A stretch of DNA of 64,000 bases, from NCBI GenBank assembly GCA_015711795.1, contig JACVJC010000008.1:1-64000 (forward strand), written 5' to 3'. Shown here one piece after another: positions 1 to 64,000 of this stretch. A program made the translations under genes and the position numbers. The notes beneath the pieces are model-generated. The model worked only from the letters and a program-made list of their open reading frames with translations. It was not told the origin of the DNA and ran no database searches. Every line of letters starts with the position of its first letter. The first letter of the stretch is position 1. The stretch comes from Candidatus Geothermocultor quzhuomuensis. Lineage in GTDB: Bacteria; Actinomycetota; Aquicultoria; Geothermocultorales; Geothermocultoraceae.

Positions 1-1375
1 GTTCCTCACTAATTAAACCCAGGCGATAGCCAATTGGGCTTAATCTTAAGTCTGCGTTGTCTGAACGCAAAAGGAGTCGATACTCTGCCCTTGAAGTAAA
101 CATCCGGTATGGCTCATCTACCCCTTTAGTAACTAAGTCATCAATGAGAACACCAATATAGCTCTGGTCCCTAGTTAAGATAAGGGGAGGTTTTCCTTTA
201 ACCCTTAAAGCAGCATTAATTCCAGCAACTATTCCTTGGGCAGCTGCTTCTTCATATCCAGAAGTCCCATTAATTTGGCCAGCAGTAAAAAGACCTTTAA
301 TTAACTTAGTTTCAAGGGTTGGAAGAAGCTGATCGGGAATAATGTAATCATATTCCACAGCATAGCCAGGACGGACTATTTGAGCTTCTTCTAAGCCAGG
401 GATGCTTCTAACTATTCTTTCTTGAAGGTCTAGAGAGAAAAAGATTGAAAGTCCTTGAGGAAAATATTCATTGGTTGAAAAACCTTCTGGTTGTAAAATA
501 ATTCGCTGCTTTTCTCTTTCAGGGTATTTAAAAACTTTCTCTTCAAGAGAAAGACAATACCTAGGGCTAAGGGCTCTCCTTCCTTTAGAAAAAAAATAAG
601 ATTTTTTGAGGTTCTTATAGATTATTTGATGAGTTTTTCTGGTAGTATAAGTAATGTAACAACAAACTTGTTTGATTGGTTTTCTAGTCTCAAAAAAGGA
701 AAAGGGAGTCGAATTAAGGTCAGGTTTTTGTTCTTCCATTTTTAAAAAATTAATGCTTTTTCCATCAAGCCTCGGAGGAGTTCCTGTTTTGAATCGCCCT
801 AGCTCAAAACCAGCTTTCTTAAGGTCCTCAGCTAATTCATCAGATGATTCTTCCCCTCTTCTGCCCCCCAAGCTAATGTGATTTGAAATAATTATCCTCC
901 CCCGTAAAAATGTTCCCACAGCTAAAATAACTGTTTTCCCAAAGAAAGTTTCACTTGTCTTAGTTAAGACCCCTTTAGCTACTCCATCTTCCCTAATAAT
1001 TTCTTTAACCGTTGCTTGTCTTAAAAAAAGATTTGGCTGCTGCTCCATTAAATATTTCATGGAAATAAAATACTCTTTCTTGTCAACCAGACAAAGAAGA
1101 GTTTCAACAGCAAGTCCTTTCCCAGTATTAATTCGGTGCGAATGAAGCGTGTTTCTGTCTGCATTTCTCCCCATTTCTCCACCAAGAGCATCGATTTCCC
1201 GAATTAATTGGCTCCGGCCCGGACCTCCTAAAGTTGAGCTACACGGGAAAGTTGCTATATTATCGAGAGAACTGGTTAAGAGAAGAGTTTTGCATGACAT
1301 CCTTGCAGCTGCAAGAGCTGCTTCACATCCAGCGTGGCCTGCTCCAACTACAATTACATCAAATAAGTCTTTCAT
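1..1375 (-). CDS. mnmG: tRNA uridine-5-carboxymethylaminomethyl modification enzyme MnmG (GidA), C-terminus truncated by window edge
   Basis: Reverse-strand translation from ATG at 1375: [26 protein letters not shown]...[11 protein letters not shown]...; FAD-binding GxGxxG; adjacent to mnmE. Not in ORF track because it runs off the edge. Confidence 0.9.
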
Positions 1376-1395
1376 TTTAAAAATTAGTTTAATAA

Positions 1396-1411
1396 TGTTT
1401 CACGTGAAACA
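1396..1411. promoter_or_regulatory. parS (ParB-binding) site, TGTTTCACGTGAAACA
   Basis: Perfect 16-bp palindrome matching the TGTTNCACGTGAAACA parS consensus, between mnmE and mnmG near oriC. Confidence 0.9.
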
Positions 1412-1453
1412 TTGGTTTTGCCAAAAACTTCATTTGTGTCATTTTTGGCAAGG

Positions 1454-2836
1454 TTATTTCCCAATACAAAATTGGGAAAAAATTCTATCGATTAAATCTT
1501 CACTCACATTTCTCCCAATAATCTCATCGAGATGGTTAATGGAATCCCTAAGAACCGTAGCCGTAATTTCTTCTGGCAATCCCTCTAAGAGCGTCTTTAA
1601 AGCTTCCTTCAAATCTTTCTTTGCTTTCTTTAATGCTTCAATGTGACGCAAGTTAGTTACCAAAATATCGTCAGGTGAAAAAGATAAACCAAACAAAACT
1701 ATTTCTGAGATTTTTTCTTCTAGCTCTTCAGTTCCTCCAGGAATTATAGCTGCTGCTTCAACAACTTCCTTAAATCCCTTTCCTTCAACCTCCTCCCGGC
1801 TAATTACGGGGGGCAAGTCTCTCTTATTTAAAACAACAAGTGTTTTTTCTTTCTTTACTTCCTTAAAAATAAGCTCGTCTTCGTAGCTCAAAGGCTGGCT
1901 TTTATCAAGAACTAATAAAATAAGATCAGCCTGGCGCAGGGACTCTTTGCTTAAACTGACTCCGATCTTCTCAATTTCATCTTTTGGATGACGTATTCCA
2001 GCTGTATCCCTTATTCTTAACGGAACCCCTCGAACAACTACTGTCTCCTCAATAATGTCACGTGTCGTTCCCGGAAGAGAAGTAACAATCGCCCTCTTTT
2101 CCCTCAACAATGCATTTAAAAGACTAGATTTGCCCACATTTGGTTTGCCAACAATAACCATTTTAACTCCCTCACGGTAAATCTTTCCGCTTTTGGCAGA
2201 AGCAATTAATTGTTCAAGTTTTTTTAAAGCTTCCCTAACCCTCCTTACAAGTTCTTTAGAGGAGAAAGTTTCTAGGTCTTCGTCTGAAAAATCGACTGCT
2301 GCTTCTAAGTTACACATTACATCAAGCAATATATTCCTTATCTCGTATATTTTTTCTGAAAGCTGCCCCTCAAGTTGTCTCATAGCAACTCGGAGTGAAG
2401 CTTCTGTCTTTGATTTAATTATATCGATAACCGCTTCAGCTTGGCTAAGATCAATTCTCCCGCTTAAAAAAGCTCTTTTAGTAAATTCTCCCGGTTCAGC
2501 TAATCGTGCTCCCTTTTCTAAAACAATTTCTAGAACTTCCCTCAAGGGAACCAAGCCAGAGTGACAATTAATTTCGACAACGTCCTCGCCAGTGTAGCTC
2601 TTGGGTCCCCTCATAACACTCACAATAACTTCCTCAACTTTTCTTCCATCTTTGGGGTCACAAATAAAGCCATAATGGAGTGAATAGGTTGGCTGATTTA
2701 AAAGAGACTTTTTTCGAGGTGAAAAAAAAATCTGATCAACTATCTTTAGCGCCTTCTTGCCGCTTAAGCGGACAATACCAATGCCACCTTCACCTAAAGG
2801 TGTTGAAATTGCAGCAATAGTATCAGCGAAAGCCAT
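1454..2836 (-). CDS. mnmE: tRNA modification GTPase MnmE (TrmE)
   Basis: N-terminus DTIAAISTPLGEGGIGIVRLSG, GTPase motif GKPNVGKSSLLNALL, C-terminal CIGK. Confidence 0.97.
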   Translation of the reverse strand: MAFADTIAAISTPLGEGGIGIVRLSGKKALKIVDQIFFSPRKKSLLNQPTYSLHYGFICDPKDGRKVEEVIVSVMRGPKSYTGEDVVEINCHSGLVPLREVLEIVLEKGARLAEPGEFTKRAFLSGRIDLSQAEAVIDIIKSKTEASLRVAMRQLEGQLSEKIYEIRNILLDVMCNLEAAVDFSDEDLETFSSKELVRRVREALKKLEQLIASAKSGKIYREGVKMVIVGKPNVGKSSLLNALLREKRAIVTSLPGTTRDIIEETVVVRGVPLRIRDTAGIRHPKDEIEKIGVSLSKESLRQADLILLVLDKSQPLSYEDELIFKEVKKEKTLVVLNKRDLPPVISREEVEGKGFKEVVEAAAIIPGGTEELEEKISEIVLFGLSFSPDDILVTNLRHIEALKKAKKDLKEALKTLLEGLPEEITATVLRDSINHLDEIIGRNVSEDLIDRIFSQFCIGK

Positions 2837-2839
2837 CTT

Positions 2840-3445
2840 TTAAGAGAGTTGGTCTTCAACAGGAAAGATGCCTATTTTTCTTTCTGGCTCTTCACCTTCG
2901 CTCTCAGTGCGAACTGAAGGATTACCTTGAAGCGCTAAGTGAATGATTCTTCTTTCGCTAGGAGGCATAGGTTCAAGAAAAATTGGCTTTTTTTCCTTTG
3001 TAACTTTTTCCGCTATTCGTCGTGCCATCTCCTCAAGATAAACCTTTCTCCTCTCCCGATAACCACTAACATCGACTAAAACTCTCTTGGGCTCAAGGGC
3101 CTTTTTGTTTAAGATTACACCCATCAGCAACTGCAAGGCTTCAAGGGTTTTCCCCTTTGAACCAATTAATGCGCCTACATTTTCACCTTCAATATTAATG
3201 TTAACTGTTTCTGCATTTTCGCTCACCTCTACCTTTCCTTCTTGATCCATCAAGAGAAGGATTTTCTCTACCAATCTTTTTGCTCTCAAAGGTTCCTTTT
3301 CAAGGATAATAGCTCCCTTGGAAATGCCTGTTTCTTCTCTCTCTTCTTCGACTAATTTAACTTCAACCTCTTCTAGCTTGAAACCTAAGGAATTAAGTTT
3401 TTTTTCTATTTCTCCTTCACTATCCAGTTTAATTAAAAACTTCAA
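2840..3445 (-). CDS. jag: Jag/KhpB family RNA-binding protein (KH-R3H); likely TTG start overlapping the yidC stop
   Basis: KH motif GALIGSKGKTLEALQLL and R3H-type EPMPPSERRIIHLAL; position between mnmE and yidC. Confidence 0.88.
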   Translation of the reverse strand: MKFLIKLDSEGEIEKKLNSLGFKLEEVEVKLVEEEREETGISKGAIILEKEPLRAKRLVEKILLLMDQEGKVEVSENAETVNINIEGENVGALIGSKGKTLEALQLLMGVILNKKALEPKRVLVDVSGYRERRKVYLEEMARRIAEKVTKEKKPIFLEPMPPSERRIIHLALQGNPSVRTESEGEEPERKIGIFPVEDQLS

Positions 3446-4125
3446 GTTTTCCCCCTTGCTTTTCCTTGAGCAAAAATTTGAATATATTGTTGACCAATCT
3501 GCCAAATATTTGTTGTAATCCAATATATTAATACACCGGCTGGCAATTTCCAAGCAATAAAAGCTATAAAAAGCGTCATAAAAATCATTGTCTTTTCCTG
3601 TTGTGGGTCACTCGTAATCATCTTTTGAGGAAGATAGCTAGAGACAAAAATGAGCAAGATTAAGATATAATAAGGAAGAGCTTCAGCCCAGGTGAGTGAG
3701 AGTTTGCCTAAAGAGTAAAAACTTGGCGAGCGGCTTAAATCTTCCAACCAAAGGAAGCTTGCCCCTTTCAGAAAGCTCTCTTCTCCTTTTGCTGGAACAA
3801 GCATTCTAAAGAGTGCCCAAAAAATGGGAATTTGAAGAAGGAGGGGTAGGCAGCCACCCAAAGGATTTATTTTGTGTTCTGAATAAAATTTTAACATTTC
3901 TTTTTGCAACTTTTCTTTATCATTTTTATATTTTTCTTGCAATTCTTTAAGTTTTGGTTGAATTTTTTGCATTTCTACCATTGATTTAGTTTGCTTTAAA
4001 GTTAGGGGAAGCATCAAAATCCTTACTGTAAGAGTTAAAAAAATAATAGCAAGACCATAGCTATGAAAGATAGCGTAAAAAAAATCGAGAATGCTTTTTA
4101 GTAACTCTATGAAAGGCTTGAGCAT
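3442..4125 (-). CDS. yidC: Membrane protein insertase YidC/Oxa1 family
   Basis: MLPLTLKQTKSMVEMQKIQPKLKELQEKYKND...NPLGGCLPLLLQIPIFWALF; synteny. Confidence 0.95.
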   Translation of the reverse strand: MLKPFIELLKSILDFFYAIFHSYGLAIIFLTLTVRILMLPLTLKQTKSMVEMQKIQPKLKELQEKYKNDKEKLQKEMLKFYSEHKINPLGGCLPLLLQIPIFWALFRMLVPAKGEESFLKGASFLWLEDLSRSPSFYSLGKLSLTWAEALPYYILILLIFVSSYLPQKMITSDPQQEKTMIFMTLFIAFIAWKLPAGVLIYWITTNIWQIGQQYIQIFAQGKARGKT

Positions 4126-4133
4126 TTAACCCC

Positions 4134-4343
4134 CTATTTGAGAGGATCGAACCCCCCATCTGAAAAAGGATTGCAACGAATGATTCGTTTTAAAGTAATC
4201 CATAGTCCCTTCCTAACACCATACCTCTCTATTGCTTGATAGCTATAAGTTGAACAAGAAGGGTAAAAACGGCATACTGAAGGAAGGTATGGCGAGACCA
4301 ATTTTTTATAAAATTTTATTAAAAAAAGTGCTATTTTTTTCAT
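4134..4343 (-). CDS. yidD: Membrane protein insertion efficiency factor YidD
   Basis: [25 protein letters not shown]...[12 protein letters not shown]. Confidence 0.95.
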
Positions 4344-4677
4344 TATATATTATTTTTGCCTTCTTTAATTCTTCTAGCAACCTTGTTTCCAGCTCCTTGA
4401 AGTTTCTTGGCTTAAATTTTTCCTCAACAATCACAATTATATCGAGATGATTTCTTAGCTTCCCCCAGTGAAGTCGAAAAGCCTCTTTTAGCTGCCTCCG
4501 TATTCGATTACGCTCAACAGCTTGACCAAAGCTTTTCCTTATGACAAAACCAACCCGGCTTTCCCCTTCCACCTTTTCCAGAGATATTAATATTAAACCA
4601 CTCCCCTTCACCAGCTTCCCCAGAGAATAAATCTTCTTAAAATCCTGAGCCTTTACGAATCTTTTCTTCTCCATCAC
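4306..4677 (-). CDS. rnpA: Ribonuclease P protein component
   Basis: [28 protein letters not shown]; synteny with rpmH; overlaps yidD 5' end. Confidence 0.95.
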
Positions 4678-4812
4678 TTAAGGAGCTAGTTTTTTTCTTC
4701 CTTTTCTTCGACGATTAGCTAAAACTTTTTGGCCTCCTTTTTCTTTCTTTCGCACTAGGAAGCCGTGGGTTCTTTTTCTTCTTCCCACCTTGGGTTGATA
4801 AGTGCGTTTCAC
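4678..4812 (-). CDS. rpmH: 50S ribosomal protein L34 (44 aa, GTG start)
   Basis: Manual reverse-strand translation [44 protein letters not shown]; absent from ORF track because too short. Confidence 0.95.
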
Positions 4813-5126
4813 ATTTCCTCCTCAATTAGAAAGTTTATTATAATCGGCAGCTGTGCTAGGGTCAAGTACAGCAACTCCTTAGGAGTTAAGAGAATAAAAA
4901 AGTTTTTAAATTTATTTCAAATTTCTATTGAAGGCGTGGGGTGGCTTTGTTATAATAATTCTTGCCTTCCGCAGAGAGCAAAAATTCCTATTAATCAGGT
5001 ATTTTGCTTCATAAAAATTTATGCTTGATTGCAAAGGGGGAAGATCTCACCTAGATTCGTTGCCTTAAAAATGATTACTAATGAACCGAGTATGTCAAGT
5101 CAAAATAGAAGAGCTTTTCAATCCTT

Positions 5127-5155
5127 TCCACAATTGTGGATAGGGGTGTGGATAA
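5127..5155. promoter_or_regulatory. DnaA-box cluster in rpmH-HATPase intergenic region (probable part of oriC)
   Basis: tccacaattgtggataggggtgtggataa: 14-bp palindrome TCCACAATTGTGGA, near-match box TGTGGATAG and exact reverse box TGTGGATAA. Confidence 0.75.
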
Positions 5156-5257
5156 TTTCGTAAAGTGCCTAATAAATCTGTATCAAAAACTTTCTTAAAA
5201 AAATTAGAAGAGGCGATTTTTTAAGGATTCTAGGTTTTTAGGTTCTGTGAGTAATCT

Positions 5258-6076
5258 GTGGAAAAAAGGATCTATGCGGAAAGGGAAGAAATGGGAATTC
5301 TCCTAAGATTTTTAGAAGAAAGTGGCTTTAAAGAGCCCTCTTTTGACTTAGAAAAAGAAGCTCCCCCAGTCAGATTAGCTCTTTACGATATCCTTACAGC
5401 CCCACCTCAAATTATCGATATCTCTGCCCCAAACTACTTAGAGTTAACTAGCCTATTAACCACAAAAACATATCAATTTTCCCAAGAAAAAGGGGGCAAC
5501 ATTCCATTTTCAGCTATTAAGGAGACTGTGGAAAACTTAATTCACGCTAATTTTAAAGCAGCAACCATCTCCGTCTTAAACAATGGAAACACCATCCGCG
5601 TAACTGATCAAGGGCCAGGAATAAAAGATAAAGAAAAAGCTTTTGAAGTTGGCTTTACCACAGCGACCCCTGAAATGAGAAAAATTATTAAAGGAATTGG
5701 CCACGGTTTGCCTCTAGCCAAAGAGATTTTAGCCTCTATTGGCGGAGAGATTACAATCGATGATAACTTAGGTAAAGGCACTGTTGTTACTCTCTCTGCC
5801 CCTGAAAAGAGCCAAGAGCTGATAAAAAGAGATAGCTTCCCTAAAAAAATAATTCAAAATGAGCGCCAAAAAAAGGTTCTCCTTCTCATCGCGGAACTTG
5901 GCCAAGCCGGACCTTCAAGAATAGCCACTGAACTAGATATTAGCTTGAGCACCGCTTACCGCGACCTCTTCCTACTTGAAAGCGCAGGTTTTCTAAAAAT
6001 CGATTCCCAAGGAAAAAGAGGACTAACCGAAATTGGCTTAAATTATCTTGAAACAATAATGCTGGAGGGACTTTGA
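5258..6076 (+). CDS. GHKL-type ATPase domain fused to C-terminal winged-helix DNA-binding domain, immediately upstream of dnaA
   Basis: N-box ETVENLIHANF, G1 DQGPGI, G2 GIGHGLPLAKEIL; C-terminal HTH RQKKVLLLIAELGQAGPSRIATELDISLSTAYRDLFLLESAGFL; no HisKA phospho-acceptor domain. Confidence 0.85.
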   Translation: MEKRIYAEREEMGILLRFLEESGFKEPSFDLEKEAPPVRLALYDILTAPPQIIDISAPNYLELTSLLTTKTYQFSQEKGGNIPFSAIKETVENLIHANFKAATISVLNNGNTIRVTDQGPGIKDKEKAFEVGFTTATPEMRKIIKGIGHGLPLAKEILASIGGEITIDDNLGKGTVVTLSAPEKSQELIKRDSFPKKIIQNERQKKVLLLIAELGQAGPSRIATELDISLSTAYRDLFLLESAGFLKIDSQGKRGLTEIGLNYLETIMLEGL

Positions 6077-7458
6077 TGCAAGAAAAGCTAGATGACATTT
6101 GGCATCAAACTCTTAAGCTTGTTAAGGAAGAGCTTAAAGTGCCCACTTTTAAAACCATGTTTGAGAGCACTTCACCAGTGACTATTTACAATGGTACTCT
6201 AATAGTTGCTGCCCCCAATGCTTTTATAAAAGAATGGCTTGAAACACGCCATGCCCCAATGCTAACCAGGGTTCTCTCTAAGGTAATGGGAGATAATATT
6301 TCAATTAAATTTATATTAAAAGAAGAGGAAGAAATAGAGGGAAAGATAGAACAGGTTAGCAAGGAGGTATCAAGTTTGGCTAAAGGGAGCATTTCTTATC
6401 CTCCTCTACCTTCAGATGCTCTTTCTCCTTTAAACCCAAAGTATACCTTTGATTCATTTGTTGTTGGGAATAGCAACCGCTTTGCTCATGCTGCTTCACT
6501 AGCAGTAGCTGAAAAACCTTTCACTTCTTATAACCCTCTCTTCATTTATGGAGGGGTAGGACTAGGAAAAACACACCTTTTACAAGCGATTGCCCATTAC
6601 ACCTTAAAACATCATAAAAAGTTAAAGGCCAAGTATGTGACATCGGAGAAATTTACTAATGATTTTATTAACGCTGTTAGAGATAAAACAATTCCTGGTT
6701 TTCAAAAAAAATACAGAGAAAATGATATCTTGCTTATTGATGATATTCAGTTCCTTGCAGGTAAGGAGCAAACCCAAGAAGAATTTTTCCACACTTTCAA
6801 TACTCTCTTTGAAGCAGGAAAACAAATTGTTATTTCAAGCGATCGTCCTCCCAAAGATATTTCCCCTTTGGAAGACCGTATGAGATCTCGCTTTGAGTGG
6901 GGCTTAATTGTTGATATTCAACCTCCCGATTTAGAAACAAGGATAGCTATTTTAAAAAAGAAAGCAAAAACAGAAAATTTAAGCATTCCTAATGATGTTC
7001 TTGAATTCATTGCTACTAGAATTAAGTCTAATATTAGGGAACTTGAAGGTGCTTTAATCAGAGTTATTGCTTTCGCTTCTTTACACCGAGAAAAAATTAC
7101 TTACTCTCTTGCTCAGGAAGTTTTAAAAGGAATTTTCCCTGAATCTGAGTCAAAACCTATTAGTATTCAGCTTATTCAAAATGAAACCGCTCGCTACTTC
7201 AATATTAAGAAAGCTGATTTAGTTGGAAGTAAGAGAAATCAATCAATTGTCTATCCTCGTCAAATTGCTATGTATTTAACCCGAGAGTTAACTGATTTAT
7301 CTCTTCCTAAAATCGGTGAAGAATTTGGTGGTCGGGACCATACAACAGTTCTCCACGCTCATGCAAAGATTGAAAGGTTAATAAAAGCTCAAGAAGAAGT
7401 CTTTAGTCAAATCCAAGAGTTAACCAATATAATTAAGCAAAAGAGTTTAAATATATAA
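6076..7458 (+). CDS. dnaA: Chromosomal replication initiator protein DnaA
   Basis: YGGVGLGKTHLLQAIAHY, LLIDDIQFLAGKEQTQEEFFHTFN, GGRDHTTVLHA; ATG overlaps stop of preceding gene. Confidence 0.98.
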   Translation: MQEKLDDIWHQTLKLVKEELKVPTFKTMFESTSPVTIYNGTLIVAAPNAFIKEWLETRHAPMLTRVLSKVMGDNISIKFILKEEEEIEGKIEQVSKEVSSLAKGSISYPPLPSDALSPLNPKYTFDSFVVGNSNRFAHAASLAVAEKPFTSYNPLFIYGGVGLGKTHLLQAIAHYTLKHHKKLKAKYVTSEKFTNDFINAVRDKTIPGFQKKYRENDILLIDDIQFLAGKEQTQEEFFHTFNTLFEAGKQIVISSDRPPKDISPLEDRMRSRFEWGLIVDIQPPDLETRIAILKKKAKTENLSIPNDVLEFIATRIKSNIRELEGALIRVIAFASLHREKITYSLAQEVLKGIFPESESKPISIQLIQNETARYFNIKKADLVGSKRNQSIVYPRQIAMYLTRELTDLSLPKIGEEFGGRDHTTVLHAHAKIERLIKAQEEVFSQIQELTNIIKQKSLNI

Positions 7459-7477
7459 TTAAATATGTGAGTGGCTT

Positions 7478-7585
7478 TGTGGATAACTTTATTCAATTGT
7501 TAGTAATTCTCTTTGTTCACATTTTATTAAAATTTTATTAAACTTTAAATTAAATGGTAAGGATAGAAAATGATAGTTATCCTCA
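7478..7585. promoter_or_regulatory. dnaA-dnaN intergenic oriC segment with DnaA boxes and AT-rich tract
   Basis: Exact reverse box TGTGGATAA at 7478-7486, near-match TTATCCTCA at 7577-7585, AT-rich run between. Confidence 0.7.
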
Positions 7586-7642
7586 TTATTAACAACGCTT
7601 ACTATTAAAAATTTATAGAACTAATTGTAATAGGGAGGAAAA

Positions 7643-8740
7643 ATGTGGTTTAAAACTGTAAAAAGCTCATTTCTTGAAATACTTCAAACAGTTCAAAAAG
7701 CAGTTTCTATAAGAACAACTTTACCAATTCTTACAGGAATAAAATTTCAGCTTAAAGGAGAAAAACTAAGTCTAAGCGCAACTGACCTTGAAATTTCAAT
7801 TTATTCAGAGTTCGAAGTAAATACTTTAAGTGAAGGAGAAATAGTTATTCCTGCTCGTCCTTTAATTGATGTAATAAAAAATCTTCCCGAAGCAATAGTT
7901 GAAGTAAAAGCAGACTTTCAAAGTTCACAAGTTAACATAACCTGTGAAAAATCATCTTATTTCTTAAAAACTTTCTCTCCAGAAGACTTTCCAAAAATTC
8001 CAGAAAGTAACGGAAGTAATATCGATCTTCCATCAAGAGATTTTAAGGAAACAATTAGGCAAGTTATTAAATCAGCGTCTCGGGATGAAACAAGACCAAT
8101 TTTAACAGGGGTTTTAGTTTTAATATCTAAAAATCAGTGTAAAATGGTTGCTACTGATAGCTACCGTTTAGCAGTTAAAGAAGTTGAAATAAAAACAAAT
8201 CTAAAAGAAAAATTTAAACTTATTATACCTGCTCGGACTTTAGATGAACTAACCAAAATCATGTCCGAAGAGAGTGAAACAATAAGGTTAGGCTTGTTAG
8301 AGAACCAAATTGCTTTTAAGATTAATGAAATAAAAGTTTTTTCAAGACTCATTGAAGGACAATTTCCCAATTATCAGCAACTTTTACCGGAAAAATATGA
8401 GACAAGAATTATTGCTAAGAAAGAAGATTTAATTTCAGTTATCAAAAGGGTTTCTGTTTTATCTCCTAATAGCCCAATAAGAATAAGTGTTTTGAAAGAT
8501 AAATTAAGATTTTACTCAAGTGCTCAGGATATTGGTGAAGCAAGTGAAGAATTAGATGTAAAAATCGAAGGGGAAGGAGTAAATGTTGCATTTAATCCCA
8601 CCTTTCTCTTAGATGGGTTAAGTTGCTTCAGCGAAGAAGAAGTTTTCTTTGAACTTCAAGGAGAAACAAAACCTGCTCTTTTAAGAGCACCTGAACAAAG
8701 TGAGTTTTTATATCTGGTAATGCCAGTCAGGGTTACTTAG
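7643..8740 (+). CDS. dnaN: DNA polymerase III subunit beta (sliding clamp)
   Basis: Position after dnaA; TLPILTGIKFQL, ASRDETRPILTGVL, C-terminal MPVRVT. Confidence 0.97.
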   Translation: MWFKTVKSSFLEILQTVQKAVSIRTTLPILTGIKFQLKGEKLSLSATDLEISIYSEFEVNTLSEGEIVIPARPLIDVIKNLPEAIVEVKADFQSSQVNITCEKSSYFLKTFSPEDFPKIPESNGSNIDLPSRDFKETIRQVIKSASRDETRPILTGVLVLISKNQCKMVATDSYRLAVKEVEIKTNLKEKFKLIIPARTLDELTKIMSEESETIRLGLLENQIAFKINEIKVFSRLIEGQFPNYQQLLPEKYETRIIAKKEDLISVIKRVSVLSPNSPIRISVLKDKLRFYSSAQDIGEASEELDVKIEGEGVNVAFNPTFLLDGLSCFSEEEVFFELQGETKPALLRAPEQSEFLYLVMPVRVT

Positions 8741-8755
8741 GGAAAACATGCCTTA

Positions 8756-9877
8756 ATGCACCTCAATCAAATAACACTATTAAATTTTAGAAATTACGAG
8801 CAAGCTACGGTAAGTTTCAATCAAGGCATTAACATTATCTTAGGGGAAAACGCACAAGGCAAAACTAATCTTTTAGAAGCTGTTTATTTTCTTGCCTCAG
8901 GGAAAACTCATCGCACTAATAATGCTGAGGATTTAATTAATTTAAGGAAAGATTTCTTTAAGATTTTAGTTTTAGTAAATAATGGAATAAGGGAAAACAG
9001 TCTTGAAGTTAGTTACAAAAAAGGAGAAGGAAAAACAACAAGGATAAATGGGATTATTAAGAGAAAAAGAGAAGATTTATTTGATCAAATTTCTACCGTT
9101 TTCTTCTCACCTGATGATTTAAGAATAGTTAAAGGTGGACCTTGTGAAAGAAGAGAGTTTGTTGACGAGATCATAACTCAAATAAAGCCTACCTATCGCT
9201 TTATTAAAATGCGCTATGTTAAAATCCTTAAACAACGAAACGCCCTTTTTAGAAGCGGATTGGAAAATGAAAGAATAGTTGAACAACTCTCTGCGTGGGA
9301 CGAACAGTTAGTTTCCTTCGGAGCTAAGATTATCTGGAAAAGAGCAAATCTTTTAGAAGCCTTTAATAATAAGGCGAAATGGATTTATCAAGCACTGGCT
9401 CCTCAAGAGTGGTTAACAGTTCGTTATCAACCTTCAATAGGTCCTGGCTCATCGATTGAAGAAATTGAAGACAAATTCCGTATAGAGCTTGAGAAGAGAA
9501 GAATGACAGATATAGAACTTGGGGTAACTTCTGTAGGACCACATCGCGATGATTTTAGAATCGAGGTAAATTCTAAGGATAGCCGAATCCATTCATCTCA
9601 AGGGGAGCAAAGATGCATTGTTCTTTCGTTAAAAATGGCTGCAGGGCTGTTAATTCGAGAAGAAACTGAAACAGAGCCTATTTTTCTTTTCGATGATGTC
9701 ATGTCTGAACTTGATGAGCGAAGAAGAAGAGCCTTATTCAATTTATTTTTTAAAAGAGAACAAGTTATTATTACTAGCACTTCCCAGATGTACTTTGGGA
9801 GTTTGCTAAAAGGAGGCAAAACAGTAAGCCTTTTTACGGTTTCTCAAGGGAAGGTTAAAAAAATTGGAAGATATTAA
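8756..9877 (+). CDS. recF: DNA replication/repair protein RecF
   Basis: Walker A GENAQGKTNLLEAVYFL, Walker B FLFDDVMSELDERRR. Confidence 0.97.
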   Translation: MHLNQITLLNFRNYEQATVSFNQGINIILGENAQGKTNLLEAVYFLASGKTHRTNNAEDLINLRKDFFKILVLVNNGIRENSLEVSYKKGEGKTTRINGIIKRKREDLFDQISTVFFSPDDLRIVKGGPCERREFVDEIITQIKPTYRFIKMRYVKILKQRNALFRSGLENERIVEQLSAWDEQLVSFGAKIIWKRANLLEAFNNKAKWIYQALAPQEWLTVRYQPSIGPGSSIEEIEDKFRIELEKRRMTDIELGVTSVGPHRDDFRIEVNSKDSRIHSSQGEQRCIVLSLKMAAGLLIREETETEPIFLFDDVMSELDERRRRALFNLFFKREQVIITSTSQMYFGSLLKGGKTVSLFTVSQGKVKKIGRY

Positions 9878-10310
9878 AGGGATTCTCTTTGAAACAGTCC
9901 GAGAGCTTGGACTCGAAAGCCTCGTAGTGGCTTCGATCTGGGAAGAAGTAGTGGGGAAAAAGATAGCTAGAAATTCATCGCCCCTTTTTTTTAAAAGAGG
10001 AACCCTTTACGTAGCTACCTCTAGCGCTACATGGAGCCAGGAGCTATCTTATAAATTGCCTGAAATTATTAAAAAAATTAACAAAAGGTTAAAAAATATT
10101 AAAATTAAGGAGATTAAACTTTTTTCGGCGGGCATTGAGTCTTCTCAAATAAAACTTAAAACGAGTGAAAATTACAGTTTAAACTCAAAAGAACGGAAGA
10201 AAGCTAAGGAGAAAAAAGCTTTTAGCAGAAATGTCTCTAAAGATTCAAAATCGAGTAAATTACCTAAGCACTTGATAAAGATTGACATCAAGGAAACCAA
10301 AGAAAAGTAG
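9864..10310 (+). CDS. DciA-like (DUF721) protein
   Basis: SIWEEVVGKKIARNSSPLFFKRGTLYVATSSATWSQELSYKLPEIIKKIN; located between recF and gyrB. Confidence 0.8.
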   Translation: MEDIKGILFETVRELGLESLVVASIWEEVVGKKIARNSSPLFFKRGTLYVATSSATWSQELSYKLPEIIKKINKRLKNIKIKEIKLFSAGIESSQIKLKTSENYSLNSKERKKAKEKKAFSRNVSKDSKSSKLPKHLIKIDIKETKEK

Positions 10311-10365
10311 AAACTTAGCTATTTTAAGTAGGAAAAAGGGAAGTGTCATAGTGAATATGGTATAA

Positions 10366-12312
<1,947 letters not shown>

Positions 12313-12381
12313 TTTTAAACCCAGAATTTTAAAAATTGCGCGTCAGGCCCTTTTTGTTTCAAGCTCTCAGAGGTGAAACTT

Positions 12382-14796
12382 ATGGACCAAATACCCCAGG
12401 AAGTTAAGGTTGTTGAAATTGAAGAGGAGATGAAAAAATCCTACATCGATTATGCCATGAGCGTAATTGTAGGAAGAGCTTTGCCAGATGCTCGTGACGG
12501 GCTTAAGCCAGTTCATCGCCGCATTCTTTATGCTATGTATGACATGGGCACTACACCTGACCGTCCATATAAAAAGTGTGCTCGTATTGTCGGTGAAGTT
12601 TTAGGCAAATATCACCCCCATGGTGATGTTGCGGTTTATGATACCTTAGTTAGAATGGCTCAGGATTTCTCTTCCCGTGAACCCTTAGTCGATGGGCATG
12701 GCAACTTTGGGTCTGTGGACGGAGATGCTCCAGCGGCAATGCGTTACACTGAAGCAAGGCTTTCCCCTCTAGCTATGGAACTTTTAAGAGATATTGATAA
12801 GGAAACAGTGGATTTTGTTTTTAATTTTGATGATACCCTAATGGAACCAGTAGTTTTACCAGCTCGTTTTCCTAATCTTTTGGTAAATGGCTCCGCGGGA
12901 ATCGCTGTTGGCATGGCAACCAATATTCCTCCTCACAATTTGGGTGAAGTTATCGATGGAGTGATTCTTTTAATCGACCAACCTGAAGCAACCTTAAAGG
13001 AAATTTTAAAGGTAATTAAAGGTCCTGATTTCCCTACTGGTGGAATTATTTTAGGAAGAAGAGGGATAAGAGAATCATATGAGAAAGGGCGAGGGACAAT
13101 TAGAGTTAGGGGAAAAGCTCAAATTGAGGAAACTAAGAGCGGGCGTGCTCAAATTGTTGTGACAGAACTTCCCTATCAGGTTAATAAAGCCCGATTAGCT
13201 GAGAAAATTGCTGAATTAGCCCGAGACAAAAAGATTGCCGAGATAAGTGATTTAAGGGATGAGTCGGACCGAACCGGTATGCGCTTAGTTATTGAATTGA
13301 AAAGGGATTGTGTCCCCCAAGTAGCTTTAAACAAACTCTTTAAGCATACTCAACTTGAGACTACTTATGGCATCAACTTTTTAGCCCTGGTTGATGGTAT
13401 TCCTCGAACACTTTCTTTAATCGAGCTACTCAAGGTCTACCTTAATCATCAGAAAGAGGTGATTAGACGGAGAACTCAATTTGAATTAACCAAAGCGAAA
13501 AAGAGGATCCATATTTTAGAAGGGCTCTTAGTTGCCTTAAGCCACCTTGATGAGGTTATTTCTTTAATTAAAAGCTCAAGAGAGGTAGCTGGAGCAAGAG
13601 AAAAGCTAATGGCTCGTTTTGGCCTTTCTGTAGAACAGGCACAGGCAATATTGGAAATGAGGCTCCAGAGATTAACACAGCTTGAGAGCAAAAAAATTCA
13701 AGAGGAACATGAGGAACTCTCTAAGCAAATAGTTTATTTAAAAGAGGTTTTAGCTAGCGAAGGGAAAATTTTGGGAATTATTAAGGAAGAATTGCTTGAG
13801 GTTAAAAAGAAATTTTCAAGTGAAAGACTGACCAAAATTACAGCCAGTTCAGTTGAGCTAGAGGCGGAAGATTTAATTGCTGAAGAAGATGTGATTATTA
13901 CCATTTCAGGCTCAGGTTATGTCAAGCGAATCCCCTTAACTGCTTATCGTCGTCAAGGACGTGGCGGCAAGGGAGTAATTGGAGCAACTCTTAAAGAAGG
14001 GGACTATGTTGCTCATCTTTTTATTGCTTCTACCCATGATTACCTTCTCCTTTTTTCTAATCAGGGGAAGGTATATCGCCTCAAGATATATGATCTTCCT
14101 TCAGGAAGCCGAACCTCTCGAGGTCAAGCTTTAATTAACTTAATTCCACTTGTCCCGGGAGAACAAATTGTGGCAGGGATTGCAATAAAATCTTTTGAGC
14201 AAGGCGGTTATTTGGCAATGACTACTAAAAAAGGAATGATTAAGAAGACAGCTCTTAAAGATTACCATACTTCTCGAAGAGACGGGATTTTAGCCATAGC
14301 TCTTCGAGAAAAAGACGAGTTAGTTGAGGTTAAATTAGTTTCAGGAGAAGATGAAGTTATCTTGGTTACTAAGAACGGACAATCCATTCGCTTTAATGAA
14401 AAGGAAGTTCGATCAATGGGTCGAGTTTCTTTAGGGGTTAAGGGCATGAGGCTTTCTCCCGATGATGAAGTTTTGGGGATGGTTGTTGTCCAAGAGGGAG
14501 GAGAGCTTTTAGCTGTAACGGAAAAGGGATTTGGCAAGAGAACTCCTTTTTCCTCTTTCCCCAAGCAAAGGCGGGGAGGAAAAGGGGTGAGGGCAATTAA
14601 GCTAACCCCAAAGCTAGGAAAAGTTGTGGGAGTGAAGGGAATTTCGGGAGAAGAAGAGCTTTTCGTTATTTCAACTGAAGGGCAGGTTATTAGGATTTCA
14701 ACTAAAGCTATCTCTCGGATGGGAAGGCATGCTCAAGGTGTTAAAATAATGAGGCTTAAAGAGAGTGATCAAGTTTCTGCTCTAGCTAAAGCTTAG
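12382..14796 (+). CDS. gyrA: DNA gyrase subunit A
   Basis: [33 protein letters not shown]; GyrA-box QRRGGKG; follows gyrB. Confidence 0.98.
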
Positions 14797-14900
14797 ACAA
14801 CTCGCGACTTTTAGCTTCTCGCTCATTTTTAAATTTTGAGCATTTGAAAATTAGATTTGTTTAAGGGTTTAGGCTTTTTAATAATTAATAAGGGCGGCTT

Positions 14901-15314
14901 ATGAAGAAATTTAAATATTTCAATCATACAGCTGATATTGGGCTCGAAGCCTATGGAGGGGAAACCAAAGAAGTTTTCGAAAATGCTGCCCGAGGCTTAT
15001 TTAATTTAATTGTTGAACCAGGGGAAGTTGAGTTAAAGGAAGAAGTTGAAGTAAGAGTAGAAGCTGGGGATATTGAAGCACTTCTTGTCGAGTGGCTTAA
15101 TGAGCTTCTTTATCTTTTTGAGACAAAAAAAATGGTTTTCAAGGATTTTCAAATTGAAGAAATTTCAGAAACCGCATTGAAAGCTAAGGCAAAAGGGGAG
15201 AAGGTTAAATCTAATCACGAGATAAAAACTCAAATAAAGGCTTGTACCTATCATCTTCTTAAAGTGGAGAAGAAAAATAAAACTTGGCACGCCAAGGTTA
15301 TTTTTGATGTATAA
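14901..15314 (+). CDS. Archease (RtcB cofactor)
   Basis: FNHTADIGLEAYGGETKEVFENAARGLFNLI...EWLNELLYLFETKKMVF; next to rtcB. Confidence 0.93.
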   Translation: MKKFKYFNHTADIGLEAYGGETKEVFENAARGLFNLIVEPGEVELKEEVEVRVEAGDIEALLVEWLNELLYLFETKKMVFKDFQIEEISETALKAKAKGEKVKSNHEIKTQIKACTYHLLKVEKKNKTWHAKVIFDV

Positions 15315-15519
15315 AATTAAGGAAAATAGGAGCTAGAAAAGCTGAGGGCCTAAAAGCAAAAAGAAAGAGATTTGACTTGAGCACTAAATTTTCCAAATCT
15401 AGGAAATAGGATTGATAGTTTTACGAGCAATAAACTTAACTTGTTGAAAATTAAGCTTAGGTTATAATTGATGGTAATATTTGAAGCCATATTGCATAAG
15501 AAAGATTGGGGGAAGCACA

Positions 15520-16971
15520 ATGGCAATACCGGATTATTTAGAAAAAATCGGGCCTTTTACTTATAGAATTGCCAAGAGCCATCACTCTGGCATGAGGGTT
15601 GATGGCGTTGTCTATGCTGATGAGAGATTGATTGAGCAAGCTGATAGAGATAAAGCTTTGGAGCAAGTTGTTAATGTTGCCTTCTTGCCTGGGATAGTCA
15701 AGGCTTCCTATGCTATGCCTGACATTCATTGGGGTTACGGCTTTCCTATCGGTGGAGTTGCCGCTACAAGCCTAAAAGATGGTGTTATTTCCCCGGGAGG
15801 AGTTGGTTTTGACATTAGTTGCGGCGTTAGGCTGATGAGAACCAATTTAACTGTATCGGAAGTTCAGCCTTATTTTAACTTGCTAATGCAGGAGCTTGCT
15901 CGAAACATTCCCAAAGGGGTTGGGAGCAGAGGAAAGATTAAAGTTGGACACCGCGAGATGGAAAAGCTAATGACTGAAGGGGTTGAGTGGGCTGTTAGAG
16001 CTGGTTATGGCTGGCCAGAAGACCTCGATTTTATTGAGGAAAGAGGTTGCCTAAAAGGAGCTAATCCTGAAAAGGTTACACCTCGAGCCTTTGAGAGAGG
16101 CAAGGACCAGCCAGGAACTCTTGGTGCCGGAAATCACTTTATCGAAATTCAAGAAGTTGTTGAGACCTACGATGAAAAGATTGCCAATGTTTTAGGGTTG
16201 TTCCGGAAACAAATAGTTGTAATGGTTCATTCAGGCTCAAGAGGAGTTGGTCACCAAATTTGTACTGATTATTTAAAGGTAATGGACCAAGCTGTTAGGA
16301 AATATGGTTTTTCTTTGCCTGATCGCCAACTTGCCTGTGCCCCAATTAATTCACCAGAGGGGAAAGATTATTTTGCTGCTATGGCTTGTGCTGTTAACTA
16401 TGCTTTAACTAACCGTCACTGCCTTTCCCATTGGATTCGAGAATCTTTTGAAAAAACTTTTAAAAAGAGCGCCTCTTCTTTAGGCTTGCATTTGGTTTAC
16501 GATGTTTCCCATAATATTGCCAAAATTGAGGAGCATCAAGTTAATGGGGAGAGGGTAACTCTTTGTGTCCATCGGAAGGGAGCAACCAGAGCTTTTGGGC
16601 CTGGCCACCCTGACCTTCCTGAAAAGTATCGAGAGGTAGGTCAACCAGTCATTATCCCTGGGGATATGGGAACTGCTTCGTACGTTTTGGTTGGAACAGA
16701 GCGGGGTGAGAAGGAGGCTTTCGCTTCAACTTGTCATGGTGCTGGTAGAGTAATGAGCAGAAGTCAAGCTAAGAGGCAAATTAGGGGTGATGTTTTGAAG
16801 AGGGAACTCGAGAGCAAAGGGATAGTTATTATGGCTGGTCACATGGCTCTTTTAGCTGAAGAGGCTCCAGATGCTTATAAGGATGTTAGTCAAGTGGTTG
16901 ATGTTTGTGAGGGAGCCGGCCTTTCTAAGAAAGTGGCAAAAATGCGCCCGCTAGGTGTTTTAAAGGGATAA
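15520..16971 (+). CDS. rtcB: RNA-splicing ligase RtcB
   Basis: MPDIHWGYGFPIGGVAAT, GVGFDISCGVRLMRT, GAGNHFIEIQ, HGAGRVMSRSQAKRQ. Confidence 0.97.
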   Translation: MAIPDYLEKIGPFTYRIAKSHHSGMRVDGVVYADERLIEQADRDKALEQVVNVAFLPGIVKASYAMPDIHWGYGFPIGGVAATSLKDGVISPGGVGFDISCGVRLMRTNLTVSEVQPYFNLLMQELARNIPKGVGSRGKIKVGHREMEKLMTEGVEWAVRAGYGWPEDLDFIEERGCLKGANPEKVTPRAFERGKDQPGTLGAGNHFIEIQEVVETYDEKIANVLGLFRKQIVVMVHSGSRGVGHQICTDYLKVMDQAVRKYGFSLPDRQLACAPINSPEGKDYFAAMACAVNYALTNRHCLSHWIRESFEKTFKKSASSLGLHLVYDVSHNIAKIEEHQVNGERVTLCVHRKGATRAFGPGHPDLPEKYREVGQPVIIPGDMGTASYVLVGTERGEKEAFASTCHGAGRVMSRSQAKRQIRGDVLKRELESKGIVIMAGHMALLAEEAPDAYKDVSQVVDVCEGAGLSKKVAKMRPLGVLKG

Positions 16972-16977
16972 AAGCTT

Positions 16978-17259
16978 TTGATTTTGGGGAAAGGAGGGAT
17001 TAAGGTGCCTGAGAAAGAAGTAGGCCGAGTTTCGCATTACTTTTCCAAAATTAGTGTTGCTGCTGTAGACCTCACTGATACATTAGCGGTAGGTGACAAA
17101 ATTCACATCAAGGGACATACTACTGATTTTGAGCAAATAGTTGAATCGATGCAAATTGAGCACGAAAATGTAGTAAAAGCAACTAAGGGTCAATCAGTTG
17201 GGATTAAAGTGAAAGACCATGTTAGAGAGCATGATACTGTTTATAAAGTTACTGAATAG
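16978..17259 (+). CDS. Translation elongation factor-like small protein (EF-Tu domain 2-like)
   Basis: EVGRVSHYFSKISVAAVDLTDTLAVGDKIHIKGHTTDFEQIVESMQIEHENVVKATKGQSVGIKV. Confidence 0.75.
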   Translation: MILGKGGIKVPEKEVGRVSHYFSKISVAAVDLTDTLAVGDKIHIKGHTTDFEQIVESMQIEHENVVKATKGQSVGIKVKDHVREHDTVYKVTE

Positions 17260-17344
17260 AAAAGAACATATTGCTTAGCTAACTGGTTAGCAATTTAGCA
17301 AGCAAGTATCAGCGATAACTTTCATCCCTCTAAAAAGGTGAGAA

Positions 17345-17854
17345 ATGCATAGCAAGAGAGACAAGTACATTTTTTGGATCTGTTTTCTTTTTTTAGTTTG
17401 CTTGTTGCTTTTTTCTCCAAGGGGTTGCTCCTCCTTTAAAGCTGCCGTTGGCCCTGAAATGACGGGCAGTTCCCTTTTTGAAATTCAAGTTGACCCCTCT
17501 TATTTCCAAAAGACAAAAATTATTCCAGTTGGACAAATTGGCTCAGAATCTTTCCAAAAGAGAGACTATCTTTTTGTCGCTTTTTACGAGCAGTCCCTAA
17601 AGGTTGATCTTTCCATTATCCCTCGGACCTCTGCTCCCTTTTCTGTTGCAGTAACGGCTCCAGGTTCTATTGTTTCGACAAATTGTGATCGAGTTGAAAG
17701 GCATACGGCTGTTTGGACAGTTTACGCAGGGAAATCGTACGAGATGAAGGTGACAACAAGGGAAATTCGCTGGCACTTAATTGTTTTAACTATCTTAGCT
17801 ATTACCTTTTTGATTTATCTTTATCCCTATAGGGAAAAGCAGTCTGCGCTTTAA
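17345..17854 (+). CDS. Hypothetical membrane protein with N- and C-terminal TM helices
   Basis: ORF with RBS gtgag; hydrophobic FWICFLFLVCLLLF and WHLIVLTILAITFLIYLY. Confidence 0.6.
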   Translation: MHSKRDKYIFWICFLFLVCLLLFSPRGCSSFKAAVGPEMTGSSLFEIQVDPSYFQKTKIIPVGQIGSESFQKRDYLFVAFYEQSLKVDLSIIPRTSAPFSVAVTAPGSIVSTNCDRVERHTAVWTVYAGKSYEMKVTTREIRWHLIVLTILAITFLIYLYPYREKQSAL

Positions 17855-17982
17855 ACTTTTATTCCAGCTGACCTGATTTTTGGGTTTTAGTAAATCTTTA
17901 TCTTTGGCGAAGAGGAGTTTTTGGCTATAATCTTTGAAATTAGAAAAATTTATCAATTAGTTATTGTATTAAAGGTGGGTGT

Positions 17983-18873
17983 TTGGTGGAAAAGAAAAAG
18001 CCTATTCTTCTTTTAATTCTCGGGACTCTCTTGTTACTAGGTTGTGGTTCTCAAATTGGGCAGGCTGACAAATTTTTGGACAGGGCTTTGAGTCATCGGG
18101 CTAAGGCAGAGAGAATCACTTCTCAACTTAAGAAATTACCCACTCTTCCTGAAACTTTGGATGAGACGGGTATTGCTCAACTTGAATCAAAAATTACTGA
18201 AGCCCAGAGCAAGATTGCTGAAGCTGAAGCTGAAATGGAGCTAGCTATGTCTAACTTGAAAAAGATTGAGAAACTTAAGGTTCCTCCCTGGCGGAAGAAA
18301 CACGCTACTCTTCTCTACCAGTCCTATGAGACAAGGGAAAGAGCTTACTTGGTTACCCAAAAGATTCTAAATAAGGTGGAGGAAATAACAGAAACTCTTT
18401 ATCCTCTTGCCGAAGGCTTAATTAAGTTTAAAAATGCCCTTTCTTCCCTGGAAGCAATAAGTAAAGCCGTTAAAGCAAAGAATTGGAAAGGAGCTAAGGA
18501 AAAGGCTAGTGAAAGCAACAGATGGTTGAACGATGTAGCAAGAAATATTTCAACCGTTAACGAGGAGGTAAAATCTGAGAAGTTTGATCTCCTTCTTGGA
18601 CAAGTTTATAAAGTTCAAGAGGTGGTCAAGCTACTTTGGGATTTAGCGGATGCCTTTGAAAGAAATGACCGGACAAAGCTTAACCAACTAATTCCTAAGA
18701 TAGACAAGCTCTCCAAAGAAATCTCTGAAATGAAGCCAGTCAAAGCGAGCAAGGAAGTGGCTGATTGGATAGAGAAACAAATTAACCCCTTCATAAAGAA
18801 AGCTCAGAACTATTTAAAGAAAGCTAATTTTCAGGAAAGGAAAGCGGAGGAACTTTACGACAAAAACATTTAA
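17983..18873 (+). CDS. Coiled-coil lipoprotein
   Basis: Signal/lipobox LLLILGTLLLLGCGS; long amphipathic helices. Confidence 0.65.
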   Translation: MVEKKKPILLLILGTLLLLGCGSQIGQADKFLDRALSHRAKAERITSQLKKLPTLPETLDETGIAQLESKITEAQSKIAEAEAEMELAMSNLKKIEKLKVPPWRKKHATLLYQSYETRERAYLVTQKILNKVEEITETLYPLAEGLIKFKNALSSLEAISKAVKAKNWKGAKEKASESNRWLNDVARNISTVNEEVKSEKFDLLLGQVYKVQEVVKLLWDLADAFERNDRTKLNQLIPKIDKLSKEISEMKPVKASKEVADWIEKQINPFIKKAQNYLKKANFQERKAEELYDKNI

Positions 18874-19029
18874 TGCCCAGCGAAGGAAAGATAGGGGGTA
18901 ACTTTCTTTAAAGGGGAAATAACTGGAGGACATTTATCTCCACATAGAGAAAAAGATGATTTGAAGAAATGTGACTGCTAAGAGTAAAATATTTACAATT
19001 TAAAGGCAGGTTCAATTTAAGGGGAAATT

Positions 19030-20586
19030 GTGTCACTTGAAATAACCGTTTTTGATGGAGCTAATTGTATTGGTGGATCGAAGATATATTTGCTAACTGA
19101 TGGTGTTGGTGTATTTTTTGACTTCGGAATTAACTTTAAAAAATACGGGCTTTATTTTGAGGAATTTTTAAAACCGCGCTCGGCACGGGGGATTTATGAC
19201 TACCTTGCGCTTAAGGTTATCCCTCCGCTTGAAGAAATTTATCGCAAGGACCTTTTCCCCGCTGATTTGAAAATCAAATTTGACTTGAAGCTAAGGGTTG
19301 ATGCTATTTTTTTAAGTCATGCTCATTTGGACCATAGTGGAAACATTGGGCTGCTTGACACTTGTATTCCTGTTTGCTCTTCTTCGATGACGGCGGTTAT
19401 TGCTAAGGCGATTCAAGATAGTGGAGGAAGTGCGGGTTTTGAGGGTGATGTGGCTTATGTTTCGCCGAGAGGGCAGCTTGAAAAGAATCCAATAGCAATT
19501 GGTGCCTTAAAAGGCGCCAATTGCCAAAGTCGCCAGTTTTACTTAATTGATGATCCTCAAAACTTAATTAGCTTAAATAATTTCTGGCAGAAACCTTTTA
19601 GCTCAAAGAAACTTGATTCGTTACCACTGAGAAAAGCTGAGGGTAAAATCCACAACTTAAAAATTAAAGCTTTTCCAGTTGACCACTCCATCTTTGGAGC
19701 GACTTGCTTTGCTCTTGAAACTTCGGCAGGCTGGATTGGATACAGCGGGGACTTTCGCCTCCATGGCGCTAGGGGTGACCTTACCCTTCGTTGCATTGAG
19801 GAACTGCAGAAGCTTAACCTTAATGCCTTTATTGTTGAAGGAACAAACATTCAAGGGAGGAAAAAAAGCGGAGAAGATGAGGTTTATGCCAATTGTCTTA
19901 AAGAAGCCAAAAAGGCCTCAGGTAAGCTTATTATTGCTGATTTTGGACCTCGTAACATCGAGCGGCTGCTTGTCTTTCTTAAAATTGCCGAAGAAAGTAG
20001 GCGAAAGTTAGTCATCACTGCCAAAGATGCTTTCTTGCTTTATGCTATGAGATTAGCTGATAAAGAAATTCCAGATATTCTTACTGACAAACACCTTTAT
20101 ATCTTTGATGAGATAAAAGTTTCTCCCAATCTTTGGGAGCGCAACTTTATTCGAGTTGAATATCAGGATAAGTATCTTCAAGCCTCTGAAATTCAAAAAA
20201 ACCAGGGCGATTTTATCCTAGCCTTTAGCTTTTGGGACCTGAAGCACCTTTTGGACATAATGCCTGAGGGGGGAATTTACATTTACTCAACCAGCGAAGC
20301 CTTTACCGAAGAACAGGAAGTAGACATCCAGAGACTTAAAAATTGGCTCGATTTCTTTGGGATAAAAACTGTTGGTTTTGAGATAAGTGGGAATGAAATT
20401 ACATTCTTGCCAGGCTTTCATGCCTCCGGTCACATCTCAGGCGAGGAACTAGTAGAAGTAATTCAGGAAATCAAACCCAAAACTGTCATTCCAGTTCACA
20501 CTGAACACCCTGAAGTTTTTCAGGAGAAACTAGGGAGCGACTTTAAAGTCATCCTTCCCCGAGAGGCAATCCCCATTTTGCTTTAA
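19030..20586 (+). CDS. MBL-fold metallo-hydrolase, RNase J-like (beta-CASP)
   Basis: FLSHAHLDHSGN, GWIGYSGDFRLHG, C-terminal FHASGHISGEELVEVIQEIKPKTVIPVHTEHPE. Confidence 0.82.
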   Translation: MSLEITVFDGANCIGGSKIYLLTDGVGVFFDFGINFKKYGLYFEEFLKPRSARGIYDYLALKVIPPLEEIYRKDLFPADLKIKFDLKLRVDAIFLSHAHLDHSGNIGLLDTCIPVCSSSMTAVIAKAIQDSGGSAGFEGDVAYVSPRGQLEKNPIAIGALKGANCQSRQFYLIDDPQNLISLNNFWQKPFSSKKLDSLPLRKAEGKIHNLKIKAFPVDHSIFGATCFALETSAGWIGYSGDFRLHGARGDLTLRCIEELQKLNLNAFIVEGTNIQGRKKSGEDEVYANCLKEAKKASGKLIIADFGPRNIERLLVFLKIAEESRRKLVITAKDAFLLYAMRLADKEIPDILTDKHLYIFDEIKVSPNLWERNFIRVEYQDKYLQASEIQKNQGDFILAFSFWDLKHLLDIMPEGGIYIYSTSEAFTEEQEVDIQRLKNWLDFFGIKTVGFEISGNEITFLPGFHASGHISGEELVEVIQEIKPKTVIPVHTEHPEVFQEKLGSDFKVILPREAIPILL

Positions 20587-20677
20587 AAAACTGAGTTACG
20601 CCACTCTCTTAACTCCTTGTTGTTCCTTAAATTACCTTTTTAGGTTCTCACCATTTAAGAAATGTGTCTTTGTGTGT

Positions 20678-21028
20678 TTATTTATTCCATTGCTGGAGTG
20701 AAAGGAGATAGGAGCGCAATTCGTGGACTTCCTTGTGGCTTATCTTGTCTTCGAAGGAGGGCATTGCTTTCCTGCCCTTTAGAATAGTTTCTTCAACCAA
20801 GCCGCCCTCTTCATTTTTTTCCAAATCTTCCTTGATTTTTGGCGAGATAAGAGAGGGACCTATTTTTCCTTGAGCTTTTTCTCCGTGACAGGGAAGACAG
20901 TTTTTGGCAAATAATTCTTTGCCCTTTTTTACTTTCGCTTGCTCCAAAGTTGACTGCGGCTCAGCTAAACATCCGATTAGCGAAAGCATTAACCCAAGTA
21001 GCCCCAGAGCTAAGAGAACTTTTTTCAT
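20678..21028 (-). CDS. Mono-heme cytochrome c lipoprotein
   Basis: Lipobox LSLIGC; heme motif CLPCHGEKAQG; distal Met MPSFEDKISHKEVHELRSYLLSL. Confidence 0.85.
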   Translation of the reverse strand: MKKVLLALGLLGLMLSLIGCLAEPQSTLEQAKVKKGKELFAKNCLPCHGEKAQGKIGPSLISPKIKEDLEKNEEGGLVEETILKGRKAMPSFEDKISHKEVHELRSYLLSLQQWNK

Positions 21029-21141
21029 TTCCACTGTTCCAATTTTAAAACAGAGGAAAAAGCTATACAACTCGTTGTGCTCTTAACCGTTTAAGTCAAT
21101 ATTGCCAAATATAATCAATTGTTATAAAGTAAAACAAAGAG

Positions 21142-21444
21142 TTGAGAAAGGTAGTAAATCGAGTGACAACGGATGTTTTTGGTTTAGAAGATGGAGCTAA
21201 GCTCTTTTGGGTAAATCGCTGGACTATTTACCGTTTGGTCAAAGAGGGAAAGATACCTCCTTTTAAAGTTGGTATTCAGTGGCGGTTTAAAAGGGATGCT
21301 TTAGAGCGCTGGATGGACCGTCAGTCGAACTTGGAACAAAGGTTTGAAAAACTTCTTGAAGGGTTGCGGGAGGACGAAAAGAGAGAAGGCTTAACCGAAA
21401 AAGATATCGCAGAGCGGTTAGAGAAATACGAGGTCGGTAAATGA
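21142..21444 (+). CDS. Excisionase-type helix-turn-helix protein (probable antitoxin)
   Basis: VNRWTIYRLVKEGKIPPFKVGIQWRFKRDALERWM; stop overlaps start of PIN-domain gene. Confidence 0.75.
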   Translation: MRKVVNRVTTDVFGLEDGAKLFWVNRWTIYRLVKEGKIPPFKVGIQWRFKRDALERWMDRQSNLEQRFEKLLEGLREDEKREGLTEKDIAERLEKYEVGK

Positions 21445-21847
21445 TTCGAACCGTTCTAGATACTAATGTTTTTCTTTCTGGTCTTAAAATTGCCGATAGC
21501 AAACCAGCTCAGCTTATCGATTTCTGGCGTGAAGGAAAATTCGACTTAATTCTCTCTGATGAAATTATTGACGAATATACGGCTGTGCTTAGTAGGCCTC
21601 ACTTAAAAGTTTCTCTGCCTGATATTTTTGAGATTATTTATTATCTTTATCTAAAAGTCCAGTTTGTTGAACTAAAGAAAAAGCTCAAGGTTGTCACGAA
21701 GGACCTTTCTGATAACATCTTTCTCGAACGTACCTCAGAAGAAAAGCCAACTATATTGTCTCTGGTGATAGCCATCTTTTAGCGTTAAAAGGGTTTGAAG
21801 AGATAAAAATTGTTACCGTTTCTGACTTTCTCGACCTGCTTTCCTGA
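21441..21847 (+). pseudogene. PIN-domain toxin, frameshifted
   Basis: MIRTVLDTNVFLSGL...DEYTAVLSRP then frame change near 21725-21750; homologous tail NYIVSGDSHLLALKGFEEIKIVTVSDFLDLLS read in another frame. Confidence 0.8.
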
Positions 21848-21939
21848 AAGCCTTATTAAAGGGCTGGTACTTAGGGCTAAGGAGGCTATTTGTTATAATA
21901 GCTTTACTTTTTAAAGCTAGCATTTAAAAGAGGGCGACG

Positions 21940-22353
21940 ATGGAGATAAAAATTGGTCTTAATGAGGAACAAAAGGAAAAGGTTTTGGAAAGATTAAAGG
22001 GCTATCTTCAAAAAAAGCCCAATGTTTTATTTGCTTATATTTTTGGCTCTTTTATTAAAAGTCAGCGCTTTGAAGATTTAGATTTGGCACTTTACCTTAG
22101 AGACGGTGGAGGAAGAAAAGCTCTTGAATTGGAAAGGGAGCTTGAGGAGGTTCTCCATTTGCCGGTAGAGATAAGTTTATTGAACCAAGCACCTCTTTCT
22201 TTTGCTTTCCGCATAGTGAAAGAAGGAAGGCTAATTTTTGTAAGAGACGACAAAGCTCGATGCGATTTTGAAGAAAAAACAAGAGTTCTTTATTTCGATT
22301 TTCTTCCTTTTTACCAGCGTTATTATAAGGAGGTTGTTCTTGGCCAAGATTGA
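21940..22353 (+). CDS. MNT-type nucleotidyltransferase (type VII antitoxin, MntA-like)
   Basis: AYIFGSFIKSQRFEDLDLALYL (GSx..DxD). Confidence 0.85.
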   Translation: MEIKIGLNEEQKEKVLERLKGYLQKKPNVLFAYIFGSFIKSQRFEDLDLALYLRDGGGRKALELERELEEVLHLPVEISLLNQAPLSFAFRIVKEGRLIFVRDDKARCDFEEKTRVLYFDFLPFYQRYYKEVVLGQD

Positions 22354-22768
22354 CGAAGACAAGATTCGAAAGCTTACTTCAGAGTTAAGAAAGGCTTTAG
22401 CTAATTTGTATGACCTCCAGAAATTAAATCGAGAAAGGTTTCAAGCTGATGAACACAAGAAAGGAAGCGCCAAGTATAATTTCATTATTGCTGTTGAGGC
22501 GGCAGTTGACCTTTGTAACCACTTAATCTCAGCTTTGGGGTTACGCTCTCCTGAGAGTTACGCTGAAACCTTTAAGGTTTTGGAAGAGGCAAACGCTTTC
22601 GATAAAAAATTTGGATCGAGACTCATTGAGATGGCAAAGTTTAGGAATAGATTGGTTCATTTCTATTTTGCCATCGATGACAATTTGCTTTACCAGATAT
22701 TACAGGAAGGACCTAAGGACTTAGAAAGATTTTTGCATAATTTCAGCCAGTTCCTCAAAAAGATATAA
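22340..22768 (+). CDS. HEPN toxin (HepT-like)
   Basis: TTG start after RBS aagg-agg, overlapping MNT stop; catalytic RX4HXY motif RNRLVHFY. Confidence 0.85.
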   Translation: MAKIDEDKIRKLTSELRKALANLYDLQKLNRERFQADEHKKGSAKYNFIIAVEAAVDLCNHLISALGLRSPESYAETFKVLEEANAFDKKFGSRLIEMAKFRNRLVHFYFAIDDNLLYQILQEGPKDLERFLHNFSQFLKKI

Positions 22769-22885
22769 GCTTCACCATTAGCACCTGACCGCACAACAAT
22801 GGTTCCTCGCCATTTGCAATGTTTTTGTCACCCCTCAGTTGTAAAATAAAAGAGCTATTTTGAGATGGAGGGGTATTTAAAGATT

Positions 22886-24242
22886 ATGGAACAAGCTATT
22901 GGATATTTGTCTAAAATCAATATAGATGAGGAAACACCACAAGTGGTTATTAACAAATTCAAAGAACTAAACTTCGACGATTCTTAGACTTTTGAAGGCT
23001 ATACCCAAAAGGACACAAATTATATTACTCATAGTTATCATCGTTATCCTGCTAAGTTTATTCCTCAACTTGCATCGCGTCTTATAAAAGAAATGTCTTT
23101 TCCAGGCGACTTAATTGTTGACCCTTTTATGGGTTCAGGTACTGCTTTGGTTGAAGCTAAGGTTTTAGGGCGCCCATCTGTCGGCGTAGACATTAATCCT
23201 TTAGCGCACTTAATTTCAAAAGCGAAAGTAACACCTATAGAGCCTGGGTTATTGAGAACCAGCACAAAAGTTCACTCGTGAGAATAGATGTTCGTAGGAT
23301 TGATAGAAACTTGCTTTTTTAATTTGAGAGCGAGAATGAAGCCATTTCGTTCAATTCCCCAGAGCATGATAGGATAGATTACTGGTTCAAGCCTGAAACA
23401 AAAAAGCATTGGGCGTGATTTATGCAGCTATTAGGGAGATATTGAATGATGATATACAAAAATTCTTTCTCTGCGGCTTTTCTCATATTTTGAAGAATTG
23501 TTCTATTTGGCTTATGAAAAGCAGCAAGCCCCCTCGAGATTTTAACAAACTGGCTCCTGACCCTTACGAGGCATTTAACAAACACATTCGTCAGATGATT
23601 AAAAAGAATCGTGACTTTTGGAGTCTTTTGCAAAAAAAGGCACATCCACTTGTCCAGTAAATCCATTTCAGAGTGGTGCAAGAAAAGTGCCGGTAGAAGA
23701 TGATTCTTCACTTTGGTAGTTACTTCACCGCCCTATGTTGCTTCATATGAGTATGCCGATTTACACTAACTAACAGCAATCTGGTTTGAATACACAAATG
23801 ATTTGGCTGAGTTCAGAAAAATGTTTATTGGAAGTGCACATAATGACAAAGAGAGGATAATCATAGACAGCGAGATAGGGGAGAAAACTGTTGAAGAGCT
23901 GAAGAAAAATAATACTGGCAAAGACAAAGAAGTCGCCATCTACTTTTCTGAAATGAGAGAGTCTTTTTTAGAGATGCGACGCTATCTAAAAAAGGCGGAA
24001 AAGCGTGTATAGTAATTGGCGACACAGCGTTTAGAAAAATGCCAGTGCCAAATACTGAAGTCTTTGTGGAGCAGATGTTGAACATTGGATTTAAAATTTA
24101 TAAGATTATAAAAAGAAAAATACCATCGAAAAATTTGTCTCAGACAAAAGATCCCTTCACTGGGAAATTTACCTCTTCTGCAAACGGCGAGAAGGTGTTA
24201 GCTTATCCTTATGAGTATATAATCATTATGGAAAAGAGATAA
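22886..24242 (+). pseudogene. DNA methyltransferase (N4/N6, SPPY type), multiply disrupted
   Basis: Motif I DLIVDPFMGSGTALVEAKVLGRPSVGVDINP; motif IV TSPPYVASYEYADLH; several in-frame stops and frame changes. Confidence 0.85.
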
Positions 24243-24244
24243 CT

Positions 24245-24943
24245 ATGGAATTTACTGATTTGGTAAGGTTATACGAGAAAAAGAGGCAAGCATTCGGAGT
24301 CGATGTATACAAGCATATTTCTGAGTTGTTACAGGAAGCAAAAGAGCTTCACAAAAGAGATTGGCTAAAATCCCCAACCCCGAACAAAGACCATGAATAA
24401 TCTTGGCGTGCTTTTAAGGGTAAGAATCTTGAAAAGCTTATAGTTCATATAATCAAAGAGGAAATTGAAGACTTAGGATTAAAGATAATTGAGGGAAATA
24501 CTTTAGAGCGTATTAACAGCGAAAATTTACCAAAAGAGCTTAGCGTAGTAAAGCGAAACCTCTTAGTTGATTATGGAGAGTTTGGGTCTCATCTTCCTGA
24601 GGTGGATATTATTATTTATAACCCAGAGACCTGTAAAGTTATAGCAACTATCTCAAGCAAAGTTACTCTCCGAGAGAGAATTACTCAGACAGGATATTGG
24701 AAGATAAAGCTTTCAAGGGATGAAGTGACTAAGCATATCAAGGTATTCTTCATTACGCCAGACGAAGATGGAACATTGATTATCAAACGACCTGCAAAGA
24801 AAGGAAGGGCAATTGTTGAGGTTGATACTGATGGAAGTTACGTAATGAGCGAAATCCAAGTTGAAGAAAGCGAGAAAGTTAAAATGTTTGACAAGTTTAT
24901 AGATGATTTAAAGGGGTTGTTGAATAGTGCTAGCGAAAAATAA
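24245..24943 (+). pseudogene. Type II restriction endonuclease, BsaWI-like, single in-frame TAA at 24398-24400
   Basis: One continuous frame with one stop; VDIIIYNPETCKVIATISSKVTLRERITQTGYWKIKL; between two methyltransferase remnants. Confidence 0.7.
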
Positions 24944-25626
24944 ACCGAAAGAACCTTTTTTGGAATCTACTACCCTTTGGGACTCTCCCACTCAAAACCA
25001 AGGAGACAAGCCCATGGAGACAACAGATTTAACGGTGTAACGCCTGCATTTATTATTTGCAACCTCTTGCAGCGTTACACAAAACCAGGTGACTTGGTAG
25101 TTGACCCAATGGCAGGAAGCGGAACAACTATTGATGTTACTAGAGAGCTTGGGCGGAAAGTTATAGGCTATGACATTGCTCCTTATAGAGAAGATATAAT
25201 TCAGAATGATGCTCGGCAAATACCGCTCGAAGATAATTCGGTTGACTTCATCTTTATAGATTCGCCTTACTCAGATAACGTTAAGTATTCAAACCATCCA
25301 GATTGTATTGGAAAAATCTCCTGCGAAGGGGAAAAATTTTTTGATGAATTGGAAAAGGTTGCAAAAGAGATACATCGCATTTTAAAGCCTGAAAAAGTTA
25401 TGGCTTGGCTCATTGGAGACCATTGGAGGAAAAAAAATCAGGGTTTGTTCCTGTGGGCATTAGGATGTACGAGAGAATATCTAAATATTTTGAAACGGTT
25501 GACATTGTCTGCGTTGTTAGAAGAAATCAAACTTCAAATACAGGAATTTGGCATAGAAGGGCGAGAGAATTAAATTTTTATTTGAGAGAGTTCAAATATC
25601 TTTTCATTATGAAAAAGCCTTGTTAG
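24930..25626 (+). pseudogene. DNA methyltransferase (DSPY type), frameshifted
   Basis: GDLVVDPMAGSGTTIDVTRELGRKVIGYDI, FIFIDSPYSDNVKYS; frame changes near 24990-25020 and near 25425 (continues as KKSGFVPVGIRMYERISKYF...YLFIMKKP). Confidence 0.8.
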
Positions 25627-25633
25627 AATGGGT

Positions 25634-25900
25634 GCAATGGAGCCATATTTTGTAGAAATTAAAGACTTCGAAACTCGGGCAAGCATCTTAGTTGATATGG
25701 AGGGGCCATATCATCCCAAATACACAAGGATTGGAGAACATATCTATGGGATAACGCTCATCATAGATGATGTCCCATATCATTTTGAGAAATACATCCC
25801 TATCAAAGAAGAGCTTGAAAGATTCAGAGAAGAAAACGAAGGCGAACCTCAATATCCAAAAGGCGGCTACTTCTATCGCCTCGTGCCATTTACCAAATAA
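25634..25900 (+). CDS. Small hypothetical protein
   Basis: Intact 88-aa ORF MEPYFVEIKDFETRASILVDMEGPYHPKYTRIGEHIYG. Confidence 0.45.
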   Translation, partial: AMEPYFVEIKDFETRASILVDMEGPYHPKYTRIGEHIYGITLIIDDVPYHFEKYIPIKEELERFREENEGEPQYPKGGYFYRLVPFTK

Positions 25901-25974
25901 ATTTGCCTGCTATGCCCTTCATGGGATAAATGGACACACCACTCGTCCCAACCGCAAAGACAAATAGCAAAGAT

Positions 25975-26345
25975 GCCCCGCACATTTCTCGATTAAAGAA
26001 GCTCGGCTTTGACGGGCCCTTTTCAGTAGCCAAACATCAGTTTATGGTCTACAAACAACACTGCTTAGCAATTCCATCTAATGCCAAGTACCCCATTCTT
26101 TAACTTCAAATGATGATTCGTGAGGTAGAAGAAATAATCGGTCGCGAAATCTCTGTCAGTGAATGGAACCGCCTTGTTGCCTCGATGAAAGTCATAGCTA
26201 TAAGCCAACGGGGGACAAAGAGAGATTTTGTTGACCTCTTTTTTACCCTTCAAGATGTGCCATTTCACAAGGTAGCGGAGCATATGGTAAAACGTTTTGG
26301 CGCCGAACACAATTTAGAGAAGAGTCCTTTTGTAATGCATGTATA
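25975..26345 (+). pseudogene. HicA-like toxin remnant joined to AbiEii-type nucleotidyltransferase remnant
   Basis: HISRLKKLGFDGPFSVAKHQFMVYKQHCLAIPSN...IREVEEIIGREISVSEWNRL followed by ASMKVIAISQRGTKRDFVDLFFTLQ. Confidence 0.6.
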
Positions 26346-26362
26346 TTTCTTTAAGTGGGGCG

Positions 26363-27030
26363 ATTGTGAATATTTTAACGGTGATATCTTCTTGGAGCGG
26401 CGGAAAGGACAGTTGCTTAGCTTGTTATAAGGCAATTCATCATGGTTATCAGGTCAAGTATCTTTTGAATTTTATCTCGAAGGAGTTTAAGCGTTGTTGT
26501 TTTCACGGCATAGAAGCAAAACTTCTAAAGCTCCAAAGTGAGCTAATAAATATCCCGTTAGTGCAAAAAGAAGTCACTGCCGATGTGAAGAAATATGAGA
26601 AGGAATTTAAGGAAGCAGTGCGGAAACTCAAGGCTTTTAATATAAAGGGAATGGTCTTGATGTTTACTTGAATGAACACAAAGAATGGGTTGACCGCGTT
26701 TACCGTGATTTAAACATTTCTTCAATTGAACCGCTATGGAATAGTTCTCCCTTAGCGATTTTAGAGAAGTTTATTAAGTTAGGGATTAAAGCAAGTGTTG
26801 TTAGTTGTCAGGCAGATAAATTTGACAAAGACTTTGTGGGAAAATATGTGGGCAAAGAGCTATTAGCTGAGCTTAAGCCCCGAAATATCTGTCCCTGCAG
26901 TGAGAATGGCGAATTCCATACACTGGTAATTGATGGCCCCCTCTTTAATAAAAGAGGGATTCAAATACTTGAAAGCGAGCCTTTACTTAAAGTTTACTTA
27001 AAGAAGGCTTCTGGAAATACTGGTTTTTAG
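26363..27030 (+). pseudogene. Diphthine-ammonia ligase/ATP-pyrophosphatase (Dph6-like), frameshifted
   Basis: SSWSGGKDSCLACYKAIHHGYQVKYLLNF; frame break near 26660, continues VYLNEHKEWVDRVYRDLNISSIEPLW...CPCSENGEFHTLVIDGPLF. Confidence 0.8.
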
Positions 27031-27072
27031 ATATTAAAAATATAAGTAAAATATTAGCGCTTAAGTATTCTC

Positions 27073-27112
27073 AAATTCTTAAGAACATTGGAATACTTAT
27101 AGGCAGTTCAGA
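27073..27112 (+). repeat. 40-bp copy of HTH-gene 3' tail (matches 28654-28693)
   Basis: aaattcttaagaacattggaatacttataggcagttcaga, identical to copy at 28654. Confidence 0.9.
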
Positions 27113-27142
27113 TCCAAGATTTAAAAAATTTTAAAAAAATAC

Positions 27143-27172
27143 TTGACAGATAAAAATTAGTTTAGGTATTCT
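27143..27172 (+). promoter_or_regulatory. Sigma70-like promoter within duplicated segment (TTGACA-N18-TATTCT)
   Basis: Matches arrangement at 28724-28753. Confidence 0.5.
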
Positions 27173-27453
27173 TTTTTTGCTTACTACGGCTTAAATAGCT
27201 TAAGGAGGGGCAATCCTTGACGAAGAAAGAACTTAATTTAGCCAATTCTCCTTTTTATTCTTTATTTTTATTGCCCAATTTCCCCAGGCAATCTCTTACT
27301 ATGCTTCTCATAATACATTTTTATTGAGGGTGCTTGGGAAAAATGGGCACAAAACGATAACAAGATTGCCGGAGGGGCTATGGAGGAGTGTTAATAAAAG
27401 GCTGCCGGAGGGGCTTGGAGGAGCGCCAAAACAAATTCTTTATAGTAGCTATA

Positions 27454-27880
27454 TTACCTATTTAATTGTGCTAGGTTTAACTGGATAAAGTCTTTGATGG
27501 CTAAAACCACACCTTTTTTAGCTTCGGTTAGCTCTTGACTACCCAAATGCAAGTTGATATAGCTCTTCGTTGCTTGCCTTAACCCACTTATTGTTTAAAA
27601 ATATAAAGGTTAGTAGTGTCGTGAGGGCTATTCTTTTATCGTCCTTCAGAAAAGGATGGTTCTTTATCATTTGATAAAAAAATAATTGCTGCTTTGTCAA
27701 TTAGGTTTAGATAAAGATCTTTTTTCATAGATTTGAAAGGCATTTGCTAAGCAGCTTTTCAAAGCACAGGGGAAACGGTTTGAAAAATCAGGAATTGGCT
27801 CATTCCATTCTATATGTTTTTTAGCTAGCTGGAAGGCAAGATGTTCTACTTCTTTAATGGTGGTGGACTTCACTACTCTT
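27454..27880 (-). pseudogene. Doc/Fic (death-on-curing) toxin remnant
   Basis: Reverse-strand fragments VEHLAFQLAKKHIEWNEPIPDFSNRFPCALKSCLANAFQ and AKKGVVLAIKDFIQLNL interrupted by stops. Confidence 0.65.
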
Positions 27881-28129
27881 TTCCAAGTTTCTTTAATGCT
27901 TCGCCATATTTCTTATCAACTTTTCAACTGCTTTTTCTACTTTAGTTTTTTGTTTCGAGGTAAGCTCTTGATAAATTAAACCGAGGGTTTTCTTGTTGAC
28001 GATATAAATACACCCAATTTTTTGGCTTCTACCTCTCCTTTTTTAATTTTCTTGAAGACAGCTACACGGCTAATTCCTATTGTTTGAGCTGCTTCACTTG
28101 CACTAATATTAATAATCTTTTTCAATCAT
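27878..28129 (-). pseudogene. HTH antitoxin remnant partnering the Doc remnant
   Basis: Reverse-strand ISASEAAQTIGISRVAVFKKIKKGEVEAKK then frameshifted NKKTLGLIYQELTSKQKTKVEKAVEKLI. Confidence 0.6.
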
Positions 28130-28143
28130 TGTTAACCACTCTC

Positions 28144-28171
28144 AAGAAAGTTAATGTATGTTAACTTTCTT
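28144..28171. repeat. Inverted repeat AAGAAAGTTAA-N6-TTAACTTTCTT
   Basis: Perfect 11-bp arms upstream of the antitoxin remnant. Confidence 0.8.
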
Positions 28172-28398
28172 ATCAATCGTTAACAACACAGCTCTTCGTT
28201 AGTACCTTGTCGTTGTCTTGTAAGGCAGTAAATCGAGCAACAAACTCAAGGCTCTTACCTCGCATGTTCTTAAATTCTTAAGAACATTAGAATAGTTGCT
28301 TTGTTGGTTTTCAGAAAGTTCTTGTAAAAAATTTAAATTTGACGTATATTTTAGAAAAATTTTAAGAAACATTCTTGATGTTTTTAAGGAGGAGCGCT

Positions 28399-28683
28399 AT
28401 GGAAAAATCCACGAACTATCGCCGACTTGAACGAATAGTGAAGGGGTTTTCGAATCACCGTCGAATCGAGATTTTGGAGTTACTTCAGGAGGAACCCGAA
28501 CTTTCAGTATTTGAAATTTCGGAAAAGCTCGGCATAAATTTTAAAACGGCATCCGAACACATAAGAAGATTAGCAATAGCTGGCTTAGTCTTAAAGCGTT
28601 CATCTGGCAATGCAGTCCGCCACAAAGTCACTATCAGAGGCCAATCTATTCTTAAATTCTTAAGAACATTGGAATACTTATAG
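28399..28683 (+). CDS. Winged-helix (ArsR-like) transcriptional regulator
   Basis: FSNHRRIEILELLQEEPELSVFEISEKLGINFKTASEHIRRLAIAGLV. Confidence 0.85.
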   Translation: MEKSTNYRRLERIVKGFSNHRRIEILELLQEEPELSVFEISEKLGINFKTASEHIRRLAIAGLVLKRSSGNAVRHKVTIRGQSILKFLRTLEYL

Positions 28684-28693
28684 GCAGTTCAGA
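28654..28693 (+). repeat. 3' tail of the intact HTH gene, source-like copy of the 27073 repeat
   Basis: Exact 40-bp match to 27073-27112; shorter copies at 28272, 40323, 41338. Confidence 0.9.
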
Positions 28694-28723
28694 GCCAAGT
28701 TCTAAGAAATTTTTTAAAAATGC

Positions 28724-28753
28724 TTGACAAGAGGAAATTAGCTTAGTTATTCT
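28724..28753 (+). promoter_or_regulatory. Sigma70-like promoter (TTGACA-N18-TATTCT)
   Basis: Upstream of the 28.8-kb ORF. Confidence 0.5.
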
Positions 28754-28823
28754 TTTTAACAGGCGAAAGCCCGTTGCTACAGGTTTGATAGTTAATTTAG
28801 GGAAGTTGAAGGAGGGGCAATTT

Positions 28824-29570
28824 TTGGTGAGAAGAGGGCGTAGCTTTTCTTTTTTAACCCTTATTTTAGTTTTTGTTTTAATTTTTAATTTATCTTTTTT
28901 TCTTATTGCTCTCTCCTACTGGCTTTACTGGATGGCTTACTGGTATCTACCGATTAAAGTGATTAAATTACCGGAGATAAAAGGGAAAGTTGTTGACAAA
29001 GAAACTGGCAAGGGAATAAAAGACGCCATTATTGTGACTTACACCGCTAAAATAATCGGGTCTGATCCCAAGAAATTTTTTTGGGAGCTTGGACATCCAA
29101 GACAAGATTATCGCAGGGCAAAGTCAGACAAAAATGGAAACTTCATCCTTCCTGCTAAATGGGCATTTACTCCATATGGGTTATTTAATGAAGAGGAATT
29201 CTTTATAGAATTTGCTGTGGGTTACAAACATGATCGCTTTGATAAGAAGGATAACAAAATTACGATAAAACTAATTCCTGTCTTTAAAAACCCAGACGAG
29301 TATTATAAGTATATTTCAGAACTCGAAATTGATTTCGATGGTTCTTGGGAATTATCTAAGGAAGAGGCTCTATGTCTTATAAATGAGTATAAAAATTTTG
29401 TAAGGCTTTACCCAATGCATAAGGAGGCACCTCATGTTTTAAGCATGGCTGGGGGAATAGCAGAGCATTATCTTAAAGATAAGGATTTAGCAGAAGCATT
29501 TGAGAAAGAAATATTTTCTCGATATCCCAATAGCTTTGATGCAAAGAGGCTTCGTGAATTAAAAGAATAA
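28824..29570 (+). CDS. Membrane protein with carboxypeptidase-regulatory-like domain and helical repeat tail
   Basis: N-terminal TM; IKGKVVDKETGKGIKDAIIVTYTA; RBS gaaggagg before TTG/GTG start. Confidence 0.65.
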   Translation: MVRRGRSFSFLTLILVFVLIFNLSFFLIALSYWLYWMAYWYLPIKVIKLPEIKGKVVDKETGKGIKDAIIVTYTAKIIGSDPKKFFWELGHPRQDYRRAKSDKNGNFILPAKWAFTPYGLFNEEEFFIEFAVGYKHDRFDKKDNKITIKLIPVFKNPDEYYKYISELEIDFDGSWELSKEEALCLINEYKNFVRLYPMHKEAPHVLSMAGGIAEHYLKDKDLAEAFEKEIFSRYPNSFDAKRLRELKE

Positions 29571-29616
29571 GCCTTTTATCTCCACTTTGTGTTTTATTTT
29601 ATTTGCTGGAGGGGCT

Positions 29617-32600
29617 ATGGAGGAGCAAAAAAATAAATTTTTAAGATTTTTACTACCGCTTATTTCTGCTTTTTTAGTTATTTTCTTATTTTTTTCCTCA
29701 ATTTGCCTAGGGTTTGATGGGAAAGATACGCATCCAGAGATTACCAAGGAAGCGATAAAGCTCGAGATCGAGAAGCAAGGAAGTTCAGGTAATGCAGAAT
29801 TTGTAAATGAAGTGGGTTCCAAAGAGGACCAATTGAACATGGGTGCTTTTATCAAGCTTGGCTCAGAGAATGAAGACCAGAACTGGCATCCTTATGATGC
29901 TGACCAAGTAGATTTATACCCTTGGGCAGCTCACTTTTACGACCCTTCAAAGAAAGACGACCCTGCGCTATGGATTGTTCCCTTGATTGGTAAGTTATTT
30001 GGAGCTAAAAATGCTCTTGAACGAGCTAAGGAACTTTTTAGAAAGGCAGTTAAACAATATAAATCTGAGACATTTAAAAATCATTCATACTTCACCCTTG
30101 GACGAGTAATTCACCTTGTTCAAGATATGTTCGTTCCAGGCCATACCAATGATGACTGCCATTCCTTTCTGGACAGAAAGGAAGCAGTTGAGCTATATAC
30201 TACTCCTCCCCCTGAAGACAGAAACGACCCTGAAGCAAGGAATGACCTTAATAAAAATAACCTTGCTCGAATTTTCCTTAAACATTTTATCCCTGAAACA
30301 GTTAGCACTTTTTATGGGAATAGCTGGGAAGACCAGTTTAATAGTTTCTTTTTAAGTGCTGCCTGGCGGGGCCACCGCTCGCTTTCTCTTACTGAGGAAG
30401 AGCTTAAAGCTAAATTCAATTGGAAGGAGGAAAATCGCCTCGTTTTTAAATGGGCAATAGAGGAGAAGCAAGGGGACAAATATTATGTTTTTTCTAGGGG
30501 TGATGGGAATAAATTTTATGTTTCTGCCCCAAGATCTTGGAATGCTGACGATTTAGGATATGATTCAACTCTCAAGAAACTGGAAACATTAGCTGATCTT
30601 GAGCCTAATACTCTTTATCACTTGACTATCATCAATGCTCCCCTTGAAAAAACTTTTAAATCAGACTGGTACATCACTGAGATGGGCTTTCCAGTCAAGG
30701 AGGGAAACTTGTGGGATATTTTTAATATTAAGACCCAACATTGGTGGAAAAAGAATAATGGCACCTTTTACCTTGAAGATTTAGAGAAAGTCTCTCCTTT
30801 CACCGATTTTAAAAATGCATCTGGAGAGGAAAAAGATAAGACTTTTTTAGGTCAACTTGCGATTAAGGCAATTAATGGGGCAACCTCTTTTACTGCGGCC
30901 CTTATTGATTTCTTTTGGAAGGTTACTCATACAATAAATATTCCTCCGGATCCTCCACCCCCAGCTGGTGACCATTCACCAGATGATAGCTTCTCCGTTG
31001 CTAGCCCCTTTTTCAGTGGCAATGAAACACCTGTTGATAATCTGGTGCGACTGGGATTAAAGAAAGGGAAGGAACTTTTTCTTTATTACAAGAAGGCTTG
31101 GGAATCCTTTGCTTTATTAAACAACTTACCTCCTGATGCTTCTTTTAAGGAGTGGGAAGAAGCTAGTCAAACAGCTAGAGCATTTAGCGAAACTAAAAAA
31201 GTTATTGGGGATAATGCTCTCCTCTTGGAAGCGGAAATTCAAGCCACTCCCGATGTTGCCATCTTAAGAGAGGGCTATTACAAATCGACTAAGAATCTCT
31301 TGGAAGAGCTTAAAGAACCTTTTCTTCTAGTCGATATCGATAATCTTCTTGAAATTTCTCAAAAAATATTAATCATTCCAACTGGAGCCCTTTTTGGTCT
31401 TGAGGATTCCTGCCTTTTCCGTCTTAAGCTTGAAAAATTTGTTGAAAGAGGTGGAACCATAATTTGCTTTTCTCAAAGCCAGGGCACTGAATATCAGGTT
31501 TTACCGAGGGGAAATGAGATTGTTGCTAAAGGTTATCGAGAAGCTCAGAGCTGTCAGTCAAGGAACGCTGAAATTGACACCTACGCTCCCTTTCTTTCAC
31601 CAATGAAAGGAAACTTAGCCTCTACGGCTCAAGACGGCTACTTTAGCTTAATTCCTTTAGGCTCAACTATTTACCTTCGAACTTCTACTAGAGGAGGTTA
31701 TCCCATTCTTTTTTCCTATCCTTTAGGTAAAGGAAGGGTCTATGTAACTTCACTTTATTCAGACTGGGGACTAGGCCAAAGTCAGCTTTCAGCTCAAGAA
31801 AAAGCAATAATTAGCGCCCTTATTTGCTATGGAAAAGGTGAAGAAATAGCTGATTTTTCTCCTAAAGAGATTATCAATCTAAGCGTAGAAGTTAAGAATA
31901 TCTCTTTGTATGATTCTTCACAAGTTCTCTTTTTCCTTTATGGGCCTGGTGGTAGCCTTTTGAAAAGGTTACCATTTTCACTCAAACTCAAGCCAAAAGA
32001 AGCTAAAAGTTTTAATTTTATTTTCCCTGCTTTAAGCGAACTTGGCTTATATCGTCTCAATTTCAGTCTTTTAAATGAAAATGGAGATACCATTCAACCT
32101 GAAACGGAAGGGACAGCTTTTACTGTAAGCATCTTTAAAACATTGGGCGAGGGCTATTTAAAAAAGGGTGAAGAAATTTCTTATTCAATTTCCCTAGCCG
32201 ATGAAATGGTTTCAGCTAATTCGAAAGTTTATTTTTCCGTCAGCCTCTTTAATCAGGGAAGCAAGGAAAGGGAGATTGTTGTTAAATTTAGAGGTGAGGA
32301 AGAGAAAATTTATCTCCCCGCTTCCTCTCAAGGAAGTACCCAATTTTCCTTCACGGCACCAGGCTACACTTGCGCACATTTATTGAGAGTTGAATTTTTC
32401 GATGTCAAAGGAAGCAAACTTGGAAGTCTTTCCCGATTTTGCTATGTCGTTGTTCCTTCTCTTTTGCTCACGATTACCCCGGAAAAGAACCTTTATCATC
32501 CAGGTGAAGAAGTGAAAACTTCTTTAAGGGCTCGTGACGAACGAAAGGTAAATTCATCAATTAAATTAAAAATTTTTGTTAAAAATCCCCTTAATGAAGT

Positions 32601-35600
32601 TATTTTTTCTAGCGAAAAAGAAGCAACATTGTCTGCAGGAACAATCTTTGAAGAAAAAGAAGCCTTCTCCCTGCCGTCAGATGCCCAGGCGGGTGTCTAC
32701 CTTTTTTTAGTTGAAGCCTTTTTTAATGGAGAGAGAGTTGCTTCAGCCGTTAATTATTTTGAAATCCCTAGCCCTAAAATCTCTCTTAAGCCTGTTCTCC
32801 CTGATTATTTTAAGGCTGGATATAATGAGGTGACTTTTGTTTTTGAAAACATTAGCCTTTGTGACCTCGATGGAGCTCATTTTTCACTTAAGCTAATTTC
32901 CCCTCAAAGGGAAACTCTTTTTGAAGAAATTAAAAGAATTTCTATTTCTCAAGGAGAGGAGAGAAAAGAGAGAGCTACCATTCCTCTTAATCAAGTTGAA
33001 CTGGGCATATACGAACTTTCGTTTTGGCTTGAAGGGCACGGGAAATGGGGAGGAAAGCTTGCCCTACCTGCTACTCTTTCTATTAACGGCAAATTTGATA
33101 AAGCTTCGTATAAGGTTCGAGAAGGAGCAAACTTTCAACTCTCCATTGTCAACACGGGGAGGTTTGAGCTTGAACCTTCTCTCTTTCTCAAGGTGCCTGA
33201 TTTGGACTGGGTTAAAAAAGAGCAATTCTCGTTTTTACCAGGTCAAAAGAAGGATTTTTCTTTTACTCTTTCTTTGCCTGAAGATTTTTGGGAGGGAAGA
33301 CACCAAACTGAGGTAACAGTCACTCAGAGCGAGAGCATTTTAACCAAAAGGTTCTCTTTTGCTATTTCTCCTCCCTCGCTCTCCCTAGAGTTAGAGAAAG
33401 AAATGTTTATTGATGGCGAGTTCCTCCCCTTAAAGATTTCAAACAATGGGGGCATTGATACAAATTATAGTTGCCGGGTTTCCCTTATTGACCGTTTTGA
33501 TGAGCTAGTGCTAGGAGATACAATTAAAGGTTTTCTACTGGCAGGCGAAACTACTACTTTAGCTTTGCTTCTTCCTGAGCACTTAGTTAGTGGCTCTTAC
33601 TACTTTGAGGCTAACTGTGTCGATTTTTATACCGGGGAAGAAAAAGTTTTGCGAAAAAATATTAAGATTGAGGGGTTGAAAGTGGATTTTTCCCTTAAAA
33701 CCGAAAAAGAATTTTATTTCAAGGACGACCCCATCAATGCCTTAATTGAAGTTATTTCAGAAAGCCACTTTGAGGATGGTCTTTTAAAGATAAGTGTAGA
33801 TAATATTGTGCCTCGGTTAAAAGCGACCTGGGAAGATTACCACTCCTTAGGAGGCATAACTGCCCTCTTAGAAAATGAGGAAAACCTCTGGATTGGCACT
33901 AAGGGCAGTGGACTCTTTAAATGGCAAAAGGAAGACAGCACTTGGCAAGTTTTCACCACATCAAACAGTGGGCTTTCTTCTAATCGAATTTATTCACTTG
34001 CTTTAGATGGAAACTCATTATGGATTGGAACCGATAAAAAACTTTGCCAATTTTTTCCAAACAGTGAGCCCTCATCTGCCTGGAAAGAGCTTGAATTTAC
34101 TGAAGTTCATGACGTTTTGGTCGACGGGGACTACCTTTGGCTAGCAACCTCTAATGGGTTAGTTAAATTTAACAAGGAGTACGGAAATTATTCCATTTAC
34201 AACACCAAGAACTCAGATTTAGAGACAAATTATGTTTGGTGTTTGGCTTCTCAAGGTAATTACATTTGGATAGGAACCAACAAAGGGCTTTACCGCATAA
34301 GCAGAAACTTTGTTGAGATGAAATTCTATGGTTCGGCTGTGACAGGGCTAAAAACCGATATAATTACTGACTTAGCAGTTGATGGGGAAAATCTCTTGGT
34401 GGCTGGGAGAAGCCTAAGTGGAGCTAGTCTTTACTGCTATAATCCTTCAACTGGCTGGGAGACGCTTTTAAATGAACCCCCTTATTATCTAGTTAATGTT
34501 TCATCTATCTCTCTTGGAGACGGGAAGATTTACGCTCTTACCAAAGAAGATACCTTGGTTGAGATTGATAAGGAAACAGGAGAGAAAAGAGGTTACTCAA
34601 TCTATCACCCTTACCAGTCGCTCAGTAACTACGAGGGGGATTGCCTTTTTTCAAAGGACAAAGTTTGGATTGGCAGCGAGTTTGGGCTTTTCAAGATGCA
34701 TCTGGCTAGTAAAAAAATAGATAAAATTACCTATCGGGGTGGAGACCTTTTAGGCGAAGTTATTAATGCCTTAAGTCTTCAGGGAAGTTCTTTGTGGATT
34801 GGCACTAACAAGGGCTTAAACCAGCTTGATTTGAAAGAAAATAACTGGAAGTCCTTTGACAAAGCTCATACTTCAGTTTCAAGCGCTTGTTACGATATAG
34901 AGATTGACCAAGATAAAATTTGGGTTAGCTCTTGGCAGGGCATCTCCATTTATAATCGGGATTCCGGTTCTTGGGAAAGGGTCTTTGCTTCTCAAGATGG
35001 TTTTTTAAGCAATGAGGTGCCTTCTCTTTCAATTACTGACAAATATGTTTGGGTTGGGACAGCTGAGGGGCTATGTCGCTTTGACAAACAAAAAGGGGAA
35101 TGGAAATCTCTCAACCTTTTTAATCTCCAATTGCCAAGTGATTATATCCGGCAGGTTGAAGCGAATGATAATGAGGTTTGGTTAATTGGTAGAGATATTT
35201 CTGAGAATTTTTTAGCTAGATATGATTTGGAGAGTGAAAGCATCAAAGTTTTTGACCGATTCTCAGCTGACGATTTAGGCAATCCGAGCGTGATTGAACT
35301 CTTTGGCGAAGAGGTTTGGGTCGGTACGGAAAAGGGACTTTTTAAGTATGATAGGAATTCAGAAACTTGGTTGCCCTTGGCTAAACCACTTCTTTCTTTT
35401 CCAGTTACTTCTATTGCTTGCTTTCAAGATGAAATTTGGGTTTTTGCCAAATATTATAGTTATAAGTCTTGGAAGTGGGAGGGCTGGTTATGTCGATATG
35501 ATAAAAAGGAAAATTCTTGGCTAGTTATTGGGAACAAAAAAGGGTTACCATCAGGCAATATCAATTCACTTTCAGTTGATGGAAGCTGTGTTTGGCTTGG

Positions 35601-38600
35601 TGGTGGCGAGGCTCTTTATCGATACAACAAAGCTAATGATAGCTGGACTTCTTTTAGTTTTTATTATCCTTATTCTTATGGTCGGCGCATTTGGTCGGTT
35701 AAGTCAAAGGAAGATGAAGTTTGGTTTGCCTTTGACTATGGAGTGGCATGCTTTGACTCTGGGCAAGAAAAGTTCAAGGTTTTTACTTACTATAATACTG
35801 GCTTAGGCGATGATTGGATATTATCTTTATCTTCTAATTTGGATATGGTTTGGGTTGGAACAAATTACGGTCTCTCTGCTTACGAGCCAATTTTAAAGAA
35901 ATGGACTTGTTATTGTGAACAAGATTTTTATCAATCGAGGATAAAGGCGGTCCTTGAGGATGGTGGTAACCTCTGGTTAGGCGAAAAAGCTTTATGGTAT
36001 TACTCTAAAAATAGCAATAAATGGGAGAAGGTTCTCCAATCAGGCCTTTCTTCAGTTTCAGCTCTTTGTCAAAGTCCTGGCTTTATTTGGGTTGGGACTG
36101 AAGGTAATGGCATTTTTTGTTATGAAAAGGAGAGTGGAAGCTGGAAGAACTTTAGTCTTTCCAATTTACCTCTTCCGTCAAATCAAATTTCCTCCCTCCT
36201 TTTTGATGGGAAGGTCTTGTGGGTTGGTACCGATCAAGGACTTTTCTGTTGGGACTTTGAGGATAACAACTGGCAAATCTTTACGAGTTCAAACTCTAGT
36301 CTTCCTTCAAGCCAAATTCTTTCCCTAAGCTCCCAAGGGGAATTAATTTTTATTGGGACAAGTAAAGGTTTAGCTGTATCCCGAAGGGAAGGGGTTTTGG
36401 AAGGGAGTAAAGATATTTTTGAAACCTTTGATGGAGAGAGAAATAAATTTCCTAATGAGACCATTAATTCTCTCCTTGGAAGCGAAGATGAAGTTTGGCT
36501 GGGAACTAATGGAGGCTTAATTAACCTTAAACTTCAAAGGACACTCATTGGTGAGAACTTCTTCTCTCAAGAGGTAAAATTAGGAAGTCCTGAAAGCACG
36601 ACAATGCCTTTAGATGCTATCTCAGCGACGGGAAAATTTTTTCTCAAAGGGGCACTGATCTCTCCAAGTGGGCAGGTTGTTAGGGGGAAAGCCTATCCTT
36701 TTTATGTTTTTGATGGAAAAATCGGGGTGATGCTGGAAAGCGAAAAAGAGTTTTATCGAGCAGGAGAAGAAGGGAAAATTCTTGGAAAAGTTATTAACTT
36801 AGGCCAAGAAACCTTTAGTGATACAAGGTTAGAAGTTTTTAAAGGAGAAGAAGTTCTATTTAACCAGGAGATCAATCTTTTTCCTAGTAGAAGTTATCCT
36901 TTCGAAGTTGAATTTGTGGCTGACAGCGATGCTTTCTTTAAAGCCGTTGTTACTCATGGAAAATTTAACTATTTTGCCCTTGAGGAGATTAAAGTAAGGA
37001 ATCCTCTAGTTGAAATGACTCTGGATGCTCCTTCTTTGGTTGGGAGAGAGCCATTTACGGTTAAAGTCAAGTTGAAAAATGTTGGGGAAATTCCTGCAAA
37101 CTTGAGGCTTTCCCTTAACAAAGAAGGAGAGTTAAGTGAAGGTGAGGAATTCTTGCTGGAAGCGGGGGCATCAAAAACTTTTTCTAAAAATTTTACCCTC
37201 TCTCGTGAGACTACGATGATTGCTCATTTGTCAGGTGATGTTGAGAAGACTCTGGAGCAAAAGATAGACTTTGGGGAAAGGGTTATTTTGAGCTTGGAAC
37301 CTGAATTAGTTTACCCGGAAGGAGAAGTTGAAATTCCTTACATTTTAAGGAATATTGGCTCCTTGGGAAGCAACCTAAGGATAACTTTCCAACTTAGAAA
37401 TTTAAGCAATGGCGAAATACTTGAGACAACCAGTGAAGCCTTTCTTTTGCCGGCTGAACAAAGTGAAGAGTTTATTTCTTTTCCCAATTTAAGAGAGGGA
37501 GATTATAAACTAAAAGCCTTTACTCCATTTGAAGAAAAAGAGGTTTCTTTTAAGGTTGTACCATTAGAAAAAATTGAAGGGAGCATTGTTCTTGGTCAAG
37601 CAAGTGGTGGAATCTTGCAATTTGTAGCAAGATTGACTAATAATAGCTTTTCTCACTTTGAAGGAAGAGTCGTTACTTCTTGTGGTTTTTATCATGAGAC
37701 AAAAGAGTTAAAACTTCGAAGTGGTGAGAGCACTGAGGCAACCTTTTCTCTCGATTTAACCAAAATAGATTCTAGTCAGAATGAGCTTAAAATCACAGTT
37801 GAAGATTTGGCTGGGAAGATAGTTTGGCATACTACTAAAGAGCTTCTTTTAACTTCTCAATTTGAAGCATTTGCTTGGACTGAGAAGGAAGATTATTTAA
37901 GTGGGGATGAGGTTAAAGGCTTTTTAAAGGTAAAAAATATTGGATTAGTAGGAGGCAAAGCTAATCTCAAGATTGAGTTTGAAGAAGATTTTCGAGACCA
38001 AAAGTCAATTTTTCTTTACCCTGAAGAGGAGAAGGAAATAAGTTTCCAATTTAAGCTCCCTTCTGATTTAGCGGAAGGGATTTATCCTTTAGTTTGCTGG
38101 GTTAATGGAACTAAAAAAGTCCTTAATCTTTCCCTTGAGGGAGTAAAAATTTCAGTTGAGAGCTATTTTGATAAGGAATTTTATCAACTAGGGGAGGAAG
38201 CATTGTTTACTATTAAGGTCATAAATCTCTCATCTCATTCAGCTAATTTAAGGGCTGAAGTGAAATATGGCTCTTACGAAGAGGAGAAGTCCTTTATTTT
38301 AAATGACCAGGCTATTTTAACTTTTAAAATTCCAGCTGAAGAAATAAATCAAAAGGTTTTTTATGGCATTTACAATGAAAGTGGGGTTGGTCTTTATTTG
38401 AATACTACATATTTTAGGATTAGGAAAGGGAAAGTAATTCTTCTTCCTGAAAAGGAAGTTTACTACCCTGGTGAAAAGGTAAAACTAAAAGTCTACTCTT
38501 GCGAGGAAGGGACTTTAACAGCTTATACACCAGTCGGTGTGGAAGAGCTTTATTTTAGCGGAGAAACCTCTTTTTCTTTTGCTTTGCCTGAAGAAGTTAA

Positions 38601-39702
38601 GAAAGGGAGTTACTTTATTGATTATCTTTTTAACGAGGAAAAAGGGAGAACATTTTTTGATGTGGAAGCCTCCTCTTTAAAGGTTAATCAATGTTTAATT
38701 AAAAAGCGAAGCGAGGGAAAAAAAGTGTATCTTTATATTGAGGTTGTTCTTTCATCTTCCAATGATGTGAGGGGAACGTTCTTGGGTTGGGTAGTTCATC
38801 CTGATGGGGAGAGGACTGGGGTGATTAAAGAAGAGATAATGCTTAAAGAGGGACTAAATTTATTCAATTTCCAAGGTGAATTTGAAAGAGAAAAGTCGGG
38901 GATTCACCGCTTTCTTTATGGGATTTATCGGAAGGAATTCCTTTTAATCGGAGGAGAGAAGCTTTTTGATCTTGAAAGAGCTACTCTCCTTTCCCTCTTA
39001 CCACGGCAGGAAGTTTATAAGGAGGGTGAAGAAGCAAAAGCTTTCGTTTCCCTTTTGAGCGAGGAAGGAGCTGAGCTAAAGATATTTTTGTCGGAGAAAG
39101 AGATTTTTCATCAAAATCTAATAGGAGAAGGTTATCAGGAGTTTGAAGTTTTACTTGGCAAGAAAGAGGGGGGAAAGCATATTCTACGAGCTCAAATTCT
39201 AGAAGGTGGAGAAGTGGTTAGCGAGAAGGCTTGCTCTTTCGTTGTCGGTGACGTGCAAATCTCTAAAGTCCTTGAAGAAAGTAAAGAGAAAGAGGCTTTA
39301 GAAGGTTTTCCTCTTTTGTCAGGTAGTAATATGGCAGACACCCCTCAGCTTGGCACCTCTCCTCCAGAAAAGCCAGTTGAGGAGAAGCTAGGGGAAGCTC
39401 CCTTTGGAAGAGATGGAGAAAGAAATGACGAAAGTTTAACCTTTGAGAGCAGAAGCTTAGTTAATAAAGAAGTGAAAAAAGGAAAGCTTTCCTCAAGGAC
39501 ACTTCTCCCGATGCAAGGGGAGAGAAAAGAAAGCCAAACTCAAGTGGAAAGAGAAAAAGTAAGAACAATTAGCGAGAGGAGACAAAAGGTAGAAAGGAGA
39601 GAGAGGAATAAGTTAAACAAACTTATCGCTCTTCTTGTTTTTGGCGGAGTAGCTATTTTTGGTTTTGGAGTTGGTGCTTATTTCTTCCGTCGAATGTGGT
39701 AA
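29617..39702 (+). CDS. Giant membrane-anchored surface protein: PLC-like zinc-binding head, GATase-like domain, CARDB/Ig-like repeats, propeller repeats, C-terminal TM
   Basis: Signal FLRFLLPLISAFLVIFLFFSS; FTLGRVIHLVQDMFVPGHT; repeated LWIGTxxGL; C-terminal LIALLVFGGVAIFGFGVGAYFFRRMW. Confidence 0.9.
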   Translation: MEEQKNKFLRFLLPLISAFLVIFLFFSSICLGFDGKDTHPEITKEAIKLEIEKQGSSGNAEFVNEVGSKEDQLNMGAFIKLGSENEDQNWHPYDADQVDLYPWAAHFYDPSKKDDPALWIVPLIGKLFGAKNALERAKELFRKAVKQYKSETFKNHSYFTLGRVIHLVQDMFVPGHTNDDCHSFLDRKEAVELYTTPPPEDRNDPEARNDLNKNNLARIFLKHFIPETVSTFYGNSWEDQFNSFFLSAAWRGHRSLSLTEEELKAKFNWKEENRLVFKWAIEEKQGDKYYVFSRGDGNKFYVSAPRSWNADDLGYDSTLKKLETLADLEPNTLYHLTIINAPLEKTFKSDWYITEMGFPVKEGNLWDIFNIKTQHWWKKNNGTFYLEDLEKVSPFTDFKNASGEEKDKTFLGQLAIKAINGATSFTAALIDFFWKVTHTINIPPDPPPPAGDHSPDDSFSVASPFFSGNETPVDNLVRLGLKKGKELFLYYKKAWESFALLNNLPPDASFKEWEEASQTARAFSETKKVIGDNALLLEAEIQATPDVAILREGYYKSTKNLLEELKEPFLLVDIDNLLEISQKILIIPTGALFGLEDSCLFRLKLEKFVERGGTIICFSQSQGTEYQVLPRGNEIVAKGYREAQSCQSRNAEIDTYAPFLSPMKGNLASTAQDGYFSLIPLGSTIYLRTSTRGGYPILFSYPLGKGRVYVTSLYSDWGLGQSQLSAQEKAIISALICYGKGEEIADFSPKEIINLSVEVKNISLYDSSQVLFFLYGPGGSLLKRLPFSLKLKPKEAKSFNFIFPALSELGLYRLNFSLLNENGDTIQPETEGTAFTVSIFKTLGEGYLKKGEEISYSISLADEMVSANSKVYFSVSLFNQGSKEREIVVKFRGEEEKIYLPASSQGSTQFSFTAPGYTCAHLLRVEFFDVKGSKLGSLSRFCYVVVPSLLLTITPEKNLYHPGEEVKTSLRARDERKVNSSIKLKIFVKNPLNEVIFSSEKEATLSAGTIFEEKEAFSLPSDAQAGVYLFLVEAFFNGERVASAVNYFEIPSPKISLKPVLPDYFKAGYNEVTFVFENISLCDLDGAHFSLKLISPQRETLFEEIKRISISQGEERKERATIPLNQVELGIYELSFWLEGHGKWGGKLALPATLSINGKFDKASYKVREGANFQLSIVNTGRFELEPSLFLKVPDLDWVKKEQFSFLPGQKKDFSFTLSLPEDFWEGRHQTEVTVTQSESILTKRFSFAISPPSLSLELEKEMFIDGEFLPLKISNNGGIDTNYSCRVSLIDRFDELVLGDTIKGFLLAGETTTLALLLPEHLVSGSYYFEANCVDFYTGEEKVLRKNIKIEGLKVDFSLKTEKEFYFKDDPINALIEVISESHFEDGLLKISVDNIVPRLKATWEDYHSLGGITALLENEENLWIGTKGSGLFKWQKEDSTWQVFTTSNSGLSSNRIYSLALDGNSLWIGTDKKLCQFFPNSEPSSAWKELEFTEVHDVLVDGDYLWLATSNGLVKFNKEYGNYSIYNTKNSDLETNYVWCLASQGNYIWIGTNKGLYRISRNFVEMKFYGSAVTGLKTDIITDLAVDGENLLVAGRSLSGASLYCYNPSTGWETLLNEPPYYLVNVSSISLGDGKIYALTKEDTLVEIDKETGEKRGYSIYHPYQSLSNYEGDCLFSKDKVWIGSEFGLFKMHLASKKIDKITYRGGDLLGEVINALSLQGSSLWIGTNKGLNQLDLKENNWKSFDKAHTSVSSACYDIEIDQDKIWVSSWQGISIYNRDSGSWERVFASQDGFLSNEVPSLSITDKYVWVGTAEGLCRFDKQKGEWKSLNLFNLQLPSDYIRQVEANDNEVWLIGRDISENFLARYDLESESIKVFDRFSADDLGNPSVIELFGEEVWVGTEKGLFKYDRNSETWLPLAKPLLSFPVTSIACFQDEIWVFAKYYSYKSWKWEGWLCRYDKKENSWLVIGNKKGLPSGNINSLSVDGSCVWLGGGEALYRYNKANDSWTSFSFYYPYSYGRRIWSVKSKEDEVWFAFDYGVACFDSGQEKFKVFTYYNTGLGDDWILSLSSNLDMVWVGTNYGLSAYEPILKKWTCYCEQDFYQSRIKAVLEDGGNLWLGEKALWYYSKNSNKWEKVLQSGLSSVSALCQSPGFIWVGTEGNGIFCYEKESGSWKNFSLSNLPLPSNQISSLLFDGKVLWVGTDQGLFCWDFEDNNWQIFTSSNSSLPSSQILSLSSQGELIFIGTSKGLAVSRREGVLEGSKDIFETFDGERNKFPNETINSLLGSEDEVWLGTNGGLINLKLQRTLIGENFFSQEVKLGSPESTTMPLDAISATGKFFLKGALISPSGQVVRGKAYPFYVFDGKIGVMLESEKEFYRAGEEGKILGKVINLGQETFSDTRLEVFKGEEVLFNQEINLFPSRSYPFEVEFVADSDAFFKAVVTHGKFNYFALEEIKVRNPLVEMTLDAPSLVGREPFTVKVKLKNVGEIPANLRLSLNKEGELSEGEEFLLEAGASKTFSKNFTLSRETTMIAHLSGDVEKTLEQKIDFGERVILSLEPELVYPEGEVEIPYILRNIGSLGSNLRITFQLRNLSNGEILETTSEAFLLPAEQSEEFISFPNLREGDYKLKAFTPFEEKEVSFKVVPLEKIEGSIVLGQASGGILQFVARLTNNSFSHFEGRVVTSCGFYHETKELKLRSGESTEATFSLDLTKIDSSQNELKITVEDLAGKIVWHTTKELLLTSQFEAFAWTEKEDYLSGDEVKGFLKVKNIGLVGGKANLKIEFEEDFRDQKSIFLYPEEEKEISFQFKLPSDLAEGIYPLVCWVNGTKKVLNLSLEGVKISVESYFDKEFYQLGEEALFTIKVINLSSHSANLRAEVKYGSYEEEKSFILNDQAILTFKIPAEEINQKVFYGIYNESGVGLYLNTTYFRIRKGKVILLPEKEVYYPGEKVKLKVYSCEEGTLTAYTPVGVEELYFSGETSFSFALPEEVKKGSYFIDYLFNEEKGRTFFDVEASSLKVNQCLIKKRSEGKKVYLYIEVVLSSSNDVRGTFLGWVVHPDGERTGVIKEEIMLKEGLNLFNFQGEFEREKSGIHRFLYGIYRKEFLLIGGEKLFDLERATLLSLLPRQEVYKEGEEAKAFVSLLSEEGAELKIFLSEKEIFHQNLIGEGYQEFEVLLGKKEGGKHILRAQILEGGEVVSEKACSFVVGDVQISKVLEESKEKEALEGFPLLSGSNMADTPQLGTSPPEKPVEEKLGEAPFGRDGERNDESLTFESRSLVNKEVKKGKLSSRTLLPMQGERKESQTQVEREKVRTISERRQKVERRERNKLNKLIALLVFGGVAIFGFGVGAYFFRRMW
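33840..36540 (+). repeat. Protein-level tandem propeller blades (Reg_prop-like), about 21 copies
   Basis: Repeated [LIV]W[IVL]G[TS]xxGLx[RKC][FYW] motif. Confidence 0.85.
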
Positions 39703-39749
39703 GAGTTTGATGCCTGTCTTTTCCATTCATCCTTAAGGGGGGAGGAATA

Positions 39750-40175
39750 GTGGTAAATAAAGTAAAGATTAGAAAAATTGTGGGAATAACACTTGCCATT
39801 TGGGGTACAGGGGTATTCTTAGAGAAATTGTTCAATTTTGTTTTGAATGGGCTTCTTTTTCCATTTTATAGTAGAGGGATAGAAGGTAGACTTTTTGTTT
39901 CTAACTTTGAGTATCAGCTCCAGGAATTCCCTTCAGCTGCGATAAGGTTTGCTTATTTATTAGTCATAGCTTATTTAATTTATCCTTCAAAGCTTGAGCA
40001 ATATACAAAAATACTCAAAGGATTGTTTTTATCTCTTTCTCTTTTTGGCCTTGGCGTAACTTTCTTTACTCTAATTACCAGTGGTCCTCCTGGAATTCTT
40101 TTTACATTGCCATTTTTCCCTTTAGGGGTGTTGGCTCTTTTAGGGTTTGAAAAAGCAAGAAAAGAAGAAAAGTAA
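39750..40175 (+). CDS. Hypothetical multi-pass membrane protein
   Basis: Several hydrophobic segments; RBS ggggggagg. Confidence 0.6.
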   Translation: MVNKVKIRKIVGITLAIWGTGVFLEKLFNFVLNGLLFPFYSRGIEGRLFVSNFEYQLQEFPSAAIRFAYLLVIAYLIYPSKLEQYTKILKGLFLSLSLFGLGVTFFTLITSGPPGILFTLPFFPLGVLALLGFEKARKEEK

Positions 40176-40625
40176 AGAATTATAGCCTTTGATGTTACTT
40201 AATACTATTTATTGCTAATAAGGGAACTAATGGTATTCAAATCTAGTGAAGTGCGGAAATAACTCCTCAAGTGCGGAATTTGCACCTCCAGTTGAGAGAC
40301 ATCCTCTTGAAAATTCTTTCTCAAATTCTTAAGAATATTGGAATATTACAGTTCGATATGGTTAATTAGAGAAGGTTTAAATGAACTCAGGGTCAATAGC
40401 TTAGTGCGGAGCTTAGCATTAAGGAAAAGCTGAATCCTCTTTATGGCAGTTTTAATCCTGCTTTCTCTTTCTGGCCATTTTCTCAGTTACTATGGGCTAT
40501 ATCCAATTTTTAAAGATAAACTTAATTGCTTAGTTAAGGAAGTAATGCTAATTTCCCCAGACTAGCTGGGGTTATATGGCAATGATAAATTTGCTATCTC
40601 ATTCTAATGACAAAAACTATAGCAG

Positions 40626-41105
40626 CTAGATGAACAAGGTGAAATCAGAATCGGCAGCTTGCTGAACAAAGAAGGCTGCTCCGACTACGTCTTTAACTTC
40701 ATCGATTAAGCTTTCTCTTGGGATTTCCATAACATCCATGCTTGTTTGGCAGGCATAGAGGTTGACACCAAGGTCAATAGCTATTTGGCGGAATTCTTGC
40801 AGAGATAAGACATTTTTAGCCTTCATCATCTTTTTGAACATCCAGCGGCCAATACCACCAAAGTTCATTTTTGATGGGGTAGCCCGGTTGATGTCTCCTC
40901 CATACATTAAGCCAAGCATTTTACCGAAGAGACTTTTACCTGTTCGTATGTTTTTCTTGAGAGCCCTCAAGCCCCAAAAAGTGAAAAAGAGTGATACTTC
41001 CATTCCTGAAGCTGCCGCAGTAGTAGCGAGGATAAAAGCTGCTGTTAGCTTGTCCATATCGCCACTGAAAACGACCATTGAGATTTTTTTCTTTTTTTCA
41101 TTCAT
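40626..41105 (-). CDS. DsrE/DsrF/DrsH-like family protein
   Basis: SMVVFSGDMDKLTAAFILATTAAASGMEVSLFFTFWGLRAL...GVNLYACQTSMDVM. Confidence 0.85.
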   Translation of the reverse strand: MNEKKKKISMVVFSGDMDKLTAAFILATTAAASGMEVSLFFTFWGLRALKKNIRTGKSLFGKMLGLMYGGDINRATPSKMNFGGIGRWMFKKMMKAKNVLSLQEFRQIAIDLGVNLYACQTSMDVMEIPRESLIDEVKDVVGAAFFVQQAADSDFTLFI

Positions 41106-41484
41106 TTTATTTCCCCCTTCTATTGGTTTTTTAATTTTTTCTATTTTATTCCTCTATTTCCTGCAACATTTGCATCATTTGGGAACTTTTAAGCCCGTTT
41201 TTGTAGATTTTTATCTTATCTCGGAATTGTTTGAGTTTGTCCTTGGAGAACTTCTGCTAAAGCTTCAGTAATTTCAAAAATTTCCCTATTGTATCCTCGA
41301 TTCCTGTTAAAAAACATAATTGGACTGCGATATTCTCAAATTCTTAAGAACATTGGAACATCCAAGCCTGTTAGGATATTCGATTCTTTCAATTATACCC
41401 ATTTTTGGTACCATCTTTGATACGACCATTGATATGAAACTCACTGATTTGTGGATTACCTTGCAATTTGCAAAAAGGAACGCC

Positions 41485-42192
41485 TTAAAACAAGGTGGGT
41501 TGTTCGAAGGCTCCGTGGGTTGTCTTAACTTTATTGGAGTAGATATGGGCTTGGCGGACTGGTTCGGGTAGTCGGTAGCCAATCGAGCAGGAAAGAGCAA
41601 TTCCAACTGCGGTATCGAGGTCAACTTTATGACCAACTGAAACAAAAATGGGCTCAACATTTTCTTTTGTTCTCACAACTGCACCAATTTCTTTTCCATC
41701 TTTTAAGATTGGAGAAAGAGAACCTCTCTTGTTTCCAGGCATTTTCCACTCCCCCGTTAGGCTGGTTTTAGCCACGCCAATAGTTGTTTTATCGAGCAAA
41801 ATTCCCATATGGCTAGCAATACCTATGCCTCGCGGATGGGAAATACCATGGCCATCGAACATAACCAAGTCAGGCTCATTTTCTATTTTTTCAAAGGCTT
41901 CAATGAGGGAAGGACCTTCTCGGAAAACCAAAAGCCCAGGAACATAAGGGAAAGAAGCTTCTTTGACTGCCCATTTTTCTTCAATTACTTTTAGCTCAGG
42001 GTAGGTCAGGATTAGGACCACTCCGTAAACTAAGTTTTCTTGCTTGGAGTAAGAGACATCAGCTCCGGCAATCTTCTTTACCCCTGATAGCTTAAAGCTG
42101 CTGTCAAAAATAATTTTATCCCTAAGAGCCTTTTGAACCCTAATCGCTTCTTGAGGAGAAATATCCCAACTGTGAAGAGATAATATTTTCAT
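41485..42192 (-). CDS. nfi: Endonuclease V
   Basis: IAGADVSYS, PYVPGLLVFREGPSLIEAFEKI, DLVMFDGHGISHPRGIGIASHMGILLDKTTIGVAKT. Confidence 0.95.
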   Translation of the reverse strand: MKILSLHSWDISPQEAIRVQKALRDKIIFDSSFKLSGVKKIAGADVSYSKQENLVYGVVLILTYPELKVIEEKWAVKEASFPYVPGLLVFREGPSLIEAFEKIENEPDLVMFDGHGISHPRGIGIASHMGILLDKTTIGVAKTSLTGEWKMPGNKRGSLSPILKDGKEIGAVVRTKENVEPIFVSVGHKVDLDTAVGIALSCSIGYRLPEPVRQAHIYSNKVKTTHGAFEQPTLF

Positions 42193-42455
42193 ACGTTTCC
42201 TTCTTTACTCCCTGCTCTATTATTATTATTATTTTTAAAGTTTTTAAGGAAACTTTGTAAAGTAATTGCTATTAAGCCTACCACATAGACAACCGCTGGT
42301 CTAGAGAACGACTGAAGACTTGAAAGCAGTAGACTGAAGTAAGTATAAGCTTTGAAATCAACATAAGAACTGAAGATGCAAGAATTTAGGTTTGGAGCTA
42401 GAAACTTCCTTAAATTCTAAGCCAATTTTTTAATTCTCCAAGTTTCAGTCCTTTT

Positions 42456-43409
42456 TTAGAGGGCGATGTTGATAAAGAAACCAATTATGCTGGCAGTGAG
42501 CCAGCAGATAAAGAGGTATTGAAACATTGCTTTTTTTCCAAGCCATTTACCCAGAAGGCTAACAGCAGGAAGGTTGAGGGTTGGAGCCGCGTTCATAAAG
42601 GCAAGAACACTTCCCAGACTTGCTCCTTTAGCTAAAAGAGCTTTAGCCAAGGGAACATCTGCCCCAGCACAAAGATAAAAAGGAAGACCAATAGCACTGG
42701 CAAAGAAAGAGCTGTAGGGGTGATTGGCACCTAAAAGGATTTCGATAATGCTTTTATGGACGATTGCACTGATTAGAGCAGCAGCTAACAGACTGCCCAA
42801 AAGCCAGGGAGAAAATTCTTTAAGTTGAGCTAGAAAATCTCTTGCTACCTCTTTCCAGCGGGTTGGAGAAAAGAAATGCTCTTCTTGACGGTGTTCGCAA
42901 AGTTCACAGCAAAGAGCACCTTCAGAACCATGATTGTTTTTTTTGGGGCTTATCCCTTTAAGGGCTTTCCTTGTAAAAGAGAGACCAGCAGTATAAGCCA
43001 CACCAATACCAAAAACCCATGCTGTTATGAGGCGCAAAAGAGTTATTTTCCAGCCAAGGATGAGAGTGGTAAGGAGAGCTGGAATACTCGAGGCGACACC
43101 AGCAGTTAAAAAAGCAAGAAGAGGAACCCAGTGGGCATTTTTTCTCCGAAGCGAGGAAGCTAGAGGAATCATTCCACATGTGCAAAGAGGAATAATAGCA
43201 CCAACAAAACTGGAAGCCAGGACAACTAAGATATTTTTGCTTGAGACAAATCTTTCAACAAAGCGGATTGTAAGAAATTCCTCAAGAATTGCTGCGATTA
43301 AAATTGCAAGAATGAATATGGGAATAATTTCCAGTATGTAATCACCAAATATCCTTATAATTTTAATTAGTAAATCACTCAATTCACTACCCCCATAACT
43401 AACAACCAT
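42456..43409 (-). CDS. ArsP/SO_0444-type permease (putative metal/metalloid efflux)
   Basis: SSFVGAIIPLCTCGMIPLASSLRRKNAHWVPLLAFLTAGVASSIPALLTTLILG; CAGADVPLAKALLAKG. Confidence 0.82.
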   Translation of the reverse strand: MVVSYGGSELSDLLIKIIRIFGDYILEIIPIFILAILIAAILEEFLTIRFVERFVSSKNILVVLASSFVGAIIPLCTCGMIPLASSLRRKNAHWVPLLAFLTAGVASSIPALLTTLILGWKITLLRLITAWVFGIGVAYTAGLSFTRKALKGISPKKNNHGSEGALCCELCEHRQEEHFFSPTRWKEVARDFLAQLKEFSPWLLGSLLAAALISAIVHKSIIEILLGANHPYSSFFASAIGLPFYLCAGADVPLAKALLAKGASLGSVLAFMNAAPTLNLPAVSLLGKWLGKKAMFQYLFICWLTASIIGFFINIAL

Positions 43410-43410
43410 T

Positions 43411-44016
43411 CTATTTCTCCCTAATGTGCTCCAGCCCATGCTTAAAAAGCTTTTCAATATGTTTATCGTCAAGGGAGTAATAAACCATTTTTCCATCTTT
43501 TCGGTGTTTAACTAGCCTTTTCCCCCTTAAAATACGAAGCTGATGGGAAGTAGCCGAGGGACTTATCCCTAAAATGTTTGAGATATCACAAACACACAAT
43601 TCACCTTTAGAAAGCACCCAGATAATTTTTACTCTTGTCATATCACCGAGAATCTTAAAAGTTTCGGAGAGGCTCTCCGCATCTACTTCAGAAAGCATTT
43701 TCCTCTTTACCTTCTCGACCTTCTTCTCATCAACATAGAAGACTTGGCAGAGATCTTCTGTCAAATTTTTGTTTTTCAAAGCAATCACCTTCAATGAAAA
43801 ATTGTTCATATGTTCAATTATAAAATTAAATTCCTCTTTGTCAACTATCCCATTCTCACTTTCGCGCGAAATTAAGAATGGAGAAATTAAGAATGAAAGC
43901 AGGCGTACTATCTGAAGCCTTAGTAGGTAAAGGTTGTTTAAAGGGAAATCAAATTTTAAAAAGGAAAAAATTTTAAAAACTCTTGACAAGAAAAAATTAT
44001 CTTGATATTGTATCAT
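43411..44016 (-). CDS. ArsR/SmtB-family metalloregulator (true start probably internal)
   Basis: LGDMTRVKIIWVLSKGELCVCDISNILGISPSATSHQLRILRGKRLVKHRKDGKMVYYSL. Confidence 0.85.
   Translation of the reverse strand: MIQYQDNFFLSRVFKIFSFLKFDFPLNNLYLLRLQIVRLLSFLISPFLISRESENGIVDKEEFNFIIEHMNNFSLKVIALKNKNLTEDLCQVFYVDEKKVEKVKRKMLSEVDAESLSETFKILGDMTRVKIIWVLSKGELCVCDISNILGISPSATSHQLRILRGKRLVKHRKDGKMVYYSLDDKHIEKLFKHGLEHIREK
43983..44011 (+). promoter_or_regulatory. Sigma70-like promoter TTGACA-N17-TATTGT upstream of sulfite reductase
   Basis: Consensus -35 and near-consensus -10 with ideal spacing in divergent intergenic region. Confidence 0.6.
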
Positions 44017-44050
44017 TATTCCGATAGGAAAAGTAGAAAAGGAGAGAATT

Positions 44051-44953
44051 TTGAAGAATAGTAAGCAAGAACCTCCAGTTGATTTAGCTTCTTTTAAAGC
44101 GGGTGGCTTAATCCCTCAACGCCAGTCTAACTTGTTTTCTGTCCGCTTAAAGATACTTTTAGGGAACATAACTGCTGATCAAATGAGAAAGGTAGCAGAA
44201 ATTTCCCGAGAATATGGTCAAGGTTATGTTCATTTGACGATGAGGCAAGGAATTGAGATCCCCCATATTCAACTGGAAGAGCTTGATGAGGTGATTACAA
44301 AACTTGGTGAAGTTGGGATTGAGCTTGGAGCTTGTGGACATCGAATTCGGGTAATCACTTCTTGCCAAGGAAATCGACTTTGCCCCCATGGCTTAGGCGA
44401 TACCCAATCTCTTGCTTTAAAGCTTGATGAACAATTTTACGGACGAAGTGGACTGCCTCATAAATTCAAAATTGGAGTCACTGGTTGCCCAAATTCTTGT
44501 ATCAAGCCTCAAGAAAATGATGTGGGTTTCATTGGAGTAGCTGAGCCAGTTTTTAGAGAAGACGAAGGGGAGGAGTGCATTAGCTGCGGACTTTGCGCTG
44601 ATATTTGCCCTCTCAATGCCATTGAACTAGTTAATGGGAAACCAGTCATTGACTACAACCGCTGCTCGCATGATGGAAAGTGCGCTGCTGTTTGTCCAAC
44701 CAATTCGATAAAACTAGGGCGTCAGGGCTGGGATGTTTATGTTGGAGGCAAGTGGGGACGAAAACCACAGCTAGGGAAGCTCTTTGCTGAGTTTATTTCT
44801 GATGAGGAAGCTCTCAAACTGGTTGAGAAAATTCTTCGCGCATATCTTCGGCTAGCTGAGAAGAAGGAGCGTCTTGGAGACTTAATTAATCGACTAGGAT
44901 TAGAAAAGTTTAAGGAAGAGGCAAGGGGGGAGACTGCTGAGATATCAACTTGA
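44051..44953 (+). CDS. Small siroheme sulfite reductase with ferredoxin insert
   Basis: SCQGNRLCPHG and GCPNSC siroheme-[4Fe4S] motifs; CISCGLCADICP and CSHDGKCAAVCP ferredoxin clusters. Confidence 0.85.
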   Translation: MKNSKQEPPVDLASFKAGGLIPQRQSNLFSVRLKILLGNITADQMRKVAEISREYGQGYVHLTMRQGIEIPHIQLEELDEVITKLGEVGIELGACGHRIRVITSCQGNRLCPHGLGDTQSLALKLDEQFYGRSGLPHKFKIGVTGCPNSCIKPQENDVGFIGVAEPVFREDEGEECISCGLCADICPLNAIELVNGKPVIDYNRCSHDGKCAAVCPTNSIKLGRQGWDVYVGGKWGRKPQLGKLFAEFISDEEALKLVEKILRAYLRLAEKKERLGDLINRLGLEKFKEEARGETAEIST

Positions 44954-44954
44954 T

Positions 44955-45158
44955 TTGCGTGGTGTCATTTGCCCAATTAACTTTGTTAAAGCCAAGCTCA
45001 AGCTAGAAGAACTTAAATCAGGTGAGATTTTGGAGCTTTTCTTAGATGAAGGAGAACCAGTTGAAAATGTTCCACGGAGCGCTCGAGAGGAGGGACATAA
45101 AATTCTCCAGGTTGAGCGGGAGGAAAACTACTATCGTGTAGTCATTGAGAAAGCCTAA
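44955..45158 (+). CDS. TusA-family sulfur-transfer protein
   Basis: LRGVICPINFVKAKLKLEELKSGEILELFLDEGEPVENVPRSAREEGHKIL. Confidence 0.85.
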   Translation: MRGVICPINFVKAKLKLEELKSGEILELFLDEGEPVENVPRSAREEGHKILQVEREENYYRVVIEKA

Positions 45159-45165
45159 AAGGCAT

Positions 45166-45189
45166 TCTCACTTTCTTGAGAAAGTGAGA
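45166..45189. repeat. Inverted repeat TCTCACTTTCT-tg-AGAAAGTGAGA upstream of cysH
   Basis: Perfect 11-bp arms; same arm sequence as at 52112-52148. Confidence 0.85.
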
Positions 45190-45215
45190 GAGGGATGATG
45201 AACTAGAGGAAAGAG

Positions 45216-45938
45216 ATGAATCAAAAATTTGAAGGAAAAGAATTGAAAAAAATAATTAGCGAGCTGGAAGGAAAGAGTGCTCGGGAAATTTTGGAGTGGG
45301 CTCATGAAGCCTTTGCCGACAAGGTTGCCTTAGCCTCAAGCTTTGGGGCTGAAGACATAGTCTTAATTGATTTGTTGGCAAGGATTGATCCTCATGTTCG
45401 GATTTTCACCCTTGACACGGGAAGGCTTCCCCAAGAAACCTACAAGGTAATGGAGGAAATTCGGGAGAAATATGGGGTGAAAATCGAAATATATTTTCCA
45501 GATGCAAAATTGGTTGAAGAGATGGTCAATGCTTACGGACCTAATCTTTTTTATAAGGGTGTTGAGTTAAGAAAACTCTGTTGCCAAGTGAGGAAAGTTG
45601 AGCCTTTAAAGCGAGCCCTCAAGGGATTGTCAGCCTGGATTTGTGGATTGAGACGTGAGCAATCATTGACGAGGGAAAAGATAAAAGAGATTGAGATTGA
45701 TGAAGTTCATGACTCCATTATTAAAATTAATCCTCTAGCCCATTGGACTGAAGGAATGGTTTGGAATTACATCAAAGCCTGTAATCTTCCTTATAACAAA
45801 CTTCATGACAAAGGTTATCCAAGCATTGGATGTGCCCCTTGCACTAGAGCAATCAAACCAGGTGAGGACATTAGAGCTGGTCGCTGGTGGTGGGAAAAAC
45901 CAGAGCAAAAGGAGTGCGGGCTTCATGCAAAGGAGTGA
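45216..45938 (+). CDS. cysH: APS-type adenylyl-sulfate reductase (CysH family)
   Basis: [30 protein letters not shown]...CAPC cysteine pairs, ECGLH tail. Confidence 0.93.
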
Positions 45939-45943
45939 AAGAG

Positions 45944-47125
45944 ATGAGAGAAACTATTAAGCCTCACGGGGGAAGATTAATTAATCGGGAAGTTCAGGGG
46001 AACGAAAAGCTTACTTTGAAAGAAAAAGCTCAAGAGTTCAAAAAGCTCAAATTGTGCAAGAGAGAACTTGCTGATTTAGAAATGATTGCCATTGGGGCTT
46101 ACAGTCCCTTAGAAGGTTTTATGGGTAAAGCAGACTATCAAAAAGTCCTTAGGGAAAAAAGGCTTGTGAATGGTTTACCTTGGACAATTCCGATTATCCT
46201 TTCAGTTTCGGAGGAGAAGGCGGAAGAGTTAAGTGAGGGCGAGAATATTGCTCTCTTAGACAGTCAAGAAGAAATAGTGGGAATTTTACATTTAGAGGAG
46301 AAATATCAGGTTTCAATAGAAGAAGAATTAATTGAGGTTTTCAGGACGGTTGATTATAAGCATCCTGGAGTTAAAAGTGTTTATCAGAGAGGTAGTATTT
46401 ACCTTGGGGGGAAGATAAGTTTTCTTAAACGGCAATTTGACCCTCTCTTTACCCATTATAGGCTAGACCCTCATGAGACAAGAAAAATCTTTAAGGAAAG
46501 AGGCTGGAAAACGGTAGTTGGCTTTCAAACAAGAAATCCGATTCATCGAGCTCATGAGTATATTCAAAAGTCTGCCTTGGAGATAGTCGATGGTCTCTTT
46601 ATCCAACCTTTGGTGGGTGAAACAAAGGAAGATGACATTCCAGCCGAGGTCAGGATGAAGTGCTATCAAGTCTTAATTGAAAATTATTATCCTAAGGAGC
46701 GAGTTGTTCTTGGAGTTTTACCAACCGCTATGAGATATGCTGGACCCCGAGAAGCTGTTTTTCATGCATTAGTTAGGAAAAATTATGGTTGTACTCATTT
46801 TATTGTGGGCAGAGACCATGCCGGAGTTGGACACTATTATGGTCCTTTTGATGCTCACTATATTTTTGAAGAGTTTAAACCCGAAGAGCTAGGGATAACA
46901 CCACTCTTCTTTGATAACGCCTTTTATTGTCGGCGCTGTGGAAACATGACAACCTCTAAGACCTGCCCTCATCATGAAGAAGACCACCTCTTGCTTTCAG
47001 GGACAAAGGTCAGGGAGTTGCTTCAAAAAGGGGAGATGCTTCCCCCTGAGTTTACCAGGCCAGAGGTGGCTGAAGTTTTGAGAGCGTGGGCAAATTCAAA
47101 AACCAAGACGGGAGTGTCAGTATGA
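45944..47125 (+). CDS. sat: Sulfate adenylyltransferase
   Basis: [50 protein letters not shown]. Confidence 0.96.
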
Positions 47126-47883
47126 TTTCTTTTTTTGAAGGAGGGATTGCTCTTCTAGCTTTTCTATGTGAATATATGGACGCTGCCTTAGGGATGGGCT
47201 ATGGAACAACTTTAACACCTTTACTGCTTATTTTGGGTTTTAAGCCCTTGGAGGTTGTCCCAGCCGTTTTACTTTCTCAATTTGTTACCAGCCTTTTAGC
47301 CGGTTTTTTTCACCATTGGTTTGGTAATGTCAATTTTGGGCGTGGTTCTTTGCACCTAAAAGTAGCAATTATCCTAGCTCTTTGTGGAATTACTGGTTCT
47401 TTAGCAGCAAGCTTTATTGCCATCAATCTTTCTGATGTTGTCCTCAAGACTTATATTGGACTACTCGTTTTCTCAATTGGAGTTTTTATATTAGTCAATT
47501 TTAACAAAAACTATGCTTTTTCTTGGGCGAAGATTAGTGGGTTAGGTTTTTTAGCTGCTTTTAACAAAGGGATAAGCGGAGGTGGTTACGGTCCTGTTGT
47601 TACAGGGGGACAAATCCTTTCAGGAGTTGAAGGGAAAAATGCAGTTGGAATTACCTCACTGGCTGAAGGGCTTACCTGCGTCGTTGCTTTTTCACTTTAT
47701 TTCTTCACAGGGAGCATTGCTAATTGGAAGCTGACCCCCTTCGTTTTAATTGGGGCTCTCCTTTCAGTTCCATTTGCAGCGGCTACTGTCAAGAAATTAA
47801 ACAGTAAAACACTTCGGAAAGCTATTGGAGTTTTGACCATAATTTTAGGCGTGGCAACGCTTTTTAAGGTGAGTTTCAGTTAG
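47122..47883 (+). CDS. TauE/SafE family membrane transporter (putative sulfur oxyanion transport)
   Basis: Multi-[25 protein letters not shown]; overlaps sat stop. Confidence 0.85.
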
Positions 47884-47884
47884 G

Positions 47885-48313
47885 GTGGTGAGTTTGATAA
47901 CCTTAGGGTTTCCTTATTTTGAAGAAGTAATCGAGCATTCAAAAAGGGAATATCCTAATGAAGCCTGTGGGATTTTAGCTGGTAAAAATGGACAGGTTAA
48001 AAAGGTCTACCCGATGACAAATATTGAGAAGAGTCCATTGACTTATTTGGCTGACCCAAGAGAACAGTTTAAGGTGATTAAGGAAATGAGGAAATTAGGT
48101 CTGGAACTGGTTGGGATTTACCATTCTCATCCGGAGAGCGAGCCTTACCCTTCAAAACGCGATTTAGAAATGGCTTTTTATCCAGAGGCAATTTATTTAA
48201 TTATCTCTTTAAAAGATATTAAAAAGCCTAAGGTTAAAGCATTTCGTATTAAGGACAGCCAATTTGAAGAAGTCAAAATTAAAGTCAATAAGGAGGTAAA
48301 AAATGGCTATTAA
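47885..48313 (+). CDS. JAMM/M67 metalloprotease (Mec+-like)
   Basis: NEACGIL and [14 protein letters not shown] (HxHx7Sx2D). Confidence 0.9.
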
Positions 48314-49454
48314 GGTAACGATTAATGGGAAAGAAGAGAAGGTTCAAGAAGGCATAACCGTTGCCAAAATTTTAGAAGAAAGAAAGATTCGCCCTGAGGT
48401 TGTAGCAGTTGAGCTAAATGGAGTTATTGTCAGGCGAGAAGAATACCTCTCTCTTTCAGTAGCAGAAGGGGATGTTCTGGAGATTGTTTACCATATGGGT
48501 GGAGGGGTTTCCTTGGCTCAAAGCGTGGTTCAGGCTAGGAGAGTAGCCAAAGATGTGCTGGAGTTAATTGGTTCAACTCCCTTAGTGAGACTAAATCGGA
48601 TAGTTAACAAGGTGAGTGCAGAGATTTATGCTAAGCTTGAGTCCTTTAATCCAGGCGGGAGCGTCAAGGATAGAATTTCTCTTAGTATGATTGAAGATGC
48701 TGAGAAAAAAGGGCTTCTTGCTCCTGGTGCGGTCATCGTTGAGCCAACTTCAGGAAATACTGGAATAGGATTGGCAATGGTGGCGGCTGTTAAGGGTTAC
48801 CATCTTATTTTAACTATGCCTGAGTCGATGAGTCTTGAGAGAAGATACATTCTTCAGTCTTATGGAGCTGAAATTGTTTTAACCCCAGCTATTGAGGGAA
48901 TGGAAGGAGCTATTAGAAAAGCAGAAGAAATTGTAGCCGAAACGCCAGGGGCTTTCATGCCTCAGCAGTTTAGAAATCCGTCTAATCCTGAAATTCACCG
49001 CCGAACTACGGCTGAGGAAATTTGGGAATCAACCAATGGAGACCTTGATGCCTTTGTGGCTGGCATTGGAACCGGCGGAACAATTACAGGTGTGGGTGAG
49101 GTAATTAAAAAGAGAAAACCCGAAATAAAAGTGGTAGCAGTTGAACCAGCTAGCTCAGCTGTTCTTTCAGGTGAGAAGGCAGGCCCCCATCGAATTCAAG
49201 GGATTGGAGCAGGCTTTATTCCTGAAGTGCTAAACCTAGAAGTGATTGATGAGATTGTAAAAGTAAAGGACGAAGAGGCATTTGAAATGTCAAAGAGGTT
49301 GGCTAGGGAGGAAGGTCTTTTGGTTGGGATATCATCAGGAGCAGCTGCTTTTGCTGCTCTAAAGGTGGCAAAGGAGCTGGGAAGGGGGAAATTAGTTGTG
49401 GTTATTTTTCCTGACACCGGCGAAAGATATTTCAGTTTAGAACAGTATTTTTAA
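48303..49454 (+). CDS. ThiS-like sulfur-carrier domain fused to PLP-dependent cysteine synthase
   Basis: N-terminal 65 aa [41 protein letters not shown]...YHMGGG then [35 protein letters not shown]. Confidence 0.92.
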
Positions 49455-49489
49455 TTGGTTGGGAATTTTTAAGGGAGGAAGTGAATTAA

Positions 49490-50737
49490 TTGAATGTATT
49501 TGTTAAAGGACTAAGATGCCGAGAGTGTGGACGAACCTACCCCAAAGAGCCCCTTTTTGTTTGTGAGTATTGCTTTGGTTCTTTAGAGGTCAGTTATGAT
49601 TACCAAGGCATCAGGCAAGTTTTAAACAAAAAGGTAATTTCAGAAAGACCTGCCAATCTTTGGAGGTACAAAGAGCTCCTTCCTTTGGAGGGAGAACCGA
49701 CCGACGGGCTTGATTCTGGTTTTACCCCACTCATCAAGGCAGAAAAGTTGGGTCAGGCTTTGGGGGTGGAAAAACTCTATATTAAGGATGATTCAGTTAA
49801 CTATCCCACTTTGTCGTTTAAAGATAGAGTGGTAGCAGTGGCTCTCTCTAAAGCTAAGGAGTTTGGCTTTAAAACAGTTGCCTGTGCTTCAACAGGTAAT
49901 TTAGCAAATTCACTGGCCGCTCAAGCAGCTAAGGCTAATTTAAAAAGCTTCATCTTTATCCCTGCCAATCTTGAACTCTCTAAAGTGATTGGGACTCTCA
50001 TTTATGGAGCTAATTTGGTTGCTGTTGAGGGTAATTATGATGAAGTTAATCGTCTCTGTGGGGAAATTGCTGCCAGTTACAACTGGGCATTTGTTAACAT
50101 AAATATTCGCCCTTATTATGCTGAAGGCTCTAAAACCTTTGCTTTTGAGATTGCCGAGCAGCTTGGTTGGGAAGCACCAGAACACATTATAGTCCCAGTG
50201 GCTGGCGGTTCCCTTATTTCCAAAATTTGGAAAGGGTTAAAGGAGTTTAAAGAATTGGGATTAATTAAAGATTTAAAAACAAAAGTTCACGCAGCACAGG
50301 CTCGAGGGTGCAGTCCTGTAGTGACGGCTATAAAGGAAAACAGCGACATTATTAAGCCAGTTAAGCCAGATACTATTGTTAAGTCTTTAGCCATTGGCAA
50401 TCCTGCTGATGGTTACTATGCAGTTCAAGCTGTTTGGGAAAGTGGTGGCTATGGGGAAGTGGCAACCGATGATGAGGTTATTGAAGGGATTAAGTTGCTT
50501 GCTGAGACAGAAGGAATCTTTACTGAAACAGCTGGAGGGGTGACCATTGCTGTTACTCAAAAGTTACTTAAGCAAGGGAAAATCAAGAAGAACGATTCTA
50601 TTGTTATCTCTATCACTGGTAATGGGCTCAAGACTCAAGAAGTAATCGCTCAAGAGTTGAAAAAGCCCGTTAAAATTAAACCTAACCTTTCTTCTTTTGA
50701 AGAGACAATGGGTTTAGTAAAAGCAAAGTCTATTTAA
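49490..50737 (+). CDS. Threonine synthase-like PLP enzyme
   Basis: GLRCRECGRTYP zinc-ribbon-like start, PTLSFKDRVV, ASTGNLANSLAAQAAKA. Confidence 0.85.
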   Translation: MNVFVKGLRCRECGRTYPKEPLFVCEYCFGSLEVSYDYQGIRQVLNKKVISERPANLWRYKELLPLEGEPTDGLDSGFTPLIKAEKLGQALGVEKLYIKDDSVNYPTLSFKDRVVAVALSKAKEFGFKTVACASTGNLANSLAAQAAKANLKSFIFIPANLELSKVIGTLIYGANLVAVEGNYDEVNRLCGEIAASYNWAFVNINIRPYYAEGSKTFAFEIAEQLGWEAPEHIIVPVAGGSLISKIWKGLKEFKELGLIKDLKTKVHAAQARGCSPVVTAIKENSDIIKPVKPDTIVKSLAIGNPADGYYAVQAVWESGGYGEVATDDEVIEGIKLLAETEGIFTETAGGVTIAVTQKLLKQGKIKKNDSIVISITGNGLKTQEVIAQELKKPVKIKPNLSSFEETMGLVKAKSI

Positions 50738-50752
50738 GCCAAGGAGGAAGAA

Positions 50753-51037
50753 ATGGTTAAAGTAAGAATACCTTCGCCCTTACAGAAATTGACTGATAAT
50801 CAAGTTCTAGTAACTGGTAAAGGAGGAACTATCAAGGAACTTATTGATGACCTAGAGAGGCAGTTTCCTGGAATTAAAGGGAGAATTTGTGATGAAGATG
50901 GTCATATAAGGAGATTTGTTAATATCTATATCAATGAGGAGGATATTAGATTTTTAAATGGCGAGGAGACAGCGATAAAAAGTGGGGATGAAATTTCTAT
51001 CATTCCCGCTATTGCTGGCGGTGAAACTGATGTTTGA
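50753..51037 (+). CDS. MoaD/ThiS-family sulfur carrier (CysO-like) with C-terminal extension GG-ETDV
   Basis: VRIPSPLQKLTDNQVLVTGKGGTIKELIDDLERQFPG...IIPAIAGGETDV. Confidence 0.9.
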   Translation: MVKVRIPSPLQKLTDNQVLVTGKGGTIKELIDDLERQFPGIKGRICDEDGHIRRFVNIYINEEDIRFLNGEETAIKSGDEISIIPAIAGGETDV

Positions 51038-51842
51038 TTTTAAGGAAGACCAAATTGAAAGATATAGCCGACAAATAATCTTACCTCAAATTGGTGGAAT
51101 GGGGCAAAAGAAAATCTCGGAAGCTAAAGTCCTCATTGTGGGAGCTGGTGGTTTAGGCTCCCCTTTAGCCCTTTATTTAGCTGCAGCTGGGGTTGGGAAA
51201 ATCGGGTTAGTTGACAGTGATAAAGTTGAACTTAACAATTTACAAAGGCAAATTCTTCATACTACGATTGACGTTGGCAAACCCAAAGTTATTTCAGGTC
51301 AGGAGAAGATTGAAGCTTTAAACCCTGAAGTTAAGGTAGTAACGATTAAGAAAAGGCTGACATCGGAAAATGCCCTTAATATCCTTGAAGATTACGATTT
51401 AGTTGTTGACGGAAGTGATAATTTTCCGACCCGCTATTTAATGAATGATGCTTGTCTTTTCCAAAAAAAACCTCTTTTTCATGCTGGCATTCTTCGCTTT
51501 GAAGGTCAAGTTATGACTATCCTCCCCCATCAAGGACCTTGTTATCGCTGCTTGTTTCCTGAGCCTCCACCACCAGGCCTCATCCCCAGTTGTCAGGAGG
51601 CAGGCATTTTGGGCTCGGTAGCGGGAGTGATTGGGACAATTCAGGCAACGGAGGTTTTAAAATTTATCCTAGGCATAGGTGATTTGCTCGTTGGGCGACT
51701 TTTAGTCTTTAGCGCTTTAGAGATGAGATTTCATCTTGTTAAAGTACCTAAGAATCCTCACTGCTCTCTTTGTGGAGAAAACCCAACTCTTAATGAATTA
51801 ATTGATTATGAAGAGTTTTGCTTACTCAGGAGGCAGAGATGA
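51030..51842 (+). CDS. MoeB/ThiF-family adenylyltransferase (E1-like)
   Basis: RYSRQIILPQIGGMGQKKISEAKVLIVGAGGLGSPLALYLAAAGVG; zinc CxxC pairs CYRC and CSLC. Confidence 0.93.
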   Translation: MFDFKEDQIERYSRQIILPQIGGMGQKKISEAKVLIVGAGGLGSPLALYLAAAGVGKIGLVDSDKVELNNLQRQILHTTIDVGKPKVISGQEKIEALNPEVKVVTIKKRLTSENALNILEDYDLVVDGSDNFPTRYLMNDACLFQKKPLFHAGILRFEGQVMTILPHQGPCYRCLFPEPPPPGLIPSCQEAGILGSVAGVIGTIQATEVLKFILGIGDLLVGRLLVFSALEMRFHLVKVPKNPHCSLCGENPTLNELIDYEEFCLLRRQR

Positions 51843-52078
51843 CTAAAAAATGGGTTAAGCTAACTTTTCCTCAAGAACTAATTAAAGAGCCAGTAATTTA
51901 CAGGATGGCTCGACAGTTTGATATTATCCCAAACATTAGGCGAGCAAAAGTAACCGAGACGGCGGGCGAGGTTGTTCTTGAGCTTGAGGGTGATGAGGAA
52001 AACCTTCAAGAAGGAATTGATTACTTAGTTAAGCTGGGCATTCAAGTTGAACCTGTTGTTGGTGACATTATTGAATAA
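51839..52078 (+). CDS. NIL-domain protein
   Basis: WVKLTFPQELIKEPVIYRMARQFDIIPNIRRAKVTETAGEVVLELEG. Confidence 0.85.
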   Translation: MTKKWVKLTFPQELIKEPVIYRMARQFDIIPNIRRAKVTETAGEVVLELEGDEENLQEGIDYLVKLGIQVEPVVGDIIE

Positions 52079-52111
52079 TCTTGAAATTTGGTTAAAAAGG
52101 TTGAGTTGTTA

Positions 52112-52148
52112 TTCTCACTTTCTTAATATATATATAAGAAAGTGAGAA
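52112..52148. repeat. Long inverted repeat TTCTCACTTTCTTA...TAAGAAAGTGAGAA upstream of larE-like gene
   Basis: 14-bp perfect arms flanking self-complementary atatatata. Confidence 0.9.
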
Positions 52149-52162
52149 AATAAGGAGATAAA

Positions 52163-52990
52163 ATGAAGGCTAATGGTAAATTAGAAAACTTAAAAAAGTT
52201 GCTGAGTGAAATGGGAAAGGTGGTCATTGCCTTTTCTGGAGGAGTTGATAGCACCTTATTACTTAAAGCTGCTCTTGAAGCACTTGGCTCAGAAAATGTT
52301 TTAGCCGTAACTGCCGAGTCGCCCACCTTCCCTCAAGAGGAACTAGATGGAGCAAGGGAAATGGCTAAAATGCTGGGGGCAAATCACCTTATCATCCAGA
52401 CCAATGAACTAAATGACCCCAATTTTATTGTCAACTTGCCTAATCGTTGTTATTTTTGCAAAAGGGAGCTTTTTGCTAAGCTGACCACTTTGGCTCAGCA
52501 AAAGGGCTTTCCTCAAGTCATTGATGCCTCCAATTTAGATGACCATGAAGATTTTCGTCCTGGTCATAAAGCAGCAAAAGAGCTGGGCATCCGAGCCCCA
52601 TTACAGGAGGCTGGTTTAACTAAGGAGGAAATTCGCATTCTCTCTAAAGAAATGTCTCTTCCGACTTGGGATAAGCCGTCTCAAGCTTGCCTTGCTTCTC
52701 GTTTTCCCTATGGCATACCAATTACTCGTGAGAAACTCATCCAAGTTAGTAAAGCTGAAAAAATCATTAAAAGTTTTGGGTTTAAGCAAGTTAGGGTAAG
52801 GTACCATAATGAGATTGCCCGGATTGAAGTAGGACAAAGCGAAATAGCACTAATCTTAGAAGGGGAAGTAATTAAGAAAATTGTTCCAAAATTAAAGGAA
52901 CTTGGCTTCACCTTTATAACTCTGGATTTAGAGGGTTACCGCTCGGGTAGCCTCAATGAAACTTTAATAGTAACTAGAAAAAAGAATTAA
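52163..52990 (+). CDS. larE: LarE-family ATP-dependent sulfur transferase
   Basis: VVIAFSGGVDSTLLLKAALEALG, NRCYFCKRELFAKL, DASNLDDHEDFRPGHKAAKELG, KPSQACLASRFPYG. Confidence 0.9.
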   Translation: MKANGKLENLKKLLSEMGKVVIAFSGGVDSTLLLKAALEALGSENVLAVTAESPTFPQEELDGAREMAKMLGANHLIIQTNELNDPNFIVNLPNRCYFCKRELFAKLTTLAQQKGFPQVIDASNLDDHEDFRPGHKAAKELGIRAPLQEAGLTKEEIRILSKEMSLPTWDKPSQACLASRFPYGIPITREKLIQVSKAEKIIKSFGFKQVRVRYHNEIARIEVGQSEIALILEGEVIKKIVPKLKELGFTFITLDLEGYRSGSLNETLIVTRKKN

Positions 52991-53316
52991 GGGAATGAGA
53001 GAAAAGATAGGCTAAGGTAAACCCCGCTTCCGGCTATATGCAGTAAAGAGTGAGCAGGTAGTGGTTTTTATTTTTAATTTTGCTTTTAACAGGTGAATAT
53101 CCCTAAGATAATATCTTCAGTCTTTAGTCTGAATTCAGCTATCTACTTTTTCTCCCTCGTTTAGGGGATATGATTATTACCAAAAAATCCTTTATGGTTT
53201 CTCTGTTCTTCCCCATCCCTCAAAAAGAGGAAGGAAAAATAACCAATTGCTTGATTTTAAAGGGCAAATAAAGTTTTGATAATGGAACTAAGAATAAAAT
53301 TCAAGGGGCGGTAAGG

Positions 53317-54873
53317 ATGGAAAAAATTAGGGTTATGTTGGTTGATGATAGTGAGTTAGTCCGAGAAAACCTCCGCTACTTTCTCAAAGGAGAACCAGAT
53401 ATTGAAGTCATTGCGGAGGCAAGCAACGGTATCGAAGCAATTTCTCAAGCAAGAAAATTTCTTCCCCATATCATTTTGATGGACCTTCAAATGCTAAAAA
53501 TGAATGGACTAGAAGCAGCAGCTCAAATTAAAAAGGAATTTCCCGAGATTAGAATAATTGCTCTTACGATTAATATTGCGGATGAATATCTTTCCAAAAC
53601 AGTTTCTCTAAGTGAAATTCTCAAAGTCATCAAAAAAACTTTTCGGGCTGAAAGATCAGGCGAAATCCGACAAGGGATTATAAGGAAAAATGGAGGGGCA
53701 AAAAAAGGTAACAGCGACTTAGAAAATGGCATTTTGCCTTTAGAAGTTGCTGATGTTAGAGAAAAATTCGAGCTATATCAAATCCAGCAGCAAAGAATCC
53801 TAGAGTTAAGTACCCTTGTTGAAATTGGAAAGATTCTAGCTTCATCCCACGAAATTGAAGGGATTCTCAGTAAAGCAAAAGATATTGTTCTTCGCTACTG
53901 CCAAACTGAGTCTTTACACCTTTCTCTATGGAATAGCAAAAATCAAGAACTGGAAAGCAAATTGGCAAGTGGTTTGAGTTCTTCTTTTCTTAAGGAATTT
54001 GCCAAGAATTGGGATAAGAGTTTGGAGTGGCTTTCTTATAAAGATAATAAAACTATTGATTTTCACAATATTGCTCGAGCCAAGAATAATCTTTCTAAAG
54101 AAATTTTAAGGAAGGAAGGAATAAAATCTTGTTTAATCATTCCTTTAACTACTAAAGGAAAAACTCTTGGTGTTTTAGGTATTTACAAAAAGGTTTACAC
54201 TCGCTTTTCAACGGAACAAATAGAAATCCTCAAGACAATTACTAGTCAAACAGCAGTGGCTATTGAAAATGCCTTGCTCTACAATGACCTGGAGGAGCTT
54301 TTTATTGATACTATAACCTCACTAGCGAGAGCTATTGATGCTCGAGATACCTACACTCTGGGTCATTCAGAAGGAGTATCTTCCTATGCTGTTAAATTAG
54401 CTGAGGAGCTAGGTCTTCCTCCGAAAAAAATTGATACCATCAAGATTGCCGGTATTCTCCACGATATTGGAAAGATTGGAATTTGCGACAAGATTCTTTT
54501 CAAGAAAGGCTTTTTAACAAAAAAGGAACGGCAAATAATTCAAACCCATCCCAAAATTGGAGCAGAAATTATTGGTTCAATTAGCGCTTTAAAAGAAGCT
54601 GTTAAAGCAATCTTAGGTCACCATGAATATTATAATGGCAAAGGTTATCCACTCGGTTTAAAGGGAGAAGAAATAAGCCTTGAGGCAAGGATACTAGCTA
54701 TTGCTGATGCTTTTGATGCTATGATTTCCAAACGCGCTTACCGGGAAGCTTTTAGTACTCAGGAAGCTTTAGAGGAACTTAAGAAATGTGCTGGAACTCA
54801 GTTTGACCCCAATTTAGTCAATGCCTTTTTTAAAGTAATCGCCTCTAAAGAAAATACTTTAACCAAAAATTAA
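53317..54873 (+). CDS. Response regulator with GAF and HD-GYP domains
   Basis: REC MLVDDSELVREN...ILMDLQM; HDIGKIGICD, HHEYYNGKGYPLGL. Confidence 0.92.
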   Translation: MEKIRVMLVDDSELVRENLRYFLKGEPDIEVIAEASNGIEAISQARKFLPHIILMDLQMLKMNGLEAAAQIKKEFPEIRIIALTINIADEYLSKTVSLSEILKVIKKTFRAERSGEIRQGIIRKNGGAKKGNSDLENGILPLEVADVREKFELYQIQQQRILELSTLVEIGKILASSHEIEGILSKAKDIVLRYCQTESLHLSLWNSKNQELESKLASGLSSSFLKEFAKNWDKSLEWLSYKDNKTIDFHNIARAKNNLSKEILRKEGIKSCLIIPLTTKGKTLGVLGIYKKVYTRFSTEQIEILKTITSQTAVAIENALLYNDLEELFIDTITSLARAIDARDTYTLGHSEGVSSYAVKLAEELGLPPKKIDTIKIAGILHDIGKIGICDKILFKKGFLTKKERQIIQTHPKIGAEIIGSISALKEAVKAILGHHEYYNGKGYPLGLKGEEISLEARILAIADAFDAMISKRAYREAFSTQEALEELKKCAGTQFDPNLVNAFFKVIASKENTLTKN

Positions 54874-54885
54874 AAAACCTAGAGG

Positions 54886-56610
54886 TTAACTTTGTTTAGC
54901 TCTTTTTCTTAAAAAGGTTTTCTTGAGAGGGAATATCCCTTTTACTGTCGTTCCCTGCCCTAGTTTACTTTCAACTTTTACTGCTCCATCAACCAAGGCT
55001 GCTCTTTCTTTCATTATTAAAAGTCCAATATGACCTGTTTTAATTGAAGATTCTCTTTCTGCTAGAGAGAAACCTTTGCCGTCATCTTGGATAAGTAGTT
55101 CAAGGTAGCTTGGGTGAGCCTTCAAATGAGCGAAAACATTTTTAGCTTTGGCATGCTTTTTGATATTAGTTATCGCTTCTTGAAAAATTCGGTAGATGAC
55201 AATCTCATAAAAGTAGTCAAGAGCAGGAAGCTTATCAACTTGAAATTGCACTTTAATCTTCTCCTCAAGAAAAGTACTCTCTAGAAGAGCTCTTAAGGCA
55301 GCAACCAAACCTATATTTCCGAGATAAGGAGGTCGAAGAGAAGTAACAATGCTCCTCCCGAGGTCAATAGCGCTTTGGGTCGTCTTGGCTAGCTTCTCAA
55401 TCTTTTTCTTCAAATCTTTACTTAATTCTTTTTTCTTTAAAGCTTCCAGAGAATAAAAAAGAGAGACGAGAATTTGGAGTAAAGAATCGTGAAGTTCTGC
55501 CGATAAAAGTTTGCGTTCTTGTTCTATCCCTTTTAAAGCTCGATGGGCAATGAGTTCTTTCTCCCTCCGCTCCTTTTCAATCTTTAAATAAAGTTGAGCG
55601 TTTTCTATAGCAACTGCTGCTTGAGCAGAAAAAGCTTTGAGAAGGGGAATTTTCTCCTCTTTAAATGCATCAGGTTTGTCACTGTAGATATTGAGAGCAC
55701 CTAAAACTTTCCCTCGGCTAATTAAAGGGAAAGCAGCTGAAGAGCGGTACCCTTTCTTTAATGCCTCTCTCCGCCAGGGTTGATAATTAGGATCACTATC
55801 AATATCCCTTTGAAATTGAGGTTCTTTTGTTTTAATAGCCATTCCAGTTGGACCTTGTCCTAAGGGAGAGTCGTTATGCCTAACTTTGATCTTAGAAAGG
55901 TATTCTTCCTCAAAACCTGCATGGGAAAGGGGTAAAACTTCAAAAGTGCCTTCTCTAATTAGCCCAATCCAACACATCTTAAAGCCCAAGACTTCTACGA
56001 CTGACTGGCAAATTAAATTAAGAAGCTCTTTTAAATTAAGGGTAGCATTGAACTTTTGGCTAACTTTTTGAAGCTGAGTAATCTCTTTTAATCTTTTTTG
56101 AATTGTTTCAACCTGAAAAGCATGATTGACAATCATACCAATTTGCTTACAAAAAGCCACTAGAAGCTCGCTTTCTCTTGGGGTAAACTGGCGGGATGAT
56201 CTCAATCCAAAGGTGGTAACTCCAATGAATTTACCGTCTAAAAGGATTGGAACATTGAGAAGGTACTTGAATTTCTCTTTTCTCAAAATTTGTTGAACTT
56301 TTCCTTTTGGATATTCTTCAACTTTTATTTGGAAAAGCTTACTTGTGAACCTGCCTGTTGCCTCCTTGTCCAATAGATAAGCTCGGGGAGGGGAAAAGCT
56401 TTCAAGAAAAATTTCCTCAACCATTTCGCGAGGCATTGATGGCAAACCAACTTGAAACCTAAGAGATAATTTGCCCTTTTCTTTTTCTAAGAGATAAACT
56501 AGGACTACTTCCAAACCAAAAGTTTTTAGAATTAAGTCGAGAGAACACCGAAGAATCTCATTTAACTCCTCTCCTATTTTCTTACTCGACTCTCTTGGGA
56601 AAATCCTCAT
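54886..56610 (-). CDS. GAF-domain sensor histidine kinase (HisKA_3/NarL-type)
   Basis: ELHDSLLQILVSLFYSLEAL; HATPase N-box FQEAITNIKKHAKAKNV; DDGKGF. Confidence 0.9.
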   Translation of the reverse strand: MRIFPRESSKKIGEELNEILRCSLDLILKTFGLEVVLVYLLEKEKGKLSLRFQVGLPSMPREMVEEIFLESFSPPRAYLLDKEATGRFTSKLFQIKVEEYPKGKVQQILRKEKFKYLLNVPILLDGKFIGVTTFGLRSSRQFTPRESELLVAFCKQIGMIVNHAFQVETIQKRLKEITQLQKVSQKFNATLNLKELLNLICQSVVEVLGFKMCWIGLIREGTFEVLPLSHAGFEEEYLSKIKVRHNDSPLGQGPTGMAIKTKEPQFQRDIDSDPNYQPWRREALKKGYRSSAAFPLISRGKVLGALNIYSDKPDAFKEEKIPLLKAFSAQAAVAIENAQLYLKIEKERREKELIAHRALKGIEQERKLLSAELHDSLLQILVSLFYSLEALKKKELSKDLKKKIEKLAKTTQSAIDLGRSIVTSLRPPYLGNIGLVAALRALLESTFLEEKIKVQFQVDKLPALDYFYEIVIYRIFQEAITNIKKHAKAKNVFAHLKAHPSYLELLIQDDGKGFSLAERESSIKTGHIGLLIMKERAALVDGAVKVESKLGQGTTVKGIFPLKKTFLRKRAKQS

Positions 56611-57142
56611 TTTTCCTTAAATGTTTTCAAAATTAGTAGTTTAATTTTTAATCGTCATTTTATTAAATAAACTTTAGTCTCAGTTAAGATGCATCTTCTT
56701 CTCAAAATATTAAATTGCTACAAATATAATACATTTAATCTTTGCAATCAATAACCAAAAAATCAGTGAGGAGTAAGAAGTTAGCAGTGATTAGATCCCT
56801 CTAGAAAAGTCTTTTATGTGAAAGGTTACTCTGAAAATTCAGCTACGCTCATTTAGGATGAGCGAGAAAGGCTTTCCAGTCGCTAATGGTAACTATTCTT
56901 AAGAATTCTCGCTTGGGACGATTGAGGAAAGACTCATGAGGATTTTATTAGCGTCCAAGTTAATTATCGCTGGTCTGATGTCTTTTCAGTGTGGCATGAG
57001 AGTGGCTAGCATTATCCCTTGGCTTTGAAGCTTTCAGTCATACCCCAGTAAGCTTTTGAAAGTGAGAAAGTTTTTTCTCGCCTAATGAAGATAAAGGGCT
57101 GACCATTTTCAATTCTTTAAACTTAGCTTCTAATTAAAACTC

Positions 57143-57859
57143 TTAACTAAATAAAGATAGTAATTTGCTACTCAACAAGGATAAGGAGTTACTTAAAAGA
57201 AGGAAGCCAAAAAAAATTAAGATAAAGCCACTGAGTTTAGTTGTCAAGTTTAAGTATTTCCTTGCCTTGGAGATGAATAAAAGGAATTGGTCAAAGATTA
57301 ATCCTAAAAGAAGAAAGGGAAGCCCAATTCCTAAGGAGTAAATGAAAAGGAGACTCATCCCTTTGTAAAGTGATTGAGAAGTAGAGGCATAAACAAGAAT
57401 AGCCGAAAGAATTGGTCCTACACAGGGTGTCCAACCAGCTGCAAAGGTCATTCCAAAAAAATAAGAGCCAATCAAGTTTAACGGCTTTCTTGAAGATAAC
57501 CTTTTTTCGCGGTAAAGAGCTTTCACCTTTAATAAGCCTGTGAGATGGAGACCGAAGAAAATAATTATTATTCCAGCTAATTTAGCAAATTGGTGCCGAT
57601 AAGTTCGAAGTAATTGACCAGCTAAACTTGCAGATGCCCCTAAGAGAACAAAAATAGTTGAGAAACCAAGGATGAAAAAGAAAACAGCCAGGATAATTTT
57701 TCTAAGATGGCTTCTCCTTCTTTCTGGAGAAGTAAGTTCCTCAAATGAGATACCGGTGACGAATGAAACATAAGCAGGAACCAGTGGAAGAATACAGGGA
57801 GAAAAGAAAGACAAAAGGCCAGCTCCAAAGGCTAAACTTATCGAAATTGACTTTTCCAT
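57143..57859 (-). CDS. ccdA: Cytochrome c biogenesis protein CcdA
   Basis: FGAGLLSFFSPCILPLVPAYVSFVTG; FAAGWTPCVGPIL. Confidence 0.95.
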   Translation of the reverse strand: MEKSISISLAFGAGLLSFFSPCILPLVPAYVSFVTGISFEELTSPERRRSHLRKIILAVFFFILGFSTIFVLLGASASLAGQLLRTYRHQFAKLAGIIIIFFGLHLTGLLKVKALYREKRLSSRKPLNLIGSYFFGMTFAAGWTPCVGPILSAILVYASTSQSLYKGMSLLFIYSLGIGLPFLLLGLIFDQFLLFISKARKYLNLTTKLSGFILIFFGFLLLSNSLSLLSSKLLSLFS

Positions 57860-58053
57860 TTTTCCACCAAAAATAAATTTATTTTAATTTATCATACTTT
57901 TCACCCTTTTAAGAAATGATGAGCTAGAGAGGTCAACGAAAATAAAAGAGAATCACTCAAATAAGTGAAAGTCAACTTTCCTTATTAGGGATAGCTAATT
58001 TTGACTAGTGGCGATATATAAATAGCAAGGGGAGAAGTTAAGGGTGAAGGTTT

Positions 58054-59622
58054 TTGATGGAAAATTTAAATGAGAAATTTCAAACACTGGTCACTCAAAG
58101 GTTAAAGCAAATTGAGAGAAGACGTTCTGAAATTAGATTCATTACTTACTTTCTAATAATTATCTTTTTTTTAACCACTCTTCATCTTTTAATTTCGTTT
58201 AAATTTATAAATGAGGCAGTTTCTCTTGTAATCGATTCTTACTGGTCAAAAGTATTTTTTGGCTTCCTTGTTGCTTTTTTCCTTCTTTATTTAGCTGAGA
58301 GAGAACGGGATCAGCGCCTTCTTAACTCTCAGCTAGTTGAGGATTTAAAAAAGAAAAACAAAGCTCTTGACGCACTTTACTTTATTAGCTCCCTAGCTAA
58401 TAGTGTCCTGTCTCGGTCTAAATTTCTCGACCTAGTCTCAATGCTAGTTGTCGCTAATTTAAAAGCAGAGATGTGCTCAATCATGCTTTTAAATCAGTTA
58501 ACTAGAAGCTTGGAAGTTGAGTCACTTTGTGGAGGAGAAACTCAACTTCTTCCTACTTTAGACTTGAAGGGAAACCCCTTCCATTCCCAACCTCCGAAAA
58601 AGATAAATAGTCCTTTTATGGTGGCTTTTAAGAAGAAGGAAATTGTAGCAGTCGAAGACTTCAAAAAAGATAATCGCTTTAAGCTACCTGAAGAGGGAGA
58701 TTCAGATTGCTTTTATGCCATGCTCTCTGTGCCAATTTTAGTCTCCGGCAAAGCTCAAGGGGTTATTAACCTTTACTTTTATCAACCTCGTCATTTTGCT
58801 CAAGAAGAAGTTCAGTTTGCTCAAGCTCTGGCTACTGAGGTCGGGGCATTTCTTAAGGAAGAAAAATTTGTTAATGAAATAAAAAGAGAACAAAAAGATA
58901 AGGAAAAATTAGCCAAGAGGATTTTAACTATTCAAGAGGAAGAAAGAAAAAGAATTGCTGTTGCTATCCATGACGACCTTCTTCAATCAGTAGTTGCTAC
59001 CCTTTATCGTCTAGAAGCTTGGGCTAATAGTCATCAAGACTTCGCTAAAATCCCATTAGAGGAATTGAAAAGTCTTAAAGAAATTTTAAAAGAAAGTGTC
59101 ACCAACACCCGACGATTAATTCATGATTTACGCCCTCCTACCTTGGAAGCTCTGGGTTTAGTTACAGCTATTAAAAAGTTAGCTCACGATTTTCAAAAGG
59201 AATCAGGGATAAAGCTTGATTTAGAAGTAGGGGAGATTCCTTCTTTTTCTCCTCACATTGAATTAGCCCTTTTTCGTTTAGCTCAGGAAGCACTGACCAA
59301 TGTCCTTAAGCATTCAAAAGCTCAAAATGTTTTAATTTATCTTGGTCTAAAAGGAAAGAAGCTACTTTTGAAGGTAAAAGATGATGGGATAGGTTTTTCT
59401 CCTCGTCGACTGAGCCAAGAGAAAGACTTTCTTGGAGCAGGTATTGGCTTACAAGTAATGAAAGAACGGGTCGAGATGTGGGACGGTAAGTTAAGGATAA
59501 AGAGCTCTCATCGACAAGGAACTGAAATTAAAGCTTTTATTCCTCTTAAAATGGCATCCCCTTCTGATGAGCAAGTAACTTTAGAAAAAGGTAATAAAAG
59601 CTTGCCCTTACCGATATTTTAA
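58054..59622 (+). CDS. Membrane sensor histidine kinase with GAF domain (HisKA_3)
   Basis: Two TM helices; EEERKRIAVAIHDDLLQSVVATLYRLEAW; AQEALTNVLKHSKA; DDGIGFS. Confidence 0.9.
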   Translation: MMENLNEKFQTLVTQRLKQIERRRSEIRFITYFLIIIFFLTTLHLLISFKFINEAVSLVIDSYWSKVFFGFLVAFFLLYLAERERDQRLLNSQLVEDLKKKNKALDALYFISSLANSVLSRSKFLDLVSMLVVANLKAEMCSIMLLNQLTRSLEVESLCGGETQLLPTLDLKGNPFHSQPPKKINSPFMVAFKKKEIVAVEDFKKDNRFKLPEEGDSDCFYAMLSVPILVSGKAQGVINLYFYQPRHFAQEEVQFAQALATEVGAFLKEEKFVNEIKREQKDKEKLAKRILTIQEEERKRIAVAIHDDLLQSVVATLYRLEAWANSHQDFAKIPLEELKSLKEILKESVTNTRRLIHDLRPPTLEALGLVTAIKKLAHDFQKESGIKLDLEVGEIPSFSPHIELALFRLAQEALTNVLKHSKAQNVLIYLGLKGKKLLLKVKDDGIGFSPRRLSQEKDFLGAGIGLQVMKERVEMWDGKLRIKSSHRQGTEIKAFIPLKMASPSDEQVTLEKGNKSLPLPIF

Positions 59623-59638
59623 CTACTTTAAAATAGGA

Positions 59639-60022
59639 GTGAAGGTGAAAAAGACAAAAGTCTTAATTGTTGATGATAACGCTACTATTAGAGATGCTCT
59701 CCATCGAGTTCTTTCTATCTTTCCTGACATAGAGGTTATTGGTTCAGCTAGCAACGGAAAGGAAGCTATTGAAAAAACGGTTAAACTTTCCCCCCAAGTT
59801 GTCCTGATGGATCTTCAGATGCCTGAAATGGATGGAATTGAAGCTACTAGAATTATCAATCAAAAATGCCCTGAAACTGCCATTATAATGCTCACCCTTT
59901 ACCAGGAGTTACTTCTTGAAGCGGAGTTGGAAGATTTAAAAGTTAATGGCTATGTCTTGAAGGAGGGAGGAGCAGAAAAAATTTATCAAGCCATAAAAGA
60001 AGCTGTAAAAGTAGCTTTTTGA
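59639..60022 (+). CDS. Stand-alone REC response regulator (no output domain)
   Basis: VLIVDDNATIRDALHRVL...VVLMDLQMPEMDG...GYVLKEGGAEKIYQAIKEAV then stop. Confidence 0.9.
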   Translation: MKVKKTKVLIVDDNATIRDALHRVLSIFPDIEVIGSASNGKEAIEKTVKLSPQVVLMDLQMPEMDGIEATRIINQKCPETAIIMLTLYQELLLEAELEDLKVNGYVLKEGGAEKIYQAIKEAVKVAF

Positions 60023-60195
60023 AGCAAAGGCCCTTTAAAAATAAAACTTCTTTTACCTCACGGCTCTAACCAGGCTTTACTTTTCAGCCCTTACCGCTCA
60101 TTCAAAACCATTTTTTGGTTGCACTATTGACAAATTAGTCTAGAGATTATAAAATTGTGATATACCATACCCCCGTAGTCTAAGGAGGATAAAAG

Positions 60196-60462
60196 ACGTT
60201 ACCAGAAGTAAAGGAAGAAGCACAGAAAAGAATCAAAAGAATTGCTGGGCAAATTGGTGGAATTGACCGAATGATTCAAAAAGAAAGATACTGTATTGAT
60301 ATTTTAATCCAAATTTCTGCTGTTCGAGCTGCCCTTGACAAGCTAGGCTTAGTAATTCTTAAAGGTCACATGGAAACTTGTGTTTCTAAGGCCATAAAAG
60401 GTAATAAAGGTCAAGAATTGATTGATGAGCTTGATAACCTTCTCTCTAAATTTTTAAGGTAA
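60196..60462 (+). CDS. csoR: CsoR-family metal-sensing repressor, possibly with non-canonical ACG start
   Basis: KRIKRIAGQIGGIDRMIQKERYCIDILIQISAVRAALDKLGLVILKGHMETCV; strong RBS taaggagg 7 nt before ACG at 60196. Confidence 0.85.
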   Translation, partial: TLPEVKEEAQKRIKRIAGQIGGIDRMIQKERYCIDILIQISAVRAALDKLGLVILKGHMETCVSKAIKGNKGQELIDELDNLLSKFLR

Positions 60463-60478
60463 ATTAGGAGGAAAAAAG

Positions 60479-60925
60479 ATGGAAGAATTAGGCAAAGTAA
60501 TTGAAGTTACTGGGGATAAGGCGAAAGTTTCCTTGAAGAGGAATGCAGTTTGTGCTCGCTGCGGTGCTTGCTTCGCTGCCTCAAGCAACGAAATGATTGC
60601 TGAAGCCAAAAATATGGTTGGAGCTAAAGTTGGTGAAATTGTCCGGATTTCCTTAGAAGAAGAGAAAATCCTTTCAGCTAGTTTTATCGTTTATGGTTTT
60701 CCTTTAATCTTTTTTGTCTTAGGATACTTAGCTGGAAGCTATCTTTCTAAGTTTTTCGGTCTCTTAAAAGCTTCAGAGGGCTTAGGGATTTTAAGCGCTT
60801 TTATCTTCTTAAGTATCTCTTTTTATCTCATCTCCCTTCGCTTTGGGAAGGGCAAAGAGCAAGCTGAAAAGTTTATTCCTATCATTAAGGAAATAGTTCG
60901 CTCTGGAGAGAGGGAGATTAATTAA
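60479..60925 (+). CDS. RseC/SoxR-reducing-system family membrane protein
   Basis: [62 protein letters not shown]. Confidence 0.85.
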
Positions 60926-63339
60926 TGTTAATAAAAAAGGTGATTCTTCCTATCAAAGGAATGCATTGCGCTAGCTGTGCCATGGCCATTGAAAAAGGTC
61001 TTTATAAATTGCCAGGAGTCAAAGGGGCAACCGTTAACTTTGCCACTGAGAGAGCAACGGTTGAGTATGACCCTGAGCAGGTTGATTTGAGAGAAATCGA
61101 AGAAGCAGTGGCTAAGTTAGGATATAAAGTTATTAAGGAAGAAACTCAAAAGTTAGAACTAAGAGTGCTAGGAATGGCATCACCTCACTGTGCAGGTGTT
61201 GTTTCTAAAGCAGTTAGAAGTTTAAGGGGAATTAATGAAATTGATGTCAATTATGCTAATGAAAAAGCGGTGATTAAATTTGACCCTGAGCAAGTTAGCC
61301 AAGATCAAATTAAAAAAGTTATTGAAGAAGCAGGTTATAAGCCACTTGAAATAGAAAGGGAAACCCTGGGTGAAACTGATAAGGAAAAAGAAGCGAGAGA
61401 AAGAGAAATCCACCGCTTAAAATTCCTCTTTATTTTTAGTTTAGCTTTATCCCTTCCCATTTTAATTATCAGTATGTTCCTGGGAGAATTTCCTGGAAAA
61501 AATCTTCTTCTCTTTTTTCTCACAACACCTGTCCAATTAGTTGGAGGTTATCGATTTTATAAAGGTTCAATTGGCTCACTGAGGTATAAAGCAGCTAATA
61601 TGGATGTCTTAATTGCTTTGGGTACTTCAGCTGCTTACGTTTACAGTGTGGCAGCGACTTTTTTCATTCGTGGAGCAGTTTACTATGAAACAGCAGCTTT
61701 AGTCATCACTTTCATCTTGCTTGGCAAGTTATTAGAAGCAAGAGCTAAAGGTAAAGCTTCTGAAGCCATAAAAAAACTTCTCGGACTTGCCCCCAAAACG
61801 GCTCATGTCATCCAAAATGGTGAGGAGGTAGAGATTTTAGCTGAAGAGGTTCAAGTCGGTGATATTGTTCTTGTTAGACCTGGTGAAAAAATTCCGGTTG
61901 ATGGCAAAATCACAGAAGGTTATACAACTATCGATGAATCAATGGTTACAGGGGAGAGTATCCCTGTTGAGAAAAAGGTGGGCGATGAAGTTATTGGGGC
62001 AACCATTAACAAACATGGTTTTTTCAAATTTGAAGCAACTAGAGTGGGTAAGGATACCGTTCTTTCCCAAATCGTTAAATTAGTTGAGGAAGCACAAGGC
62101 TCCAAGGCTCCCATCCAGCGGTTAGCTGATGTGGTTTCAAATTACTTTGTCCAGGCAGTTGTTCTTATCGCTGCCCTTACCTTTATCATCTGGTATTTTA
62201 TTCTTAACGCCACTTTTGTTTTTGCTTTAACAGCAATGACAGCTGTTTTAGTTATTGCTTGCCCTTGTGCTCTTGGCTTAGCTACTCCTACTGCCATAAT
62301 TGTTGGTACAGGTAAGGGAGCTGAGAATGGTATTCTTATCAAAAGCGGTGAAGCTTTGGAAAGAGCGAGCAAGCTTGATACTATTATCTTTGATAAAACA
62401 GGAACATTGACTAAAGGTGAACCTGAAGTAACTGATATTATCCCCCTTAACCAAAACACTTATAAGCAAATTCTTGAGTTAGCTGCCATTGCTGAAAGGG
62501 GCTCGGAGCACCCACTTGCGGAAGCAATTTTAAAAAAAGCAAAAGAAAAGGGGATTAAAATTGCTGATGCCCAAAGTTTTGAAGCTCTTTCAGGTTATGG
62601 TGTTAAGGTTAAATTTAAAGGGAAAAGAATTCTTTTGGGAAACCGCAAATTAATTAGGGATAAAGGTCTTTCCACTGAAGAAATTGAAGAGAAAATTCGC
62701 TCGCTTGAAAATGAGGGAAAAACTGTAATTATTTTAGCTTCTGACCATGAAGTTTCTGGTCTCATTGCCGTAGCTGATGCTTTAAAGGAAAACTCGAAAG
62801 AAGCAGTTGAAACCCTTAAGAGGATGGGACTAAAAATCAGCTTGATTACTGGAGATAACCTGAGAACAAGCAGGGCAATTGGGCGTGAAGTTGGCATTGA
62901 TCAAGTTTTAGCTGAAGTTCCTCCCCAAGATAAAGCCAATAAAATTAAAGAATTACAGCAAAAAGGGAGAGTCGTTGCTATGGTAGGTGATGGAATTAAT
63001 GATGCTCCTGCTTTAGCTCAGGCTGACATTGGAATTGCTTTGGGTAGTGGAACAGATATTGCTATTGAAAGTGGCCATATTGTTCTGGTCAAAGATGATT
63101 TGAGAGACGTAGTCGCTTCAATTAAGTTAAGTCGTGTGACTATGAGAAAAATTAAGCAAAATCTCTTTTGGGCTTTCTTTTACAACACGGCAGGTATTCC
63201 CATTGCTGCTGGTCTTCTTTACCCTTTCTTTGGTCTCCTTTTGCGCCCTGAATTTGCTGCTTTAGCGATGGCTTTGAGTTCAGTATCAGTGGTCTCAAAT
63301 TCACTCCTCTTGAAGAAATTTAAGCTATCATTAAAGTGA
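60925..63339 (+). CDS. copA: Copper-translocating P-type ATPase with two HMA domains
   Basis: [53 protein letters not shown]. Confidence 0.95.
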
Positions 63340-63530
63340 AGGGTAAGACTTTCACCCTGACTTTCTTTCAAGGAAAGAGAGAAAACTCTTTCTCTTCCTT
63401 TCGGGAAAAGATGAGGGGGAGTAAAGATAAGGATTTCATAATTTATCCTCCCCTACCTGTGAAGGGAGTAAGGAGGAAGTAAAAACTCAAAAATGAATCC
63501 AAAAAAATAAGTTTGAGTTAAAACTAAGGT

Positions 63531-63926
63531 TTACGAAACTGGGGCTTTCCTAGGTAAGGTTTTGTAAGCTTCCTTAATTCTTTTATAAATCTCGTTAATT
63601 CCAGCTTCTTTATAAATTAAGCCATGTGCTTTGATTTTTTTAATATCTTCTAAACTTATTGTTTCCTTATGAATAGTTAAAAAAATTATAGCTACTTCAG
63701 GGTATTTCTCATTAATAATCTTAGCAGCTTGGATGCCATCCATTTGAGGCATTTGAATATCCATTAAAACGACATCAGGGCGCTTTAGCTTAACCTTTTT
63801 TATTGCCTCTTTTCCATCTTTAGCCATACCAGCAACTTGAATTTCTGGGAAAATATCAAATGCAGCTTTTAAGCTCTCCCTAATGATAGGATAGTCATCA
63901 GCGATAAGAACCTTAATCTTCTCCAT
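63531..63926 (-). CDS. Stand-alone REC response regulator
   Basis: VLIADDYPIIRESLKAAFD...VVLMDIQMPQMDGIQAAKII; no HTH after the REC domain. Confidence 0.9.
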   Translation of the reverse strand: MEKIKVLIADDYPIIRESLKAAFDIFPEIQVAGMAKDGKEAIKKVKLKRPDVVLMDIQMPQMDGIQAAKIINEKYPEVAIIFLTIHKETISLEDIKKIKAHGLIYKEAGINEIYKRIKEAYKTLPRKAPVS

Positions 63927-64000
63927 TTTTATTTTGTAATTTTATATTTTGTTTACAATATATATCGACATTTTTTTGAAAAACTTTACTCTTTTTGGCA

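Follow-up and report, generated by a model that had tools for sequence, protein, structure and literature searches.

A dnaA-linked GHKL ATPase with a C-terminal winged helix at a probable replication origin in Actinomycetota

Introduction

What does a protein with ATP- and DNA-binding signatures do when its gene lies between the DnaA boxes of a probable replication origin and dnaA itself? The question is raised by an open reading frame (positions 5258-6076, plus strand) ahead of dnaA in a 64,000-nucleotide stretch of contig JACVJC010000008.1 from Candidatus Geothermocultor quzhuomuensis, referred to here in its entirety as the window. The coupling of bacterial replication initiation to energy state is an open question, and known regulators of dnaA vary from lineage to lineage. 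An initial annotation had described the reading frame, its domains, its overlap with dnaA and its position at the origin, all of which stood up to the analysis reported here, together with a GTG start codon that did not.

Results

Gene and start codon

5291..6076, plus strand: probable coding sequence of the GHKL ATPase and winged-helix protein (open reading frame, Pfam domains, Shine-Dalgarno sequence AAAGGG, ortholog alignment)
5257..5265, minus strand: perfect DnaA box, TGTGGAAAA / TTTTCCACA, about 26 bp upstream of the probable start ATG 5291

The GTG at 5258, originally taken as a start lying within a DnaA-box-like sequence, was rejected because it lacks a Shine-Dalgarno sequence and the closest orthologs align from ATG 5291; a start at the GTG would add 11 poorly conserved codons. 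ATG 5291 is in frame and has a Shine-Dalgarno-like AAAGGG six bases upstream, and the alignment with the closest relatives (L005-L007) begins at its methionine (MGILLRFLEE vs MKNFLQKLLEE, query residue ~14 onward). Given this spacing and alignment, ATG 5291 is probably the true start, which would place the TGTGGAAAA box, real in itself, just upstream of the gene and outside its coding sequence.

Domain content and conservation

5504..5554, plus strand: N-box, residues 83-99; E89, N93 and H96 invariant in 95/95 aligned orthologs
5606..5623, plus strand: G1 box, DxGPGI; D117, G119 and G121 invariant in the ortholog alignment
5693..5710, plus strand: G2 box, GxGxGL; G146, G148 and G150 invariant in the ortholog alignment
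5858..6070, plus strand: C-terminal winged helix-turn-helix, residues 201-271 (Pfam, AlphaFold, conservation)

The Pfam model HATPase_c (PF02518) matched residues 86-184 of the window protein above its curated cut-off (E=9e-14) and was found in 54/54 aligned orthologs. HTH_11/IclR-type winged-helix matches span residues ~202-255; across the family the matching models were HTH_11, IclR, TrmB and HVO_A0261_N, and a winged-helix match was retained in the orthologs scanned, forms with a long linker included. An AlphaFold model built from the ortholog alignment was confident (mean pLDDT 87) and had two domains: a beta hairpin at the N-terminus leads into a Bergerat-type core, which a flexible linker connects to a winged helix spanning 202-271 (helices 202-214, 219-226 and 230-242; wing 246-256). 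Pfam, alignment, model and Foldseek agree on a Bergerat fold that carries N, G1 and G2 boxes and on membership in the GHKL superfamily, and a tri-helical core, wing and recognition-helix signature (Pfam, AlphaFold) identify the C-terminal domain as a winged helix. The recognition helix (~230-242) carries STAYRDL and the wing carries GKR at 252-254; both motifs are conserved in most lineages, with R235 of the recognition helix kept in 87/95 orthologs and GKR in 76-84/95. The box residues listed above and G163 are invariant over all 95 orthologs.

By column entropy, the N-box and G1 box vary least; values stay low over the recognition helix and rise only in the N-terminal part and the linker. 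Close pairs gave dN/dS of 0.06-0.26, and the gene is under purifying selection. With boxes invariant across 54-95 orthologs and dN/dS in this range, the observation goes beyond chance. The N-box has the spacing E-x3-N-x2-[H/D]-A, with a catalytic Glu as in MutL/GyrB. GHKL proteins use the invariant N-box Glu as their general base in hydrolyzing ATP or in phosphotransfer, and because E89 occupies this position, the domain is predicted to be an active ATPase rather than a dead one.

Two side observations concern variation within the family. Long open frames (about 370-510 aa) occur at L064, L069, L071, L072, L075, L079, L091 and L094-L096; in Coriobacteriia-type orthologs the extra length is mostly linker between the ATPase domain and the winged helix, and in L069 and L091 it is N-terminal to the ATPase domain. 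At L061, L074 and L087, STAYRDL is replaced (e.g., by WTIGRCGRQL) and the ATPase boxes are retained, which suggests that the DNA target of these three proteins may have changed or been lost.

Consistent with the initial report of ATP-binding boxes and a winged helix without a histidine phospho-acceptor domain, Pfam detected no HisKA/DHp domain in the window protein or in the 54 aligned orthologs, so the family lacks the hallmark of sensor histidine kinases; H96 of the N-box is the sole His that is invariant over the 95 orthologs. These results bear on the reading of the gene as a decayed or split sensor histidine kinase or anti-sigma-type kinase, with its response regulator or sigma factor encoded elsewhere. 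The G1/G2 region is indeed most similar to histidine-kinase ATPase domains, but a phospho-acceptor domain is missing throughout, no receiver or sigma gene is linked, both domains are under strong constraint, and kinases of that kind have no winged helix. We consider such an origin very improbable, and an anti-sigma or two-component reading was rejected on domain content.

Linkage to dnaA

6074..6078, plus strand: TGATG, stop of the GHKL gene (TGA 6074-6076) overlapping the dnaA start (ATG 6076-6078)
6076..7458, plus strand: dnaA (open reading frame; used as probe)
4681..4812, minus strand: rpmH, divergent left neighbor, the same neighbor as in most ortholog loci

The overlap of the two genes, as first described, is present at 6074-6078. 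From many Actinomycetota families, 98 ortholog loci were fetched, of which 95 remained after removal of 3 duplicates. The gene lies directly upstream of dnaA on the same strand at 93/95 distinct loci: in 86, dnaA follows immediately on one stretch, and in seven more the contig stops 7-109 bases past the gene and the opposite contig end opens with dnaA, so that the same junction runs across the start of the record. The contigs of the remaining two loci (L025 and L045) end before dnaA could appear. Homologs away from dnaA would have spoken against a role there, and none was seen among the 95 loci. Nor was a second linked gene found that might point to a known partner, such as an anti-sigma system; the neighbors are only rpmH and dnaA. 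The usual order is rpmH (divergent), a DnaA-box region, the GHKL-winged-helix gene and dnaA.

The estimated gap to dnaA has a median of 17 bp and is at most 60 bp in 70/89 loci. Taking the first dnaA start codon brings most of the larger estimates down, and apparent long gaps mostly reflect a variable DnaA N-terminus. This spacing lends good support to the proposed cotranscription with dnaA, and the GHKL-winged-helix gene opens the dnaA operon as its first cistron, between the DnaA-box array and dnaA. Each genome holds a single ortholog, weaker matches being ordinary histidine kinases. The trees of the GHKL-winged-helix protein and DnaA have 41/64 splits in common (mean of 0.1 with shuffled labels), and 33/38 well-supported splits of the former occur in the DnaA tree; because the trees share these splits, we conclude that the gene is vertically co-inherited with dnaA. 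Adjacency at 93/95 loci together with this congruence is the pattern looked for in a regulator of dnaA or oriC.

Origin region and operator search

5124..5155, strand not assigned: triple DnaA-box array, TTTCCACA-N2-TGTGGATAG-N3-TGTGGATAA (upstream-region word counts)
5124..5132, plus strand; 5135..5143, minus strand; 5147..5155, minus strand: boxes of the array, spelled also TTTTCCACA-N2-TGTGGAAAG-N3-TGTGGATAA
7478..7486, minus strand: perfect DnaA box between dnaA and dnaN, marking a second flank of the probable origin
4928..4956, plus strand: promoter-like TTGAAG-N17-TATAAT with extended -10, facing the GHKL-dnaA unit (consensus match only)

The gene had been described as embedded in the origin, and we agree that it sits there because the GC skew changes sign around 5-7.5 kb and DnaA-box density across the whole window peaks in 5-6 kb. 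Among 84 non-redundant upstream regions, TCCACA-N2-TGTGGA occurs in 37 and TCCACA-N14-TGTGGA in 35, with about 0 expected, and the geometry of the array (an inverted pair 2 bp apart and a third box 12 bp on) is fixed over much of the phylum. The triple array also precedes dnaA in genomes without the GHKL-winged-helix gene; it is therefore DnaA's own site, serving autoregulation and/or the origin, and not evidence for the winged helix. DnaA-trio arrays beside the triple box were not above shuffled levels, and the number of promoter-like sites in the region is close to the shuffled expectation. As a separate observation, a perfect DnaA box at 5527-5535, inside the gene, falls on the N-box codons T-V-E-N and is probably forced by coding.

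K-mer and dyad enrichment over the 84 upstream regions revealed no operator distinct from DnaA boxes; once the DnaA boxes were masked, these regions yielded promoter-like words only and no conserved palindrome. The palindrome TTGTTAATAACT, found in 15/84 loci (~0.75 expected), was considered as an operator and rejected since it forms tandems with DnaA-like boxes and genomes that lack the gene also carry a TGTTGATAAC version; it is treated here as a DnaA-box variant. In family f5 (L008, L009, L011, L013, L015, L018, L021, L022, L024 and L026), a second conserved element, TTGTTRATAACtcgGGGGATAAtTT, was noted ~30-60 bp before the start codon; its TTGTTAATAACT part forms a palindrome, which at times recurs next to a DnaA box near rpmH.

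The negative operator search counts in favor of the main rival to an ATP-gated DNA-binding regulator, namely that DnaA is regulated by protein contact or phosphorylation, as SpoIIAB/RsbW act on their target or SirA, YabA and Hda on DnaA. The GHKL domain would then bind or phosphorylate DnaA or another initiation factor, and the winged helix would serve only as an origin anchor or protein interface. A stoichiometric partner would account for the strict co-occurrence and the translational coupling with dnaA, the invariance of E89 implies that the GHKL domain is capable of catalysis, and the DNA-binding signature of the winged helix is weak in some lineages. Most lineages, however, conserve the recognition helix (STAYRDL) and wing (GKR) in canonical form, the HATPase_c_2 signature of anti-sigma kinases is found in just 3/54 members, and separation from dnaA is never seen; a partner acting in trans would be free to move. 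On balance we regard this alternative as unlikely, with perhaps one chance in five.

Distribution

The ortholog searches behind the counts covered Actinomycetota. A contig scan with the window protein alone found only two close relatives; within its own class 30/36 genomes have the gene, and so do 158/397 genomes sampled across the phylum. A profile search found it in 111/120 genomes of the class of G351 and in 0/197 genomes of the class of G056 (large-genome actinobacteria). We take G351 to be Eggerthella lenta, G395 Lancefieldella (Atopobium) parvula and G060 Cryptobacterium curtum, all Coriobacteriia, and G056, with a 9.2-Mb genome, looks like a member of a Streptomyces-type class. Presumably, the chromosome record of E. 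lenta has the ortholog as its first gene. Genetic tools for E. lenta, namely shuttle vectors and gene deletion, have been reported (PMC9734109).

Among the genomes of the gene's own class that lack it are G007, G028 and G030 (loci L111, L103 and L105); these three are small (1.2-1.3 Mb), the rpmH-dnaA distance is ~380-460 bp, and the absence is clean, with nothing in the gene's place. Given these absences and the 0/197 in the class of G056, the GHKL-winged-helix gene is not universally needed. No full-length relative was found in plasmids, phages or viral contigs, and on that ground a mobile or phage origin was rejected. The only plasmid or phage matches (including L100/L101) cover the ATPase part alone, residues ~61-182, and are mostly histidine kinases or "ATP-binding proteins" of Rhizobium plasmids.

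Clean loss in some genomes and the lack of a conserved operator at the gene's own locus would also fit a transcription factor whose targets have nothing to do with replication, such as a regulator that responds to energy charge and has a genome-wide regulon. Its place beside dnaA could be a matter of history, an ancient insertion kept since disruption of the dnaA transcription unit is costly. Against this, the gene is never found away from dnaA at 95 loci in many families, and the clean losses show that its position is not physically locked; we think this explanation improbable, at somewhat under one chance in five.

Discussion

The best explanation of these results, to which we assign a probability of roughly 0.5, is that the gene encodes an ATP-gated DNA-binding regulator that acts in cis on the dnaA operon and/or oriC. 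In this model, a soluble GHKL ATPase would bind ATP and hydrolyze it with E89 as general base, and its nucleotide state would alter the dimerization or orientation of the C-terminal winged helices. These may bind DNA between rpmH and dnaA, next to the DnaA-box array, and so repress or permit transcription of the gene itself and dnaA, and/or DnaA loading, while translational coupling would tie the dose of the GHKL protein to that of DnaA. Domain content, invariant residues, linkage and co-inheritance with dnaA, spacing and purifying selection are what we observe; that the protein binds and hydrolyzes ATP, that it binds DNA and at which target, the direction in which it regulates and a direct contact with DnaA, if there is one, are what we infer. 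With neither unlinked homologs nor a known partner seen, the proposal of a regulator of replication initiation or dnaA transcription thus stands as the leading reading. Weighing against it, besides the negative operator search, are the array in genomes lacking the gene, the absences of the gene itself, and the weakly conserved recognition helix in L061, L074 and L087.

A further and tentative possibility, which we consider somewhat doubtful, is that the family represents an uncharacterized, ancient class of initiation control in which a DNA-binding GHKL ATPase reads the cell's ATP/ADP state and thereby gates, in cis, the expression of dnaA or the firing of the origin. If true, such control would be near universal in Coriobacteriia (Eggerthella, Cryptobacterium and Atopobium-type gut and oral bacteria) and also in several deep classes of actinobacteria, whereas the Streptomyces/Mycobacterium lineage would have lost it or never had it. 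With its strict dnaA linkage and its ATP- and DNA-binding signatures, conserved over a large part of the phylum, common human gut bacteria included, the gene is a good candidate for an overlooked switch in the timing of chromosome copying, and it offers one concrete gene and one promoter/origin fragment for study.

Comparison with known systems

The initial annotation recognized no characterized system in this protein, and we likewise found no literature description or family model: the open-access PMC literature, weak evidence of absence in itself, yielded no account of a dnaA operon that contains a GHKL/winged-helix gene, and no Pfam or NCBIfam model names the dnaA-linked family. The Foldseek search suggested at that stage gave PDB 3lmm as the best match (E=7e-8, 262-275 aligned columns, 16% identity; TM-score 0.45-0.48, 14-15 A rmsd). 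3lmm is DIP2311 of Corynebacterium diphtheriae, which belongs to the AlbA_2/Schlafen - HATPase_c_4 - winged-helix group (COG2865). In both proteins an ATPase-like domain precedes a winged helix, and the agreement is confined to the order and fold of these last two domains. Given the low TM-score and high rmsd, however, their domain arrangement differs, and DIP2311 is longer (477-556 residues modeled). Neither AlbA_2 nor HATPase_c_4 was matched in the window protein or in the 54 orthologs, which sets the family outside COG2865. DIP2311 itself is described as of unknown function (PMC8780604).

By sequence, the best PDB matches were the sensor histidine kinases WalK/YycG (3sl2) and sporulation kinase B (3d36), with which the family shares a Bergerat fold and N, G1 and G2 boxes. 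Unlike these kinases, it has no dimerization/phospho-acceptor domain, sensor or membrane part, and it has a C-terminal winged helix and a Glu N-box with MutL-like spacing. MutL/GyrB share the N-box E-x3-N-x2-[D/H]-A and the catalytic Glu, and MutL matches, though weak, recurred over residues 82-132; in contrast to MutL/GyrB, the family lacks a transducer domain, its G2 region is more histidine-kinase-like, and it is fused to a winged helix with no repair or topoisomerase context. SpoIIAB and RsbW are small cytoplasmic GHKL proteins with an N-box catalytic Glu, and the family is likewise small and Glu-bearing. The match to TIGR01925 was weak (E=2e-5, 24 bits vs a cut-off of 135), RsbW-type HATPase_c_2 reached E<=0.01 in too few members (the 3/54 noted above) to place the family with RsbW/SpoIIAB, and, unlike SpoIIAB/RsbW, the family has no linked sigma or anti-anti-sigma gene and has an extra winged helix. 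Among known dnaA/oriC regulators (SirA, YabA, Soj, Hda, SeqA, CtrA and MtrA), we know of none that combines a GHKL ATPase with a winged helix and none that always stands first in the dnaA operon across classes; what the family has in common with them is a candidate role at dnaA/oriC.
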